Below are positions 1 through 64,000 of a DNA stretch of 64,000 nt, in pieces; within the stretch, counting starts at the first letter, position 1, and each line of letters opens with the position of its first letter. Under the pieces are notes generated by a model. It had not been told where the DNA came from, did not search any database, and saw only the letters and a list, made by a program, of their open reading frames with translations. This DNA comes from Micromonospora sp. NBC_01740 (lineage in GTDB: Bacteria; Actinomycetota; Actinomycetes; Mycobacteriales; Micromonosporaceae). A program made the translations under genes and the position numbers. The stretch covers positions 7,068,001-7,132,000 of the forward strand of contig NZ_CP109150.1 in assembly GCF_035920365.1 (NCBI RefSeq). The letters are read 5' to 3'.

Positions 1-1
1 C

Positions 2-196
2 GCGAAGCGGCTCGGCATCCCGAACGCGATCATCGCCAAGGACATCGTCGAGTCCGGCAACACCTCGGCGGCGAGCGTGCCGCTGGCCCTGTCCAAGCTG
101 GTCGAGCGGCGGGAGGTGCCCTCCGGCGCCCCGGTGCTGCTCTTCGGCTTCGGCGGTGGCCTGACCTATGCCGGTCAGGTCGTCCGCTGCCCCTGA
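2..196 (+). CDS. fabH: Beta-ketoacyl-ACP synthase III, C-terminal end (partial)
   Basis: Only the last 64 codons are in the window; the gene enters from the left edge. The visible part carries the GNTSAAS motif, whose Asn is one of the Cys-His-Asn catalytic residues of KAS III, and ends in the usual FGGGLTYAGQVVR-type C-terminus. FabH condenses a short acyl-CoA primer with malonyl-ACP to start type II fatty acid synthesis in the cytoplasm. It is followed after 83 bp by acpP and then fabF, the standard actinobacterial fabD-fabH-acpP-fabF order, so fabD is expected just upstream of the window. Confidence 0.93.
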   Translation, partial: AKRLGIPNAIIAKDIVESGNTSAASVPLALSKLVERREVPSGAPVLLFGFGGGLTYAGQVVRCP

Positions 197-279
197 AAGC
201 CCCTCCGGCCGCTGCGCCGGGGAGTGACGGTCGGCGTCGTCGGCCGTCGAATGATCCACGATGAGAGGAACCAACCGCA

Positions 280-519
280 ATGACCCGTGACGAGATCACC
301 GCCGGCCTCGCCGAGATCCTCGAAGAGGTTGCCGGGGTGAACCCGGACGACGTGGCCGAGGGGAAGTCCTTCACCGACGACCTGGACGTCGACTCGCTCT
401 CCATGGTGGAGGTCGTGGTGGCGGCCGAGGAGAAGTTCGGCGTCAAGATCCCGGACAACGAGGTGCAGAACCTGAAGACCGTCGGGGACGCCGTCAGCTA
501 CATCGAGGCGCAGTCCTGA
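280..519 (+). CDS. acpP: Acyl carrier protein
   Basis: A 79-residue acidic protein with the DSL phosphopantetheine site at residues 38-40 (Ser39) followed by helix II (SMVEVVVAAEEKFGV). It carries growing acyl chains as thioesters during fatty acid synthesis. The length, the acidic composition and the position between fabH and fabF identify it as the housekeeping FAS II ACP rather than a polyketide ACP. The stop codon lies 2 bp before the fabF start, so the two genes are almost certainly cotranscribed and translationally linked. Confidence 0.96.
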   Translation: MTRDEITAGLAEILEEVAGVNPDDVAEGKSFTDDLDVDSLSMVEVVVAAEEKFGVKIPDNEVQNLKTVGDAVSYIEAQS

Positions 520-521
520 TC

Positions 522-1748
522 ATGGCTCACACCGACGTCGTCGTCACCGGGCTCGGCGCGACCACCCCGCTGGGCGGGGACGTCGCGTCGACCTGGGACG
601 CCATGCTCGCCGGCCGCTCCGGGGTGGGTCCGCTCACCCAGGAGTGGGCCGAGCAACTGCCGGTCCGGATCGCCGCCCGGCTCGCGGTCGAGCCGACCGG
701 CCTGATCGACCGGGTCAAGCTCCGCCGGCTCGACCGGTCCGAGGCGATCGCGATCATCGCGGCGCAGCAGGCCTGGGCGGACTCCGGCCTGGCCGACTCC
801 GGGCTGGACCCGGAGCGGCTGGGCGTCAGCGTCGGCTCCGGCATCGGCGGCGCGCTGACGCTGCTCGCCCAGGACGACATCCTGGAGGCGTCGGGCCCGC
901 GGCGGGTCTCCCCGCACACGATCCCGATGCTGATGCCGAACGGCCCCGCCGCCTGGGTGGGGCTGGAGCTGGGCGCGAAGGCCGGGGTGCACTCGGTGGC
1001 CAGCGCCTGCGCGACCGGCGCCGAGGCGATCGCGCTCGGCATGGACATGATCCGTGCCGGCCGGGCCGACGTCGTGGTGGCCGGCGGCACCGAGGCGGTC
1101 ATCCACCAGCTGCCGATCGCCGGGTTCAGTTCGATGCGGGCGATGTCGACCCGCAACGACGAGCCGGAGCGGGCCTCCCGGCCGTGGGACAAGGGCCGCG
1201 ACGGCTTCGTGCTGGGTGAGGGCGCGGGCATCGTGGTGCTGGAGCGGGCGGAGCACGCCGCCGCCCGGGGCGCCCGGGTCTACGCCCGGCTGGCCGGCGC
1301 CGGACTCACCTCCGACGGCTACGACATCGTCCAGCCGCACCCGGAGGGCGAGGGCGCGATCCGGGCGATCGCGAAGGCGATCGCGGACGCGGGCGTCGCC
1401 AGGGCGGACATCGTGCACGTCAACGCGCACGCCACGTCGACCCCGGTCGGGGACGTCGCGGAGATCACCGCGCTGCGCGCGGCGCTGGGTGACCACCCGG
1501 TGCTGACCTCGACCAAGTCGATGTCCGGTCACCTGCTGGGCGCGGCGGGCGCGCTGGAGTCGATCGCCACCATCCTGGCGATCCGCGACAGTGTCGTACC
1601 GCCGACGATCAACCTGGAGGACCCCGACGACGGGCTCACCCTGGACGTGGCCGCCAACGAGGCGCGCCACATGGACATCCCCGCCGCGCTGAACAACTCG
1701 TTCGGCTTCGGCGGGCACAACGTGGCTCTCGTCTTCACGCGGGCCTGA
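522..1748 (+). CDS. fabF: Beta-ketoacyl-ACP synthase II
   Basis: A 408-residue KAS II. It extends acyl-ACP by condensation with malonyl-ACP in the cytoplasm. The Cys-His-His triad is visible: Cys163 in SACATGAEA, His303 in NAHATSTPVGD and His337 in KSMSGHLLGAAG with Lys332. The N-terminal VVVTGLGATTPLG is typical of the thiolase-fold family, and the length is normal. It starts 2 bp after acpP. Chain-length-factor type KS-beta is excluded because the active-site Cys is present. Confidence 0.96.
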   Translation: MAHTDVVVTGLGATTPLGGDVASTWDAMLAGRSGVGPLTQEWAEQLPVRIAARLAVEPTGLIDRVKLRRLDRSEAIAIIAAQQAWADSGLADSGLDPERLGVSVGSGIGGALTLLAQDDILEASGPRRVSPHTIPMLMPNGPAAWVGLELGAKAGVHSVASACATGAEAIALGMDMIRAGRADVVVAGGTEAVIHQLPIAGFSSMRAMSTRNDEPERASRPWDKGRDGFVLGEGAGIVVLERAEHAAARGARVYARLAGAGLTSDGYDIVQPHPEGEGAIRAIAKAIADAGVARADIVHVNAHATSTPVGDVAEITALRAALGDHPVLTSTKSMSGHLLGAAGALESIATILAIRDSVVPPTINLEDPDDGLTLDVAANEARHMDIPAALNNSFGFGGHNVALVFTRA

Positions 1749-1770
1749 GACCACAGCCATGGAGGCTCAC

Positions 1771-3198
1771 GTGACCACCACCGCCGTTGGCGTGGACACC
1801 TCGTCCGTCGCGGACCATCGGGATCCGGAGGTTCGGCTCCGGGCGTTGTTCGACGCCGGTTCGTTGCGGCTGTCGGTGCCACGGGACACCTCGGGTGTGC
1901 TGTGGGCGCGCGGTGAGGTCGAGGGCTCGCCGGTCGTCGCGTACGCCACGGACGCGACGCGGATGGGCGGGGCGATGGGCACCGAGGGGTGCCGGCACGT
2001 CGTGGACGCGATCGACACCGCGGTGCGGGAGCGGGTGCCGGTGATCGGGTTGTGGCACTCGGGTGGTGCGCGGTTGGCCGAGGGCGTGGTCGCCCTGGAC
2101 GCGGTGGGTCAGGTGTTCGCGGCGATGGTGCGGGCCTCGGGGCGGGTGCCGCAGATCTCCACGGTGCTGGGCCCGGCGGCCGGTGGCGCCGCGTACGGGC
2201 CGGCGCTGACCGACATCGTGGTGATGAGCGGTGCGGGTCGGATCTTCGTGACCGGCCCGGAGGTGGTCCGCAGCGTCACCGGAGAGCAGGTCGACATGGC
2301 CCGCCTCGGTGGGCCCGAGCCGCACGGCCGCCGCTCCGGGGTGGTCCACGTGACCTGCGCCGACGACGAGACGGCGCTGGCCGAGACGCGCAAGCTCGCC
2401 GCGCTGCTCGGCCGGCAGGGGCGCCTGTCGCCCGACGACGTGTCCGCCCAGGACGAGGGGGGACACGACCTGACGGCGAAGATGCCGGTCGAGACGAACC
2501 GGGCGTACGACGTGAAGCCGGTGGTGAAGGCGCTGCTGGACGCCCCCGGGGTGGAACTGCACGCCAAGTGGGCGCCGAACGTCGTGACCACCCTGGGTCG
2601 CTTCGCCGGGCGTACCGTCGGGGTGATCGCGAACAACCCGCTGCGCCTGGGCGGCTGTCTGGACGCCTCCAGCGCCGAGAAGGCCGCCCGGTTCGTGCGC
2701 ATGTGCGATTCCCTCGGCGTACCGCTGATCGTCCTGGTCGACGTCCCCGGCTACCTGCCCGGCCTGGGTCAGGAGTGGGACGGCGTCGTCCGCCGGGGCG
2801 CGAAGCTCCTGCACGCCTTCGCCGAGGCCGTCGTGCCCCGGGTCACCCTGGTCACCCGCAAGGCCTACGGCGGGGCGTACATCGCGATGAACTCCCGCTC
2901 CCTGGGTGCCACCGCGGTGTTCGCCTGGCCCAACGCGGAGGTCGCGGTGATGGGCGCCGGCGCCGCCGTCAACATCCTGCACCGCAAGAAGCTCGCCGCC
3001 GCCCCGGCCGAGGAGCGCGAGGCGCTGCGCGCGCAGCTCGTCGAGGAGCAGACCCGTATCGCCGGCGGCGTCAACCGGGCCCTCGAGATCGGCGTCGTCG
3101 ACGACGTGATCACCCCGGCCGAGACCCGCCGCCGCATCGCCGAAGCCCTCGCCGCCGCCCCGGCGGCCCGGGGCGCGCACGGCAACATCCCGCTGTAG
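1771..3198 (+). CDS. Acyl-CoA carboxylase carboxyltransferase (beta) subunit
   Basis: About 475 residues, carboxyltransferase superfamily (AccD/PccB type). It moves CO2 from biotin on an alpha subunit to an acyl-CoA, supplying malonyl-CoA for the fab genes just upstream. Both crotonase-fold halves are visible: the acyl-CoA half near GGAAYGPALTDIVVM and the biotin half with GGAYIAMNSRSLGA and WPNAEVAVMGAGAAVNI. An in-frame ATG lies at 1759, but GGAGG at 1761-1765 is ideally spaced for the GTG at 1771, so I use that start. Substrate choice between acetyl- and propionyl-CoA cannot be read from the sequence. No biotin carboxylase gene is in the window. Confidence 0.88.
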   Translation: MTTTAVGVDTSSVADHRDPEVRLRALFDAGSLRLSVPRDTSGVLWARGEVEGSPVVAYATDATRMGGAMGTEGCRHVVDAIDTAVRERVPVIGLWHSGGARLAEGVVALDAVGQVFAAMVRASGRVPQISTVLGPAAGGAAYGPALTDIVVMSGAGRIFVTGPEVVRSVTGEQVDMARLGGPEPHGRRSGVVHVTCADDETALAETRKLAALLGRQGRLSPDDVSAQDEGGHDLTAKMPVETNRAYDVKPVVKALLDAPGVELHAKWAPNVVTTLGRFAGRTVGVIANNPLRLGGCLDASSAEKAARFVRMCDSLGVPLIVLVDVPGYLPGLGQEWDGVVRRGAKLLHAFAEAVVPRVTLVTRKAYGGAYIAMNSRSLGATAVFAWPNAEVAVMGAGAAVNILHRKKLAAAPAEEREALRAQLVEEQTRIAGGVNRALEIGVVDDVITPAETRRRIAEALAAAPAARGAHGNIPL

Positions 3199-3215
3199 CC
3201 GCACAGACCGTCGTG

Positions 3216-3244
3216 GGGCCCGCGCTCAGCACGAGCGCGGGCCC
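3216..3244. terminator. Bidirectional hairpin terminator
   Basis: Perfect 12-bp inverted repeat (GGGCCCGCGCTC and its complement) around a 5-nt loop. It lies between the carboxyltransferase gene and the convergent small gene at 3256. There is no U-tract, as is usual in high-GC actinobacteria. Confidence 0.8.
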
Positions 3245-3255
3245 TTGCGCGTCGT

Positions 3256-3474
3256 TCAGCCCCGGTTGCGGGGGTGCTGACGGGCGGTCCGCTCGTTGCC
3301 CCGGCGGTAGTTGCCGGTCCACCGGGCCATCACGAGCTGCGGGTCGCCGTCGACCTCGGCGAGGAACTCCGCCGCCCGGCCGCCGCGCAGGGTGCCCGCC
3401 GCCCGGCCGTGGTGGGTGATCACGACCGTGCCGTCCGGCCGCTCGACGTACGCGAAACCCTCTGCTGTCCCCAT
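3256..3474 (-). CDS. Conserved small actinobacterial protein of unknown function
   Basis: A 72-residue protein with a compact beta-rich start (GFAYVERPDGTVVITHHGR) and a basic, Arg/Asn-rich tail. It has no signal peptide or membrane segment. I recognise it as a small conserved hypothetical found in Micromonospora-type genomes but know no function. It is a single gene with its 3' end at the 3216-3244 hairpin. Confidence 0.65.
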   Translation of the reverse strand: MGTAEGFAYVERPDGTVVITHHGRAAGTLRGGRAAEFLAEVDGDPQLVMARWTGNYRRGNERTARQHPRNRG

Positions 3475-3525
3475 GGGCGCACAGGGTGCCAGGTGGGACG
3501 GCCGAGGGCGACCCGGTTTTCCCGC

Positions 3526-3563
3526 TTGACCCTCCAGCGGCTGGAGACAGGAGGCTTGTCGAC
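3526..3563 (+). promoter_or_regulatory. MerR-type autoregulatory promoter with operator dyad
   Basis: TTGACC (-35) at 3526-3531 overlaps a perfect 7-1-7 dyad, CTCCAGC-G-GCTGGAG, at 3532-3546. A -10-like GAGGCT follows at 3551-3556, giving a 19-bp spacer. Long 19-bp spacers with a dyad between -35 and -10 are the hallmark of MerR-family targets. Only 7 nt separate the -10 from the GTG start, so the transcript is probably leaderless, although an AGGAGG at 3549-3554 could also act as a ribosome site. Confidence 0.75.
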
Positions 3564-4463
3564 GTGGCCGACCGCACCGACCTGTTCACCATCGGGCAAC
3601 TCGCCCGCCGGACCGGCCTGTCCGTCCGGACGATCCGCTTCTGGTCCGACCTCGACCTGCTCCCGCCCACCGCCCGGTCCACCGGCGGCTACCGCCTCTA
3701 CGACGCGGCGGCCGTGGCCCGGCTGGACCTCGTCCGGAGCCTGCGGGAGCTGGGGATCGGCCTGGACGACGTCCGCCGGATCCTCCAGCGGCGGACGAGC
3801 GTCCGGGAGGTGGCCCTGGCGCACAGCCGCGCCCTGGACGCGGAGATCCGCACCCTGCGGCTGCGCCGGGCGGTGTTGCGGTCGGTCGCCCGACGTGGCA
3901 GCACGACCGAGGAGTTGAGACTGATGAACGACCTGGCCCGCCTCTCCGCCCGCGAGCGGCAACGGATCATCGACGAGTTCGTCGCCGAGGTCTTCGGTGG
4001 CGTGGAGCCCGGTCCCGGCGGCGACGGGCTGGCCCGGGCGATGCGGACGCTCCCCGCCGACCTGCCCGACGAGCCCACCGACGAGGAGGTGGACGCCTGG
4101 GTCGAGCTGGCCGGGCTGGTCGCCGACCCCGCCTTCCGGCTTCGGGTACGGGCGATGGCGGTGGCCGGGGCGGCGGCGACGTCCCCGCCGCCGGCGATGC
4201 CCTCCGTCGAGCCGGCACGCGCCGCGCTCGCCGCCGGGATCGCCCCGGACTCCGGGCGGGCGCGGACGGTGCTCGACGAGATGGTGGACCCGGGGCTGTC
4301 CCGCGCCGAACGGCTCGCGCTCGCCGACGGCATCGCGACCTTCACCGACCGGCAGGTGGAGCGGTACTGGCAGCTGATCGGGGTGCTCAACCGGCGGCCC
4401 CCGTTCCCGCCCGCGGTGCCCGCCGTGGAGTGGCTGGTGGCCGCCCTGCGCGCGGCACCGTAG
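3564..4463 (+). CDS. MerR family transcriptional regulator
   Basis: A 299-residue regulator with an N-terminal MerR winged helix: FTIGQLARRTGLSVRTIRFWSDLDLLPP at about residues 8-35, then wing residues GGYRLYD. A dimerisation helix with heptad-like spacing follows at about 75-110. The C-terminal 190 residues are a helical effector region I do not recognise; they lack a Cys-rich metal site, so a drug-like or other small ligand is more likely than a metal. The GTG at 3564 is chosen because the helix-turn-helix begins a few residues later and the promoter at 3526 would leave a leaderless message. A longer reading from 3486 adds 26 non-homologous residues across the operator. Self-regulation is inferred from the adjacent dyad. 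Confidence 0.85.
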   Translation: MADRTDLFTIGQLARRTGLSVRTIRFWSDLDLLPPTARSTGGYRLYDAAAVARLDLVRSLRELGIGLDDVRRILQRRTSVREVALAHSRALDAEIRTLRLRRAVLRSVARRGSTTEELRLMNDLARLSARERQRIIDEFVAEVFGGVEPGPGGDGLARAMRTLPADLPDEPTDEEVDAWVELAGLVADPAFRLRVRAMAVAGAAATSPPPAMPSVEPARAALAAGIAPDSGRARTVLDEMVDPGLSRAERLALADGIATFTDRQVERYWQLIGVLNRRPPFPPAVPAVEWLVAALRAAP

Positions 4464-4537
4464 ATCAACCGGATTGACGCCGCCGCCCCGCGCCGCTTTG
4501 ATGAGCCGGCTCTCGTCGTCAACGGGGAATGGACACC

Positions 4538-5188
4538 ATGCAACGTCGTACCCGCGCCGCCGTGCTCGCGGTGCTCACCATCGGACTGACCGGCGGCTGC
4601 GCCGACGGGAAGGAGGCGCCGTCGGCCGGTGGTTCCCCGTCGGCCTCGCCGAGCGTCACCGCCTCGACGGTGACCCCCGGCCCGCCCTGGCACGACGAGG
4701 TGGTGGCGGCTCCCGCCGGGACCACGGTGGGCGGCAAGGGTACGCCCTGCGAGCTGCCGGTCACCTTCTCGGTGCCGGCGAGGTGGAAGGTCGAGGCGGT
4801 GAAGGGCTCGGCGAAGTTCGGCGAGCCCCGCCTCGGCAAGGCCCTCATGCTGTGCGAGATCAACGCCCGGCCGACCGGCTCCACCGGGTTCCTGCGGGTG
4901 TGGCGGGTCGACGGGGTCGCCGGCGGCGCACAGGAGCACCTCAAGTACTTCCTCGACGCCTACTCGCCGGAGGCCGCGGACGCGGAGTACCGGCGGGTGA
5001 AGGCCGGCACCGTCGACGCCGTCGAGGCGAGCTACCCCAAGGAGGACGGCGGCACGGTCCACGACCGGGCCATCGCGATCTCCTCCCTCTACGGTCCGAT
5101 CGTGCTGAGCCTGGACACCTCGGACCCCGTGGAGCTGCTGCCGGCGTACCAGCTGGTCAAGCAGTCGGCCCGGATCAACCGGGACTGA
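4538..5188 (+). CDS. Putative lipoprotein of unknown function
   Basis: About 216 residues with a lipoprotein signal: basic start, hydrophobic core and lipobox LTGGC, followed by a Ser/Pro-rich tether. The mature part has two conserved-looking Cys (CELP and LCEINA) and a fold with alternating beta strands, resembling actinobacterial lipoproteins of the LpqN/PsbP-like group. That is only a suggestion. An in-frame ATG also occurs at 4529; GGGGA at 4524-4528 is better spaced for 4538. It converges almost directly with the GH3 gene downstream. Confidence 0.75.
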   Translation: MQRRTRAAVLAVLTIGLTGGCADGKEAPSAGGSPSASPSVTASTVTPGPPWHDEVVAAPAGTTVGGKGTPCELPVTFSVPARWKVEAVKGSAKFGEPRLGKALMLCEINARPTGSTGFLRVWRVDGVAGGAQEHLKYFLDAYSPEAADAEYRRVKAGTVDAVEASYPKEDGGTVHDRAIAISSLYGPIVLSLDTSDPVELLPAYQLVKQSARINRD

Positions 5189-5194
5189 CGCGGC

Positions 5195-6934
5195 TCAGGC
5201 GCCGCAGGTCGTGGCGGACAGGCCGGTCACCGGCACCGGGGACCGGCCGCCCGGTCGGGTCTTGCCGGCCAGCACCCCGGCGAGGGCGGTCATCGACACC
5301 CGGCTGGAGGAGTAGGTCGCCAGGAGGGTCGGCGACTTGGCCTTCGCCAGCACGTACGGGGTGTCCATGGCGACCGTGACGGCGGCGTCGGCGCGCAGGT
5401 CGCCGGCGCCGTCGCCGTACCCGACGAGGTGCACCACCGTGCCGCCGCCGGCCACCACCTTGACCCCGGCCGCCTTGAGCGCCTCGGTCAGCGCCGCCCG
5501 CGTGTGCTCGCGCCCGCCGGAGGCGGTCACGGTCACCGGCCCCCGTACGCCGCCGCCGCAGGCGCCCCGCAGCACCGTCACCGCCGCCGCGGCCAGGTCC
5601 TCCGCCGCCTTGCGGTGCGCCGGGCCGGCCAGCGTGGACAGCTCGGGCGTGGGCCGGTCGGCCAGCTTGAACTTCATCGTCAGCACCCGGGTCGCGGCCT
5701 CGACGAGGCGGGTCCGGGGCAGCGACTTGTCGCGGAGCGCGGCGAGCAGCCCGTCGTACGCCTGACGGACGTTCGGCGGCATGAGGATGAGGTCGTTGCC
5801 CGCCTTCAGCGCGCGCACGGCGGCCTCACCCGGCGACCAGCGCTTGGCCGGCGGCATGTTCATCCCGTCGGTGATCACCACGCCCTGGAAGCCCAGCTGG
5901 CCACGGAGCACGTCGGTGAGCAGCTTGTGCGAGAAGGTCGCCGCGGTGCCCGGGTCCACCGACCGCGCGTCGAGGTGGGCGGACATCACGGCCATCGTGC
6001 CCGCGTCGATGGCGGCGGAGAAGGGCGGCCACGCCCCGGTCTCCAGCGTCCGGCGGGGCTGGTCGAGCACCGGCAGTCCCTCGTGGGAGTCGGCGGCGCT
6101 GTGCCCGTGCCCCGGGAAGTGCTTGACGGTGGCCGCGACGCCCGCGGCCTGCAGGCCCCGGACCGCGCCCGCGACCTGCCCCGCCGTCACCTTCGGGTCC
6201 GCACCGTACGACCGGGAACCGATCACCGTGCTGCGGGTGGCGAGCACGTCGGCGACGGGGGCGAAGTCGAGGTTGATCCCCATCGCGGCGAGTTCGGTGC
6301 CGGCCGCCCGCCAGGCGGCCTCGGTCAGCTCCGGTCGTCCGGCGGCGCCGGCGGCGAGGGCGCTGGGCAGCAGGGTCACACCGTCGGTGATCCGGGTGAC
6401 CACGCCGTGCTCCTGGTCGGTGCCGATCAGGAAGGGCGCCGGCCCGGCGGGCAGCCGACCGGCGGCCGCGCGCAGGCCGTCGGTGAGCGCGCGAACCTGC
6501 TTCGGGTTGTCGACGTTTGTCGTCTCCTGGTTGCCCTTGGTCGGGTCGTCGGCGCTGAAGCCGACCAGGATCAGCCCGCCGAGCCGGTACTTCTCGACCA
6601 TCTGGGCGGGGGTGTCCACCCCGGCCAGTGCCTGGTTGCCGGCCGCCGAGCCGGGCGAGACCCGGGTGGCCGCGTCGCCGTAGGCGTACGGCATCAGCAC
6701 CTGGCCGACGAGGTCCTCGTCGGCGAGCGAGGCCACGAGGGCGGCGGCGCGGGCGGCGGGGTCGGTGCCGGGGACGCTCGCGGCGGGTGTCGGGGTGGCC
6801 GTCGGGGCGGCGGCGCTCGTCGGTGCCGGGTCGGGGCGGCGGTCCGCCGGCCCGGAGCACCCGGAGACGAGCAGTGCGGTCAGAGCGGCGAACGCGACGC
6901 CGGCACGTCGCGGGGTAGTCGACACGCGGCCCAT
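5195..6934 (-). CDS. Glycoside hydrolase family 3 lipoprotein (NagZ-like beta-N-acetylhexosaminidase)
   Basis: A 579-residue exported protein with lipobox LLVSGC (Cys26) and a Pro/Thr/Ala-rich linker to about residue 58. The GH3 barrel carries the NagZ signature KHFPGHG (271-277) with the Asp282-Ser-His284 dyad of bacterial hexosaminidases, and the nucleophile is probably Asp356 in VVITDGM. A second alpha/beta domain follows (about 440-579). Such lipoproteins remove GlcNAc from cell-wall muropeptides or chitooligomers outside the membrane. The start at 6934 lacks a clear ribosome site; a GTG three codons in is an alternative. Confidence 0.88.
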   Translation of the reverse strand: MGRVSTTPRRAGVAFAALTALLVSGCSGPADRRPDPAPTSAAAPTATPTPAASVPGTDPAARAAALVASLADEDLVGQVLMPYAYGDAATRVSPGSAAGNQALAGVDTPAQMVEKYRLGGLILVGFSADDPTKGNQETTNVDNPKQVRALTDGLRAAAGRLPAGPAPFLIGTDQEHGVVTRITDGVTLLPSALAAGAAGRPELTEAAWRAAGTELAAMGINLDFAPVADVLATRSTVIGSRSYGADPKVTAGQVAGAVRGLQAAGVAATVKHFPGHGHSAADSHEGLPVLDQPRRTLETGAWPPFSAAIDAGTMAVMSAHLDARSVDPGTAATFSHKLLTDVLRGQLGFQGVVITDGMNMPPAKRWSPGEAAVRALKAGNDLILMPPNVRQAYDGLLAALRDKSLPRTRLVEAATRVLTMKFKLADRPTPELSTLAGPAHRKAAEDLAAAAVTVLRGACGGGVRGPVTVTASGGREHTRAALTEALKAAGVKVVAGGGTVVHLVGYGDGAGDLRADAAVTVAMDTPYVLAKAKSPTLLATYSSSRVSMTALAGVLAGKTRPGGRSPVPVTGLSATTCGA

Positions 6935-7011
6935 CCCACCAGTTCACCCCTTATCGGGGCAACTTGACCTTCACCCGCCAGGATGAGTCGGCCCCGGTCC
7001 GGGCCCCGGCG

Positions 7012-7503
7012 TCAGCCGACGCGGGTGAGCAGGGTCACCGGCGCGCCGTCGCCGGCGTACCGGTAGGGCTCCAGCTCGGCGTCCCACGCCGTGCCGAGCG
7101 CCTTGTCGAGGGCGTGCGCGAGGGCCTCGGGGGCCCGCGCGCCCGCCATGATGCTGCGCAGCCGGTCCTCGCCGAGCTGGATGTCGCCGGCCGCGCCGAC
7201 GCCCGCCCGGAACAGGCCCCGTCCGGGCACGTACATGAAGCGCTCGCCGTCGGCGCCGGGGCTCGGTTCCTCGGTGACCTCGAAACGGATCATGGGCCAC
7301 TGCCGGAGGGCAGCAGCCAGCTCGGCGCCCGTCCCCGGGCGACCGGTCCACCCGCACTCGGCCCGGCGTGCGCCGGGGTCGACGGGCTGAGCCGTCCACT
7401 GCAGGTTGACCGGCGCGGCGAGGACGCGCGCGATCGCCCACTCGACGTGTGAGCACACGGCGAGCGGGGTCGAGTGGACGTATACGACGCCACGCGTTGG
7501 CAC
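7012..7503 (-). CDS. DUF3145 family protein
   Basis: A 163-residue cytoplasmic protein starting MPTRGVVYVHSTPLAVCSHVEWA, which I recognise as the actinobacteria-specific DUF3145 family, usually single copy. The function is unknown. No signal peptide, membrane helix or known catalytic motif is visible. GGGAGG lies at a good distance upstream of the ATG. It is divergent from the small gene at 7811. Confidence 0.85.
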   Translation of the reverse strand: MPTRGVVYVHSTPLAVCSHVEWAIARVLAAPVNLQWTAQPVDPGARRAECGWTGRPGTGAELAAALRQWPMIRFEVTEEPSPGADGERFMYVPGRGLFRAGVGAAGDIQLGEDRLRSIMAGARAPEALAHALDKALGTAWDAELEPYRYAGDGAPVTLLTRVG

Positions 7504-7810
7504 GGTGACCTCCCGGAGAGCGAGGTGCGTCTTCCCCTACGACCTCGACCACCCGAGTGGTTGCTGGAACACATGATGACTGGTGTGACGGATGATGCGC
7601 CAGGGAATCGGAAAATTCGCGGGTCGGAATAGTCGGACGGGTACCCCGGTTGACCCCTCACGACGCGGTGACCAGCCAGGGACCGCGGTCGTGTACAGTT
7701 CCATCGGCGGCCTGTGCCGCGCACATCTTCCGCGGGCCCACCCACCAGGGTGTCGTCCGCACAGCCCCCGGACGTTCCGTCCTCCCGTACGTCTTGCAAG
7801 GAGTACCTCC
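7504..7810. other. Divergent intergenic region
   Basis: This gap holds the promoters of the DUF3145 gene and the 7811 gene. The stretch near 7555-7640 is clearly less GC-rich than its surroundings. A TACAGT at 7694-7699 is a plausible -10 for the rightward gene, giving a leader of about 105 nt. No convincing -35, reading frame or RNA gene was seen. Confidence 0.4.
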
Positions 7811-8140
7811 GTGGCGAGCAACACCTCTAAGACCGCGCGCGCGTCAGTCCGGGCCGGCCAGGCTGGCCAGGGTGGCGCCCTCAGCGTGCTGGGCGAGTTC
7901 AAGTACCTCATCCCGCTCAACGGCGGCAAGCACGCCTACGTGCGGAACCTGACCAACGGCAAGACCGCGCACCTGCGCACCGACTCCGAGGCCTTCGTCG
8001 AGGAGATCCGGGTGCTGGCCGCCGCCGGCCACGCCGCGAAGATCCGCGCCGAGATCAACAACCTCAACACCACCCACCCGGGTGACGGCTGGGACGCCAC
8101 CGAGAAGCGCCTCGTCGAGGCCGGCGTCTTCGAGGGCTGA
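7811..8140 (+). CDS. Conserved hypothetical protein, 109 residues
   Basis: A small, soluble, helix-rich protein. It has a basic N-terminus and a compact core (GEFKYLIPLNGGKHAYVRN), then helical segments with EEIRVLAAAGHAAKIRAEINNL. GTG 7811 is chosen because AAGGAG at 7798-7803 precedes it and upstream sequence in frame is not protein-like. No family function is recognised. The protein is followed by a strong hairpin, so it is probably monocistronic. Confidence 0.75.
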   Translation: MASNTSKTARASVRAGQAGQGGALSVLGEFKYLIPLNGGKHAYVRNLTNGKTAHLRTDSEAFVEEIRVLAAAGHAAKIRAEINNLNTTHPGDGWDATEKRLVEAGVFEG

Positions 8141-8163
8141 CCCTCCCCACCCACGCGACACCA

Positions 8164-8196
8164 GAACCGCCCGCCGGCACCCCCGGCGGGCGGTTC
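8164..8196 (+). terminator. Hairpin terminator
   Basis: Perfect 14-bp stem (GAACCGCCCGCCGG paired with CCGGCGGGCGGTTC) around a 5-nt loop, 24 bp after the stop codon of the 109-residue protein gene. Confidence 0.85.
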
Positions 8197-8220
8197 CGCG
8201 TTCCCGCCCCCTCCACCCTC

Positions 8221-8281
8221 GTTGATCATGAAGTTGTTGCGCTCCGCCCCGGCGTGTCGCGACAACAACTTCATGATCAAC
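8221..8281. repeat. Intergenic palindromic element, copy 1 (GATCATG core)
   Basis: Two perfect 19-bp inverted arms, GTTGATCATGAAGTTGTTG at 8221-8239 and its complement at 8263-8281, flank a 23-nt GC-rich spacer. The arms are strikingly AT-rich for this genome. The element lies between the hairpin at 8164 and the convergent carbonic anhydrase gene. A second member with the same GATCATG-N-AGTT core is at 24191-24265. Confidence 0.8.
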
Positions 8282-8296
8282 CGGGGTGGGGGGCTT

Positions 8297-8884
8297 CTAC
8301 GGCTCCAGCAGGGTCACCTCGCCGGTGGTCAGGTCGTAGAGGGCGCCGACCACCGTCAGGCGGCCGGCGGCGACCGGGACGGCGAGCCGGCCGTCGGCGC
8401 GCAGGGCGGCGACCGTACGGAGCACGTGCCGGCGGACCGCCATCGGGTGCACCCGGGGGTCGTCGACGCCCACCTCGGTCACCGCCGGGGCGATCTGGTC
8501 GACGAGGTGGGCCAGCGCGCCGCCCGGCGACCGCCCGCCACGCAACGCGTCCACGGCGGAGGCCACCGCGCCGCACCGTTCGTGCCCGAGCACCATCACC
8601 AGCGGCACGCCCAGCTCACCGACCACGTACTCGATGGAGCCGAGCACCGCCCGGTCCAGTACGTGCCCACCGGTGCGGATCACGCAGATCGAGCCGAAGG
8701 TCTGGTCGAAGATCGCCTCCAGCGGCACCCGCGAGTCGATGCAGCCGAGCAGTACCGCGTACGGCTGCTGGTCGCCCGAGGCCGCCGCGGCGGCGGTGAC
8801 GTCGTGGCCGTGCACCGGCTGGCCGCTGACGAAGCGGCGGTTGCCGGCGAGCAGCTCGGCCAGCGCGGCCCGGGGCGACCCCAT
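8297..8884 (-). CDS. Beta-class carbonic anhydrase
   Basis: A 195-residue enzyme for reversible CO2 hydration in the cytoplasm, supplying bicarbonate for carboxylases. The zinc site is complete: Cys48 in GCIDSRVP, His101 and Cys104 in GHERCGAV, plus the Asp50-Arg52 dyad. RTGGH replaces the more common RNAGN segment. The length is normal for the compact bacterial type. The 3' end abuts the palindromic element at 8221-8281. Confidence 0.92.
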   Translation of the reverse strand: MGSPRAALAELLAGNRRFVSGQPVHGHDVTAAAAASGDQQPYAVLLGCIDSRVPLEAIFDQTFGSICVIRTGGHVLDRAVLGSIEYVVGELGVPLVMVLGHERCGAVASAVDALRGGRSPGGALAHLVDQIAPAVTEVGVDDPRVHPMAVRRHVLRTVAALRADGRLAVPVAAGRLTVVGALYDLTTGEVTLLEP

Positions 8885-9031
8885 GCCCTCAGCTTGGCGG
8901 GCCCGCCGGCCGCCCGGAGCGGGTTGCGAACCTTCTCACCGACACGGTTGCCGTGGTCTCATGACGGGTAGCCGGTGTTACCACCGGGTATCCCCGGTGT
9001 TGCGGATCCGTGCGGCCCTGGGGAGGTGACG

Positions 9032-10033
9032 ATGCCGGAACACGTCGAGGTACGTCTTCCCGATGACGTACGCCTGCACGTCGAGGCGGTTGGACCGGCC
9101 GACGCCGAGGTTACCGTCGTGCTGCTGCACGGCTGGACGCTGGACGGGCGGGCCTGGCACCGGCAGCTCGCCGACCTGCGGCAACGCTTCGGCGACGCGG
9201 TGCGGGTGGTGACCTACGACGCCCGCGGCCACGGCCGGTCGAGCTGCATGGCGCTGCCCACCGCCACCGTGGCCCAGCTCGGCGACGACCTCGCCGCGGT
9301 GCTGGACGAGGTGGCCCCGGCCGGTCGTGTCGTGCTGGTCGGCCACTCGATGGGCGGCATGACGATCATGGAGTACGCGCACCGCCACCCCGCGCACTTC
9401 GCCGCCCGGACGGCCGGGCTGGTCTTCGTCTCCACCACCGCCGAGGGCCACACGCACACCGCGTACGGCCTCTCGCCCCGGATCGCCCGGCTGATCCGGC
9501 TCGCCGAGACCACCGGGGCCGGCGTGCTGGCCCGGTGCGGGGCCTGGCGACCGCCCCGGGCGCTGCTGCGCGCGCTGCGTCCCAGCATCCGCTGGATGCT
9601 CTTCGGCGACCGCTGCGACCCGCACGACATCCGCCTGGTCACCTCGGCGGTGGCCCGCGCCACCCTCCGCTCGATCGGCGGGTTCCGCGCGTCCATCGGG
9701 GCGCAGCACCGGCTGGACACCCTCGCCGGGCTGGCCCACCTGCCGGCCGCCGCCCTGGTCGGCGACCGGGACCGGCTCACCCCGCCGCCCTGCGCCGAGT
9801 CGATCGCCGGCGCGCTGCCGGCGACCGAGCTGACCGTCTGCCCGGGTGCCGGACACATGCTGATGATGGAACGCCCCGACGAGGTCAACGCGGCGCTCGG
9901 CGGCGTGCTCCGTCGCGTGCTCACCGCCCCCGGGGCCGGTGCCACCGCCGCCGCCCGGGCGGACTGGACCGGGCCCGGCGGAGAGCGCGGCACGGGCTGG
10001 ACCGGGCCCGGCGGAGAGCGCGACACGGGCTGA
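9032..10033 (+). CDS. Alpha/beta-hydrolase fold protein
   Basis: A 333-residue soluble hydrolase. The oxyanion HGW segment is near residue 31, the nucleophile elbow GHSMGG is near 109, the acid is probably Asp in VGDRDRL, and the catalytic His is in GAGHML. A lid or cap region lies between about 150 and 230. The substrate is unknown; the cap suggests a small ester or epoxide-type substrate. The C-terminal 22 residues are translated from a 33-nt tandem DNA repeat (9965-10044) and are not part of the fold. GGGAGG upstream of 9032 supports the start. Confidence 0.85.
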   Translation: MPEHVEVRLPDDVRLHVEAVGPADAEVTVVLLHGWTLDGRAWHRQLADLRQRFGDAVRVVTYDARGHGRSSCMALPTATVAQLGDDLAAVLDEVAPAGRVVLVGHSMGGMTIMEYAHRHPAHFAARTAGLVFVSTTAEGHTHTAYGLSPRIARLIRLAETTGAGVLARCGAWRPPRALLRALRPSIRWMLFGDRCDPHDIRLVTSAVARATLRSIGGFRASIGAQHRLDTLAGLAHLPAAALVGDRDRLTPPPCAESIAGALPATELTVCPGAGHMLMMERPDEVNAALGGVLRRVLTAPGAGATAAARADWTGPGGERGTGWTGPGGERDTG

Positions 10034-10044
10034 ACCGGGCCCGG
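9965..10044 (+). repeat. 33-nt tandem repeat across a gene end
   Basis: Two units (9965-9997 and 9998-10030) differ by one base, and a third, truncated unit begins at 10031. The first codon of each unit is TGG (Trp), but in unit 3 it is TGA, which forms the stop codon of the hydrolase gene. Confidence 0.85.
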
Positions 10045-10187
10045 TGGGGCCCCTGCGGGCGTGACGCGGGTTCCTTTCCCGCACCGGTGGCGCCGCTGGT
10101 TGCGTGCGGGCCGTACCCTCTTGCGGTTGGCCTGGCGCGGTTCGCACGGTTCGCGCCGCCCGCCGCCGACGTCAGGAGGAGCGAGCG

Positions 10188-12305
10188 GTGACCGACCAGA
10201 CCACCCTGGAACAGGAGATCGCCGTCGAGCAGCGGCATCTCGACCGGGTGTACGCCCGACTGGCCGAGCTGCGCCGGTCGGCGGTCAGCGCCGAGAAGGA
10301 GGGCTACCGGCTCGCCCGGGTGGGCAACTTCGGGGCGCTGGTCGAACGGGACGCGATGGTGTTCCACGCCGCACGGCGGCGGCACATGCTGGACGCCGAG
10401 CACGAGGGCCTGGTCTTCGGCCGGCTGGACCTGCTCGACCGGCAGGTGCTGCACGTCGGGCGGCTCGGCATCCGCGACGACGACGCCTCCACCCTGGTGG
10501 TCGACTGGCGGGCCCCGGCCGCCGCCGCCTTCTACCAGGCCACTCCCGCGCAGCCGCTGGGCGTGGTGCGGCGACGCACGATCCAGTCCTCCGCCGAGCG
10601 GGTCACCCGGATCGAGGACGACCTGCTCGATCCGGTCGCCGCGCCCGCCGACATGGCGGTGGTCGGCGACGGCGCGCTGCTGGCCACGCTGTCGAAGGCC
10701 ACCGGCCGGGGCATGCGGGACATCGTCGCCACCATCCAGCGGGAGCAGGACGAGGCCATCCGCTCCCCCGGCTCGGGCGTGACGATCGTGTCCGGCGGCC
10801 CGGGCACCGGGAAGACGGCCGTCGCCCTGCACCGGGCCGCGTACCTGCTCTATTCCGACCGCAGCCGGTTCGCCGGCGGCGGCATCCTGGTGGTGGGCCC
10901 GTCCTCGGTCTTCGTCGAGTACATCGCCTCGGTGCTGCCCTCGCTCGGCGAGGACACCGCCACCCTGCACTCGCTGGGCACGCTCTTCGCGGGCCTGACC
11001 GCCACCCGCACCGATCCGCCGGCGGTGGCGGCGGTGAAGGGCTCGCTGCGGATGCGGCGGGTGCTGGAGCGGGCGGCCCGGGACGCGGTGCCGGGCGGCC
11101 CGACCGAGCTGCGCCTGCTCTACCGGGGCGAGCTGCTCCGGCTGGAGCGCCGCGAGCTGGACGGCATCCGGGACCGGGCGATGCCCCGGGGCGCCCGCCG
11201 CAACGAGGTGCGCCGGGCCGGCTTCGACGGGGTCTTCGCGGCGCTGTGGGCGCAGGCCCGCAGGTTGGGCGTGGGCCGGCTGCCCGAGCAGCGCGCGTTC
11301 GAGGACGAGATCGCCGAGCGGCCGGAGTTCCGGGAGTTCCTGAAGGCGTGGTGGCCCCGGCTGCACCCCCGGCACGTGCTGGGCTGGCTGGCCCGTCCGG
11401 ACCGGCTGCACCGCTACGCCGAGGGGATCCTCTCCCGCGCCGAGATCCGGCTGCTGACCGACGCGTACGGCAGCCTCGACGCCGCCGGGCTGACGATCGC
11501 CGACATCGCGCTGCTCGACGAGCTGGACGCGCTGCTCGGCAAGCCGATGAAGCCCGCCCGGGCGAAGCGGGACCCGTTCCAGCTGGCCGGCGGGGTCCGC
11601 GAGCTGAGCACCTTCGCCGACCGGCAGCGCGCCGCCCGCGAGGCGGCGCGGGAACGCCCGGACGACTACCGGGAGTACGCGCACGTGGTGGTCGACGAGT
11701 CGCAGGACGTCTCGCCGATGCAGTGGCGCATGATCGGCCGGCGGGGCCGGCTGGCCTCGTGGACGGTGGTGGGCGATCCGGCGCAGACGGCGTGGACGGG
11801 GGATCCGGAGGAGCTGAACCGGGCCCGGGACCAGGCGTTGGGCCGGCGCAAGCGGCACCACTTCACCCTCACCACGAACTACCGCAACTCGGCGGAGATC
11901 TTCGCGGTGGCGGCGGCCGAGATCCGCCGGCTGCACCCGGACCTGCCGCTGCCCCGGGCGGTGCGCTCCACCGGCGTCGACCCGGTCGCGCTGTCGGTGC
12001 CGCCGGCGGAGCTGGAGAGCGCCGTCGTGGCGGCGGCCGACGCGCTGCTCGCCGAGGTCGAGGGCACGGTCGGGGTGATCACGCCGGTGCCGCGCCGCGA
12101 CGAGGTGGCCGGCTGGCTGGGCGGGCTCGGCGCGCCGCGTTTGCAGGTGGTGACCAGCCTGGAGGCCAAGGGCATGGAGTACGACGGGGTCGTCCTCGTC
12201 GCTCCGGGCGAGATCCGGGCCGACCCGGGGTCGGGGGTGCGGACGCTCTACGTGGCGCTGTCCCGGGCCACCCAGCGGCTGACCACCGTCGACCCGATCG
12301 GCTGA
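10188..12305 (+). CDS. helD: HelD-type RNA polymerase recycling ATPase (UvrD/Rep superfamily 1)
   Basis: A 705-residue SF1-like protein. An N-terminal coiled coil (about residues 5-45) can reach into RNA polymerase. Walker A GGPGTGKT is at 203-210, VVDESQDVSPMQW is the Walker B/motif II, TTNYRNSAEI is motif IV-like and VALSRATQRL is motif VI. Family knowledge: HelD detaches RNA polymerase from stalled or DNA-bound complexes, and actinobacterial homologues (HelR) also protect against rifamycins. The GTG at 10188 is preceded by AGGAGGA at 10174-10180; the longer in-frame reading from 10104 is promoter DNA. UvrD repair helicases are longer and lack this N-terminus. Confidence 0.85.
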   Translation: MTDQTTLEQEIAVEQRHLDRVYARLAELRRSAVSAEKEGYRLARVGNFGALVERDAMVFHAARRRHMLDAEHEGLVFGRLDLLDRQVLHVGRLGIRDDDASTLVVDWRAPAAAAFYQATPAQPLGVVRRRTIQSSAERVTRIEDDLLDPVAAPADMAVVGDGALLATLSKATGRGMRDIVATIQREQDEAIRSPGSGVTIVSGGPGTGKTAVALHRAAYLLYSDRSRFAGGGILVVGPSSVFVEYIASVLPSLGEDTATLHSLGTLFAGLTATRTDPPAVAAVKGSLRMRRVLERAARDAVPGGPTELRLLYRGELLRLERRELDGIRDRAMPRGARRNEVRRAGFDGVFAALWAQARRLGVGRLPEQRAFEDEIAERPEFREFLKAWWPRLHPRHVLGWLARPDRLHRYAEGILSRAEIRLLTDAYGSLDAAGLTIADIALLDELDALLGKPMKPARAKRDPFQLAGGVRELSTFADRQRAAREAARERPDDYREYAHVVVDESQDVSPMQWRMIGRRGRLASWTVVGDPAQTAWTGDPEELNRARDQALGRRKRHHFTLTTNYRNSAEIFAVAAAEIRRLHPDLPLPRAVRSTGVDPVALSVPPAELESAVVAAADALLAEVEGTVGVITPVPRRDEVAGWLGGLGAPRLQVVTSLEAKGMEYDGVVLVAPGEIRADPGSGVRTLYVALSRATQRLTTVDPIG

Positions 12306-12316
12306 GCCGCCGTTAC

Positions 12317-12345
12317 TTGCATACATAGCGATGTGAGCATAGATT
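12317..12345 (+). promoter_or_regulatory. Promoter with operator-like dyad upstream of the CDF gene
   Basis: TTGCAT (12317-12322), a 17-bp spacer and TAGATT (12340-12345) form a good sigma-A-type promoter. Between them is an imperfect 8-4-8 dyad, GCATACAT-AGCG-ATGTGAGC (12319-12338). An AT-rich dyad in the spacer of a metal exporter promoter fits an ArsR/SmtB-type metal-responsive repressor. The regulator is not in the window. Confidence 0.55.
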
Positions 12346-12381
12346 GAACGCGAATCCGGACGCCTGACGGAGGGTGGGCGC

Positions 12382-13299
12382 GTGGGCGCAGGTCATGACC
12401 ACCATCACGGGTCGGTGGCGAATGCCGCGCACCGCCACCGGGGCCGGCTCTGGGCGGCGTTCGGGCTGCTCGCCGGCCTCATGGTGGTGGAGGCGGTGGC
12501 GGCCTTCCGCACGGGCTCGCTGGCCCTGCTGAGCGATGCCGGGCACATGTTCACCGACGTGCTCGGGATCGGCATGGCGCTCGCGGCGATCGCCGCCACC
12601 CGGCGGGCGGGCGCCGACCCGCAGCGCACCTTCGGCCTCTACCGGCTGGAGGTGCTGGCCGCACTGGCCAACGCCATGCTGCTCTCCGGCGTCGCGGTCT
12701 ACGTCGTGATCGAGGCGGTGCGCCGCTTCGGCGACCCGCCGGAGGTGCTGGCCGGCCCGATGCTGGTGGTCGCCGTGCTCGGCCTGCTCGCCAACATCGG
12801 CGCCTTCGCGCTGCTGCGCTCCGGGGCGAAGGAGAGCATCAACGTCCACGGCGCGTACCTGGAGGTGCTCGGCGACCTGCTGGGGTCACTCGGCGTGATC
12901 GGGGCCGCGCTGCTGATCGCCACCACCGGCTGGTGGTGGGCGGACCCGCTGGTGGCGGTCGCGATCGGGGTGTTCATCCTGCCGCGCACCTGGCGGCTCG
13001 GGCGGGCCGCGCTGCGCATCCTGGTGCAGGCCGCGCCGGAGCACCTCCAGGTGACCGCGGTGCACGACCGGCTGGCCGCCGTGCCCGGCGTCGCCGAGGT
13101 GCACGACCTGCACGTCTGGACGCTCACCTCCGGCATGGAGGTGGCCTCGGCCCACCTGACCATGGCACCCGGCGCGGAGGTCGGCGCGGTGCTGGGCGCC
13201 GCCCGGGCCGCGCTGCACGACGACTTCCACATCGAGCACGCCACGTTGCAGATCGAGCCCGGAGCGTCGCGCGGGGCCTGCGGGTCGGTTGAGTGGTAA
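12382..13299 (+). CDS. Cation diffusion facilitator family metal transporter
   Basis: A 305-residue inner-membrane exporter of divalent cations in exchange for protons (CzcD/ZitB group). It has a His-rich N-terminus (HDHHH), six predicted membrane helices, the first transport half-site His55-x3-Asp59 in SDAGHMFTD, and a cytoplasmic C-terminal domain with VHDLHVW. The second half-site reads EVLGD where many zinc transporters have HVLGD, which may shift metal preference. It stands alone and the upstream dyad suggests metal-controlled expression. Confidence 0.9.
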   Translation: MGAGHDHHHGSVANAAHRHRGRLWAAFGLLAGLMVVEAVAAFRTGSLALLSDAGHMFTDVLGIGMALAAIAATRRAGADPQRTFGLYRLEVLAALANAMLLSGVAVYVVIEAVRRFGDPPEVLAGPMLVVAVLGLLANIGAFALLRSGAKESINVHGAYLEVLGDLLGSLGVIGAALLIATTGWWWADPLVAVAIGVFILPRTWRLGRAALRILVQAAPEHLQVTAVHDRLAAVPGVAEVHDLHVWTLTSGMEVASAHLTMAPGAEVGAVLGAARAALHDDFHIEHATLQIEPGASRGACGSVEW

Positions 13300-13450
13300 T
13301 GAGGACAACCTTAAATCTGGGAGAGTATTGTGCGCTTATGCCGGATTTGACTGCTAGTGGACGTACACCCTCCGTCACCTGCGCTGCATCAGTCACACCG
13401 GCACCGGTAGGCTCGGCTTCGGCCTCCGCCAGGCGGCACCCACCGGTGCC

Positions 13451-13575
13451 GGCGGTGGCCGCCGCCTAATCGCCCGGCGGGGCGAACCGGGGAACCATGT
13501 TCGTGGGGTGCATCCGCGTCAGCGGTAGGGATCTTCCGTCCCGAACCCGTCAGCTAACCCGGTCGGCGGCTGACG
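13451..13575 (+). promoter_or_regulatory. Cyclic di-AMP riboswitch (ydaO/yuaA motif)
   Basis: The region matches the ydaO motif by its conserved islands in order: GCCTAAT, GGGGCGAACCGGGGAACC, GGGGTG, GTAGGG, and GAACCCGTCAGCTAACCC near the 3' side. Paired GC-rich stems separate the islands. The motif ends just before the GGAAGG ribosome site of the metallopeptidase gene. In actinobacteria this riboswitch typically controls cell-wall hydrolases and turns expression down when c-di-AMP is high. Boundaries are approximate. Confidence 0.9.
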
Positions 13576-13588
13576 GAAGGACACGTGA

Positions 13589-14683
13589 ATGCCAGTGATG
13601 GCACCTGTACGACGACGTGCCGCCCGGACGGCGGCCCTGATCGCCACGATGCTCGCCCTCGGCGCCGCGGTGGCCCCGGTCACCGCCGCCCCGGCGGCGG
13701 CCGCCACCCGGGCCGGCCTGCTCGCCGCGGCCCCCGGCCAGGACGAGGAGGGCGGCACCCCCGCCCTGCGGGCCCAGTTGGAGGCCGCCAGCAAGGGCTA
13801 CCTCGACGCCAAGCGCGCCCTCGACACGTCGGCCAAGCGGCAACAGCAGCTCGCCGCGCAGCTCAAGACCACCGAGGTCGAGCTGGCCGCGCACACCGCC
13901 AAGGTCGGCGAGATCGCGGGGGCGGCCTACCGCACCGGCCGGCTCAGCGTGGCGTCCGCCCTGCTCAACAGCAGCTCGCCGGACGGCTTCATGGACCGCG
14001 CCGCCGCCCTCGACGCGGTGGCCGCCAAGGAGGACCGGGCCCTGCGCGAACTCCAGGAGACCCGGGACCAGGCCACCCGCACCAAGCTCGCCCTGGACGG
14101 CGAGATCCGGGAGCAGCGCAAGCAGGTCACCGTGATGGCCAAGCGCAAGGAACAGGCCGAGCGGGCGCTGACGGTCGCCAACCGCGAGCAGCAGCAACAG
14201 CGGCAGCAGTCCACGGGGGCGGGCACCTCGCCGGGCGGCACCTCCAGCAAGACGGCGAAGGCGGCCCCGCGCAACTCCGACGGCTCCTGGCCGCGCGAGT
14301 CGTGCAGCGTCAACGACCCCACCCCCGCCAACGGCTGCATCACCCCGCGCACCCTGCACGCGCTCAACCAGGCCAAGGCGGCGGGCTTCACCCGCTACGT
14401 CTCCTGCTACCGCCCCGGCGGCTCGGGCGAACACCCGAAGGGCCGGGCCTGCGACTTCGCGGCCCAGAAGGGCGGCTTCGGCGGCGACGCCACCGGCGGC
14501 GACCGGACGTACGGCAACAACGTGTCGGCGTACTTCGTGCGCAACGCCGACCGGCTCGCCGTGCTCTACGTGATCTGGTACAGGCAGATCTGGCTGCCCA
14601 GCAGCGGATGGAAGTCGTACAGCGGGGCCAACGGCGACCCGTCCAGCGACCACACCAACCACGTGCACCTGTCGGTCTACTGA
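13589..14683 (+). CDS. Secreted coiled-coil protein with a C-terminal LAS/M15-like metallopeptidase domain
   Basis: A 364-residue exported protein. The signal peptide runs to about residue 40 (APAAAA). A long coiled coil with Lys/Gln/Glu heptads spans about 60-205, followed by a Thr/Ser linker. The C-terminal domain is like the ARB_07466/extensin-type fold, with Cys pairs and a probable zinc site made of His282 and Asp289 in GEHPKGRACDF plus HVH near residues 358-360. The coiled coil plus hydrolase layout resembles NlpC/P60 regulators of cell-wall growth, and control by c-di-AMP supports a role in peptidoglycan turnover. Cleavage activity is inferred. Confidence 0.82.
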   Translation: MPVMAPVRRRAARTAALIATMLALGAAVAPVTAAPAAAATRAGLLAAAPGQDEEGGTPALRAQLEAASKGYLDAKRALDTSAKRQQQLAAQLKTTEVELAAHTAKVGEIAGAAYRTGRLSVASALLNSSSPDGFMDRAAALDAVAAKEDRALRELQETRDQATRTKLALDGEIREQRKQVTVMAKRKEQAERALTVANREQQQQRQQSTGAGTSPGGTSSKTAKAAPRNSDGSWPRESCSVNDPTPANGCITPRTLHALNQAKAAGFTRYVSCYRPGGSGEHPKGRACDFAAQKGGFGGDATGGDRTYGNNVSAYFVRNADRLAVLYVIWYRQIWLPSSGWKSYSGANGDPSSDHTNHVHLSVY

Positions 14684-14687
14684 CGCC

Positions 14688-14729
14688 CGCGCCCCGGTGC
14701 CCCGCCCGTCGCGGGTCACCGGGGGCGCG
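14688..14729 (+). terminator. Hairpin terminator
   Basis: CGCGCCCCGGTG at 14688-14699 pairs with CACCGGGGGCGCG at 14717-14729 with one bulged G, just after the metallopeptidase stop codon and before the convergent SRPBCC gene. Confidence 0.6.
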
Positions 14730-14759
14730 ACGGCCACCGCGGCCGGGACCGTCCGGCGG

Positions 14760-15227
14760 TCAGTCGGCCGGCGACCCGGGCGGGCCCGTGTCGAGGGCCG
14801 TGGCGAGGCGGGCGGCCAGCCCGAGGTGGGCGGCGCGGGCCTGGCGGAACGCGTAGCCGAAGAGCGGCGCAGGCGCGGCGAGGGTGATCTCGACCTCGAT
14901 GCGGACCACGCCGTCGGGCTCCGCCCGCAGCCGGGTGTGGTTGCGCACCGTGGTGGCAGGCCACTGCCGGGCCACGGTGACGATCTCGTCGGCATCGTCG
15001 ACGAGGACGTCGGCCCGGTAGGTGATCGGCAGGCGCACCGGCCCGGCGGCCAGTCGATCGGTGATGTCGTAGCTGGCCCGCGCGCCAGGACGGGGCGGCA
15101 CCCGGCGGACCCGGACGATCAGCGGGTGCAGGTCCTCCTGCCGGGTGGGGTCGGCGAGCAGCGCCGCGGCGTCCGGGAGGGAGCAGCGCGCCTGGACGGT
15201 GTAGCTGAAGGAACTTCGCCTGAGCAC
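14760..15227 (-). CDS. SRPBCC (START-like) family protein
   Basis: A 155-residue soluble protein with the helix-grip pattern: an N-terminal strand (SFSYTVQARCSLPDAAALLADP), a central sheet and a long C-terminal amphipathic helix (FRQARAAHLGLAARLATAL). Such proteins bind hydrophobic ligands; no specific substrate can be assigned. GTG 15227 is chosen because GGGGAGA lies just upstream, while the longer reading to 15437 has no protein character. It runs against the metallopeptidase gene and is divergent from the sugar kinase gene. Confidence 0.7.
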   Translation of the reverse strand: MLRRSSFSYTVQARCSLPDAAALLADPTRQEDLHPLIVRVRRVPPRPGARASYDITDRLAAGPVRLPITYRADVLVDDADEIVTVARQWPATTVRNHTRLRAEPDGVVRIEVEITLAAPAPLFGYAFRQARAAHLGLAARLATALDTGPPGSPAD

Positions 15228-15405
15228 GCCGTCTCCCCAGCGTCGGTGGTCGCCCGATCGTCGCGCATGCCGGGCGCCCTGGCAACGCCGCGCCGATCCC
15301 GCCCGGAGTCCGGACGCCCGGCCGCCGACCACACTACGGTCAGCTGGTGGATGGTCACGGCACGTGTCGACCGGCGGAGGATGGGCGCATGAACGGGTAC
15401 GACGG

Positions 15406-16383
15406 ATGAGCGGGCACGTGATGGTCTTCGCGCCCACGCCCCGGCTGACGGTGACCGTCGACCAGCCCAGCGAGGCGCCGGAGCTGCACCTGCACCCCGG
15501 CGGGCAGGGCGTCTGGCAGGCCCGGATGGTGATGTCGCTCGGGGTCGACGTGGTGCTCTGCGCCGCCCTCGGCGGCGAGATCGGCCAGGTGCTGGAGCCG
15601 CTGCTGGTCAGCGAGGGGGTGCACCTGAAGGTGGTGGTCCGCGACTCCGGCAGCGGCGGGTACGTGCACGATCGGCGCGAGGGCTCCCGGCAGGAGATCG
15701 TGGACGTGCCCGGCCAGCCGCTCAGCCGGCACGAGCTGGACGAGCTCTACAACCTGGCGCTCGGCGAGGGGCTGCGCGCCTCGGTCAGCGTGCTGAGCGG
15801 GCCGAACGAGCCGTCCCTGGTCCCGGCCGACCTCTACCGGCGGTTCGCCGCCGACCTGGGGGCCAACGGCAGCCGGGTGGTGGTCGACCTCTGCGGCGAG
15901 CACCTCGACGCCGTGCTGGACAGCGGCGTCTTCTTCCTCAAGGTCAGCCACGAGGAGCTGATCGCCGACGGCCGCGCCGACGGCGAGGACGAGGAGCAGC
16001 TCACCCGGGCCCTGTACGACCTGCACGCCGGCGGCGCCGAGAACGTGGTGGTGAGCCGGGCCGACAAGCCCGCCCTCGCCCTGGTCGACGGCGAGGTCTT
16101 CGAGGTCGAGATGCCCCGGCTGGAGGCGGCCGACCCGCGCGGGGCCGGCGACTCGATGACCGCCGGGGTGGCGGCAGTGGTGGCGCGCGGCGGCGACGTG
16201 CGCACCGCGATCCGTACCGGCGCGGCGGCCGGCGCGCTGAACGTGACCCGGCACGGCCTGGGCACCGGCCGGCTCGACTCGATCACCGGCCTGGTCGACC
16301 GGGTGCGTCTCGTACCGGCCGGCAGCCGGCCGCAGGAGCGGACCAGCCCCGACGAGCTGGCCGAACGGGCGGCCGAGCGATGA
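15406..16383 (+). CDS. PfkB family carbohydrate kinase (1-phosphofructokinase-like)
   Basis: A 325-residue cytoplasmic ribokinase-fold kinase. The GG segment near residues 29-31 binds substrate, and the C-terminal PfkB signature DPRGAGDSM contains catalytic base Asp249. The general layout matches 1-phosphofructokinase/tagatose-6-phosphate kinase, but the sugar cannot be fixed. It overlaps surE by an ATGA, so the products are made together, perhaps linking sugar phosphorylation to a phosphatase. Upstream in-frame codons back to 15364 are possible but lack a better ribosome site. Confidence 0.82.
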   Translation: MSGHVMVFAPTPRLTVTVDQPSEAPELHLHPGGQGVWQARMVMSLGVDVVLCAALGGEIGQVLEPLLVSEGVHLKVVVRDSGSGGYVHDRREGSRQEIVDVPGQPLSRHELDELYNLALGEGLRASVSVLSGPNEPSLVPADLYRRFAADLGANGSRVVVDLCGEHLDAVLDSGVFFLKVSHEELIADGRADGEDEEQLTRALYDLHAGGAENVVVSRADKPALALVDGEVFEVEMPRLEAADPRGAGDSMTAGVAAVVARGGDVRTAIRTGAAAGALNVTRHGLGTGRLDSITGLVDRVRLVPAGSRPQERTSPDELAERAAER

Positions 16384-17204
16384 CGCTGCGGATACTGGTC
16401 ACCAACGACGACGGGATCGCCGCGCCCGGCATCCAGGCGCTGGCGCGGGCGGCGGCGGACCGGGGCCTGGACGTGGTCGTCGCCGCGCCGCTGGAGGAGG
16501 CGAGCGGCACCAGCGCCGCGATGACCGCCGTGGAGCGCGACGGGCGCGTGGTGGTCCACGAGCACCCGCTGCCGGAGGTGCCGGGGGTGCCGGCGTTCGC
16601 GGTCGGCGGCTCCCCCGGCTTCATCGCGCTGATCGCCGTGCACGGCGCCTTCGGGCCGCCGCCGGCGGTGGTGCTCTCCGGCATCAACCGGGGCGCGAAC
16701 GCCGGACGCGCGGTGCTGCACTCGGGCACGGTGGGTGCGGCCTTCACCGCCGCCGCGAACGGCTGCCGGGCGATGGCCGTCTCGCTCGACGTGCTCTCGG
16801 CCGGGGAGGCCACGGCTGCCAGCGGGGGTGCCGCGGTGGCCGCCGCCGCCCGGGTACGCGACGCCGAGCGACACTGGCCGACCGCCGCCCGGGTCGCCCT
16901 GGACCTGCTGCCCCGGCTCACCGCCGGGCCGGTGGAGAGCGTGCTCAACGTGAACGCTCCGGACCTGCCGCACGGCCGGCTGCGCGGGGTGCGCCGGGGC
17001 ACGCTGGCCACCTTCGGCCAGGTGCAGATGACGGTGGCGGAGGCCGGGCACGGCTTCGTCCGCACGTCGCTGGAGGAGCCGGGGCAGGCCGTGCAGCCCG
17101 GCACCGACCTGGCGCTGCTGGCCGAGGGGTACGCCTCGGTGACGGCGATCCGCGCGGTCACCGAGGTGGCGGACGTCGACCTGTCGGGCCTCGGCGACAC
17201 CTGA
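16380..17204 (+). CDS. surE: 5'/3'-nucleotidase SurE
   Basis: A 274-residue metal-dependent phosphatase of nucleoside monophosphates, linked to stationary-phase survival. The metal site motif NDDG is at residues 9-12, and the SGINRGANAGRAVLHSGTVGAA block contains the conserved Ser/Asn ligands. The region around 140-165 has an Ala/Gly-rich insertion not typical of the family. The ATG overlaps the stop of the kinase gene by 4 nt, showing translational coupling. Confidence 0.92.
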   Translation: MTLRILVTNDDGIAAPGIQALARAAADRGLDVVVAAPLEEASGTSAAMTAVERDGRVVVHEHPLPEVPGVPAFAVGGSPGFIALIAVHGAFGPPPAVVLSGINRGANAGRAVLHSGTVGAAFTAAANGCRAMAVSLDVLSAGEATAASGGAAVAAAARVRDAERHWPTAARVALDLLPRLTAGPVESVLNVNAPDLPHGRLRGVRRGTLATFGQVQMTVAEAGHGFVRTSLEEPGQAVQPGTDLALLAEGYASVTAIRAVTEVADVDLSGLGDT

Positions 17205-17262
17205 GCGGCCCGCCTCCGACCTAGCGGCCGGAGCGGAACCGTCGACGACGGCGGGGGCGGGG

Positions 17263-17625
17263 TCAGGCGCCCGGGAGGACCTCGGGGGTGGGTGCGCCGG
17301 CGTAGTAGGGCTCGGGGGCGCCGAAGAGGCCGAGCAGGCCGGTCACCCAGAGCTGCCGGTGCACGAAGCGGCTCGGCTCGGTGACGACGAGCTTGACGCC
17401 GCTCACCTCGGCGGTCTGGAAGCCGGCGACCATCGCGCTGATGCCGACCGAGTCGATGAAGGTGACGAGCCGCATGTTCAGCTCGATCCGACCGGGGCGC
17501 CCCTTGGTCAGGACCTCGGCGATCGCCTCGCGCACCTCGTACGCGGTGTCGACGTCGATCTCACCCCGTGGGGCGATCTCGATGACACCACCGGGCAGGA
17601 CCGACTTCACGATCGACAGGCTCAC
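17263..17625 (-). CDS. STAS-domain anti-anti-sigma factor
   Basis: A 120-residue SpoIIAA/RsbV-like protein. The regulatory Ser lies in FIDSVGISAM; phosphorylation there by a partner anti-sigma kinase would block binding, and dephosphorylation frees a sigma factor. The C-terminus has a Pro/Ala-rich extension. GTG 17625 is preceded by GGAGG. No kinase or phosphatase partner lies next to it, so the target sigma factor is unknown. Confidence 0.88.
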   Translation of the reverse strand: MSLSIVKSVLPGGVIEIAPRGEIDVDTAYEVREAIAEVLTKGRPGRIELNMRLVTFIDSVGISAMVAGFQTAEVSGVKLVVTEPSRFVHRQLWVTGLLGLFGAPEPYYAGAPTPEVLPGA

Positions 17626-17953
17626 GCGAGCACCTCCACTCGCCCGTCCGACGGGCGCCTCATCAGTACGCGGGCCGCGACCGAGAGTATTCCTCTGACG
17701 GCCTCGGTCGCCACCCCTCGGGATGAGCAATTCGCGGATCAGGGCACAGCAAGTCGCCCTTATCCGAACTATTGACGTTTTGTCCGACCGACGATCAGCT
17801 GCCGCTGACACGTCGCGCCCCAGGGTAGCCGGCTCCCGCCGGCACCGCCCAACAGCCGGTCCCCCGGCGTGGCCCGTACCGCTTCGGCCCCGGGCCTTGC
17901 CCGTTCTGCCTAGCATCGGCTCGGAGACACGACTGCGACCGGGAGGACGATCG
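17626..17953. other. Divergent intergenic region
   Basis: It separates the STAS gene from the small lipoprotein gene. A TAGCAT at 17911-17916 is a plausible -10 for the rightward gene. A less GC-rich patch near 17750-17790 may hold the leftward promoter, but I could not match a stress-sigma consensus with confidence. No reading frame is supported. Confidence 0.35.
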
Positions 17954-18106
17954 ATGCTCAGGAGACTTGCCGCACTGGCCGGCGTCAGCGCGCTGTTGGC
18001 CCTCGTACTGGCCTGCGGGTTCGGCGGTGGCGGGGGCGACGATGACGACGACGACGGCGACGACGACTTCGCGCGGGGCGTGACCGTGGCGGTCGCCGTC
18101 CGCTGA
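17954..18106 (+). CDS. Asp-rich 50-residue lipoprotein
   Basis: A very short exported peptide. A basic start and Leu/Ala-rich hydrophobic core end in lipobox LVLAC near residue 21. The mature part has five Gly, then Asp repeats (DDDDDDGDDD) and a short tail. GGGAGGA at 17941-17947 is well placed before the ATG, and the codon pattern fits the genome. A lipidated, strongly acidic peptide on the outer membrane face could bind cations, but no function is known. Confidence 0.65.
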   Translation: MLRRLAALAGVSALLALVLACGFGGGGGDDDDDDGDDDFARGVTVAVAVR

Positions 18107-18276
18107 CACCGAGCCCGTGCGCCGCCCGCCGGCGTCACCTGGGCCGCCGCACCCGCAGCACGGGGGTTTGCGGAGCAGCCCCACGGGGCACAGGCGGAAA
18201 CGAGCGAACCGTCACACGCCGGTGCGACGCCGAAGTCGAAATGGCCGCCGGCTTCGGCCCCGAGGAGGTAACCACC

Positions 18277-18684
18277 ATGTTCGGAAGCAACCTGCTGGAC
18301 CGCCGCAGCAAGCCCGAGCGGATCACGGACCAGGCGTGGCAGCACCTGGTCTCGGCGGTCAGCTCCGCCAGCGACAGCGTCCGGGACACCGCCCGTTCGG
18401 CCCGCCGAGGCGGCTCCGGTCTCGCCGACGAGGCCGGCGACCTGGTGGGCTCGGCGGCGGACGAGGCCCGGCGCCGGGCCACCCAGGCCTTCGACGCGCT
18501 GGCCGGCCGCCGGCCGGCGCTGCCCTGGACGCTGCTGATCGGCGCCACGCTGGTCGGCGCGGCGATCGGCTGGGCCGCCGGCACCGCCGCGCGGGCCGCC
18601 GGCAGCCGGGGCGACCGGGCGATGGACGACATCGAGTTCGTCGACGTCGACCGACCCAACTCCCCCGTCGGCCTCGACGGCTGA
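18277..18684 (+). CDS. Small membrane-anchored protein, DUF883/YtxH-like
   Basis: A 135-residue protein. Residues 15-80 form a long amphipathic helix rich in Ala, Arg and Asp (SDSVRDTARSARRGG). A single membrane helix follows at about 83-107 with GxxxG-type small residues, then a short acidic tail. This layout resembles DUF883/YtxH stress proteins that sit at the membrane. GAGGAGGT at 18261-18268 fixes the start at 18277 rather than 18241. The function is unknown. Confidence 0.75.
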   Translation: MFGSNLLDRRSKPERITDQAWQHLVSAVSSASDSVRDTARSARRGGSGLADEAGDLVGSAADEARRRATQAFDALAGRRPALPWTLLIGATLVGAAIGWAAGTAARAAGSRGDRAMDDIEFVDVDRPNSPVGLDG

Positions 18685-18711
18685 CCGGTCCGGCACACGC
18701 TCGCGACGAAC

Positions 18712-18746
18712 GGGCCCCGGTCGACCATCGAGGTCGGCCGGGGCCC
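18712..18746 (+). terminator. Hairpin terminator
   Basis: A 15-bp stem with one G-T pair (GGGCCCCGGTCGACC and GGTCGGCCGGGGCCC) around a 5-nt loop, 27 bp after the membrane protein stop codon. Confidence 0.8.
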
Positions 18747-18948
18747 GCGCCTGTCTCAGGTGACGTGCCGCGACAGGCGGCCCGCCGTCGAGCGGCCCAC
18801 CGTCCCGCGGCCAGTCGTCGAGCGGCCCACCGACCTGCGGCTCACAGCCCTGATCAGAGGCTCGCGGCTCAACGGCCCGCGGCCGGCGGCTCACGGCCCG
18901 CGGCGAGCGGCCCTGCTTTGAAGGCTCGCGGCCCTTCGAAGAGCGGCT
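18747..18948. repeat. Degenerate GC-rich repeats in a convergent gap
   Basis: The gap contains irregular copies of a GCGGCCC/GCGGCTCA word, including two copies of GTCGAGCGGCCCACCG near 18788 and 18816. No gene or clear hairpin pair is seen beyond the terminator at 18712. It may be a decayed simple repeat. Confidence 0.45.
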
Positions 18949-19587
18949 TCAGAGGGCGGCGACGCTCGCCGGAGCCCGCTCCGCCCGGCTCAGGGCGCGC
19001 AGCACCGCCGGTTGCCCGTGCCGGCGTACGGCGAGACGGGCCAGCAGCGTCAGCACCGGGTCAACCGTCTCGGCCGGCAGTTCCGGGGTGGGCACGCCGA
19101 CGCTGACCGCGAGGTCGTCCGCGTGCACGACGAGTTCCATCAGCCGGGTGGCCAGGTAGTCGTCCAGGGTGAGCGACCACGGGCCACGGGCGACGTGCAC
19201 CACCCGATCGGACGGCTCCGCCGCCAGCACGTCCGTCAACTCGTGCAGCGTGGCGGCGCACCGGTCGACCAGAGCGGCCGGGCCGTCGGCGGCGAGGCCG
19301 TCACCGGCGCGGCGGATGGCGACGTTCACCGTGGCGTCGACCGGGGCGCCGAGCCAGGTGCCGCGCGCGTAGTGGTCGAGCAGCCCCACGGGGTCGCCGG
19401 CGGGGACGGTTGCGGCCAGCACGGCGGGGACGCCGAGCACCTGGCTGGCGAGGTGGCCGGCCAGGCCCCCCACGCCGAACGCGGGCAGGGCGCTCGGTTC
19501 GTTCCAGCGGGTTGCTACGGCGGGGTCGGCGAGCAGGTCCACCGCCGAACGCGCGGCGGTGAGGTAGGCCGTCCTGATCGGACTCAC
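18949..19587 (-). CDS. Maleylpyruvate isomerase N-terminal (MDMPI/DinB-like) domain protein
   Basis: A 212-residue soluble four-helix bundle protein. GVGGLAGHLASQVLG (with metal-ligand His) and LMELVVHADDLAVSV match the MDMPI N-terminal domain, whose relatives are mycothiol-dependent metalloenzymes. That fits an actinobacterium using mycothiol. The actual substrate is unknown. GTG 19587 is preceded by AAGGAGG; longer readings to 19920 are not protein-like. Confidence 0.8.
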   Translation of the reverse strand: MSPIRTAYLTAARSAVDLLADPAVATRWNEPSALPAFGVGGLAGHLASQVLGVPAVLAATVPAGDPVGLLDHYARGTWLGAPVDATVNVAIRRAGDGLAADGPAALVDRCAATLHELTDVLAAEPSDRVVHVARGPWSLTLDDYLATRLMELVVHADDLAVSVGVPTPELPAETVDPVLTLLARLAVRRHGQPAVLRALSRAERAPASVAAL

Positions 19588-19831
19588 GGAGGATCCCTCC
19601 TTCGACGGGCGAAGCTCCGAGCCTATGGCTTGCGGGGACACCGGCCCTCTCGGTGCGTGCCGGGTAACCCGCCTCCCCTCCCGGCCACGAACCGGAGGCG
19701 GTGCCGACCGGACCCGGGCAGCCGGAGCCCGTCCGCGCCGGTAGGAGACCCGGGCCGCCGGCCGCTCCGCACGACCGCGCACGTCCCGCCCCTGGTGGGG
19801 ACGGGGGTGCGCGGTCGGCGGAGCGCGGCGG

Positions 19832-22573
19832 TCAGCGGGCGGTGCAGGTGACGGTGGCCGGGGCGGTGTTCGCGCCGGTCGTACTGCCCAGGAAGCCGGC
19901 GGTGGCGGTGGCGCCCGCACCGAGGGCGCCGTTCCAGCCGGCGTTCCGGACGGAGACGGTCGCCCCGGTCTGGGTGTGGGTGCCGCCCCAGAGCTGGGTG
20001 ATCTGCTGACCGTCGGGGAAGGTCCAGCCCACCGTCCAGCCGGCGATCGCCGCGCTGCCGGCGTTGCGGACCACCAGCTCGCCCTGGAAGCCGCCCTGCC
20101 AGGAGCCGGTGACCCGGTACGTCGCCGTGCAACCGCTGGTCGGCGGCGGCGTCGTGGGAGGCGGGGTCGTGGGCGGCGGCGTCGTGGGAGGCGGGGTGGT
20201 CGGGGGTGGGCTGGTCGGAGGTGGCGTCGTCGGGGGCGGGGTGGAGGTGGTCGGCGTCGGGTCGGGCGTGCCGCCGAGCCGGTCCGCCACCAGGATGCCG
20301 CGGCCGTTGGTGCCGAGATAGACCCGGCCGTAGACCCGGGGGTCGCCGGTCAGTGCCTCGCCCGCGTTGCCGTACTGGTGCTGGTCGTCGTTGATCCGCA
20401 CCCAGGTCGCGCCGGTGTCGTCCGAGCGGTGCACGCCGGGCCGGCCGTCGACGGTGCCGAACAGGTACAGCGCCGGGTACGTCCGGCCGGGCGCGGCCTT
20501 GCCGAAGCCGACGTTGCCGGCGGTGCTCACCCCGGCCTGCTTGGTGAAGGTGGCCCCGGAGTCGGTGGAGCGCCACAGCCCGCCCTCGCCGGCCAGCCAC
20601 AGCTCGCCCTCCCTGCCGGGCAGTGCCTTGAACTTGACGTTTCCGGTGCTGGGCAGGCCGGCGGCGGCCGAGGCGGTGAAGCTCGCCCCGCCGTTGGTGC
20701 TGACGTAGAGCTTGCCGCCGCTGAAGCCGTAGAACTTGTTGGGGTCGACGCGGTCGGACTCGATCGTCGCGTTGGCCGGGATGCCCGTCGACGCGGTCCA
20801 CGAGTTGCCGAACCCGACCGAGTGCACCACCTGCTGGCCGGCGTCTCCCGGCGCCCAGACGAAGCGGCTGCCGTCGGCCGACGCGGCGACCGTGCCGCCG
20901 CTGTTGACGCCGGACGGCTCGCTGCCCTGGAACCAGTTGGCGCCGCCGTCGGTGGAGAACGCGACGTGGCTGTCGTTGGGGCGGTCCGCGTCGGTGAAGT
21001 TGCCGGCGCGCACCATCACGGCCGGCTTCGTTTCGGCGTAGTCCAGGCTGGTGGTGCTGGTGAAGGTGGGCTGGGTGAACAGCATCGGCGGCACGGCGTC
21101 CAGGTCGGTGTGCCGGAAGCCGCCGATGTCGCCGAGCGCGCTGACCAGCGGCGCCCCGGAGGGCGGGCTGACCAGGTCGAGCACCGCGGTCTCCTCCAGG
21201 CCCCTGACCATGGGCTTGATGGTGAACTGGCCGCCGGTGTCCCACTTGGTGAGGTCGGTGCTGCCGTAGATGGTGGCGCCGGTGCCGTACATGAAGCGGT
21301 TGCTGTCGTGCGGGTCGATCTCGACCGACTCGTTCATCCAGCCCAGCTTCGGGGTCTCCTCCGGCGGGGCGGGGTTGCTGCCGAAGGTCAGCCACGGCAC
21401 CGAGCTGACGTCCATGGTGTAGCGCTTGGACCTGTTGGGGTAGCTGGTGAAGTCCCAGATCCGGGTCCAGGTGGCTCCCCCGTCGGTGCTGCGCCAGAAG
21501 ATCGCGTCCGGCCACCAGGAGATCTGGGTGGCCACCATGAGGGTGTTCGGCTTCTGCCGGTCGATGGTGAGGCCGCTGTAGCCGAAGTACGCGTCGGTGC
21601 TGGTGGACGGGACCGGGCTGATCCGCGTCCACGCGCCGGTGGCGCGGCTGAACTTCCAGACGTCGCCCTTACCGCCGTCGTACGGGCCGCCGGTGTCGCT
21701 GGTGGCGATGTAGAGGAAGCCGCCCACCGGGTCGACGACGCCCTTGTGCGCCAGGTAGCCGGTCGGCTGCCCCGCGATCCGCTCCCAGGTGGCGCCGCCG
21801 TTCGTGCTGCGGTAGACCGGGTTCTCCTTATCGGCCACACCGACGTAGATCGTCTGCGTGGCGGTGCTGGCCGTACCGGTGCTCTTGTCGAAGCTGACCC
21901 AGGTCAGGCCCTGGTTCTGGCCGTTGTAGCCGTTCGGGTCGCTCGGGTCGGCCCGGTAGTTGCCGACGTTGGGGAAGTTGGTCACCTTCGCCCAGGTCGC
22001 CCCGAAGTCGGTGCTGCGCCACAGGCCGTTGCCGCCCTCGGCGCCGTAGTACAGGATGCTGTTCCGGTTGGGGTCGACGGCGAGCCGCTCGCCCATGCCC
22101 CGGCCGGGCATGTTCCCGCCGTTCTTGAACGGCAGCTCGGTGACCTGCCAGGTGGCGCCCTTGTCGGCCGAGCGGAGGATGGCGCCGTTGTTCGGGTCCC
22201 AGTCGTTGGTGTACATCCCGACGGCCGCGTAGACGCGGTTGGTCTGCACCGGGTCCGTGGCGACGCTGACCACGCCGTTCCAGCCCCACTTGTCCTCGCC
22301 GACCCAGTCCAGCAGCGGCGTCCAGGACTGCGTGGCCTGCGTCCACCGGTACATCCCGCCGATGTCCGTGCGGGCGTAGATCAGGTTCTTCTCGGTGGGG
22401 TTGAAGACGATGCCGGGGACGAAGCCGCCGCCGTCGATCCGGACGTTCTTCCAGGTGTACGGCTCGGCGGCGGCTGCGGCGGTGGGCGCGCCGGCCGCGG
22501 TGAACGGTGCCGCCACGACGGCCGCGGCGACGATCAGCGCGGACACGACCGCGCCGGCGTAACTTCTGCGCAT
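19832..22573 (-). CDS. Secreted GH74 xyloglucanase with C-terminal CBM2
   Basis: A 913-residue extracellular enzyme. Signal peptide is at 1 to about 36. The GH74 tandem beta-propeller has repeated W-x-x-STD-G-ATW modules; the probable catalytic acids are Asp70 in ARTDIGGMYRW and the Asp in GDIGGFRHTD. A Thr/Pro-rich linker of TPPP repeats joins a C-terminal family 2 cellulose-binding module (SGCTATYRVTGSWQGGF, paired Cys). GH74 enzymes cut the glucan backbone of xyloglucan. GGAAGGAA precedes ATG 22573. A CebR-like box at 22739 lies 166 bp upstream, so induction by cello-oligosaccharides is likely. Confidence 0.93.
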   Translation of the reverse strand: MRRSYAGAVVSALIVAAAVVAAPFTAAGAPTAAAAAEPYTWKNVRIDGGGFVPGIVFNPTEKNLIYARTDIGGMYRWTQATQSWTPLLDWVGEDKWGWNGVVSVATDPVQTNRVYAAVGMYTNDWDPNNGAILRSADKGATWQVTELPFKNGGNMPGRGMGERLAVDPNRNSILYYGAEGGNGLWRSTDFGATWAKVTNFPNVGNYRADPSDPNGYNGQNQGLTWVSFDKSTGTASTATQTIYVGVADKENPVYRSTNGGATWERIAGQPTGYLAHKGVVDPVGGFLYIATSDTGGPYDGGKGDVWKFSRATGAWTRISPVPSTSTDAYFGYSGLTIDRQKPNTLMVATQISWWPDAIFWRSTDGGATWTRIWDFTSYPNRSKRYTMDVSSVPWLTFGSNPAPPEETPKLGWMNESVEIDPHDSNRFMYGTGATIYGSTDLTKWDTGGQFTIKPMVRGLEETAVLDLVSPPSGAPLVSALGDIGGFRHTDLDAVPPMLFTQPTFTSTTSLDYAETKPAVMVRAGNFTDADRPNDSHVAFSTDGGANWFQGSEPSGVNSGGTVAASADGSRFVWAPGDAGQQVVHSVGFGNSWTASTGIPANATIESDRVDPNKFYGFSGGKLYVSTNGGASFTASAAAGLPSTGNVKFKALPGREGELWLAGEGGLWRSTDSGATFTKQAGVSTAGNVGFGKAAPGRTYPALYLFGTVDGRPGVHRSDDTGATWVRINDDQHQYGNAGEALTGDPRVYGRVYLGTNGRGILVADRLGGTPDPTPTTSTPPPTTPPPTSPPPTTPPPTTPPPTTPPPTTPPPTSGCTATYRVTGSWQGGFQGELVVRNAGSAAIAGWTVGWTFPDGQQITQLWGGTHTQTGATVSVRNAGWNGALGAGATATAGFLGSTTGANTAPATVTCTAR

Positions 22574-22738
22574 CTGCGGTTCCTTCCGGGTTCGGACGCC
22601 GGGAGCCGACGTGGAGACGGCCGGACCCGGCAACGGGTACGTGCGGAATCGCGCCGGAGCTGCCCTGGCTCCGGTCATCGGCGCGACGGCTCCCGCACCC
22701 GAGGAACGCGCTTACCCTAACCGATCCGACCGGCCGCC

Positions 22739-22752
22739 TGGAAGCGCTCCCA
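22739..22752 (-). promoter_or_regulatory. CebR/CelR-like operator
   Basis: TGGAAGCGCTCCCA differs by one base from the known 14-bp palindrome TGGGAGCGCTCCCA bound by the LacI-family cellulose repressors CebR and CelR. It lies upstream of the GH74 gene, a plausible target. Confidence 0.75.
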
Positions 22753-22760
22753 AGGGTCAC

Positions 22761-22793
22761 CCGGGCGGGGTGAGGGGCCCTCACCCCGCCCGG
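22761..22793 (+). promoter_or_regulatory. Palindromic box, copy 1, upstream of the BON gene
   Basis: A perfect 16-1-16 palindrome whose centre is GGGGTGAGGGG-CCCTCACCCC. It ends 60 bp before the BON start. Its core matches boxes at 23567 and 27366. Position near a likely -35 suggests a regulator site; a hairpin role cannot be excluded. Confidence 0.6.
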
Positions 22794-22853
22794 CGCCAGG
22801 ATCGGTCCCGGCGAACCCGTGCGCACCGGCAGCTATCCCGTGAGGAGTGACAG

Positions 22854-23540
22854 ATGGCCATCGAAACGATCAGCCGTACCGACCAGGACATCCAGTCGGC
22901 CGTCCTCGACGAGCTGACCTGGGAACCCCGGGTACGGCCGCACGAGATCGGCGTGACGGTCGCCGAGGGCGTGGTCACCCTGACCGGCCGGGTGGACAGC
23001 TACGCCAAGAAGTGGGCCGCCGAGCGGGCGGCGCACCGGGTGGCGCGCGTCCGGGCGGTCGCCAACGACCTGGCGGTACGCCTGGGCACCGGCGCGGAAC
23101 GCGCCGACCCGGACATCGCCGCCGCGGCCGGGCACACGCTGGAGTGGGACGCGTTCGTGCCCCTGGAGCAGCTCGACGTGACCGTCTCGCACGGCTGGGT
23201 CACGCTGCACGGCGAGGTGGACTGGGAGTACCAGCGTCGCGCCGCCGAGCGCGCCGTGGCCCGGCTGACCGGCGTACGCGGGGTCAGCAACGGCATCACC
23301 GTCCGCCCGGACACCCGGCCGGACGGGCACGACCTGGCGGTACGGATCGTCGACGCGCTGGCCCGCAACGGGGCCACCGAGGCGGAGCGGATCACCGTCC
23401 GGGTGCACGGCGACACCGTGCTGCTCGGCGGGCTGGTCCACTCGATGCCGGAGCGGGCCGAGGTGGAACGGACCGTCTGGTGCGCGCCGGGCATCCGCGA
23501 GGTGCAGAACCACATCGCGGTCGCCCCGGTGCTGGGCTGA
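22854..23540 (+). CDS. Triple BON-domain protein
   Basis: A 228-residue soluble protein with three BON domains (about residues 12-75, 80-150 and 155-225). Each has a helix followed by the V-x-V-x-x-G-x-V-x-L-x-G strand pair (GVTVAEGVVTLTGRVDS; VTVSHGWVTLHGEVDW; VRVHGDTVLLGGLVHS). BON domains of the OsmY type bind membranes or protect envelopes under stress. There is no signal peptide, so it is probably cytoplasmic. The box at 22761 and the neighbouring DsbA and LuxR genes suggest a stress regulon. Confidence 0.88.
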   Translation: MAIETISRTDQDIQSAVLDELTWEPRVRPHEIGVTVAEGVVTLTGRVDSYAKKWAAERAAHRVARVRAVANDLAVRLGTGAERADPDIAAAAGHTLEWDAFVPLEQLDVTVSHGWVTLHGEVDWEYQRRAAERAVARLTGVRGVSNGITVRPDTRPDGHDLAVRIVDALARNGATEAERITVRVHGDTVLLGGLVHSMPERAEVERTVWCAPGIREVQNHIAVAPVLG

Positions 23541-23560
23541 GCCGGGCGCCGGACCACCCG

Positions 23561-23587
23561 GACGGGGTGAGCCACCCTCACCCCGTC
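23561..23587 (+). promoter_or_regulatory. Palindromic box, copy 2, upstream of the DsbA-like gene
   Basis: An 11-5-11 palindrome, GACGGGGTGAG-CCACC-CTCACCCCGTC, 36 bp before the DsbA-like start. The central 21 positions match copy 1 at 18 positions. CAGGCT follows at a distance suited to a -10. Confidence 0.6.
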
Positions 23588-23623
23588 ACGGAGCAGGCTG
23601 GGAGACATGACTGAGGTGACCCG

Positions 23624-24169
23624 ATGACCACTCCACTCCAGGTCACCGCCCGCCTGCGGACCCCGGTGACCGGGCACGACAACGTCCGCGGGCCGGTGGA
23701 CGCGCCGGTGACCATCGTCGAGTACGCCGACTTCCAGTGCCGGTTCTGCGGAGCCGCGTACGCGAACCTGCGGGAGCTGCTGCGACAGCGGGCCGACACG
23801 GTGCGGCTGGTGTACCGGCACTTCCCCATCACCAACATGCACCCGTACGCGGAGCAGGCCGCCGAGGCGGCCGAGGCGGCCGGCCGGCGCGGGCAGTTCT
23901 GGGCGATGCACGACTGGCTCTACGAGCACCAGGACCAGCTCGACCCCGTGCACCTGTCGCTCGGCGTGGAGCAGCTCGGCCTGCCCGCCGACGAGGTCGC
24001 CGCGGAGGTGAAGCGGCAGGCGCACGGCGACCGGGTGCGGCGGGACTTCGTGGGCGGCATCCGCAGCGGCGTCCACGCCACCCCGACCCTGTTCGTCAAC
24101 GGCACCCGCCACGACGGCGACTACGACCTGGCGGACCTCCTGACGGCCGTCGACGCCGCCACCCCGTAA
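23624..24169 (+). CDS. DsbA-like thioredoxin-fold oxidoreductase
   Basis: A 181-residue DsbA-family protein (thioredoxin_4 type). Active site CRFC has Cys39 and Cys42, the helical insertion spans about 65-145, and the cis-Pro loop is HATPTLFVNG. Unlike secreted DsbA it has no signal peptide, so it probably acts in the cytoplasm, perhaps with mycothiol or as a stress-response disulfide reductase. It follows the BON gene with its own promoter box at 23561. Confidence 0.88.
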   Translation: MTTPLQVTARLRTPVTGHDNVRGPVDAPVTIVEYADFQCRFCGAAYANLRELLRQRADTVRLVYRHFPITNMHPYAEQAAEAAEAAGRRGQFWAMHDWLYEHQDQLDPVHLSLGVEQLGLPADEVAAEVKRQAHGDRVRRDFVGGIRSGVHATPTLFVNGTRHDGDYDLADLLTAVDAATP

Positions 24170-24190
24170 CCCCCCTCCCCGCCCGCTCCC

Positions 24191-24265
24191 GTCGATCATG
24201 CAGTTCTGGTGCCCCGCAAATGGGGCGGCAGAGGGCAGTTCGCCCACCACAACTGCATGATCGAC
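24191..24265. repeat. Intergenic palindromic element, copy 2 (GATCATG core)
   Basis: 20-bp inverted arms with one mismatch, GTCGATCATGCAGTTCTGGT at 24191-24210 and 24246-24265. The 35-nt spacer contains a small hairpin (GCCCC-GCAAAT-GGGGC). It lies between convergent genes, as copy 1 does. Confidence 0.8.
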
Positions 24266-24304
24266 GCGGTGGAGGGGCGGAGGGACGGGGCGAGGTGGGG
24301 TGGG

Positions 24305-27283
24305 TTAGATGAGGTGGAGGGCGCGGGCTCGGCGGACGGCCTCGCGGCGGCGGGTGGCGTCGAGCTTGCGGTAGATGTTGCGCACGTGGGTCTTGACCGT
24401 GTTGACCGACAGGGACAGCTCGGCCGCGATCTCCACGTTGGACAGGATGCTCTGCAGGTAGCGCAGGATCGTCAGTTCCCGCTCGGTCAGCGGCTCGTCC
24501 AGCGCCCCCGTGCCCCGCTCCGCCGGGGCCCGCTCGGCCGGCGCGTCGGCGCCCCGGACGAGGTCGCTGACCGTCGGCCAGTGCGCGGTACCGGCGTCCA
24601 GGTGCGCGGCGAGCAGGTCACGGACCCCGGGCTCGGCGCGGGTGAACGCCCGCCGGAACCCCTCCGGCCCGGCCAGGTCGAGAGCCCGCTCCAGCAGCCG
24701 TCCGGCCCGCCGGTCGTCGCCCGCGCGCCCGGCCAGCACCGCGTCGAGCACGGCGGCGTCCAGGCGTACGGGCAGCGGCCAGCCGGCCGCCTCCGGCGCC
24801 TCCCAGTCCGGCAGCGCGTACCCGGCGGCGCGCGGGTCGCCGGCACGCAACTCCACCCGGGCGAGGGCGACGGCCAGCGGCGGGGCGGCCGCGTCGGGTG
24901 CCCGCCCGAGCAGTTCCCGGGCGGCGCCCAGGTCACCTCGTGCCCCGCGTACGTCCGACTCGGCGGCCAGCAGCCAGTGCGTCAGCTCGCCGGCACGGGG
25001 GCGGTCGGCCAGCCGCTCCCGTGCCTCGGCCAGCACCCGGTGGCCCTCGGGCAGGTCACCGGCGTCCCGCAGCAGGTACGCCCGGCACAGCGCCGCCACC
25101 GCCCCCACCACGGGCTCGCCGGTGGCCGGCGCGGCCAGCGCCAGGTTCGCCTCCGCCTCCTCGGGCTGGTCCCGGTGCAGCGCGACCAGGGCCAGGGCCA
25201 GGTACGCGTGGGCGCAGTCCTCCCGGCAGGACCAGCCGTGGCAGGGCGGCATGGCGAGGGCGTCCCTGGCGAGGGTCTCGGCGGCCCGCAGCTCGCCCCG
25301 GACGGCGTGCAACAGGGCCGCCCGGCTGGCGCAGACCAGCTCCGTACGCGGTCGCCCCGCCTCTCGGGCCGCCGACAGCGACCGGGCGAAGGCGAGGCCG
25401 GCGGCGGGCAGGTCCCCGTCCGCGAGGTCGGCCAGACCCAGCGCGGTGCCGGCCACCGCCCGCACGTCGGCGTCCTCGGCGGCGCCGCGCGGCTCGGCAG
25501 GCATCGGCTCAGCGGGCATCGGCGCGGCGAGCAGCCCGTCGACGGCGCTCCCCGACGGCGCCGCGTCCCCCGCTGGCCCATCGGTCGCCGGGAACACGGA
25601 CGGGTCGGGCGACGCCGGGGACACGGACGGGTCGGGGGACGCCGGGGACGGTGCGGGGCGGGTGGCGAGCAGCCGGGCTGCGGCGGCGCGTACCGCTTCG
25701 GGATCGTCGGCCAGCCGGGCCAGGGTGAGTTCCAGCGCGGTGACCAGCCGCCGGAACCGGTCCCGGCGCGGCGCCGGCAGCGTCCGGGCGGCCTCGACGG
25801 CGTCGCGCAGGTGCCCGGCGGCGGCGGTGGCGTCGCCGGCCCGGGCCCGCTCGGCGGCGCAGGCCAGCCCGAGCTCCGGATCGCGGCGCACGGCCTCCGG
25901 CGGCGGGGGCGCGGGCGGACGGCCGGCGGGCGTCTCGCCGTCGTACGGGACCAGCTCCGGCCAGCGGGCCACGAAGAGCGCGGCGGCCCGGTCGTGGTCG
26001 CCGCCGGCGAGCGCGTGCCGCAGCGCCTCGGCGGGCCGCCCGTTGTCGGCGTACCAGCCGGCCGCACGCAGGTGCAGGTCGCGCAGTTCGTCGGCGGGCA
26101 GCCGGCCCAGCTCGGCGTGCAGCAGGTCGGCCAGCAGCGGGGGGCAGCGGTACCAGGGCGGGCGGCTGTCGTCGCGGCGCAGCAGCCCACCGTCGCCGGC
26201 CAGGCCGGCCAGCGCCTGCTCGGCGTCGGTCCGGCCGGTCAGCGCGTCGGCGAGGCCGGCGCAGACCGCGTCGGCGACGGCGGAGCGGCGCAGCACGTCC
26301 CGCGCATCCGGGTCGAGCCCCGCGAGCACCTCCTCGCGCAGGTAGCCGGCCACGTCCGGCTGGTCGCCGCCGAACTGCTCGGCCCAGCGGGCCGGGTCCG
26401 GCTGCCCGCGTAGCGCCAGCGCGGCGAAGCGGAGCGCCGCCGGCCAGCCGCCGGTGCGTTCCCGCAGCCGGCGTACCCCGGCCGCCGGCAGCGCCACCCC
26501 GTGCGCGGTCAGCAGGTCGGCGACCTCGTCGTCGCCGAAGGCCAGTTCGTCGGGGCCGACCTCGGTCAGCTCGCCGGCCAGCCGCAGCCGGTGCACGGCC
26601 AGCGGCAGCCCGGCGCGGGCGCCGACCACCAGCCGCAGCCGCTGCTCGGCGTGGCGGAGCAGGAACTCCAGTCCGGCCAGTGCCTCGGGATCGGTGATCC
26701 GGTGCAGGTCGTCCAGGACCAGCAGCACCGGCCGTTCCCGGGCGGCGAGGGCCGCGGCCAGCACCTCCAACTGGTCGGGGCGGGGCGGCCGGTCGGGCAC
26801 GGGGCCCGGTACGTCGTCGGCGGGATCCGTGGCCGCGCGCAGCGCCGCCGCGAGGTAGGACCAGAGCCGGTCCCCGTCGTCGCCGGTCTCCACCGAGACC
26901 CAGGCCGCCCGGGACCGGCCGGGTTCCGCCGGTACGCCCGCCGCCGCGCCGAAGTCGCCCGGCGCGGCACCGGTCGGCCCGTCGTCCCGGCGCCCCCGGG
27001 CGGCGTCGGTCACCGGCCCCTGCCCCACCCGGCCCCCGGGCGCGCCGGCCTCCCCGGCGGCCCGGAACCAGGAGGCGAGCAGCGTCGTCTTGCCCCACCC
27101 CGCGGGGGCGCGGACCAGGGTGACCGGCCCGGCGGTCCCCTCGTCGAGCGCCCGCAGCAGCCGGGGCCGCAGCACCAGCGGCTCCGGCGGCGGGGCGGGG
27201 CACAGCCGCGACGCCAGCAGCGGTGTGCCGGCCGGCCCGGGTGCGACCGCGACGACTCCCGTGTCCCGTACGTCCTCCGGCAT
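24305..27283 (-). CDS. Large LuxR-family (MalT/LAL-type) transcriptional regulator
   Basis: A 992-residue STAND regulator. Walker A APAGWGKTTL is near residues 59-68 (Lys65), Walker B VLLVLDDLHRI near 200. A long helical TPR-like sensor follows, and a LuxR helix-turn-helix occupies the last 65 residues (LTERELTILRYLQS, SVNTVKTHVRNIYRKL). LAL regulators bind an inducer, oligomerise with ATP and activate transcription. A low-complexity insert of repeated SPASPDPSV and PMPAEP units, from a 27-nt-like DNA repeat, lies near 25540-25660. It is divergent from the 27476 gene pair and may control the local box-bearing genes; that is inference. Confidence 0.88.
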   Translation of the reverse strand: MPEDVRDTGVVAVAPGPAGTPLLASRLCPAPPPEPLVLRPRLLRALDEGTAGPVTLVRAPAGWGKTTLLASWFRAAGEAGAPGGRVGQGPVTDAARGRRDDGPTGAAPGDFGAAAGVPAEPGRSRAAWVSVETGDDGDRLWSYLAAALRAATDPADDVPGPVPDRPPRPDQLEVLAAALAARERPVLLVLDDLHRITDPEALAGLEFLLRHAEQRLRLVVGARAGLPLAVHRLRLAGELTEVGPDELAFGDDEVADLLTAHGVALPAAGVRRLRERTGGWPAALRFAALALRGQPDPARWAEQFGGDQPDVAGYLREEVLAGLDPDARDVLRRSAVADAVCAGLADALTGRTDAEQALAGLAGDGGLLRRDDSRPPWYRCPPLLADLLHAELGRLPADELRDLHLRAAGWYADNGRPAEALRHALAGGDHDRAAALFVARWPELVPYDGETPAGRPPAPPPPEAVRRDPELGLACAAERARAGDATAAAGHLRDAVEAARTLPAPRRDRFRRLVTALELTLARLADDPEAVRAAAARLLATRPAPSPASPDPSVSPASPDPSVFPATDGPAGDAAPSGSAVDGLLAAPMPAEPMPAEPRGAAEDADVRAVAGTALGLADLADGDLPAAGLAFARSLSAAREAGRPRTELVCASRAALLHAVRGELRAAETLARDALAMPPCHGWSCREDCAHAYLALALVALHRDQPEEAEANLALAAPATGEPVVGAVAALCRAYLLRDAGDLPEGHRVLAEARERLADRPRAGELTHWLLAAESDVRGARGDLGAARELLGRAPDAAAPPLAVALARVELRAGDPRAAGYALPDWEAPEAAGWPLPVRLDAAVLDAVLAGRAGDDRRAGRLLERALDLAGPEGFRRAFTRAEPGVRDLLAAHLDAGTAHWPTVSDLVRGADAPAERAPAERGTGALDEPLTERELTILRYLQSILSNVEIAAELSLSVNTVKTHVRNIYRKLDATRRREAVRRARALHLI

Positions 27284-27365
27284 CCGGCCCCGCCCTCCAC
27301 CGACGCGTCCACTCCCCCAGGTCCCGCCGGCCGCGGTTACCCGGCGCGGGCCCGTTCACCCCTTC

Positions 27366-27386
27366 GGGGGGAGCCGGCTTCACCCC
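27366..27386 (+). promoter_or_regulatory. Palindromic box, copy 3, upstream of the 27476 operon
   Basis: GGGGGGAG-CCG-GCTTCACCCC matches the BON/DsbA box at 17 of 21 positions compared with copy 2. It lies between the LuxR gene and the rightward 27476 operon, about 90 bp before the latter's start. Confidence 0.5.
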
Positions 27387-27475
27387 GCCCCGGCCGACCC
27401 TGGTCCTACGCGGGCGACCGGCCGCGCGCGCCGGTGCGCGTCCGGCGTGGGAGGGGACCGGGAGGCGGGGCCGAG

Positions 27476-27925
27476 GTGGATCGGAGACGACGGCTGGCGG
27501 GCGCGACCGCGGTGGCGCTCGCCGTCGCGGCGGCGGGCCGGGCGCTGGCCGTACGGCGGCGCGGGTCGGCCTGGCCACGCGCGGCCGGCGCCGACCCGCG
27601 ACCCGCGCGCTGGCAGGTGGTGACCGTCGACCGCCCGCCCGGCGAGGTGCTGCCCGGCGGCCGCTGGCCGGAGCCCCTGCGCCGGCTCGGCGGCGCGGTG
27701 CAGGTCGAGCTGCGGCCGGCCCCCGGCTGCCGGGGCACGGAGCTGGCGGCCCGGCCGGTGCCCGGCGCGGCGGCCCCGGCGGGGCTCGCCGCCCACCTGG
27801 TCGGCGACGATCCCGGCCTGCTGGTCCGGCGGGCGTTGTGGGAGGTCAAGCAGCTCGCCGAGACCGGCGAGGTGCTCCGCGCGGACCGCTGGCCGGCCGA
27901 CCGTCCGCCGGGACCGCCGCGGTGA
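27476..27925 (+). CDS. Conserved protein paired with a zinc alcohol dehydrogenase
   Basis: A 149-residue protein. An N-terminal hydrophobic stretch (residues 7-23) may anchor it in the membrane. The rest resembles the SRPBCC-type partner found beside zinc dehydrogenases in actinobacteria: WQVVTVDRPPGEVLPGGRWPEPLRRLGGAVQVELRP in outline, then a Gly/Ala region and a C-terminal KQLAETGEV helix. GTG 27476 is chosen because upstream sequence is promoter DNA. Its stop overlaps the next start (GTGA), so the pair is coupled. The function is unknown. Confidence 0.68.
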   Translation: MDRRRRLAGATAVALAVAAAGRALAVRRRGSAWPRAAGADPRPARWQVVTVDRPPGEVLPGGRWPEPLRRLGGAVQVELRPAPGCRGTELAARPVPGAAAPAGLAAHLVGDDPGLLVRRALWEVKQLAETGEVLRADRWPADRPPGPPR

Positions 27926-29100
27926 GGGCGCTGTGCTGGGTGGGCGCGGGCGAGCTGGCGGTACGGCAGGTGCCCGACCCGGAGCTGCGCAACGGCCACG
28001 ACGTCATCGTCCGGGTCCGGCAGAGCGCCACCTGCGGCGGGGACCTGCCGCTGCTGGCCGGTCGGGTGCCGTTCCTCGCCGTCGGGGACGTGCTCGGGCA
28101 CGAGTTCCTCGGCGAGGTGGTGGAGGCCGGGCCGGAGGTACGCCGGCACCGGGTCGGCGACCGGGTGGTGGTCTGCTCGTCGGTGGCCTGCGGCAGCTGC
28201 TGGTACTGCCGGCGTGACCTGCCCTCCTGCTGCGACAACGGCAGCGCCGACCCGGCCGTCACCGAGGCGGCCTGGGGCCATCCCACCGGCGGGGCGTTCG
28301 GCCAGCCCCGGGCGATGGGCGGCTTCGCCGGCAGCCACGCGGAGTACGTCCGGGTGCCGTACGCGGACGTCGGCGCGTTCACCGTGCCGGAGGCGGTCAG
28401 CGACGACCGCGCCCTGTTCGCCTCCGACGCCGCGCCGGCCGGCTGGATGGGCGCGGACCTCGGCCAGGTGCGCCCCGGCGACGTGGTGGCGGTCTGGGGC
28501 GCGGGCGCGGTCGGGCAGCTCGCGGCCCGGGCGGCGTGGCTGCTCGGCGCGGAACGGGTGGTCGTCGTCGACGCGGAGGAGGAGCGGCTGCGGATGGCCG
28601 AACGGCACGCCGGCGCGGAGACGATCGACCACCGGCTCGCCGACGTCGTCGCCGAGCTGCGCGAGCGCACCGGCGGGCGGGGCCCGGACGTGTGCGTCGA
28701 GGCGGTCGGGGCGGCCTGGAACGGGCACGGCCCACGGTCGCTGGCCGAGCGGTTCACCGGCGGCGCCGAGCGACCGGCCGCCGTCCGCGAGGCCGTGCAC
28801 GCCTGCCGCAAGGGCGGCTCGGTCTTCCTGCTCGGCGAGTTCACCGGCTTCGTCGACACCTTCCCGCTCGGGGCGGTCACCCAGAAGGGGCTGACGGTGC
28901 GGGGTGCGCGGCAGCACGGGCAGCGCTACATCCCGATGCTGCTGGAGCGGATGGCCCGCGACGAGCTGCGTACCGAGCACCTGGCCACCCACCGGCTGCC
29001 GTTGGAGCGGGGAGCGCAGGGGTACGCGCTGTTCCGGGACAGGGCCGACGGCTGCGTCCGCGCCGTACTCAGCCCCGATCTTCCGGCCGCCGCCGGCTGA
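27922..29100 (+). CDS. Zinc-dependent alcohol dehydrogenase (MDR superfamily)
   Basis: A 392-residue medium-chain dehydrogenase. Catalytic zinc ligands are Cys38, His60 and Glu61 (GHEFLGEV). The structural zinc lobe is CGSCWYCRRDLPSCC (Cys90, 93, 96 and 103 or 104). The nucleotide-binding GAGAVGQLA and VVVVDAEEERL segments suggest NAD. It resembles the glutathione-independent formaldehyde dehydrogenase/threonine dehydrogenase-like branch, but the substrate is open. It starts with GTG overlapping the previous stop. Confidence 0.9.
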   Translation: MRALCWVGAGELAVRQVPDPELRNGHDVIVRVRQSATCGGDLPLLAGRVPFLAVGDVLGHEFLGEVVEAGPEVRRHRVGDRVVVCSSVACGSCWYCRRDLPSCCDNGSADPAVTEAAWGHPTGGAFGQPRAMGGFAGSHAEYVRVPYADVGAFTVPEAVSDDRALFASDAAPAGWMGADLGQVRPGDVVAVWGAGAVGQLAARAAWLLGAERVVVVDAEEERLRMAERHAGAETIDHRLADVVAELRERTGGRGPDVCVEAVGAAWNGHGPRSLAERFTGGAERPAAVREAVHACRKGGSVFLLGEFTGFVDTFPLGAVTQKGLTVRGARQHGQRYIPMLLERMARDELRTEHLATHRLPLERGAQGYALFRDRADGCVRAVLSPDLPAAAG

Positions 29101-29144
29101 GGCGGAACGCTGCGGCCCGCCGTGCCGGGTGGCAGACTCGGCGG

Positions 29145-30326
29145 ATGCGTGAGCAGCGGACGTACGACGTCGTCCTCTTCGGGGCCACCGGCTTCACCGG
29201 GGGGCTGACCGCCGAGTACCTGGCCCGCAACGCCCCGCCGGGGCTGCGTTGGGCGCTCGCGGGGCGCAATCCCGGCAGGCTGGCCGCCGTACGGGACCGG
29301 CTGGCCGCCATCGACCCGGCGCTGGCCGGGCTGCCCCTGCTCACCGCCGACGTCACCGATGCGGAGTCGCTGCGGGCGGTCGCCGAGAGCGCCCGGGTGG
29401 TGGCCACCACCGTCGGCCCGTACGTGCACCACGGGGAGCCGCTGGTCGCCGCCTGCGCCCGCGCCGGCACCGACTACCTCGACATCACCGGCGAGCCCGA
29501 GTTCGTCGACCTGATGTACGTGCGCCACCACGCCGAGGCGGAGCGCACCGGGGCGCGGCTCGTGCACGCCTGCGGGTTCGACTCGATCCCCCACGACCTG
29601 GGCGTCTGGTTCACGCTCAAGCACCTGCCGGACGACGTACCGATCACCGTCGACGGCTTCGTCCGGGCCGGCGGGCGGTTCTCCGCCGGCACGTACCACT
29701 CGGCGCTCACCGCCTTCTCCCGTACCGCCGAGGCGTCCCGGGCGGCCCGCGAGCGGCGGCAGGTCGAGCCGCGACCGACCGGGCGGCGGGTCCGCGCGGT
29801 GCCCGGCCGCCTCGCCCGCTCGAAGGAGCTGGGCATGTGGATCGTGCCGCTGCCGACCATCGACCCGCAGGTGGTCCGCCGCTCGGCCGCCGCCCGCCCG
29901 GAGTACGGGCCGGACTTCCGCTACCGGCACTTCGCGGCCGTGAAGCGGCTGCCCACGGTGCTGGCCGGCGGCGTCGGGCTGGGCGGGCTGGTGGCGCTGG
30001 TGAAGCTGCCGCCGACCCGGCGCTGGCTGCTCGGCCGGCTCGCCTCCGGGCAGGGGCCGACGCCGCAGCAGAGAGCGAAGTCCTGGTTCCGGGTCCGGTT
30101 CGTCGCCACGGGCGGCGGGCGGCGGGTGCTGACCGAGGTGGCCGGCGGCGACCCCGGCTACGACGAGACGGCGAAGATGCTCGGCGAGTCGGCGCTCTGC
30201 CTGGCCGGCGACGAACTGCCGGCCACGGCGGGGCAGGTCACCCCGGTGACCGCGATGGGCGACGCGCTGCTGGACCGGCTGGTGCGGGCGGGGATGACCT
30301 TCCGGGTGCTGGACCGGCCCCGCTGA
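29145..30326 (+). CDS. Saccharopine-dehydrogenase-like NAD(P)-binding oxidoreductase (trans-acting enoyl reductase family)
   Basis: A 393-residue protein. A Rossmann nucleotide site lies at VVLFGATGFTGG (residues 9-20), with the AGRN segment binding the phosphate of NADP. It has the CGFDSIPHDLG motif of the saccharopine dehydrogenase-like group that includes mycobacterial trans-acting enoyl reductases. A hydrophobic region near 280-305 may contact membrane lipids. Lipid modification is a family-based guess. A single gene, 44 bp after the dehydrogenase. Confidence 0.8.
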   Translation: MREQRTYDVVLFGATGFTGGLTAEYLARNAPPGLRWALAGRNPGRLAAVRDRLAAIDPALAGLPLLTADVTDAESLRAVAESARVVATTVGPYVHHGEPLVAACARAGTDYLDITGEPEFVDLMYVRHHAEAERTGARLVHACGFDSIPHDLGVWFTLKHLPDDVPITVDGFVRAGGRFSAGTYHSALTAFSRTAEASRAARERRQVEPRPTGRRVRAVPGRLARSKELGMWIVPLPTIDPQVVRRSAAARPEYGPDFRYRHFAAVKRLPTVLAGGVGLGGLVALVKLPPTRRWLLGRLASGQGPTPQQRAKSWFRVRFVATGGGRRVLTEVAGGDPGYDETAKMLGESALCLAGDELPATAGQVTPVTAMGDALLDRLVRAGMTFRVLDRPR

Positions 30327-30366
30327 GCGCAGGGCCCGACCGTCGGGCCGCCCGGCCCGGCGCGGG

Positions 30367-30404
30367 TTGACCCTCGACCAGGTTGAGACGACAGGATCGG
30401 CGCC
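30367..30404 (+). promoter_or_regulatory. MerR-type autoregulatory leaderless promoter
   Basis: TTGACC (-35) at 30367-30372 and CAGGAT (-10) at 30392-30397 have a 19-bp spacer containing a 7-1-7 dyad with one mismatch, CTCGACC-A-GGTTGAG (30373-30387). Seven nucleotides later the gene starts with GTG and has no ribosome site, so the message is leaderless. The geometry is identical to the promoter at 3526-3563. Confidence 0.75.
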
Positions 30405-31493
30405 GTGGAGAGCGACCTGCGCAGCATCGGCGAGCTGGCCCGGGCCAGCGGGTTGACCGTGAGCGCCCTGCGGTTCTACGACTCGGCCGGGGTGCTGGCC
30501 CCGGCCCTGGTCGACCCGGTGACCGGCTACCGCTGGTACACGGGCGACCAGGTGGGCCCCGCCCGGCTGGTGGCCGGGCTGCGCCGGGTCGGCATGCCGG
30601 TCGCCGAGATCGCCGCCGCGCTGCGGTCCGAGCCGGCCCAGATCCACCGCCTGCTCGACGCGCACCTGCGCCGGTTGGAGGACGGTCTCGCCGACGCCCG
30701 TAGGGAGCTCTCCCGGATCCGTACGCTGATCGATCCCGGGGAGCCCGCCATGATCACCCGTCTCGTCCTGTCCCGCGCCGACCTGGCCGCCGCCGTGGAC
30801 GCGGTCCGCTTCGCCGTCGGCGCCGACCCCGACCTGCCGGTGCTGGCCGGCGTGCTGTTCGAGTCCGACGTCGACGGCGTACGGCTGGTGGCGACCGACC
30901 GGCACCGGCTGGCCGTCGCGCGGGCGGACGCCCGGGTCGACGGGCCGGCGGTGCGGGTGCTCGCCCCGGTCGCCTTCGTCGACGAGGTGCGGGCCCTGCT
31001 CGACACCGGCGCGGGGAGCACCCCCGAGGCCCGGCTGACGGTGGCCGCCGGCACGATCTCCGTCTCCGTCGCCGGCCGCACGGTCGACGCCGCCGTCCTG
31101 CCGTACGACTTCCCGGACCACCGCCGGCTGCTCCGCCCGACGCCCGACGACGGGCCGGCGCACCGGCTGGCGGTCGACGCCGACGCCCTGCGGGCGGCCC
31201 TGACCAGCGCCGACGCCCCCGTCGTCACCCGGCGGCACGACGGCCTCCCGCTCGCGGTGACCGTGCTCGGCCCGGACGGCCGGGGCGGGGTGCGGCTGCT
31301 CGGGGCGGACGAGCTGGCCGGGGAGTCCGACGCGTTCCGCGTCGGGGTGAACGGCGGTTACCTGCTGGAGGCCCTCGACGCGGCCGGCCGGGGCCAGTTG
31401 CTGCTGGAGCTGGACGGGCCGATCGCTCCGCTGGCCGTGCGCCGGGCGGACGACGTCGAGGCGTTCTCCATCCTGATGCCCATCCGGCTCTGA
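30405..31493 (+). CDS. MerR regulator fused to a DNA polymerase III beta-clamp-like region
   Basis: A 362-residue fusion. Residues 6-75 are a MerR winged helix (SIGELARASGLTVSALRFYD; wing GYRWY), and 85-108 are a dimerisation helix. Residues about 116-362 resemble DnaN domains 2 and 3: LPVLAGVLFES, LVATDRHRLAV (163-171), DFPDHRRLL (235-243), GVNGGYLLEAL (314-324), and the terminal ILMPIRL, which mirrors the clamp end YLLMPVRL. DnaN domain 1 is absent and the MerR module takes its place. The protein could bind DNA specifically and interact with clamp partners or form a clamp-like ring. It is self-regulated, judging from the operator at 30367. Related actinobacterial proteins exist but I know no characterised one. 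Confidence 0.82.
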   Translation: MESDLRSIGELARASGLTVSALRFYDSAGVLAPALVDPVTGYRWYTGDQVGPARLVAGLRRVGMPVAEIAAALRSEPAQIHRLLDAHLRRLEDGLADARRELSRIRTLIDPGEPAMITRLVLSRADLAAAVDAVRFAVGADPDLPVLAGVLFESDVDGVRLVATDRHRLAVARADARVDGPAVRVLAPVAFVDEVRALLDTGAGSTPEARLTVAAGTISVSVAGRTVDAAVLPYDFPDHRRLLRPTPDDGPAHRLAVDADALRAALTSADAPVVTRRHDGLPLAVTVLGPDGRGGVRLLGADELAGESDAFRVGVNGGYLLEALDAAGRGQLLLELDGPIAPLAVRRADDVEAFSILMPIRL

Positions 31494-31542
31494 CCGCCGC
31501 GCCGGCTCCGACCCGCCGGCCGGCTCTGACCGCCGCGCCGGC
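31484..31542 (+). repeat. 23-bp direct repeat spanning a stop codon
   Basis: The 23 bp at 31484-31506, which include the last codons and TGA stop of the MerR-clamp gene, recur perfectly at 31520-31542 with a 36-bp period. It looks like a short recent tandem duplication. Confidence 0.8.
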
Positions 31543-31556
31543 CGTGGGCCGAGTGC

Positions 31557-31582
31557 CCGGCGTCGCGGGGGCGCGACGCCGG
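31557..31582 (+). terminator. Hairpin terminator
   Basis: A perfect 11-bp stem (CCGGCGTCGCG and CGCGACGCCGG) with a GGGG loop separates the MerR-clamp gene from serS. Confidence 0.75.
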
Positions 31583-31678
31583 CCGGGCGGGGTCGTCGAG
31601 ACCGGGCCGGGCGCGACCGGGCCGCGACGGTAGCATCGGTGGGTCCACCCGACGTCCGGACGGAGCGTACGGAGCAGC

Positions 31679-32962
31679 ATGCTCGACATGGAGTTGATCC
31701 GGAAGGATCGCGAGGCGGTGGCGACCGCGCTGGCGAAGCGACTGGATCCCGCCGAGGTCAACCGCGCCCTGGACGAGATCCAGCGGCTCGACCAGGAACG
31801 CCGCGCCCTGATCAGTGGCATCGACGGCGAGCGGCAGCGCCGCAAGGCCGAGGCGCGCGCCTACGCGGCGGCGAAGCGCGCCGGCACCGAGCCGGAGGTC
31901 TCCACGCCGGAGGCGGGGCGCAAGCAGCTCGCCGAGCTGGAGTCCGAGCTGGACGAGGTGCAGGCGCGGCTGCGCACCGCGATGAGCGAGCTGCCCAACC
32001 TGCCGGCCGACGACGTGCTGCCGGGCGGCAAGGAGGCCAACCGGGTCGTCCGGGCCTTCGGCGAGCCGCCGGCGATCGAGAAGGTCCGCGACCACATCGA
32101 GCTGAGCCGGATGCTGGGCCTGGTCGACCACGAGCGCGGGGTCAAGCTCGGCGGCTCGGGCTTCTGGATGTACACGGGCATGGGCGCCCGGCTGGAGTGG
32201 GCGCTGCTCAACTTCTTCGTCGACGAGCACATCAGCGCCGGCTACGAGTTCCTGCTCCCGCCGCACCTGCTGCTGGACACCGCCGGCTTCGCCGCCGGGC
32301 AGTTCCCGAAGTTCTACGACGACGTCTACCACCTGGACCGGGAGTCCGCCCCGCGCGGGCAGTTCCTGCTGCCCACCTCGGAGACGGCGATCCTCGGGGC
32401 GTACCAGGACGAGATCCTGGAGACGGCGAAGCTGCCGCTGAAGGCGTTCGCGTACACCCCCTGCTACCGCCGCGAGGCGGCCGGGTCGCACTCCGACGAG
32501 CGGGGCACCGTCCGGGGCCACCAGTTCAACAAGGTGGAGATCTTCCAGTTCTGCCTGCCGGAGCAGGCCGACGCCGCGCTGGAGGAGATGCTCCTGCACG
32601 CGGAGAGCCTGGTCGAGAAGCTGGGCCTGCACTACCAGCGCACCCTGCTGTCGGCGGGCGACGCCAGCGCGTCGATGAAGAAGACCCTCGACATCGAGGT
32701 GTGGATGCCGAGCACCGGCAAGTACAAGGAGGTGTCGTCGGTCTCCTGGGCCGGCGACTACCAGGCGCGCCGGGCGGCCATCCGCTACCGCGAGCCGGGC
32801 GGCAAGCAGACCCGCTTCGTGCACACCCTCAACGGGTCGGCGCTGGCCACCAGCCGGCTCTTCCCGGCCATCCTGGAGCAGTTCCAGCAGCCCGACGGCT
32901 CGGTGCTGGTCCCCGAGGTCCTCCAGGCCCGCCTGGGCACCGACCGCCTCACCCCCCGCTGA
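31679..32962 (+). CDS. serS: Serine--tRNA ligase (divergent form)
   Basis: A 427-residue class II synthetase that charges tRNA-Ser. The N-terminal coiled-coil arm spans about 30-110. Motif 2 is YTPCYRREAAGSHSDERG and motif 3 is in HTLNGSALATSRLFPAILE. Some core blocks differ from standard actinobacterial SerRS: PTSETAILGAYQDEIL replaces the usual TAEVPLTN/TSEVPLAAYHMDE type, and GDASASMKKTLDIEVWMPSTGKY is unusual. It may be the only SerRS or a resistance-type second copy, as with albomycin and valanimycin producers. TAGCAT at 31631-31636 is a possible -10. Confidence 0.88.
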   Translation: MLDMELIRKDREAVATALAKRLDPAEVNRALDEIQRLDQERRALISGIDGERQRRKAEARAYAAAKRAGTEPEVSTPEAGRKQLAELESELDEVQARLRTAMSELPNLPADDVLPGGKEANRVVRAFGEPPAIEKVRDHIELSRMLGLVDHERGVKLGGSGFWMYTGMGARLEWALLNFFVDEHISAGYEFLLPPHLLLDTAGFAAGQFPKFYDDVYHLDRESAPRGQFLLPTSETAILGAYQDEILETAKLPLKAFAYTPCYRREAAGSHSDERGTVRGHQFNKVEIFQFCLPEQADAALEEMLLHAESLVEKLGLHYQRTLLSAGDASASMKKTLDIEVWMPSTGKYKEVSSVSWAGDYQARRAAIRYREPGGKQTRFVHTLNGSALATSRLFPAILEQFQQPDGSVLVPEVLQARLGTDRLTPR

Positions 32963-32971
32963 CCCGCCGGC

Positions 32972-32999
32972 CACCCCCGCCCCTCAGGGGGCGGGGGTG
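32972..32999. terminator. Bidirectional hairpin overlapping a stop codon
   Basis: CACCCCCGCCCC pairs perfectly with GGGGCGGGGGTG around a 4-nt loop. The loop contains the stop codon of the leftward NuoF-like gene, and serS ends 10 bp before. Confidence 0.8.
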
Positions 33000-34450
33000 A
33001 GTCGCAGCGCGAGTTCGGGGCAGACCTTGACCGCCTTGCGCGCGCCCTCGCGCAGCCAGGTCGGCACGGGGGTGGGCGGGAAGGCGGGGTAGCCGTTCCC
33101 GTCGAGCCGGATGAAGTCCGGCACCACGTGCGCGCACAGCCCGTGCCCGTCGCAGCGGGACCAGTCCAGCGTGAGCCGCTGCGGGTTCGGGTCGGGGGCG
33201 CCCGGCAGGCCCATCACCGCCCGGACCCGCCGGCCACAACCCTCGCCGGTGGTGTGCAGCCGCAGGTCCTCGGCGAACACCTCCATCGCGGAGAGCGCGA
33301 ACCGGGCCGTACCGTCGGGGTGGCTGCACGCCCCGCGGCCCTTCACGTCGCCGGCGGCGGCGCGGACCACCTCCACCGGGGCGCTGCCGGAGACCGCCAG
33401 GTCGACGGCGCGGGCCAGGTCGGGCAGGCCCATCCGGCACGGGCCGCACTGCCCCGCGGACTCGCCGGCCAGGTAGCGCACCACCTGGGCGGCCTCGCCG
33501 AGCGGGCAGGTGTCCGCGCCGAGCGGGACGAGGATGCCCGCGCCGAGGGTGCCGCCCACGGCGGCCAGCCCCTTGCGGGAGATCTCCGCCCGGTCGGCCG
33601 CCTCCCGGGTGATCCACCTGCCGTGGTAGCCGCCCGTCAGAATGCCCGGCCCGTCCGGCACCTCGCACAGGTCGAGGATCTCGCGCAGCGCGGTGCCGGC
33701 CGCGCACTCCACCACCGCCGGGCGTCCCGCCGCGCCGGTGACGGTGAGCAGCACGGTGCCCGGCTCGTCGTCGGTGCCGAGCGCCGCGTACTCGTACGGG
33801 CCGAGCCGGGCGGCGACCGCGAGTTGGGCGTACGTCTCGGCGTTGGAGAGCAGGGTGGGCAGGCCGCCGACGCCGGAGTCGCTGGAGCGGCGCTTGGTGC
33901 CCGGTGGGATGTGCGGCAGGCCGTTGATGCCGTTGACCAGGGCTCCGCCCTCGCCGGAGATGAACCGGTGCGGCACGGTGACGATGCTGGTCGGCGCCGG
34001 CATCCGGCGTTCCTCCAGCGCCTCGGTCAGGGAGTCGCGGCCCACCCCGTCGTCGGCCACCCCGACGACGATCTCCTCGGCGTCCAGCGCGTACGCGGCC
34101 AGCGCGGCGCCGTCGAGGACCAGGTGCGGGGCCCGGGTGAGCAGCACCTTGTCCTTCCAACTCGCCGGCTCTCCCTCGGTGGCGTTGACCACCACCGCCG
34201 CCGGGAGGTCCCGCCGCTCGCAGGACTCCAGCACCGCGCGGAGCTTCCTCGCGAACGGGAAGCCCGCGCCGCCCTTGCCCTTGAGCTGTACGCCCTCGGC
34301 GAGCCGGAGCAGGGTGGCCGGTTCCATCGGCCCGACCGGCCCGTGCACCTCCTCGTGGGCGGGCAGGTCGAGCCGGCCGAACTCGGCGAAGCCGGCGGTG
34401 AGCCGGGGCTCGCCGACGCAGGCCACCGGGGGCACGGTCGTCCGGATCAC
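32984..34450 (-). CDS. NuoF-like flavoprotein fused to a C-terminal ferredoxin
   Basis: A 488-residue redox protein. The FMN/NADH site GKGGAGFP is at 58-65, followed by the SLBB region. The NuoF cluster region reads ESAGQCGPC (Cys335, Cys338) with a further Cys375; the usual first Cys is Ala332. The C-terminus is a ferredoxin with CDGHGLC (Cys433, Cys439) and CP (Cys477), the pattern of 3Fe-4S or P450-type ferredoxins. It probably passes electrons from NAD(P)H to the neighbouring membrane cytochrome. It starts with GTG overlapping the upstream stop by 4 nt, so the two are coupled. It is not part of a complex I operon. Confidence 0.85.
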   Translation of the reverse strand: MIRTTVPPVACVGEPRLTAGFAEFGRLDLPAHEEVHGPVGPMEPATLLRLAEGVQLKGKGGAGFPFARKLRAVLESCERRDLPAAVVVNATEGEPASWKDKVLLTRAPHLVLDGAALAAYALDAEEIVVGVADDGVGRDSLTEALEERRMPAPTSIVTVPHRFISGEGGALVNGINGLPHIPPGTKRRSSDSGVGGLPTLLSNAETYAQLAVAARLGPYEYAALGTDDEPGTVLLTVTGAAGRPAVVECAAGTALREILDLCEVPDGPGILTGGYHGRWITREAADRAEISRKGLAAVGGTLGAGILVPLGADTCPLGEAAQVVRYLAGESAGQCGPCRMGLPDLARAVDLAVSGSAPVEVVRAAAGDVKGRGACSHPDGTARFALSAMEVFAEDLRLHTTGEGCGRRVRAVMGLPGAPDPNPQRLTLDWSRCDGHGLCAHVVPDFIRLDGNGYPAFPPTPVPTWLREGARKAVKVCPELALRLTPAP

Positions 34451-36066
34451 TTCGCCTCACCCCGCAGCCCGGCCCAGTACGCCCCGTCGACGGCGTCGGC
34501 GTTGACCCGGCGGCGGCGCACGGACCTGCTCTCGCCGGCGGCCCGGCGTGCCCGCCGGGACGCGAGGTCGACCAGGGTCGGCGTGTCGTCGGCCGGCAGC
34601 GGGACCTCCTCGGGGACGTACCGGACCGGGGGCCGCCAGTAGTCCGGTTCGAGGTCCCGGTCGTCCTCGACGCTGTGCCGACCGCCGCCGCTGCGCGGCC
34701 CCGCGGACACCGGACCCGCGGACACGGGCCCGGCGGAGATCGGGTCGCTCGGCTCCCAGCGGCGGGGGCTGTCCCAGGGTTCCTCGGCCTCCTCCCGGCG
34801 GCGGGGCGGCGCGGAGGGGCGCCGCACCCCGTCCCGCTCCGCCCGGTCCCGGCGAGTGCTCTCGCCGGCGCGGCGGCGGCCGGTGGGGACGGGTTCCTCC
34901 TCGCCCCGCCGCCGGCCGGTCGACGCAGGCTCCTCCTCGCGCCGGCGGCGGGTCGACGTGGGCGCCTCCTCGACTTGGCGCCGACCGGCCGGGGCGAGTT
35001 CCGCCGCACGTCGGCGCGGGCGTGCCGGGTCGTGGAGCGTGCCGGGCTCGGGCACGGCCGGCACGGTGAACCGCTCCGGGTCGCGGCGCCGCGCGGCGGG
35101 GGCGGACCAGGTGCCGGTGACCGTGGTACCGGCGATCGTGGTGCCGGCCCAGGTCCCCGCGCGCCTTTCCGGCTCCGCCGCCCGGTCGGCGCTTCGGGTC
35201 CGGCCCCGCAACAGCGACCGGCGCGGGGCGTCCTCGGCCGGCCGCCCGGCCAGGGCCTGGTTCATCGCGGCGGCCTGGTGCTGCTCCCGGCGGCGCCGTC
35301 CGAGGCTGACGGAGAGGCGGACCAGCAGCGCCAGCACGACCAGCAGGACGCAGGCGAGGTAGCTCAGCAGCACCCAGGGCTTCGCGGGCCGCCCGGCGTT
35401 GAGCCCGTGCACGATGGCGAACGGCCAGGAGAGGTACGCGGCCGAGTGCAGGGTCCGCCAGAGCCACTTCGGACCGACCCCGGCGAAGCGGGCCCGGACG
35501 ACACCGGTCCAGAGCACGCTCACCATCAGCAGGGCGGCCACCGTGCCGAGGCCGACGTAGAGGCCCCGTCCACCGACGAAGGGGACCACCGCGTCGGTGC
35601 TCGCCGCCCGGCCGGTGGCGATCTTCGTGAGCACGTGGAAGACCAGCCCGGCGACGCCGAGGATGCCGGTGGCCCGGTGCGCGGACTGGAGCAGCACCCG
35701 GTGCCGGATCAGCAGCACCAGCCGGTCGGTGGCGAGCAGCCCCATCATCACGGTGAGGCTCAACGCCACGAGGGCGACGACCCCGGCGAAGAACTCGGTG
35801 AAGAAGAAGCCGTACGCGTACGCGGCCGAGCCGGCGCCGGTCAGCATGGTGGCGGCCCACAGCGCGGCGAGCGCCGAGAGGGTCAGCAGGGCCACCGCGG
35901 GCCGGGACCGGGTGCGGGCCCCCCGGCTGGTGCTGGTGGTCCGGACGGTGGGCGGCTTCTGGTTCCGTTGTGCCCGGGCCATCTGCTCCTCGATCGTCTC
36001 GCGGCGGCGCACCACCGGCCGGCCCTGTTCCCCATCGAGTACGGACGGGCAGGGCGGGCGGATCAC
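34447..36066 (-). CDS. Ferric-reductase-like cytochrome b membrane protein
   Basis: Up to 539 residues. About six membrane helices lie between residues 48 and 250, with His pairs in helices (AHRATGILGVAGLVFHVL; LHSAAYLSWPFAIVHGL) suited to bind two b-type hemes, as in ferric-reductase-like domains. The C-terminal 280 residues are a disordered, highly charged tail rich in Arg/Glu and containing repeated TGRRR(G/A)EE units. It likely accepts electrons from the coupled NuoF-ferredoxin protein. The start is uncertain: GTG 36066 lacks a ribosome site; ATG 35982 follows GAGGAG. Confidence 0.82.
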   Translation of the reverse strand: MIRPPCPSVLDGEQGRPVVRRRETIEEQMARAQRNQKPPTVRTTSTSRGARTRSRPAVALLTLSALAALWAATMLTGAGSAAYAYGFFFTEFFAGVVALVALSLTVMMGLLATDRLVLLIRHRVLLQSAHRATGILGVAGLVFHVLTKIATGRAASTDAVVPFVGGRGLYVGLGTVAALLMVSVLWTGVVRARFAGVGPKWLWRTLHSAAYLSWPFAIVHGLNAGRPAKPWVLLSYLACVLLVVLALLVRLSVSLGRRRREQHQAAAMNQALAGRPAEDAPRRSLLRGRTRSADRAAEPERRAGTWAGTTIAGTTVTGTWSAPAARRRDPERFTVPAVPEPGTLHDPARPRRRAAELAPAGRRQVEEAPTSTRRRREEEPASTGRRRGEEEPVPTGRRRAGESTRRDRAERDGVRRPSAPPRRREEAEEPWDSPRRWEPSDPISAGPVSAGPVSAGPRSGGGRHSVEDDRDLEPDYWRPPVRYVPEEVPLPADDTPTLVDLASRRARRAAGESRSVRRRRVNADAVDGAYWAGLRGEAK

Positions 36067-36139
36067 CGGCGCGCGGAAATTCCGCGTACCGGCGCCGAAG
36101 CGGGGGCCCGCGTGTGATCTTCAGAGGGTCCGGTCGTGG

Positions 36140-36565
36140 TCAGGCTCGATGCTCGCCAAGGACCTTGCTGAACAAGGCGAGGTAACTGTCATGAGCCAGG
36201 GACAGTTCTCCGAGCGCGTCCCCGGTGAACCACGCGATGGCGTCGTGTTCGTCCGGCGCGGCGTTGACCGGAGACCCCGTCCACGCTTCGATCAGCCAGA
36301 TCTGCATGTCGAACGTGTCGGCATGAACTTCGTGCACGGGCGGACCCGACGGCGCCGCGATGTCGATGCCCAGCTCCTCTCGAAGCTCCCGGGCAAGTGC
36401 CGCGCCGGGCAGTTCCCCGGGATCCACGTGCCCACCGGGCATGTCCCAGACGTCGGGATACCAACGGCGCCGGGGAGATCGGTGGCACAACAGCACCCGG
36501 TTGCCGTCCCGCAGCAACCCCGTGACGATGCGAGCCTTGGGAGAGCCTTTCGCGGAGATCGACAC
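36140..36565 (-). CDS. Nudix hydrolase
   Basis: About 141 residues. The Nudix box is complete: GGHVDPGELPGAALARELREELGI in outline, with the REXXEE core that binds Mg2+. It hydrolyses a nucleoside diphosphate linked to another group; the substrate is unknown, though an oxidised nucleotide is a common case. The longer reading begins at 36724, but GTG 36565 gives a normal family length, and CACAAT just upstream could be a -10 for a leaderless message. Confidence 0.82.
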   Translation of the reverse strand: MSISAKGSPKARIVTGLLRDGNRVLLCHRSPRRRWYPDVWDMPGGHVDPGELPGAALARELREELGIDIAAPSGPPVHEVHADTFDMQIWLIEAWTGSPVNAAPDEHDAIAWFTGDALGELSLAHDSYLALFSKVLGEHRA

Positions 36566-36747
36566 AGGCGCATTGTGCCACCCGTCGTGAGCCGATCCTG
36601 CTGCGACGAGGCAGGCGAGAAGGTCATTGCGAGTGCGGCCTGCTTTTCTTCTCAACGCTGATGGAGGCTGCGGTACGGTGCCGCCTGAGATCTGTCGGTC
36701 AGCGTGACAGCCCGCCGACGACAACGGGAAGGGGCCGGTCCTTGGGC

Positions 36748-37239
36748 ATGGTGTTCATCGGGCGCCGGTTGTCGGTCGAAGAGATGGCTGCGGTGCTCGC
36801 CGACCCGACGGCGGTCGACGAACTGATCTACGGCGACCTCGACGACGAGGCCGAAATGCCCGAGCCGGAACTCGATCTGGACAAGTCGTGGCACGGCATC
36901 CATTACCTGCTCACCGGCACCGCCTGGGAGATCGGCGAGGGTGCCGGCGCGGCGATTCTCGGCGGCGACGAGATCGGTCAGGATGGCGGCTACGGTCCCG
37001 CCCGGCTGCTGGACCCGTACACCGTCCGGGTCATCGCCACCGGGCTCGACGCCGTGGACGTGGAGACGCTGCGCGCCCGCTTCGACCCGAGCGCCATGGC
37101 AGCCGCCGACATCTACCCGGCCATCTGGACCAACGGCATTGACGAGTTCGACCACCTCATGTTGCAGTTCACCGAACTGCGCCGCTTCTATCGCGCCGCA
37201 GCCGTGAACGGCCAGGCCGTGCTGTTGGCCATCACCTGA
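36748..37239 (+). CDS. YfbM/DUF1877 family protein
   Basis: A 163-residue acidic soluble protein. The N-terminal RRLSVEEMAAVLADP, the LDLDKSWHGIHYLLTG segment and the later YTVRVIATGLDAVD match the YfbM (DUF1877) family. The function is unknown; homologues are often linked to toxin immunity or lineage-specific islands. GGAAGGGG at 36727-36734 would also suit a TTG at 36742. Confidence 0.82.
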   Translation: MVFIGRRLSVEEMAAVLADPTAVDELIYGDLDDEAEMPEPELDLDKSWHGIHYLLTGTAWEIGEGAGAAILGGDEIGQDGGYGPARLLDPYTVRVIATGLDAVDVETLRARFDPSAMAAADIYPAIWTNGIDEFDHLMLQFTELRRFYRAAAVNGQAVLLAIT

Positions 37240-37361
37240 CGCAGCCGCCCGGCTGTCTCCGGTTGCCAGCGTTCCAGGGACGAGGTGCCTCCTACCGCTG
37301 ACGGCCAGCCGGTGCGAGTCAGGCGCTGCCGACGGACGGTAGGGGGCACTATCGTTCTGGC

Positions 37362-37862
37362 GTGCACATCCGTTTCGACGTCCCAGCTGATCCCGCCTAC
37401 CCGGGCCGCGTGGCCGCTGCGCTCGGCAGTGTCCGGTTGCGCAAGTTCGGCTACATCGGTGCGGTACTGGCGGTGGTCGGGGCGATCGGGTTTGCCGTCT
37501 CGCGGGGGTTCTCGTGGGGTGACCGGGTCTCGTCGCTGTGCATGGCGATGGTCCTGGGTGGTTTGCTGTCGATGTTGTACTCGCCGTGGGTGCAGTGGCG
37601 GGCCCGTCGGCGCTCCGGTCGCTACGCCGTCGAGGGCGCCTACGACATCACCGACGACAACATCATGATGCGCAGCGGCTCGGAGTCCGGCGGTATCGCC
37701 TGGGACGGGGTGGCTCGGGTGCGGGACACCCCTGAGTTCTGGATCGTGTACGTCGGCCGGATGCCGGCGACCGTGATCCCACGCCGCTTGATGTCCGCTG
37801 AGGACGCGGAGACGTTGCGAGCCTTCATGGCCGATCGCGGGCTGCTCGTCGGCTCCGCCTGA
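37362..37862 (+). CDS. YcxB-like membrane protein
   Basis: A 166-residue protein. Two membrane helices lie at about 29-46 and 57-76, then a C-terminal beta-rich PH-like domain (YDITDDNIMMRSGSESGGIAWDGVARVRDTPEFWIVY in outline) ending with a helix. This matches the YcxB/bPH group, of unknown function. The GTG start lacks a strong ribosome site. Its gene stands alone between two short gaps. Confidence 0.75.
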   Translation: MHIRFDVPADPAYPGRVAAALGSVRLRKFGYIGAVLAVVGAIGFAVSRGFSWGDRVSSLCMAMVLGGLLSMLYSPWVQWRARRRSGRYAVEGAYDITDDNIMMRSGSESGGIAWDGVARVRDTPEFWIVYVGRMPATVIPRRLMSAEDAETLRAFMADRGLLVGSA

Positions 37863-37944
37863 CGAGTTCTCAGGCGGAGCCGACACCTCTGCTGACGCCT
37901 GTCGGTGCCGCTGCTTCCTGGTTGGGCGGGGATGGCAAGCTGCC

Positions 37945-38640
37945 ATGGTGTCTGCGGAGCCGCGCGGCGACTACTCCTGGCTGTTCGACCTGGTGGCGGT
38001 CGATCCGGTCGTGCGTCACCATGCGCTGGCTCGGCATCAGGCACTGCTCGCCGCGGCGAGTGAAGCGTTGCACCTGTCGAACGGTCTGTGGGCAGCGCAC
38101 CACCGGTCGAGGTCCGGTCAGGCTCGGCTCGCCGCGAGGTTGGACCAGGCGCGCGCCGACTTCCGGTGGCATCAGGCGCAGACGATCCACGGACCTCTCG
38201 ATGCCTTCCGGGACGCTTCGGACGACGACCGCGCCGGCCGCACACGGTGGGCGCCGATCGTGGCCCTCTACCTGCGGTGGGAGGCGGAGCATCCCGACGA
38301 GTGGGGAGCGCCGGAGTCGTGGATGTGGTCCCGCTGGGGAACGAAGGAGATGCTCCTTCGCCGGCTCGGTCGGGGCGGTCTCCCTGCGGCCATCAGGCCA
38401 CAGATCGCTGAGCTGATCCTCGCGGCACTGAGGCGACCGTACCGGTGCAAGGACTGGCTGTACGCAAGCCTGGTCCGTCAGCTCCACGACTCGCCGTTCC
38501 TCCATGAGGTGGAGACGCTGACGTCCGCCGACGATCCCCTGGTCCGGCTCCGGGCACAGTTCGTCCTCCATGTGGCCGCGCATCCCGAGCAGACTCCCAC
38601 CCGCACGAGCTGGCGACGCTGGCTCGACGCGGCCACCTGA
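37945..38640 (+). CDS. Hypothetical helical protein
   Basis: A 231-residue soluble protein, Trp- and His-rich and mostly helical (HHALARHQALLAAASEALHLS; TKEMLLRRLGRGG). There is no signal peptide, membrane segment or catalytic motif I recognise. C-terminal helices (LVRQLHDSPFLHEVETLTSADDP) look HEAT-like. Codon use is less GC3-extreme than its neighbours, which may mark an accessory gene. Confidence 0.6.
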   Translation: MVSAEPRGDYSWLFDLVAVDPVVRHHALARHQALLAAASEALHLSNGLWAAHHRSRSGQARLAARLDQARADFRWHQAQTIHGPLDAFRDASDDDRAGRTRWAPIVALYLRWEAEHPDEWGAPESWMWSRWGTKEMLLRRLGRGGLPAAIRPQIAELILAALRRPYRCKDWLYASLVRQLHDSPFLHEVETLTSADDPLVRLRAQFVLHVAAHPEQTPTRTSWRRWLDAAT

Positions 38641-38710
38641 CCGCTCGATCGCAGGCGCCTGTCCGTCGCACGAGGCCGGCAGCGCGAAGACATCCATACA
38701 TGGCCATGCA

Positions 38711-38740
38711 TTGACAGCGCTTGCAATGCGCTTGTAACCT
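38711..38740 (+). promoter_or_regulatory. Alpha-amylase promoter with direct-repeat operator
   Basis: TTGACA (38711-38716), an 18-bp spacer and TAACCT (38735-38740) form a clear promoter. The spacer is filled by two adjacent 11-bp direct repeats, GCGCTTGCAAT and GCGCTTGTAAC, at 38717-38727 and 38728-38738. CTTG direct repeats of this kind are the targets of MalR-type LacI repressors at Streptomyces amylase genes. Confidence 0.7.
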
Positions 38741-38837
38741 TTCGGAAATTTTCAAGCCGTACTGCAAGATCCCGGCACCACCGGGGCCTCCCGGCCTCGC
38801 CACCGTCCCGTCCCCCATCCCCCGTCAGGAGTCCTCC

Positions 38838-40286
38838 ATGCAGAGACGTCGACGGTTGTCGGCGATCGTCGCCCTCGGCGTGATCGCCGGCCTGATCGTC
38901 CCCACCGCCGCGACCACTCCCCCGGCCGGCGCGGCCCCGGCAGGTGGCAAGAAGGTCATCGCCAACCTCTTCGAGTGGAACTGGTCGTCGGTGGCCACCG
39001 AGTGCCGCACCAATCTCGGCCCGAAGGGCTACGGCTGGGTGCAGGTCTCGCCGCCCCAGGAACACGTGCGGGGCTCGCAGTGGTGGCTGGCGTACCAGCC
39101 GGTCAGCTACCGGATCGAGTCCCGCAAGGGCACCCGCGCGCAGTTCAAGTCCATGGTCGACACCTGCCACGCCGCCGGGGTGAAGGTGGTCGTCGACGCG
39201 GTCGTCAACCACATGTCCGGGCAGGACAACGGCGGCACCGGCTGGGCCGGCTCGTCGTACGGGCACTACGACTACCCGGGGATCTACCAGACGCAGGACT
39301 TCCACCACTGCGGCCGCAACGGCGGCGACGACATCGCCAACTACAACGACCGGTGGGAGGTGCAGAACTGCGAGCTGGTCAACCTCGCCGACCTGAAGAC
39401 CGAGTCGGACTACGTCCGGACGAAGATCGCCGGCTACCTCAACGACCTGCTCTCGCTGGGCGTCGACGGCTTCCGGATGGACGCCAGCAAGCACATGCCG
39501 GCCGCCGACATCGCCGCCATCAGGGGCAAGCTGTCCCGCTCGGCGTACATCGTGCAGGAGGTGATCCACGGCGCCGGCGAGCCCATCCAGCCGGGTGAGT
39601 ACACCGGCAACGGCGACGTGCACGAGTTCCGCTACGGCAAGGACCTGGCCCGGGTCTTCCGCTCCGAGAAGCTGGCCTACCTGCGCAACTTCGGCGAGGG
39701 CTGGGGGCACCTGCCCAGCGGGTCGGCGGCCGTCTTCGTGGACAACCACGACACCCAGCGCGACGTCGGCGGGGTGTTGACGTACCGCGACCGGGGCATC
39801 TACGCGCTGGCCAACGCGTTCATGCTCGCCTGGCCGTACGGCTCCCCGACGGTGATGTCGAGCTACACGTTCAGCCAGCGCGACCAGGGCCCGCCCTCGG
39901 ACAGCTCCGGACGGACCCTGAACGCCACCTGCTACTCCGGCTGGGAGTGCGAGCACCGCTGGCCGGTCATCGCCAACATGGTCGGCTTCCGCAACGCCAC
40001 CGAGGGCGCCGGCGTCGTCAACTGGTACGACAACGGCAACAACCACATCGCCTTCGGCCGGTCCGGCAAGGGCTTCGTCACGATCAACGACGAGGACTCC
40101 GCGGTCAACGGCCGGTCATACCAGAGCGGGCTGCCGGCCGGTCGCTACTGCGACGTCGTCCACGGCACCTTCAGCAACGGCACGTGCAGCGGGCCGGTGA
40201 TCACCGTGGACGGCGGCGGCTGGTTCGCCGCGAACGTGCCCGCCCACGACGCGATCGCCATCCACGTGGGCGCGCGGCTGAGCTGA
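38838..40286 (+). CDS. Secreted alpha-amylase (GH13)
   Basis: A 482-residue extracellular starch-degrading enzyme. The signal peptide ends near residue 33. GH13 regions are clear: region [10 protein letters not shown] (117-125), nucleophile Asp215 in GFRMDASKH, acid/base Glu241 in IVQEVIHG, and stabiliser Asp305 in FVDNHDTQR. It resembles the animal-type actinobacterial amylases. No starch-binding domain is present at the C-terminus. CAGGAG precedes ATG 38838. The direct-repeat operator at 38717 suggests maltodextrin induction and glucose repression. Confidence 0.94.
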
Positions 40287-40299
40287 GGCTCCACCCCTG

Positions 40300-40343
40300 C
40301 GAAACCCCGTCCCGACCGGCATTCCGGCCGGGACGGGGTTTCG
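40300..40343 (+). terminator. Hairpin terminator
   Basis: A perfect 15-bp stem (CGAAACCCCGTCCCG and its complement) with a 14-nt loop ends the amylase transcript. Confidence 0.85.
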
Positions 40344-40370
40344 CCGTCGTTCACCCGTTACAGTTAGTTT

Positions 40371-41279
40371 GTGCGTTTTGACCGAATGAACCGGCGACAC
40401 GTCCGCGCGCTGGCCGCCGCCGTCGGCGTACCCCTGCTCCTGCTGGCCGGCGGGGCCACCGGCTGGGTGCTGACCCCCGGAGCCGAGCCCACCGCGCCGC
40501 CGGTCGTCGTCGGGCCGCCCGCGCCGACCGGCGCGGCCCCGACCAGCGCCGCGCCGGAGCGGGTGCCCGTCGCCGCGCCCGCGCCGGACGACCTGCCGGT
40601 GGTCGACTACGGCCCGGCGCCCACCGGCTTCCCGGCCGACCCGGACACGATGGACACCACGCCGCTGACCGAGGGCCTGCACCCGACCCGCCGCATCGCC
40701 GCCTACACCGCCCCCGGCGGCCGGCCGCTGGCGTTCCTCGACCCCACCATCAGCGGCGTCGAGCTGACCATGCCGATCGCCCAGCGGCGGGCCGGCTGGA
40801 CGGCGGTGCTGCTCCCGTCGGCCAACCGCACGCTCGCCTGGCTGCCGCCCGGCGGCCACACCACCGTGGCGCTGACCGACCAGATCGTGATCGAACGCAA
40901 GCACCACCGCCTCACCTGGTACCGCGCCGGCCGGGCCGTGCGCAGCTGGGAGGTCAGCCTCGGCCAGCGCGGCCAGGAGACCCCGCTGGGCCGGACCTTC
41001 ATCCTGGGCCGCACCCCGCCGCCGCAGAGCGTGTACGGGGGCGTCGACATCTACGCCCTCGGCTCGGTGCCCGACGACCCCGACTCGGTGCCGGCCGGCC
41101 TGCGCGGGGCGCACATCGGCATCCACAGCTGGTACCACGACGGCGAACTGGGCCGGAACACCACCAACGGCTGCGTCCGGCTGACGAAGAGCGGGCAGCG
41201 GGAACTGCTGGCGAAGGTCCGCCCCGGCACCGAGGTCGTGGTGGTCGACGAGCTACCCGCCCCGCCCCCGACGGCCTGA
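40371..41279 (+). CDS. L,D-transpeptidase (YkuD family)
   Basis: A 302-residue exported protein with a membrane-anchoring or signal helix at about 12-34, a long Pro/Ala linker, and a C-terminal YkuD domain. The catalytic Cys is Cys268 in NTTNGCVRL with His252 in HIGIHSW. These enzymes make 3-3 cross-links in peptidoglycan. TACAGT ends 6 nt before GTG 40371, so the message is probably leaderless. ATG 40386 is the alternative start. Confidence 0.9.
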   Translation: MRFDRMNRRHVRALAAAVGVPLLLLAGGATGWVLTPGAEPTAPPVVVGPPAPTGAAPTSAAPERVPVAAPAPDDLPVVDYGPAPTGFPADPDTMDTTPLTEGLHPTRRIAAYTAPGGRPLAFLDPTISGVELTMPIAQRRAGWTAVLLPSANRTLAWLPPGGHTTVALTDQIVIERKHHRLTWYRAGRAVRSWEVSLGQRGQETPLGRTFILGRTPPPQSVYGGVDIYALGSVPDDPDSVPAGLRGAHIGIHSWYHDGELGRNTTNGCVRLTKSGQRELLAKVRPGTEVVVVDELPAPPPTA

Positions 41280-41341
41280 CGGTTCCGTTCGCCGGCACCC
41301 ACGGCCGGCCGGCAGCGTCCCCGGATCGCGTCGCGTCCGGG

Positions 41342-43429
41342 TCAGGGAGCGATCCGCTCGTCCAGGGCGGCCGGCGAGGGCCGGCGCGGCAGGGGCGGGC
41401 GCGTCTGCCCGGCCAGCTTTCGCCACAGGAACTCCAGCGTCAGCGCCCAGACGAACGCGCGCTGCTCGTTGTTGGCCGCCGCGCCGTGCCCGCCCTCGAC
41501 GTTCTCGTAGTAGGCCACGTCGTGGCCGTGCGCGCGCAGCCGGGCCGCCATCTTGCGGGCGTGCCCGGGATGCACCCGGTCGTCGCGGGTCGAGGTGACG
41601 AGCAGGACCGGCGGGTACGCCCGGTCGCCGTCGACGTTGTGGTACGGCGAGTAGCCGCGCAGGAACTCCCAGTCGGCCGCCACGTCCGGGTCGCCGTACT
41701 CGGCCATCCACGAGGCGCCGGCCAGCATCCGATGGTAGCGCCGCATGTCCAGCAGCGGCACGTGCGCGACGACCGCCCCGAAGAGCGACGGGTGGCGGGT
41801 GAGCATCACCCCCGTCAGGAGGCCGCCGTTGCTGCCGCCCTCGACCCCGAGCCGCTGCGGCGTGGTGACGCCCCGGGTCACGAGGTCCGCCGCCACCGCC
41901 GCGAAGTCCTCGTACGCGCGGGGCCGGTCCTCCCGCAGCGCGGCGCGGTGCCACCCGGGGCCGTACTCCCCGCCGCCCCGGATGTTCGCCACCACGTAGG
42001 TGCCGCCCCGGGCCAGCCACCCCCGGCCGATCACCCCGCTGTAGTGCGGGGTCAGGGGGATCTCGAACCCGCCGTAGCCGGTGAGCAGCGTCGGACCGGC
42101 GGGCGCGTCCGGGTCTCCGACCACGAAGTACGGCACCCGCGTGCCGTCGGCCGAGGTGGCGAAGAACTGGCGTACCGCCAGGCCGTCCGCGTCGAAGGAC
42201 GCCGGTGCCCGCTTGAGCGTCCCGACCGCGCCGCCGACCTGCCCGAGGCGCAGCGTCGCCGGCTGGAGGAACCCCTCCGAGGCGAGCAGGTAGGCGTCGT
42301 CGTTGTCCGGGTCGGTGTCCACGACCTCGCTGTGGTCGAACTCCGGCACCCCGGGCAGCGCCTCCCGCCGCCAACCCTCCCCGTCGGGCGTCAGCACCTC
42401 CAGCCGGCTCTTCACGTCGACGAGGGTGGCCAGCATCAGCCGGTTACGGGTCCAGGACCAGCCGCTGAGCGCCGTACGGTCGTCGGGGCGGAAGAGCACC
42501 GTCATCGCCCGCTCCCCGGCGAGGAACGCGGCGAACCGGGTCGCCAGCAGGGCGCCCGCGGGGTGGGTCACGCCGCCGGCCGCCCACGGCGAGCGCGGCC
42601 GGACGAGCAGCCACTCCCGGTGCACGTCCCACCCGGCGTCCTCCGGCACGGCCACAGGGATCCGCTCCCCCGTCGCGGTCAGCAGGTGCTGCTCCGAGCG
42701 GAAGAAGTCCAGCCGGCGGCCCACGAAGTCGCGCTCGAAGCCGGGCGTCGGGTCGTGCGAGGCCCAGACGGCGACGTCGTCGGCGTGCCCCTCGTGGACG
42801 GTCTCGGCCTCGGCCAGCGGCGTGCCCCGCCGCCACCGCTTGACCACGCGGGGATAGCCGGAGGAGGTCAGCGAGCCGGGCCCGAAGTCGGTGGCGACGT
42901 AGATCTGGTCGGCGTCGATCCAGCCCACGTCGCTCTTCGCCTCGGGCAGCGTGAAGCCGTCCTCGACGAAGACGCGGCGGTCGAGGTCGAACTCCCGCAC
43001 CACGACCGCGTCGCCCCCGCCCCGGGAGAGGCTCACCAGGGCGCGCCCGTAGCCGGGCCGCAGCACTGTCGCCCCGCCCCAGACCCAGTTCTCGCCCTCC
43101 TCGGCGGCCAGCGCGTCCAGGTCGAGCAGCACGTCCCACTCCGGCTCCGGCCGGCGGTACTGCTCGAGCGTCGTCCGTCGCCAGACCCCGCGCGGGCGCG
43201 CCGCGTCGGTCCAGAAGTTGTAGTAGAGGTGGTCGCCGCGCCACCCGGGGTAGGGGATGCGGTCGTCCGCGTCGAGCACCTGGCGGAGCTCGGCGCGCAG
43301 GGCCTCGAACGCCTCTCCGCCGGTCAGGGCGGCCACGGTCTCCGCGTTGCGGTCCCGCACCCACCGCGCGGCGTCCGCGCCATCAAGATCTTCCAGCCAG
43401 AGGTACGCGTCGTCGCTCTCCACGGTCAA
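41342..43429 (-). CDS. Prolyl oligopeptidase family serine peptidase (S9A)
   Basis: About 695 residues. A seven-bladed propeller region (about 60-430) precedes the alpha/beta-hydrolase domain. The catalytic Ser533 is in GGSNGG, the Asp is in STRDDRVHP and the His in EGGHGAAAN. It cleaves short peptides after proline in the cytoplasm; no signal peptide is seen. The start is a choice among TTG 43429, GTG 43423 and GTG 43438; GAGG best suits TTG 43429. Readings extending to 43531 are not protein-like. Confidence 0.92.
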   Translation of the reverse strand: MTVESDDAYLWLEDLDGADAARWVRDRNAETVAALTGGEAFEALRAELRQVLDADDRIPYPGWRGDHLYYNFWTDAARPRGVWRRTTLEQYRRPEPEWDVLLDLDALAAEEGENWVWGGATVLRPGYGRALVSLSRGGGDAVVVREFDLDRRVFVEDGFTLPEAKSDVGWIDADQIYVATDFGPGSLTSSGYPRVVKRWRRGTPLAEAETVHEGHADDVAVWASHDPTPGFERDFVGRRLDFFRSEQHLLTATGERIPVAVPEDAGWDVHREWLLVRPRSPWAAGGVTHPAGALLATRFAAFLAGERAMTVLFRPDDRTALSGWSWTRNRLMLATLVDVKSRLEVLTPDGEGWRREALPGVPEFDHSEVVDTDPDNDDAYLLASEGFLQPATLRLGQVGGAVGTLKRAPASFDADGLAVRQFFATSADGTRVPYFVVGDPDAPAGPTLLTGYGGFEIPLTPHYSGVIGRGWLARGGTYVVANIRGGGEYGPGWHRAALREDRPRAYEDFAAVAADLVTRGVTTPQRLGVEGGSNGGLLTGVMLTRHPSLFGAVVAHVPLLDMRRYHRMLAGASWMAEYGDPDVAADWEFLRGYSPYHNVDGDRAYPPVLLVTSTRDDRVHPGHARKMAARLRAHGHDVAYYENVEGGHGAAANNEQRAFVWALTLEFLWRKLAGQTRPPLPRRPSPAALDERIAP

Positions 43430-43559
43430 CCCAGCCACCTCGCCACTATCCCCGACGGGGCGGACAGACTCGGACCCGGCCGGCTGTCGGCATGGCGACG
43501 AGAAGCGGCGGCAGTTCGCCGACTGGCTCAAGAGCGGAGGACCACCCGACCTGTGCGCG

Positions 43560-43970
43560 TCAGTCCCAGGTCTCGCCGATGTCGAAGACGTCCAAGCCGG
43601 GCGGCGCCGCCGCCTCGATGGACTTCCGGTCCCGGGTCACCAGATAACACCGGTAGAGGATCGCCGTGGCGATCGCGTGCGCGACGTCCAGTGACACGGT
43701 GAACGCGGCCGCGATACGGGCCACCCGCCGACTCGTCGCAGCGTCGTAGACCGCCACCTGGATGTCGCGGTCCTCCGTGAACAGCAGATCGAGCATGGCG
43801 GCGGCGGGCGTGCCCGCGAGTTCGAGCTGCGCCTGCCCGAGACAGAGCGCCGGAATCCACACCTGCTGGTCGGGATCCTCCTCGGCCAGGGTCAGCATGG
43901 CACCGGGCTCGACGCTCGTGCCCGACGCGTACGCCAGCAGGGCGGAGGTGTCGAGGACGAGACCGTTCAC
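43560..43970 (-). CDS. vapC: PIN-domain toxin (VapC-like)
   Basis: A 136-residue PIN-domain ribonuclease. The first acidic residue is in LVLDTSALLAY (Asp7), the second in the Glu region LGQAQLELAG, the third in SLDVAHAIATA and the last in VTRDRKSIE. VapC toxins cleave RNA, often initiator tRNA or rRNA. GTG 43970 overlaps the antitoxin stop by 4 nt, the normal toxin-after-antitoxin order. Confidence 0.88.
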   Translation of the reverse strand: MNGLVLDTSALLAYASGTSVEPGAMLTLAEEDPDQQVWIPALCLGQAQLELAGTPAAAMLDLLFTEDRDIQVAVYDAATSRRVARIAAAFTVSLDVAHAIATAILYRCYLVTRDRKSIEAAAPPGLDVFDIGETWD

Positions 43971-44248
43971 GCGGCGGCGGTCCCCTCGTTGTCGAACTGG
44001 CTGAGCCACTCGACGTTGCGGGCGTGCTGCTCGTCGCTGACGGGCGCGAGGGCCGCCAAGCGGTCGCGGGTCTGCTCGACGTCCTCGTCGGTGACCACGT
44101 AGCCGAGCTGCGCCCACTTCGCACGAAGACTGTCGGCACGCATCTTCCGCCGAAGGATCCCGGCGATGAAACCGGACGTGGTGCCCTGCGTGCGCTCGAC
44201 GTACGCGGCCACGTCGTCGGGCAGGCTGATCGTGATGCGGCGAGTCAT
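43967..44248 (-). CDS. Ribbon-helix-helix antitoxin partner of VapC
   Basis: A 93-residue protein. The N-terminus MTRRITISLPDDVAAYVERT is a ribbon-helix-helix DNA-binding fold for self-repression of the operon. The acidic C-terminal half would bind and block the PIN toxin. The operon promoter is in the gap before the divergent GYD gene. Confidence 0.88.
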   Translation of the reverse strand: MTRRITISLPDDVAAYVERTQGTTSGFIAGILRRKMRADSLRAKWAQLGYVVTDEDVEQTRDRLAALAPVSDEQHARNVEWLSQFDNEGTAAA

Positions 44249-44409
44249 ACTCCGACCATACCCGCTGCATACTGACGGAATGCCATCAGCTCGTCACGCC
44301 ACACCGGTCGCGCTCCAGTCCACCACCGGCGCCGACTGGCTGGTCACTTTCGACCATTATGCCCCAGAAATTGCCTTACGATGAGATCTCTTCGTGGAGG
44401 TGGAGGGCC

Positions 44410-44706
44410 ATGCCGACGTATGTCGCGTTGCTGAACTGGACCGATCAGGGGATCCAAGGCTTCAAGGACACCGCGAAGCGCGCCGAGGCCTTCGCCGCAG
44501 CGACACAGAAGCTCGGGGCGAATCTCCTGAACATCTGGTGGACCGCCGGCCCGTACGACCTCGTGGCCATCGTCGAGGCGCCGGACGACGAAACCGCCTC
44601 CGCGGCGCTCCTGCGGCTCGGCGGGGCGGGCAACGTCCGCACCACGACCATGCGGGCCTTCGGTCAGGAGGAGATCAGTCGCATCGTCGCCAAAGCCGCT
44701 GGCTGA
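44410..44706 (+). CDS. GYD-domain protein
   Basis: A 98-residue soluble alpha/beta protein. PTYVALLNWTDQGIQGFKDTAKRAE in outline, WWTAGPYDLVAIVEAPD and the RTTTMRAF strand match the GYD family, which folds like small ferredoxin-like dimeric proteins. The function is unknown. GGAGG before ATG 44410 fixes the start. Confidence 0.85.
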   Translation: MPTYVALLNWTDQGIQGFKDTAKRAEAFAAATQKLGANLLNIWWTAGPYDLVAIVEAPDDETASAALLRLGGAGNVRTTTMRAFGQEEISRIVAKAAG

Positions 44707-44725
44707 CTCCGTCACGGCCAGACAT

Positions 44726-44759
44726 GGGGTGGCTGCCGACCTGAACGAGCAGCCACCCC
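44726..44759. terminator. Bidirectional hairpin terminator
   Basis: A perfect 11-bp stem (GGGGTGGCTGC and GCAGCCACCCC) with a 12-nt loop between the convergent GYD and amidase genes. Confidence 0.8.
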
Positions 44760-44838
44760 CGTACGCACGGCCAGGACCACGGACGGGCGTCCTCGCCGGA
44801 CCCGCCGCGGCGGGCAGGCGATTCAGCGACGCAGCACC

Positions 44839-45471
44839 CTAGAGGCCGAGGTAGGCGGCGATGCCGTTGGCATGCCCTCGGGCGGTGGCGGTGATGAAGG
44901 CGGCGCGCTTGAGCAGGTTCGCGTCGGCCACGGTGTCGATGAACAGGTTCTCGGTCAGGACGGCGGGCATGGCGGTCTCGCGCAGCACATGGAAGTTGGC
45001 GGTCTTCAGGCCGCGGTCGGTGACCGAGCCGACGGTGCGCATGCCCGACAGGACCCGGGAGTGCACCGGACTGTGCAGGGCGCTGGAGGTGCCCGGGTAC
45101 CGGTAGCTCTCGAAACCCGTACCGCCGCCGGAGTTGATGTGGATGCTGACGAAGATCGTGGCGCCCCACGCGTTGGCGTCGCTCGTACGGTACGTGAGAC
45201 TGCGGGTGATGTCCGAGGTGCGGGACATCCGTACGTCGACGCTGTAATTGGCCTTGAGGATGTCGCGGGTCTGAAGCGCGATGCTCAGGGTCAGGGCCTT
45301 CTCGGTCAGGCCGTTGCCGACGGCGCCGGGGTCGGTGCCGCCATGCCCGGGGTCGAGGTAGACCTTCGGGACCGCCGCGTGCGCAACGCCGGTCGCCGCC
45401 CACGGAGCCACGACGAAACCAGCGGCGGCAGCCAGCAGGGTGCGGCGGCGCGCTGAGGAGTTACTGATCAC
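44839..45471 (-). CDS. Secreted N-acetylmuramoyl-L-alanine amidase (Amidase_3)
   Basis: A 210-residue cell-wall hydrolase that cuts the bond between muramic acid and the peptide stem. The N-terminus SARRRTLLAAAA with AHA cleavage resembles a Tat signal. The zinc site is seen in DPGHGG, the catalytic Glu in LTENLFID, and HINS near the middle. GGAGAGG precedes GTG 45471. It has no binding repeats. Confidence 0.88.
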   Translation of the reverse strand: MISNSSARRRTLLAAAAGFVVAPWAATGVAHAAVPKVYLDPGHGGTDPGAVGNGLTEKALTLSIALQTRDILKANYSVDVRMSRTSDITRSLTYRTSDANAWGATIFVSIHINSGGGTGFESYRYPGTSSALHSPVHSRVLSGMRTVGSVTDRGLKTANFHVLRETAMPAVLTENLFIDTVADANLLKRAAFITATARGHANGIAAYLGL

Positions 45472-45623
45472 GAGCACCTCTCCACGGAAAGTAGGGGGTG
45501 CCGGGAGGCCGTCGTAGGCCGCCTGTACCCGTACGGGCTGGCACGGCGTCACTGTAATGCATGGAAATACGTAGATGGAAAGACCCGCTGCTCGAAGACG
45601 TCCAACGGGGTCGAGCGGGCCGG

Positions 45624-46751
45624 TCAGAACTGCGCGACCCAGTACGGGGTGACGTCCATCCAGCCGTTGGCGCCCGCGCCGTGCTTCCGGCCGCTGCTGG
45701 CGGTGCTCAGGGTGTACCAGGCGTCCACGAAGTCCGGGTCGTCGGTGTACCAGGAGGTGGGGATGGCGTCAAGGATCGCGTTGACCACCGGGGTGTACAC
45801 GCCACCGTCCACGATCACCAGCAGGGCGCCCGCGATGGCCTTGACCAGGGCCGCGTAGTTGGTGTCCCCGTCGTCCTCCATCATCACCACGTCGGCCAGG
45901 TTGTACTTGTACGACGAGAAGTGCACCAGCAGCTGGTTCGGGTAGTAGGTGGTGCCGTCGTGGTCCAGGTACGGCATCTGCACGAGGTCGACCTTGACCT
46001 TGCCGTCCAACCCGAACCCGGCCACGAGGTTGTAGATCTCGGCGTCCCCCTTGATCCAGGGCTCCTCGTCGTCGCTCAGCCGGACGGCGTCGACCTTGGT
46101 GGCCCAGTAACCGGCCGACGCGGTCACCCCGGAGGCGCGGGTCGCCGGACGCGCCGGAGCCGCCCGGCCGATGCCCCTCTCGCCCAACTCCTGGCGCATC
46201 ATCGCCAGTCCCGCGGTGAGCGCCCGCTCGGTGTCCACGTCCACCACGAGCACCGGCTGCCGCGGCACCCGCGTGGCATCCAGCACCACCGTGCCGCCGG
46301 AGCGGTCGTAGGCGGTCACGCTCGTCGCCGAGTCGTCGGGCGGGGTGGCGGCCACCAGCGGCGCTTCGCCGCGGGCGATCGCCGCGCGCATGTCCGGGTG
46401 GGCCAGCCGCAACCGCAACAGCGAGCCGGTGCCGCCCGGCAGGCCCTTGGCGACCAGCAGCCGCTGGTTGGCGGCGCGGAGGTCACCGGCGAGCCGGGCG
46501 TCGACGCCGGCGGCGAGCAGGTCGACCGGGCCGTTCACGGCGGAGCCGCCCAACCGGGTCAGCTCGGACCGACCGGTGAGGGCCACCTGACGGGCCACGC
46601 CGTCGGTGATGGCGAACACCGGGCTGGCGACCACTGGGGCCGGTGCGGGGTGGTCGGGCCGGGCGTACGCCGGGGTGCCGATCGCTGCGACCAGGGTGGT
46701 CGTCGCGATGCCGAGTGACAGGACGGCGCGGCGGAAGGTACGTCGGTTCAC
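45624..46751 (-). CDS. Secreted protein, possibly DUF3103-like
   Basis: A 375-residue exported protein: RRTFRRAVLSLGIATTT signal region with AYA cleavage. The mature part has an N-terminal alpha region and a VTAYDRSGGTVVLDA and VLVVDVDTERAL segment like DUF3103. A C-terminal beta-rich acidic domain with Asp/Tyr runs (DDGDTNYAAL, YTDDPDFVDAWYT) may bind calcium. No catalytic motif is evident. GAGGAG precedes GTG 46751. The family assignment is tentative. Confidence 0.68.
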   Translation of the reverse strand: MNRRTFRRAVLSLGIATTTLVAAIGTPAYARPDHPAPAPVVASPVFAITDGVARQVALTGRSELTRLGGSAVNGPVDLLAAGVDARLAGDLRAANQRLLVAKGLPGGTGSLLRLRLAHPDMRAAIARGEAPLVAATPPDDSATSVTAYDRSGGTVVLDATRVPRQPVLVVDVDTERALTAGLAMMRQELGERGIGRAAPARPATRASGVTASAGYWATKVDAVRLSDDEEPWIKGDAEIYNLVAGFGLDGKVKVDLVQMPYLDHDGTTYYPNQLLVHFSSYKYNLADVVMMEDDGDTNYAALVKAIAGALLVIVDGGVYTPVVNAILDAIPTSWYTDDPDFVDAWYTLSTASSGRKHGAGANGWMDVTPYWVAQF

Positions 46752-47650
46752 ATGGACTCCTCTGCGTCTCCCGGCCATCGGCTCGTGGCGGCGACCGGGA
46801 AATTGACGACGATGACTACATAGGTATACGTCCACGGGGAAGCCGTCAACGTCGCCGTAAGCGGTTGATTACGTACCGCAGCTCAGACAGCCCCGAACCG
46901 GACCGGCCCGCCGAGCACTGTGGCGGCCCGGTCCAGACCCGCCAGGCGAGCGGCGAGTGTGGCCGATGCCAGACGCCCCCAGCAGGACCTCGCGTACCGC
47001 GCGGGTCACCTCGAAGCGCTGGCTGACCTGCGCGTCGCCGGGCGCACATCGCCACGGGCCGGCGGCACGGTGGGGAAACCCGCGATCAGCGGCCGAGAAA
47101 ATCTGGTCTCCCGAGACTAGACATTCTTGGTGGGGCTGGGTAATGTTGCCTCCGTTGACGACAGAGATCGGTTAAAGACGCTGACGAGAGCAGGAGCGTC
47201 GAAGCAGGGCCCGGAACTTCTCGCGGCTCGCTCGGCAACTGCGGTGAAACCACATCACCGCACGCAACACGGCAAGTGCAGGACAAGACCTTGACGTAAC
47301 TCCAGGTCAGGGCAGACCGCAGGCAGGGCCGATGCAAGGTTCGGGGCTCCGCCTGATGCAGCAAGGATCCGCCGCACATGTGCGGGGCCATGAAGTCGCG
47401 TGGGGCTCCGGCATCGGCGGATAGCAACCGTAGGCAATGCAAGAAGAGGAAAGGGAGGGCTGGACGCCGTTGGATCGCCCGCCGTCAGGACGTAGTGCAA
47501 GTTCTGAGGCGGACGCCGTAGTCCCATCGAACGTGAGGTGGTCTCCGGTCACGCTTATGCGATCCTCGCACCGCCTGCTGATAGCGGCACGGTGCGGAAA
47601 CGAGAACCCGACGAACCTGTCGGTAGATGGTGTATTCAACCCGTAACCCT
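46752..47650. other. Long stretch without a supported gene
   Basis: About 900 bp with no reading frame that looks like a protein on either strand and with less extreme GC than its neighbours. 46800-46850 holds AT-rich promoter-like sequence for the leftward secreted-protein gene. TTGACG near 47291 and 47154 could be -35 boxes. No tRNA fold, IS end or rRNA piece was found. It may hold a decayed gene or an RNA. Confidence 0.45.
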
Positions 47651-47679
47651 GGGCCCCGGCGCAACACGCGCCGGGGCCC
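47651..47679 (+). promoter_or_regulatory. Leader hairpin upstream of the MerR-like gene
   Basis: A perfect 12-bp stem (GGGCCCCGGCGC and GCGCCGGGGCCC) with a 5-nt loop ends 20 bp before the ATG. It may end an upstream transcript or work as an attenuator of the gene itself. Confidence 0.6.
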
Positions 47680-47699
47680 TCGTTCACGAAGAGGAATGC

Positions 47700-48020
47700 A
47701 TGGCCCAACCCGACGACATGCTCAACGACGACGACTACCCCGCCTACACCATGGGCCGCGCCGCCGAGATCGTGGGCGCCTCGCAGGATTTCCTGCGCCG
47801 CCTCGACGAGGCGAAGCTGATCATCCCGTTCCGCTCCGCCGGCGGACATCGCCGCTACTCCCGCTACCAGCTGCGCCTGGCCGCACGGGCCCGGGAGATG
47901 GTCGACCAGGGCACCGCCCTCGAAGCCGCCTGCCGGATCATCATTCTCGAAGACCAGCTGGAAGAAGCCCTCCAGCACAACCGCGACCACCAGTGCCGCC
48001 AGCAGGCCGGCGCTACCTGA
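47700..48020 (+). CDS. Short MerR/HspR-like helix-turn-helix regulator
   Basis: A 106-residue regulator. The N-terminal acidic arm (MLNDDDYPAY) precedes TMGRAAEIVGASQDFLRRLDEA, the wing GGHRRYSRYQ and a short C-terminal helix (ACRIIILEDQLEEAL). It resembles the small MerR-type proteins found beside cold-shock genes in actinobacteria. It lacks any effector domain. The ATG follows GAGGAATGC. Its likely target is the csp gene downstream. Confidence 0.85.
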   Translation: MAQPDDMLNDDDYPAYTMGRAAEIVGASQDFLRRLDEAKLIIPFRSAGGHRRYSRYQLRLAARAREMVDQGTALEAACRIIILEDQLEEALQHNRDHQCRQQAGAT

Positions 48021-48031
48021 CCCCGCGCCGC

Positions 48032-48061
48032 ACGGTCCTTCTCCACCACGAGAAGGACCGT
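48032..48061 (+). terminator. Hairpin terminator
   Basis: A perfect 12-bp stem (ACGGTCCTTCTC and GAGAAGGACCGT) with a 6-nt loop, 12 bp after the MerR-like stop. Confidence 0.85.
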
Positions 48062-48147
48062 CTGCCGCACCCCGAAGAACCTGCGGATGTCGCGCCGCCA
48101 GGACAGGGACACACGCAGGGAGACGAAGGGCTGTTACCCGCCTGTGC

Positions 48148-48238
48148 TACGGTCTCCTTGTTGCAGTTTTGATTTCCGTAGACGTTTCCGGCGCCTGATG
48201 GGGTTATCTGAAACCTCATCCAGGCGCTCTTTTCGTTT
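48148..48238 (+). promoter_or_regulatory. Cold-shock gene leader with promoter and U-tract terminator-like hairpin
   Basis: TGCTACGGT gives an extended -10 (TACGGT at 48148-48153). A leader containing TTGCAGTTTTGATTTCC runs to a hairpin at 48191-48227 (GCGCCTG...CAGGCGC) followed by TCTTTTCGTTT. U-tracts like this are rare in high-GC genomes. It lies about 90 bp before the csp start, so it may make a short leader RNA or attenuate csp. Confidence 0.6.
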
Positions 48239-48325
48239 GTCGTGTCGGTTCGGCGCGGGCGATCAACGCGGCGGCGTAAGAGTCCGCACACCGTGCGGTC
48301 TCCAACAGCCTGCGAAGGAGCAGAC

Positions 48326-48529
48326 ATGGCTACAGGTACCGTGAAGTGGTTCAACGCCGACAAGGGCTTCGGCTTCATCGCCCAGGACGGCGGCGGCCCC
48401 GACGTCTTCGCCCACTTCTCCGCGATCGCATCGAGCGGCTTCCGCAGCCTCGATGAGAACCAGCGGGTGGAGTTCGACATCACCCAGGGCCAGAAGGGCC
48501 CGCAGGCGGAGAACATCCGCCCGCTCTGA
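48326..48529 (+). CDS. Cold shock domain protein
   Basis: A 67-residue CspA-type RNA chaperone. RNP1 KGFGFI and RNP2 VFAHF are intact. It binds single-stranded RNA and DNA and melts structure at low temperature. GAAGGAG precedes ATG 48326. It has a long structured 5' leader (48148-48325), usual for cold-regulated csp genes. Confidence 0.95.
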
Positions 48530-48543
48530 TCTCCATTCTGCGA

Positions 48544-48575
48544 ACGGCGGCCCGACTGGTTCAGCGGGTCGCCGT
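48544..48575 (+). terminator. Hairpin terminator
   Basis: ACGGCGGCCCG pairs with CGGGTCGCCGT with one mismatch and a 10-nt loop, 14 bp after the csp stop. Confidence 0.65.
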
Positions 48576-48735
48576 CCGTCATTTCCGCTGGCGGTGGGCC
48601 TGAGCGCCGACCACGCCGGGTCCCGGCGCGGCTACCGGCCAGAACCTCGTCATCGACGGTCCGCCCGTCGCGGCATCGGCCAGCATGCCCCGCCGAACTG
48701 GCATGGGCGCGACGATCGCGGGTAGTACCCGAAAC

Positions 48736-51969
<3,234 letters not shown>

Positions 51970-52065
51970 CGGCCGGCACGACGGGGCCGCCGCCCCGCGC
52001 GCGACTTGCCGCCGTCGCCGGCGCAGGACGTCGACGCGGTGCTGGGGCGGCGGTTGCCCGCCGGC

Positions 52066-52995
52066 TCAGAGCTGGGGCTTCACCTCGGCGGCGACCAGCT
52101 CCAGGTGGTCGAGGTCGGCCAGGTCGAGCACCTGGAGGTAGAGCCGCTCGCTGCCGATCTCGGCGTACCGGCCGATCTTGTCGACCACCTCGGCGGGGGT
52201 GCCCGCGAGGCCGTTCTCGCGCAGCTCGTCCGGCTCCCGGCCGATCGCGGCGGCCCGCCGGGCCACCTCGGCGTCGTCCCGCCCGCAGCAGAGCACCAGG
52301 GCGTTGGACCAGCGCAGCTCGCCCGGGTCGCGGCCGGTCTCGGCGCAGGCGGCCCGGACCCGGTCGAACTGGGCGGCGGAGTCCTCGACCGAGGCGAACG
52401 GCAGGTTGAACTCGTCGGCGTAGCGGGCGGCCAGGCGGGGCGTGCGCTTCGGGCCCATGCCGCCGAGCAGGATCGGCGGGCGCGGGTCCTGCACCGGCTT
52501 CGGCAGGGCGGGCGAGTCGCTGACCGGGTAGTACGTCCCGGCAAAGTCGAAGGTCGCGCCGGGCGGCGTCGCCCAGAGCCCCGTGACGACCGCGAGCTGT
52601 TCCTCCAGCCGGTCGAAGCGCTCCCCCAGCGACGGGAAGGGAATCCCGTACGCGGTGTGCTCCTCGGCGTACCAGCCGGTGCCGATGCCCAGCTCGACCC
52701 GGCCGCCGCTCATCTGGTCGACCTGCGCGACGGTGATGGCCAGCGGGCCGGGCAGCCGGAAGGTGGCAGCGGTCATCAGCGTGCCCAGCCGGATCCGCCG
52801 GGTGTCCCGGGCCAGGCCGGCGAGGGTCGTCCACGCGTCCGTCGGGCCGGGGTCACCGCTCACCGCGCCCATCTTCAGGTAGTGGTCGGAGCGGAAGAAG
52901 GCGCCGTAGCCGGTTTCCTCCGCGCAGCGGGCCACGGCGAGCAGGTCGTCGTACGTCGCGCCCTGCTGGGGTTCGGTGAAGATCCGCAGTTCCAT
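52066..52995 (-). CDS. LLM-class F420-dependent oxidoreductase
   Basis: A 309-residue luciferase-like barrel enzyme. Features are GYGAFFRSDHYLKMG, the TLMTAATFRLPGPLAI block, QVDQMSGGRVELGIGTGWYAEEH in outline, and PPILLGGMGPKRTPRLAARYAD. These match F420-dependent members that transfer hydride to unknown substrates. ATG 52995 is used because sequence back to 53073 is promoter DNA. A single gene, divergent from the monooxygenase. Confidence 0.9.
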   Translation of the reverse strand: MELRIFTEPQQGATYDDLLAVARCAEETGYGAFFRSDHYLKMGAVSGDPGPTDAWTTLAGLARDTRRIRLGTLMTAATFRLPGPLAITVAQVDQMSGGRVELGIGTGWYAEEHTAYGIPFPSLGERFDRLEEQLAVVTGLWATPPGATFDFAGTYYPVSDSPALPKPVQDPRPPILLGGMGPKRTPRLAARYADEFNLPFASVEDSAAQFDRVRAACAETGRDPGELRWSNALVLCCGRDDAEVARRAAAIGREPDELRENGLAGTPAEVVDKIGRYAEIGSERLYLQVLDLADLDHLELVAAEVKPQL

Positions 52996-53168
52996 GCTTC
53001 GAGCATAGGGAGCGGGCCGGGTCGGCGTGCCGTTCCGGCCCCTCCCCGGGCGGCGGCTCGGGCGGGCGCCCACCGCGCGAAGTGGCGGGCATCCGATAGC
53101 GGCGAGCCTGGCCCCGGGTCGTCCGCCGGTCCAGAGTGGAGGCCGAGCGACGAGGCGAGGAGGAACCC

Positions 53169-54326
53169 ATGGAGGACCAGCACCGGGACGGGCTGACGGG
53201 GGCGGTGGACGCGCTGCTCCCGGAGGTGTCCCGCCGGGCCGGGGAGATCGAGGCGGCCCGGGGGCTGCCCGCCGATCTGCTCGACTCGCTGCGGGCGGCC
53301 GGCTGCTTCCGGATGTTCGTCCCCCGCAGCCACGGCGGGTACGAGGCGGACCTGCACACCGGGCTGCGGGTGCTGGAGTCGCTGGCCCGGGCCGACGGCT
53401 CCACCGGGTGGACGGTGATGATCGGCGCCGAGACGCCGCACCTGGTGGCGATGCTCTCCCGCGACCGGTTCGACAAGTTCTACGCCGACGGGCCGGACGT
53501 GGTCGTCGGGGGCGGGTTCGCCCCGCAGGGGCGCGCCGAGCCCGTCGACGGCGGCTTCCGGGTCACCGGCCGGTGGGCGTTCGCGAGCGGCGCCCGGCAC
53601 GCCGACTGGATCTTCGGCAACTGCGTGCTGACCGGGGACGGCGGGCCGGCGGGGGCACCGCCGGCGATGCGCTCCATGCTCTTCCCGGCCTCCCGGGTCA
53701 CCGTGCACGACACCTGGCACGTGCTCGGCCTGCGGGGCACCGGCAGCCACGACATCGAGGTGGCGGACGCCTTCTGCCCCACGGAGGAGAGCTTCGACCT
53801 GTTCACCGGCGTGCCCTGCGTACCGGGGCCGGGCTTCGTGGCGCCGCTGGTCCACTTCGTCCTGCACCTCGGCGCGGTGGCGGTCGGCATCGCGCAGGGC
53901 GCGCTGGACGACATGGTCGCGCTGCTCGAGGGCGGCCGGCAGCGGCTCTACGCCCGGCAGTCGCTCGCCGACTCGCCGGCCTTCCGCCTCCAGCTCGGCC
54001 GTGCCGACCTGGACGTACGGGCCGCCCGGGCGCTGCTGCGGGACCTGGCCGACGAGCTCTGGTCGGCCTGCGCCACCGATCCGGCGGCGATCCCCGCGCT
54101 GCACCCACGGATCTCCGCCGCGCTGCCCTGGGTGACGGAGCGGGCAGCCGCCGCGGTCGACACCTGCTACCGGGCGGCCGGCGGCGGGGCGGCCCGGGAC
54201 TCGTCGCCGTTGCAGCGCCGGTTCCGCGACATCCACACGTTCAGCCAGCACGCGGCGGCGGCCGAGGGCTGGCTCGCCAACAACGGCGCGCGGGTGCTCG
54301 GCCGGCCGGTGGAGCTGGCCTACTGA
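53169..54326 (+). CDS. Acyl-CoA-dehydrogenase-fold flavin-dependent monooxygenase
   Basis: A 385-residue protein. It has the acyl-CoA dehydrogenase fold with WAFASGARHADWIFGNCVL and GTGSHDIEV segments, and resembles group D two-component monooxygenases (HsaA, DszC and KijD3-like). These use reduced flavin from a partner reductase. The catalytic Glu of true acyl-CoA dehydrogenases is not evident. No reductase gene is adjacent. GAGGAGGAA precedes ATG 53169. Confidence 0.82.
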   Translation: MEDQHRDGLTGAVDALLPEVSRRAGEIEAARGLPADLLDSLRAAGCFRMFVPRSHGGYEADLHTGLRVLESLARADGSTGWTVMIGAETPHLVAMLSRDRFDKFYADGPDVVVGGGFAPQGRAEPVDGGFRVTGRWAFASGARHADWIFGNCVLTGDGGPAGAPPAMRSMLFPASRVTVHDTWHVLGLRGTGSHDIEVADAFCPTEESFDLFTGVPCVPGPGFVAPLVHFVLHLGAVAVGIAQGALDDMVALLEGGRQRLYARQSLADSPAFRLQLGRADLDVRAARALLRDLADELWSACATDPAAIPALHPRISAALPWVTERAAAAVDTCYRAAGGGAARDSSPLQRRFRDIHTFSQHAAAAEGWLANNGARVLGRPVELAY

Positions 54327-54330
54327 CCCC

Positions 54331-54373
54331 GGGCGGGTGTCCCGGCTTCCGACCGGAGCCGGGGCACCCGCCC
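54331..54373. terminator. Bidirectional hairpin terminator
   Basis: A 19-bp stem (GGGCGGGTG-CCCGGCT and complement) with one bulge and a 4-nt loop between convergent genes. Confidence 0.8.
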
Positions 54374-54389
54374 GCCGTCCATCGACGGA

Positions 54390-55067
54390 TCAGCAGCGCT
54401 GCCGCTGGCCCGTGTGGTGCACGCCGACCTTGCCCACCACGGTCAGGTCGGTCAGGGCGGTGTTCGCACCGCGGGACACGTAGCACGAGTAGCGGTGCTG
54501 GTTGATCACTTCGAGGTGGATGTGGGCCCCGCTGTCACCGTTGACCTGGTAGCAGCTGGACCAGCGGAAGCGGCCCGTCTCGCCGAGCTTGGTCCAGGGA
54601 CCGACCGAGGCGCCGACGACGATGCCACCGGGCTTGTTGTTCACGTGCATCACGTCCGCGCGGCCGAGGATCTGCCCGGTCGTGGTGTCCCGGGCCTCGA
54701 GCCCGATGCGGTAACCGCCGTCGGCGAGATTGCGGGTCGCACAGCCGGCCTGGACGGTGACCACCTTGACGGCGACCGGGTGCCCGGAAGCGGTCTTGGT
54801 GCCGAACGGCGAGACGATCGTGGCACCCGGATTGCGGTAGATGTCGACGGCCCAGTCGTTCGGGTAGCCCCAGTGGCCGAAGACGATGTGGTGCGAGGTC
54901 GGACCGGAGAGACCGAAGCGGTCCCAGGTGGACGAACCCTGGATCGGCGGATAGACGTTTACCGTGTCCGCTGCCGGATGCGCCTGCGCGGCGCCGGCCG
55001 GGGCGACCACGGCGCCGACCGCGAGCACGAGGGCGGCCATCGCAGGGGCGAGACGACTGAACTTCAC
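54390..55067 (-). CDS. Secreted M23-like protein
   Basis: A 225-residue exported protein with signal peptide (AQAHP cleavage region). The mature fold has an N-terminal HHIVFGHWGYPNDWAVDIY and C-terminal GAHIHLEV segment, arranged as in M23 lysostaphin-like peptidases: Asp in AVDIY and the HxH in HIHLE. The usual first His of HxxxD is not clear, so activity is unsure. Several Cys suggest disulfides. Starts at GTG after GGAG. Confidence 0.72.
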   Translation of the reverse strand: MKFSRLAPAMAALVLAVGAVVAPAGAAQAHPAADTVNVYPPIQGSSTWDRFGLSGPTSHHIVFGHWGYPNDWAVDIYRNPGATIVSPFGTKTASGHPVAVKVVTVQAGCATRNLADGGYRIGLEARDTTTGQILGRADVMHVNNKPGGIVVGASVGPWTKLGETGRFRWSSCYQVNGDSGAHIHLEVINQHRYSCYVSRGANTALTDLTVVGKVGVHHTGQRQRC

Positions 55068-55245
55068 ATGATCTCCATGGCTGTCCTGGCGCAGCGGGGC
55101 TCGGTGGACATCGCACCGGGAGGCGCACGAGCGGGCCTGCGCACGATCCGGCGGATCTTATACCACCATCGATGGATCTCATGATCGACGTCTATCCTTC
55201 GCCGACGGCTCTCCGGCCCCTCCTGGCGGACCTCCGGCCGGCCGC

Positions 55246-56286
55246 TCAGACGTACGGCCGGGTGGCGTACGCCGACTTCAGCGCGGCCAGCCCCGTCGAC
55301 TTCGGCGACAGGGTGCCCCAGCCCGAGTTGAAGTAGTTGGTCCGCGCGATCCGCGGTCCCCGCTCGGCGTTGAGCTGGGCGATGGCGGCCGGGACGGTGG
55401 CGATCCAGCCCGCCTGGTCCGGCACCTCCGCCACCCGTACGCCCCACTCGGCGATGATCACCGGGCGGGAGAGGGCGACCGGGCCGAGGTCGGCCACCGC
55501 CCAGTCCTTCGCCCGGCGGAACCGGGCCAGCGCCGTGTGGGTGGGGCTGGTGGCGTAGGCGTTCCACTGGAGGAAGTCGAGCCTGGCCATCAGCGCCTCC
55601 GGATGGGTGCGCTGGAAACAGGCCCGGTCGAAGCCGCCCACCCCGACCGAGAACGTCGTGCCGGCGGGCAGTTGACGGGCCTTGAACCAGTTCACGATGT
55701 ACGTCACCGCCTGCACCGCGCGGGCGTCGGACTGCCCCCAGTTGTAGCTGACGCCGGACTCCGTGGTGCCGAACTCGTGGTCCGTGTCGAGTTCCGAGGC
55801 GAGCTGGATGTTCACCCCGAAGCCCATGGTCCGGTACTGGGACAGGGCGCGGGCGAAGAGCCCGTCGCAGTGCCCGGCCAGGACCTGGCTGTAGCCGTAC
55901 GCCCGGGGCCAGGTCGTGCCCGGGCGCTGCTGGATGGTCATCGCGGGCGCCGGGACGGTGTAGGTCACGCCGTCCACGGTGAACGTCTGCGGCCCGGCGT
56001 CGGGCGCGCCGTAGTGCTTCAGCTCCAGCACCATGTTCATCTGCACCCCGGCCCTGCCGAGCGTGATCAGCCACGGCCGTTGGTAGCCGGGGAAGATGTA
56101 GCCGTCGGCGAAGCTGCGGTACTGGGTCAGCGAGCGGAAGTTGCCGCCGGCCATGTCGGCCGTCGGGTCGGCGCCGCCGGAGAGGTAGTAGCCGCCCAGC
56201 ACCGGCGGCGCGATCGTGTAGTCGGCGGTCGCGGTGGCGGTACGCCCGCCGTTGTCGCGCACCGTGACGGTGACCCGGGGCATCAC
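55246..56286 (-). CDS. Ig-like plus TIM-barrel glycosidase-like protein, phage tail type
   Basis: About 346 residues, no signal peptide. An N-terminal Ig-like strand set (VTVTVRDNGGRTATATADY) leads to a barrel: YYLSGGADPTADM, LITLGRAGVQMNMVLELKH, and IIAEWGVR, whose Glu suits a glycosidase nucleophile. The layout matches proteins I associate with actinophage tail regions. It overlaps the upstream gene by 4 nt (GTGA). It may be a phage-derived depolymerase or adhesin. Confidence 0.65.
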   Translation of the reverse strand: MMPRVTVTVRDNGGRTATATADYTIAPPVLGGYYLSGGADPTADMAGGNFRSLTQYRSFADGYIFPGYQRPWLITLGRAGVQMNMVLELKHYGAPDAGPQTFTVDGVTYTVPAPAMTIQQRPGTTWPRAYGYSQVLAGHCDGLFARALSQYRTMGFGVNIQLASELDTDHEFGTTESGVSYNWGQSDARAVQAVTYIVNWFKARQLPAGTTFSVGVGGFDRACFQRTHPEALMARLDFLQWNAYATSPTHTALARFRRAKDWAVADLGPVALSRPVIIAEWGVRVAEVPDQAGWIATVPAAIAQLNAERGPRIARTNYFNSGWGTLSPKSTGLAALKSAYATRPYV

Positions 56287-56552
56287 GCCACCGCCCGGTA
56301 GACGGCGACGGACCCGTTGTCCGACGCCCTGGTCCAGGTGCGGCCGGAGTCGTCGGTGACGGTGAGGGTGAGCGGGTCGATGACGGCGGTGACCTTGACC
56401 GGCGCGCTGCTGTTGCCCTGCGCGTCGGTCACCACGATCGTGACGGTCACCGGCTTGGTGTCGGCGTCGCCGTAGGTGACCGTCAGGATCATCTGGTCGC
56501 CGGGTGAGTAGGTGGAGGCGTTCAGGGAGGCGGTGGCGGTGGGAGCGGCCAT
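56283..56552 (-). CDS. Ig-like domain protein of phage tail type
   Basis: An 89-residue single beta-sandwich protein: ATASLNASTYSPGDQMILTV, TVTIVVTDAQGN, and TLTVTDDSGRTWTRASDNGS. No signal peptide. Actinophage genomes carry near-identical layouts next to tail genes. GAGAGGAG precedes the ATG. Coupled to the downstream gene. Confidence 0.68.
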   Translation of the reverse strand: MAAPTATASLNASTYSPGDQMILTVTYGDADTKPVTVTIVVTDAQGNSSAPVKVTAVIDPLTLTVTDDSGRTWTRASDNGSVAVYRAVA

Positions 56553-56995
56553 TGCCGGCTCCTCTCGTGCTCGGTGACCGGACCGACCGGCGCGTGGCCA
56601 GGGCCGGTTCCGGTGGGCAGGGTGGGACGGGCGACGACCGGCCGCCGGGCACGCGCCTGCGCGTGCCCGGGACGGCTCGTGGGTACGGCTCGCCGGCCGC
56701 GCTCGTCCCGGGGATGGCGCGCGGCTCCGGTGGCTGCCGGAATGGGGACGTCTGTGTCGGTGCGGCGGCTTCCGCCCGGGTACCCGGGACGTGACTGCCG
56801 GAGCGCGACCTCGCGCTGCGTGGGCGGCCGGCGCTGCGCTACGCCGTGGCCGTCGCGGGGTCGGGTTCGGTGATGGCGGTGTCGGCGGGGACGATGCTGT
56901 CCCCGCCGGGCCCGAGGAATGGGTTGTGGCCCGCCATCCTCACGCCTCTGACCTGCTACAACAGTGCGCCGGAAAGGCGATCGGCGTCCTGTCCG
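56553..56995. other. GC-rich intergenic region
   Basis: Between two leftward gene sets. It contains no reading frame with protein character and no IS ends. It includes the probable promoter of the phage-tail-like pair and the 3' end of the ATPase operon; a GCCGGCGTCG-type clear terminator was not identified. Confidence 0.4.
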
Positions 56996-59900
56996 CTATC
57001 GGACGGCCGGCGCGTCCGGCAGGTGACTGCGCTCCGGCCGGAATTGTGCCGAAGCTGCCCTGGCGACGACCTCCTCCGGGCTGAGCGGCGCCTTCGGGTG
57101 GTGGGACAGGCAGATCGGCGTGTCCACCTTGACGAACGCGAAGCCCTCCCCGGCCACGTAGAACTGGCCGCTCTGCATGAGGCCGATGTCGGGCAGCCGC
57201 CCGCCCTTGGCCTCCGCCAACTGACGGGCCGCGTCGATCTGCGCGGGAGCGTTGAGCAGCCCGAAGAACTGCGTGGTGGCGTTGCCGGAGATCTGGTTGT
57301 GCAGCCCCTTCGGCGCCTGGGTGGCGAAGACCAACCCGAGCCCGTACTTGCGGGCCTGAGAGGCGAGGGCGATCGTGCTGGCCGTGCAGGCCGTCTGCCC
57401 GGACGACGGGGCGAGAGTCTGCGCCTCGTCCATCACGAAGAGCCCGCCCAGCGGTCGCTCGCCCGCCGGGTGCCGCTTGATCCAGGCGAACAGGGCCATC
57501 TGGAGCTGATTGACGAAGCCCTGCCGTTCCTGGTCCGACGTGAGCCCCACAAAGCTGATCACCGAAATGCGTGCGCGCCGGCCCGGCGAGGGGGTGAGCA
57601 GCAGGCCCGGATCGGCCGGGGCGCCGACGCCGCCGAACAACGGATCGGTGACCATGGCGGCCTTCAGAGTCTCGGCCAGATCCTGGGCCAGCTTGTCCGC
57701 CCGGCTCAGCCGGCTCACCCCGTCGGGCAGTTCGGCGAGGAACTCGGTGAAGCCGGGCAGGCCCACCATTCCGCTCCTCGCGTACGCCTGGAGGGCCTCG
57801 GTCAGCACGGCCTTGCCCTGCTGGGCCACCTTCGTCGGCCGGTCCACACCGGCGCGCGGGGCGAGTGCCTCCACCGCCGAGCGGATCGCCTGGTCGAACT
57901 CGTCCGGCGAGTCGCGTACGGGGGTGAAGTCCGGCAGCGGCTGGAAGCTCAGCGGTCGACCGGCGTTGACCCGGGGCGTCCAGACCACCACCTCGGTGTG
58001 TTCGAGGTGGTCGCGGGCCCGCTCGGCGTCACCGGGGCCCCATCCGGCCGGCGGCTGCGGCCAGGGATCGCCCAGGCGGGCGAGGTCGTTGTTGGGATCG
58101 AGCACGATCGCGGAGACGCCCTCTCGAGCGCACTCCTCGACCAGCCGCCGGATCAGCACGGTCTTGCCGGAGCCGGAGCCGGCGAAGATCACCGTGTGAC
58201 GGCGCAGCGACTCCAGGTCCACCGCGAACGGCCGCGCCCCGTCGGTGGTCCGCCCCAACAGGATCGAAGTTCCGTCGACGGTGGCCCTCCCGCCGCCGAC
58301 CCGCGCGTCGTCCTCGCCGCCCACCTCGGCGGTCGGCCCGACTGACCGGGCGACCGGTCCGGCCTCCGCATTGGCCGCCCCGGCGGAGTCGCCGAGGATC
58401 GTGGCGAACAGCTGCGTGGAGCCGGCCGGTCGGCGCGCGACCAGCCACTCCTGGAGAACCGAGGCCGGTTCGCCACTCAGCTCACGAAGCGCGGCGAACA
58501 CCCGCAGGTCCGCCTCCGGGACGCCGCAGCGGACTCCGCCGGCCGCGTCGAAGGCCGCCAACACCTCGGCCGTACGCTTCCCGGTCGGCCACGGGCCGTT
58601 GCGCAACAGCACCAGCCGCCGCTGCGGCAGCGCACGGTCGAGGCCCGCCATGGTGCAGGCCGCCTTCACCCTGGCGGTCGCCGCGATCGCGTTCGGATGG
58701 GAGATCCCGCGGAAGCACCAGTGCGCCTCGTTCTCGGTGGCCTCGTCCAGCACCTCGATCAGCCGCCCGTGCAGCGCCGGTTTGCGGCCCGGCAGCGGGT
58801 CGTACCTGTAGCTGGCGCCGGTCGGGGACCGCTCGGCGATCCAGGCCGCCAGACCGGCGGCGAGGAGCGCCGGCATGTGCTCGTCCTCGGTCCGCGGATC
58901 GAGCGCACCCGCCACGTCCGCCCCCGCCACCAGCTCGGCGAAGCGGGCGTCGAGCTGCCGCAGGCGCACGTCGTCACCGGTGTCCGTGTCGCGGCACGAC
59001 TTCGGGCCGACGGCGGCACTCCGGTCCGGCGGCTCGGACCCGCCGATGACGTGGTCGACGACCTCGATGAGACGGTCGAGCTCGGTCACCTCGTCCCGGT
59101 CCCGGCACCAGGCGACGTGACGATCCACCCGGCGCAGCAGCGCCCGGGGCGTCAACGCCGGGGCGTCCACGAACGCCTCGGGGCTGATCGGCCAGGTCGG
59201 GTACGGCGGTGCGAAACGCGGCCCGGCGAAGGCGGCGGTGAACCGCTTCGCGACGATGGCCCGCCCGATCTCGGGGGTGGGAATCCGGTCGGGGAGGATC
59301 GCCTGCCGGAACCGGTCGCCGACCGGAGTGGGCGCACTCCTGGTCAACAGCTCCCAGGTGTCCGGCAGGCACGACACCACGATCAGCGTCCGGCGGGTGA
59401 CGTCACGCAGCTTCAGCAGCCCGTCGGCGATGGGCCCGATGACCTTCGCCTGGGCGTCCTCCAGCCCGGCGTACTGGTCGAACATGGCGGTGCTGGTCTG
59501 GGCGAAGAGCGTGTCGAGCTGGTCGACGGCTATCACCGTGGGGTCGAGCGTCAGCGCCATCAGCCGCGAGACGTCCTGGACGATCTGCTGCGGGGTACGG
59601 ATCGCCGGGGTCAGCCCCCACGCCGCGCGACCGTCCGGGTCACCTGGCTCGGAGATCAGATGGGCGTAGCCGACGTCCTGTGCCTCGAAGTCCAGCGCGC
59701 CGTGCAGGACGAGTGCCCGGGCGGTGTCCTGGCAGTCCCGGCCGATCTCGCGATGGCGCGTCCGCAGGGCCCGCACGAAGGTGTCCAGGTGCTCCCGGGT
59801 GACCGGCTTCGTCCCGGCGACCGCGTCGCGTACCTCCGCCGGGATGCCGAGCTGGGCGGTGAGCCGACGCAGGAACGTGCGCAGCTGGGTGCCCCAGCCG

Positions 59901-60250
59901 ATCGCGTCCCGTCCCATGCCTTCGACCAGGGCCAGCGCCACGCTCTCCCAGAACGTCTTCCCGCTGACCATGTCGACCAGGAAGAAGTAGCCGCCCTCAC
60001 GCTGGATCCGATCCCGCACCGCCCCGAGCAGGTGGGTCTTGCCGGCGCCGGCCCGCCCCTGCATGGCCACGCCGAGGGGCACCGTGGTGTCGTCGGTGCG
60101 GGCCCTGCCCACGCCGCGCAGGATCTCCGCGACCACCTTCTCGTGCAGCTCCGGCACGTCGTGCGGGCTGGGCCGCCACACGTCGTCGGGAGTGACCGCA
60201 GGGTTGAGACTGACCGCCTCGAGCGCGGCCCGTACGTCCTCCGGGATCAT
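56996..60250 (-). CDS. Dual-ATPase protein: N-terminal STAND/AAA and C-terminal HerA-like domains
   Basis: A 1084-residue protein. The first P-loop GRAGAGKT is at 65-72, with Walker B VIAVDQ (Asp243) and a sensor VVSCLPDTWEL near 291-302. The second half is HerA/FtsK-like: Walker A GSGSGKT at 691-697, Walker B VMDEAQ (Asp941-Glu942), and a final ATQAPKGL motif. HerA ATPases act as hexameric DNA translocases with nucleases. It is the last gene of a three-gene operon, starting by ATGA overlap with the wHTH gene. The length and pairing suggest a defence or DNA-processing complex; the role is inference. Confidence 0.85.
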   Translation of the reverse strand: MIPEDVRAALEAVSLNPAVTPDDVWRPSPHDVPELHEKVVAEILRGVGRARTDDTTVPLGVAMQGRAGAGKTHLLGAVRDRIQREGGYFFLVDMVSGKTFWESVALALVEGMGRDAIGWGTQLRTFLRRLTAQLGIPAEVRDAVAGTKPVTREHLDTFVRALRTRHREIGRDCQDTARALVLHGALDFEAQDVGYAHLISEPGDPDGRAAWGLTPAIRTPQQIVQDVSRLMALTLDPTVIAVDQLDTLFAQTSTAMFDQYAGLEDAQAKVIGPIADGLLKLRDVTRRTLIVVSCLPDTWELLTRSAPTPVGDRFRQAILPDRIPTPEIGRAIVAKRFTAAFAGPRFAPPYPTWPISPEAFVDAPALTPRALLRRVDRHVAWCRDRDEVTELDRLIEVVDHVIGGSEPPDRSAAVGPKSCRDTDTGDDVRLRQLDARFAELVAGADVAGALDPRTEDEHMPALLAAGLAAWIAERSPTGASYRYDPLPGRKPALHGRLIEVLDEATENEAHWCFRGISHPNAIAATARVKAACTMAGLDRALPQRRLVLLRNGPWPTGKRTAEVLAAFDAAGGVRCGVPEADLRVFAALRELSGEPASVLQEWLVARRPAGSTQLFATILGDSAGAANAEAGPVARSVGPTAEVGGEDDARVGGGRATVDGTSILLGRTTDGARPFAVDLESLRRHTVIFAGSGSGKTVLIRRLVEECAREGVSAIVLDPNNDLARLGDPWPQPPAGWGPGDAERARDHLEHTEVVVWTPRVNAGRPLSFQPLPDFTPVRDSPDEFDQAIRSAVEALAPRAGVDRPTKVAQQGKAVLTEALQAYARSGMVGLPGFTEFLAELPDGVSRLSRADKLAQDLAETLKAAMVTDPLFGGVGAPADPGLLLTPSPGRRARISVISFVGLTSDQERQGFVNQLQMALFAWIKRHPAGERPLGGLFVMDEAQTLAPSSGQTACTASTIALASQARKYGLGLVFATQAPKGLHNQISGNATTQFFGLLNAPAQIDAARQLAEAKGGRLPDIGLMQSGQFYVAGEGFAFVKVDTPICLSHHPKAPLSPEEVVARAASAQFRPERSHLPDAPAVR

Positions 60251-60942
60251 GCCGAGCCGATCGCCAGGGTGTGGTTCTCCTCGTCCCCGATGCGCACCGC
60301 GGCCGCCCGGTCCCGCGCGGTCAACGACTTGGTGTTGGCGACCGGGATGATTCGGACGCCGTCCCGCTGGACCATCGCGCGCAACGTCGCGTCGACGGTA
60401 GCGCGGTCCTGCCTGCCGAGGCGTTCGCGCAGGTCGGCGAGCCCCACCCAGGCTCCCGGCTCCCGGGCCAGCTCGTGATAGGCGGCGCGGATCAGGGCCT
60501 CCACGGCGTCCGGCTCGGTGGCCGCCGGCGCTGGCGCGGCGCCGGGAGGCGTCGGGCCGGCCGCCGGACCTGAGGTGGCCGACGGCGGCGTGAAGAAGTC
60601 GGCGTGGCTGAGCCCCAACCGGCTCAGCGAGCGGTGCAGGTTGGCCAGCAGGGTGAAGAGCGAACGGGTGGCTGAGCCACTACGTGCGGGCGGGGCGCCG
60701 ACGTGCAGCTGCCGCACCACCCGCCACCCCTCGTCGGTCAGCTCGTGGGAGAAGGGCCGGTGGGACCGGTCGGTCTCGACCAGGCCGAGCTTGACGAGTT
60801 TGGCGTTGTCGACGCCGGTGAGGCTGAACCCGGCCAACTCCTTCAGCTCGTTGTTGGTCAGTTCGCGGGCCTCGACCATGAGCACCACAAGCGCGTTGAT
60901 CTGGTTGGGCGTCAGGTGGGGAAGGTCCGCCGTGCTCGTCAT
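60247..60942 (-). CDS. Winged-helix protein of the ATPase-nuclease operon
   Basis: A 231-residue protein with two possible winged helices: residues 8-70 (LTPNQINALVVLMVEARELTNNELKELAG in outline, then LVKLGLVETDRSH) and 150-225 (LADLRERLGRQDRATVDATLRAMVQ). An Ala/Pro linker at about 115-145 joins them. It may bind DNA as a regulator or as a subunit of the complex. It overlaps both neighbours by 4 nt. Confidence 0.8.
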   Translation of the reverse strand: MTSTADLPHLTPNQINALVVLMVEARELTNNELKELAGFSLTGVDNAKLVKLGLVETDRSHRPFSHELTDEGWRVVRQLHVGAPPARSGSATRSLFTLLANLHRSLSRLGLSHADFFTPPSATSGPAAGPTPPGAAPAPAATEPDAVEALIRAAYHELAREPGAWVGLADLRERLGRQDRATVDATLRAMVQRDGVRIIPVANTKSLTARDRAAAVRIGDEENHTLAIGSA

Positions 60943-62024
60943 GGTGCCTCTTCTTCGTGGGGGTGCGCGCCGGCCAGGCGACGACGGGTCAGCAGTTGCC
61001 GGATCATGCCGACCACGGCCTGGACGTCGGACAGCACCTGCTCGTTGGTGAACCGGAGCACGTCCAGCCCGAGGAGTTGCAGCCGCACGTCACGCCGCCG
61101 GTCGTTGGCGAATCTGATTCGTCCCCGATGTTCCGGGCCGTCCACCTCGACCGCAAGTCCCTCGGCCGGCCAGAAGAGGTCCAGGCGGTAGGTCTCGCCG
61201 AGCAGGTGCCAGTCGTACGTGTGGTTCCAGCGCCTCCCCCGGGCCCACTCGTGTGGCGTCAGTGCCAGCTCCAGTGCCTGCTCGGCGGCGCTGTCGCCGC
61301 GTGGGACACCGGACAGCGGCGGAAACGTCAGTGCCGGCGGAGGCTCGCGGACGGTGTCGGGAACCCGACCCGCCTGCACCGCCAACTCGGTCAGGCTCGA
61401 CGGCAGCGAAACCTGAACCGACCGGATCCGGTCGACCGTCCGCAGTTCCCGCCCGGCCAGCCAGACGGTGAGGCGGCCGTGCCGCACCAGCCATTCGGCG
61501 ACGGCGACCAACGCGCGCTCGGTCTCCGTGGGCAGCTCGTCGGTCAGGCCGACCAGCAGGACGCACCCGTCACGGTCGTACGCGGAGGCCATGACCCGGG
61601 CCAGGCCGGCAGCCCGTACCTCTGCCGGAAAGCGCGGCCGGTGCTGCCGGTCCTCTCCGCGCAGCGCGCGCTCGGCGAGGTCGGCCAGGAACGGGCCGAA
61701 GTGCTCGGAGTGCGCAGCGGCCCGCATGGCAAGGGACCGCACCGCAGCGACGCCCAGCGTGCCGGAACCGTCGAGCCGTTCGGCACCGGGCAACCAGCGG
61801 GGGAACAGCGTGAGGGCTGCGCCGTCCAACTCGTCGAGGACGGCGGCGAGCAACTCGGTGAAGCCCCGTCGGGCCGGCACGCGGTACCGAACGACGACCG
61901 GGGCGGCGGCCGGTGCCGGATCGAGTCCCACATGGAGCAACTCGGCGTCGATGCCGGGCAGGTGGCTGACCTGCTGCGGAGGAAGGGCCTCCCACCACTC
62001 GGCGGGAGGTACGCCACTGGCCAC
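60939..62024 (-). CDS. DUF559/Vsr-type PD-(D/E)XK nuclease
   Basis: About 361 residues. The C-terminal 110 residues carry a nuclease core: RLDLFWPAEGLAVEVDGPEH (catalytic Asp and Glu-x-Asp) followed by FANDRRRDVRLQLLGLDVLRFTNEQV, as in DUF559. The N-terminal 240 residues form an alpha/beta region I do not recognise (VLLVGLTDELPTETERALVAV). GTG 62024 is chosen since upstream frame content to 62228 lacks protein character; a TAACGT may be a -10 for a leaderless start. First gene of the operon. Confidence 0.78.
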   Translation of the reverse strand: MASGVPPAEWWEALPPQQVSHLPGIDAELLHVGLDPAPAAAPVVVRYRVPARRGFTELLAAVLDELDGAALTLFPRWLPGAERLDGSGTLGVAAVRSLAMRAAAHSEHFGPFLADLAERALRGEDRQHRPRFPAEVRAAGLARVMASAYDRDGCVLLVGLTDELPTETERALVAVAEWLVRHGRLTVWLAGRELRTVDRIRSVQVSLPSSLTELAVQAGRVPDTVREPPPALTFPPLSGVPRGDSAAEQALELALTPHEWARGRRWNHTYDWHLLGETYRLDLFWPAEGLAVEVDGPEHRGRIRFANDRRRDVRLQLLGLDVLRFTNEQVLSDVQAVVGMIRQLLTRRRLAGAHPHEEEAP

Positions 62025-62212
62025 GGCCGAGCACGTTACCGAGGATCGATCGAGCGCGCCGCCCGCCCGATCCGCTGGCCCGTGCCTGCACCGCTGTGAC
62101 CGGGTACGGCCATCCGGCTGCGGCTGTCCAGCCCTTCTGCCGGTGTCGGGGGCGGCGGCGGGCCCGGAGTCGGCCGTACAGTGTGCCGACCGTTCTAACG
62201 AGGAGGGGTTCC

Positions 62213-64000
62213 TTGACCCAGCCACCACCGGTGTCGGGCCCCCCGGGTTCCGGCGAGGCGCCCGGCAGCACCGCCGGTGACGACCCCGGAAACGCGCCGC
62301 CGCACCTGCTCGTCATGCCGTCCATCGAGGGCGCGCCGCCCCCGATGGTGTGGCCCGGGGCGGAGGGCGCACCCGCCTGGGCGATCCCCGTCAGCATCCC
62401 GCCCGGGACGCGCGGTTACGCCGTGTTCATCCCGCTGGTGCCAACCACCGCCGCGGCGGCTCCGGTCGCCGCGGGCCCGCCGGCCCCGGCCTCGGTCGTC
62501 CCCGCCCCCAGGCCGGCCGAGGCGACCGCCGCGCCAGCCCCGACGGCCGTCGTCGAGCCGGGAGAGAGCATCCCGACGCGGACCGCCGCGGTGACGGCGG
62601 CGGACTCCGCGGCACCGGCTGCCGCGCCGTCACCGGACGCCGTCGGCGCGCCGCCGCGCGGCACCGACGCGGCACCTACCGCCTCCGCCCCCGCTACGCC
62701 CACCACGAGCGGACCCGCCGAGGCGGCGCCCAGCACGAAGGGACCCGCCGCCGAAGCGGCGCCCAGCACCGGGACGCCCGCGACCGCCGCGCCGGCCACC
62801 GGTGGTGCGCCGGCCGCCCCGTCGGCGGGCACCGGCGCATCCGCTGCCCGCCCGCCGGCGACCAACGTCCAACAGCCCGCCGCCGCGCCGCTGCCGGCGC
62901 CGTACCGGATCGGAGTGCCGTCCGGCGCGCCGGCGCCGTACCGCGGCTACCAGCCGGTCCCGCGCCCGCCGTCGTTCCTCGACACGCGCTGGCCGGGGCC
63001 GGCGCCCACCCAGGACCGGGCCGTACCGCTCGCGGTCCTCGCCGGAGCGCTGGGCCTGGCCTTCTTCGTACCGCTCACCCGCACCGGCATCGGCTGGTTC
63101 CTCGGCTGGCTCGCCCTGACCGTCGCGGTGGTCCTCGCGGTCCGGCGGACGGGCGCGGAACTGCCGCGCGCCGACCGGCGGATCCGCGCCGGCTGGGCGG
63201 TGGCGGCCCTGGCGCTGCTGTCGGTCCTGGCCTTCCGCAACGCCTGGTGGCTGGTGACGTTCTGCGTGCTCGGCGCGCTCTGCTGCGCGACCCTCGCGAT
63301 CGTGGGCGGCCGGCTCGTCCGCTCCATCCTGTTCAGCCTGGTGGCGGCCCCCTTCGCGGCGTTGCGAGGGCTGCCGTGGGTGCGTGGGCACCTGCACGCC
63401 CCGGTGAACCCGCATCTGGCCCGCCGGGTCGTCGGGTCGGCCGCGGCCACCGTGGCCGCGCTGATCGTCTTCGGCGCGCTCCTGTCCTCGGCCGACGGCG
63501 CCTTCTCCGTGATGCTCGGCGAGCTGGTTCCCGAGGTCAACGGCGGCGCGACGTTCCGCTGGATCCTCCTCGCCGCCGTGGGCGGGCTCTGCGCCGTCGC
63601 CGCCCTCTACACGCTGGCCGCGCCGCCCGACCTGTCGACGATGGACCGGCCCGGCACGCGCCGCTTCGGCCTCGTGGAGTGGGCGCCGGTCATCAGCGCC
63701 CTGACGCTGCTCTTCGGCGGCTTCGTGGCGGTGCAGTTCACCGTCCTGTTCGGTGGGCAGCGGCACGTGCTGCGCACCGCCGGCCTCAGCTACGCGGAGT
63801 ACGCGCGCAGCGGGTTCTGGCAGCTCGTCGTCGTCACCATGCTGACGCTGGCGGTGCTCGGCGGGGTGGCCCGCTGGGCGCGACGGGACCGGGCCGTCGA
63901 GCGCCACCTGCTGCGGGTCCTGCTGGGCCTGCTCAGCGTGCTCAGCTTCGTCATCGTGGGGTCGGCGCTGTCCCGGATGTACACGTACCAGAAGGCGTAC
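62213..64000 (+). CDS. DUF4173/DUF4153 membrane protein (partial)
   Basis: 596 codons visible, open at the right edge. Residues 1-255 are disordered and rich in Pro, Ala and Thr. From residue 260 many membrane helices follow, and segments RHVLRTAGLSYAEYARSGFW and SALSRMYTYQKAY match DUF4173. The function is unknown. It starts with TTG 62213 after a strong AGGAGGGG at 62201-62208. TACAGT at 62177-62182 is a likely -10. It is divergent from the nuclease operon. Confidence 0.85.
   Translation, partial: MTQPPPVSGPPGSGEAPGSTAGDDPGNAPPHLLVMPSIEGAPPPMVWPGAEGAPAWAIPVSIPPGTRGYAVFIPLVPTTAAAAPVAAGPPAPASVVPAPRPAEATAAPAPTAVVEPGESIPTRTAAVTAADSAAPAAAPSPDAVGAPPRGTDAAPTASAPATPTTSGPAEAAPSTKGPAAEAAPSTGTPATAAPATGGAPAAPSAGTGASAARPPATNVQQPAAAPLPAPYRIGVPSGAPAPYRGYQPVPRPPSFLDTRWPGPAPTQDRAVPLAVLAGALGLAFFVPLTRTGIGWFLGWLALTVAVVLAVRRTGAELPRADRRIRAGWAVAALALLSVLAFRNAWWLVTFCVLGALCCATLAIVGGRLVRSILFSLVAAPFAALRGLPWVRGHLHAPVNPHLARRVVGSAAATVAALIVFGALLSSADGAFSVMLGELVPEVNGGATFRWILLAAVGGLCAVAALYTLAAPPDLSTMDRPGTRRFGLVEWAPVISALTLLFGGFVAVQFTVLFGGQRHVLRTAGLSYAEYARSGFWQLVVVTMLTLAVLGGVARWARRDRAVERHLLRVLLGLLSVLSFVIVGSALSRMYTYQKAY

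Follow-up and report, generated by a model that had tools for sequence, protein, structure and literature searches.

The leftward three-gene operon described here, which encodes a dual ATPase, a winged-helix protein and a DUF559 nuclease, is best read as belonging to an actinobacterial branch of HerA/FtsK capture systems, a predicted class, its role against invaders being inferred. We find it fairly probable, from gene content and gene order, that the operon is an accessory cassette directed against phage or plasmid DNA, in which a constant sensor/pump core is combined with a plug-in effector slot. Such a cassette probably helps soil bacteria to catch and destroy foreign DNA.

The operon and its relatives

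The operon lies in the window, the 64,000-nucleotide stretch of DNA analysed here, which belongs to a Micromonospora genome of 7.3 Mb in one contig. ORF coordinates (Table 1) bear out the arrangement proposed in an earlier sequence-only reading, with an ATGA overlap at both junctions, and the codon-position G+C of all three ORFs follows a gene-like pattern. For the nuclease, a start near 62024 is more plausible than that of the longest ORF, as had been proposed: the 367-aa frames of five close homologues start at the equivalent place, and four of the longer matches cross an in-frame TAG upstream. There are 1193 matching proteins at E ≤ 1e-3, and among the matches listed (the best 120 of the 1193) the nearest named ones are from Micromonospora. 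Together with the 80 full-length named relatives retained (the best 80 of 325 confirmed) and the invariant motifs, this places the operon far beyond chance.

Table 1. Coordinates of the operon genes, the cassette and the protein domains
Feature	Position	Strand	Size	Basis or remark
Dual ATPase gene	56996..60250	-	1084 aa	ORF list
Winged-helix protein gene	60247..60942	-	231 aa	ORF list
Nuclease gene, likely start	60939..62024	-	361 aa	longest ORF to 62228, at most 429 aa
Cassette as insertion/deletion unit	window 57006..62147	.		absent from relative G025, 174 bp there instead
Orc/Cdc6-type AAA+ module	residues about 1-385 of ATPase			fold and profile matches
REase-like middle domain	residues about 455-592 of ATPase			predicted secondary structure
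HerA/FtsK translocase	residues about 660-1066 of ATPase			fold and profile matches
Degenerate AAA+/STAND-like N-domain, without Walker A	residues about 8-207 of nuclease			predicted-structure fold search
DUF559 PD-(D/E)XK-type C-domain	residues about 243-350 of nuclease			Pfam, fold search, conserved residues

Domain architecture of the three proteins

The ATPase carries two separate and intact P-loops, GRAGAGKT at residues 65–72 and GSGSGKT at residues 691–697, as first reported from the sequence. Its translocase half was rightly called HerA-like: DUF87/HerA of Pfam matches residues 665–797 (E 4.2e-10), the PADLOC model mads_8 (Mad8) matches residues 664–1041 (E 9.2e-23), and the fold search agrees. 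The N-terminal half had been described as a STAND/AAA module, of which the AAA+ part stands, the best matches being AAA+ proteins of the Orc/Cdc6/TnsC type and not a classical STAND sensor; a NACHT/STAND label was dropped because the Pfam matches were generic and partly under cut-off.

The winged-helix protein is predicted to contain two winged helices. This earlier proposal is favoured by the sequence pattern and, for the first half, by a weak, sub-threshold Pfam match to HTH_27 (E 0.0032); a match to MarR_2 has E 0.1. Calmodulin matches of the protein's alignment (best E 4e-4) were judged spurious, though they were the top matches listed. Its gene adjoins the ATPase gene in 80 of the 80 named loci, and judged by gene adjacency the protein is an obligate partner of the ATPase. 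Mean pairwise identity is 0.42 for the winged-helix protein versus 0.56 for the ATPase. The adjacency and the lower identity agree with the fast-evolving wHTH protein that is a feature of capture systems, the fold being taken from the weak Pfam match.

The assignment of the nuclease as DUF559-like PD-(D/E)XK is upheld by a Pfam match to DUF559 at residues 346–413 of the long ORF (E 1.7e-9) and by the fold and the conserved acidic catalytic residues, both features of the DUF559/Vsr-like class. Its N-terminus, previously called unrecognised, resembles instead a degenerate AAA+/STAND-like fold, with likeness to RdrA, CED-4, MuB, TnsC and ORC in a second fold comparison (VIA-align). That comparison was preferred to the initial Foldseek matches (HslU, ABC ATPases), which were set aside as weak.

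Distribution, boundaries and mobility

Among 61 genomes, 20 encode the full-length ATPase (19 of 37 in the genus, the window's own genome included, and one of 24 others), and seven further genomes have short matches to the HerA part only. The winged-helix gene occurs in the same 20 genomes, with one additional weak match containing stops (G037), and 15 of the 20 have a full-size nuclease as well. At the level of the order, 32 of 200 genomes, from 12 of 60 genera, encode the ATPase at E ≤ 1e-100. Depending on whether both flanks are required or any common flank links two loci, the 20 loci fall into 13 or 8 contexts. The anticipated variable presence among close strains is thus confirmed. With the catalytic residues of the nuclease conserved, the presence patchy and the genomic sites many, neither of the first two objections that the sequence-only reading raised against itself holds, namely nuclease residues that are not conserved and one syntenic place in nearly all genomes of the order. 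In three genomes (G161, G179, G221) two copies of the large ATPase lie at different places, and some copies have another partner or none that is recognised.

The boundaries of the cassette emerge from genomes that lack it. In G025, flanks with about 85–95% DNA identity to the window surround the missing unit, and the left-hand homology stops no more than about ten bases from where the ATPase gene ends. Two further genomes without the cassette, G004 and G027, keep the sequence to the same left point, and homology resumes further right; G035 keeps the left side only, and G033 and G022 keep neither immediate flank. In G017 (L030 compared with L136) the cassette again has the window's neighbours close by, but across the DUF4153 region from its place in the window, which would fit a local move. 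On these genome comparisons the operon is an accessory, movable cassette.

This pattern bears on the idea of a housekeeping complex for DNA-end processing like the archaeal HerA-NurA, which would account for the HerA fold and for a mycobacterial two-gene form kept at one common site. We consider it very improbable: the ATPase is missing from about half of the genus and confined to the minority of order genomes given above, its absence from G025 is precise, and its partners are exchanged. Mobility itself might point to machinery for transposition or DNA transfer, with a TnsA-like nuclease, a TnsC/MuB-like AAA+ protein and an FtsK-like pump. The insertion at many sites, the resemblance of the ATPase AAA+ module to TnsC in the fold search and the matches of the nuclease N-domain would fit such machinery. 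However, the ORFs and Pfam matches of the cassette include no transposase or recombinase, and no terminal repeats beyond those in shuffles were found at its ends, where the longest direct repeat has 6 bases (shuffle mean 7.6) and the longest inverted repeat 7 (shuffle mean 7.4). No match at E ≤ 1e-20 occurred among 50,697 phage records, and one plasmid only is convincing, a 224-kb Tsukamurella plasmid with a relative over 98% of the query. The match of a Methylobacterium plasmid covers the translocase part only, and an 11.9-Mb Nonomuraea 'plasmid' with a match is presumably a chromosome. TIR, trypsin-STAND and pPIWI partners, moreover, fit effectors, and we hold the transposition reading to be quite improbable.

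Genes near the cassette encode an acyl-CoA dehydrogenase, a DUF4153 protein and a luciferase-like monooxygenase, besides proteins without a Pfam assignment. The phage-tail-like neighbours reported earlier did not reappear, either among 10 neighbours compared with PHROGs or among the 10 proteins scanned with Pfam (eight inside the window and two just outside), and a phage origin or tail neighbourhood was dropped because no tail family was found among these scanned proteins, which cover part of the window's genes. The PHROGs scan gave one endolysin-like and one cold-shock protein. The endolysin-like protein (44839–45552; PHROG 435, E 3e-46), which has no other phage context among the scanned neighbours, is probably a host lysozyme. 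Nor were other defence genes found nearby as suggested, the 10 neighbours giving one generic oxidoreductase match only.

Partner exchange in the third slot

The expectation that homologues of the three genes stay together holds for the winged-helix and ATPase genes; a relative of the window nuclease fills the third slot in 45 of the 80 loci (in one, L101, it is cut at its start), and other proteins are found elsewhere. A divergently transcribed trypsin-STAND-WD40 gene occupies the slot in nine loci, seven of them with a Trypco1-like gene, and a DUF4365 nuclease with PDC-M02B in four (families tested on L081, the rest assigned via clustering). Three loci have a 624–731-aa protein without a family assignment. 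Single loci have pPIWI (pPIWI_RE) upstream and AIPR/AbiU directly downstream (L106), AIPR/AbiU alone directly downstream of the ATPase gene (L100), or TIR with a ParA-like/CATASP protein (PDC-M28B; L110). Thirteen loci have no recognised partner, and three end at a contig edge. A second sample of 20 loci, picked by hand among the order-level matches in other families, gave TIR + ParA-like genes in 11 (detected by tblastn with the L110 proteins), the nuclease in three, AbiU downstream in one and no recognised partner in five. In this sample, genes of the PDC-M28B type precede the pair at L147, L148, L150–L157 and L159, and in L160 an AIPR/AbiU-like gene immediately follows the ATPase gene. In passages of PMC7159879, Trypco1 is defined within other conflict systems. 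Near-identical internal DNA repeats, with stretches of up to 94%, occur in the WD40 part of the trypsin-STAND protein (L039 4733–5178, L048 13967–14628), which suggests recent repeat shuffling of a putative sensor surface.

Two cases indicate that the partner belongs to the unit. L042 and L047 lie at one site, with flanks of 92.4% over 2775 bp and 88.6% over 2783 bp, where L042 has trypsin-STAND plus the pair and L047 the nuclease plus the pair. The L039 block, bounded by the trypsin-STAND stop codon and a point just beyond the ATPase stop, sits between two genes that adjoin each other without it in L048, whose own block lies elsewhere. Gene arrangements across the loci thus show a constant pair of winged-helix protein and motor with an exchangeable third component. 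Partners are mostly clade-stable, which counts against this reading: when the partner labels are placed on a tree of 81 ATPases built with FastTree, 12 changes are needed for nine groups including contig-edge rows (shuffled mean 33.6), and 9 changes without these rows. Also against it, six mycobacterial loci (L102, L108, L113, L118, L121, L123) have the pair without a recognised partner, after the same FAD-reductase (or DUF72) genes, which suggests a fixed, resident two-gene form.

Could the third-slot genes be independent defence genes beside a two-gene unit, without a functional complex? The loci without a recognised partner in both samples, partners that have no common fold and the divergent transcription of the trypsin-STAND gene would be expected on such an arrangement. 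We nevertheless regard it as unlikely, given the ATGA overlaps in the window, the presence or absence of the whole three-gene block as a unit, the movement of the trypsin-STAND gene with the pair as one block in L039/L048, and a co-divergence of r 0.91. Identity correlations between ATPase, nuclease and winged-helix protein (r 0.91–0.93 over 44 loci) may come from common inheritance only.

Relation to known systems

Combinations of Orc/CDC6, HerA/FtsK, wHTH and nuclease in one or several polypeptides have been predicted by comparative genomics as 'HerA/FtsK capture systems' (PMC10853773). According to passages of that paper, a degenerate or inactive REase-like domain is inserted between the AAA+ core and its wHTH, the active REase comes from one of two named families, one of which is shared with AbiJ, and related Orc/CDC6 proteins outside the HerA context can be fused to TIR or STAND. 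The window operon shares with the Orc/CDC6 class in these passages an Orc/CDC6-family AAA+ ATPase, a HerA/FtsK translocase, a wHTH protein and a nuclease. The predicted a-b-b-b-a-b-a-b secondary structure of the ATPase middle (~455–592) is compatible with the inactive-REase insert, and the conserved DUF559 nuclease is a candidate for the active REase. The claim of a distinct architecture survives in part: the combination of components was already predicted, whereas a DUF559 nuclease whose front is degenerate and AAA+/STAND-like (the word DUF559 is absent from the main text of PMC10853773) and the exchange of the third slot for TIR + ParA-like, trypsin-STAND-WD40, DUF4365 + PDC-M02B or pPIWI/AbiU are new relative to the passages of PMC10853773 and PMC12839542. 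BREX-related capture (BRC) systems also combine an Orc/Cdc6 AAA+, a STAND-like domain, wHTH and HerA/FtsK, in passages of PMC12839542; PglZ, BrxC, GNAT and TGT had no match in the operon.

SIR2-HerA and DUF4297-HerA likewise couple a HerA motor to an effector enzyme; in the window, by contrast, the motor is fused to an AAA+ module and accompanied by a winged-helix subunit, with DUF559 in place of SIR2 or DUF4297. MADS gene sets include a methyltransferase besides Mad8, which is alike in the translocase half; no other mad model matched either partner protein or any of 10 neighbours. DndFGH/DptFGH systems consist of DndF, DndG and the full DndH architecture. DndH has a C-terminal HerA, its companions differ from those of the operon, and no Dnd model matched the three operon proteins at E ≤ 1. 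Membership of MADS or Dnd was rejected because the match is limited to the translocase half. Searches of open-licence PMC papers gave none on the window cassette, none on TIR/ParA with HerA and no occurrence of the term PDC-M02.

Model and implications

A model consistent with these data is that the AAA+ module, together with the winged-helix protein, would recognise foreign DNA and load onto it, and that the HerA/FtsK domains would assemble into a hexameric ring and pump the duplex. The nuclease would dock on the AAA+ ring via its degenerate AAA+-like domain and cut the DNA delivered by the pump, a pump-and-cut step that follows the proposal for capture systems in passages of PMC10853773 and PMC12839542. 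In relatives, the same sensor/pump would be wired to TIR + ParA-like, trypsin-STAND-WD40, DUF4365 nuclease or pPIWI/AbiU outputs instead of this cutting, which suggests that the core acts as a trigger common to all types, with a plug-in effector in the third slot. The authors of PMC10853773 propose, in the passages concerned, interception at segregation, conjugation or packaging, which would favour surveillance of plasmids and conjugation only, not of phages; we hold so narrow a role to be quite improbable.

Our broader proposal is tentative, with chances a little under even: an anti-invader cassette of this kind may represent an immune platform widespread in actinobacteria, where a single foreign-DNA sensor/pump serves interchangeable effectors, in some genomes nucleases degrading the captured DNA, in others TIR, protease-STAND or Argonaute-like modules acting on the cell or its signals. 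If true, the pump would both trigger other responses and work as a restriction engine. Compact three-gene cassettes whose partners have been swapped naturally at one site would allow us to ask whether one DNA-sensing motor can drive different immune outputs. DUF559 fusions would also gain a function, as would the PADLOC candidates PDC-M02 and PDC-M28, which lie directly beside the same core.
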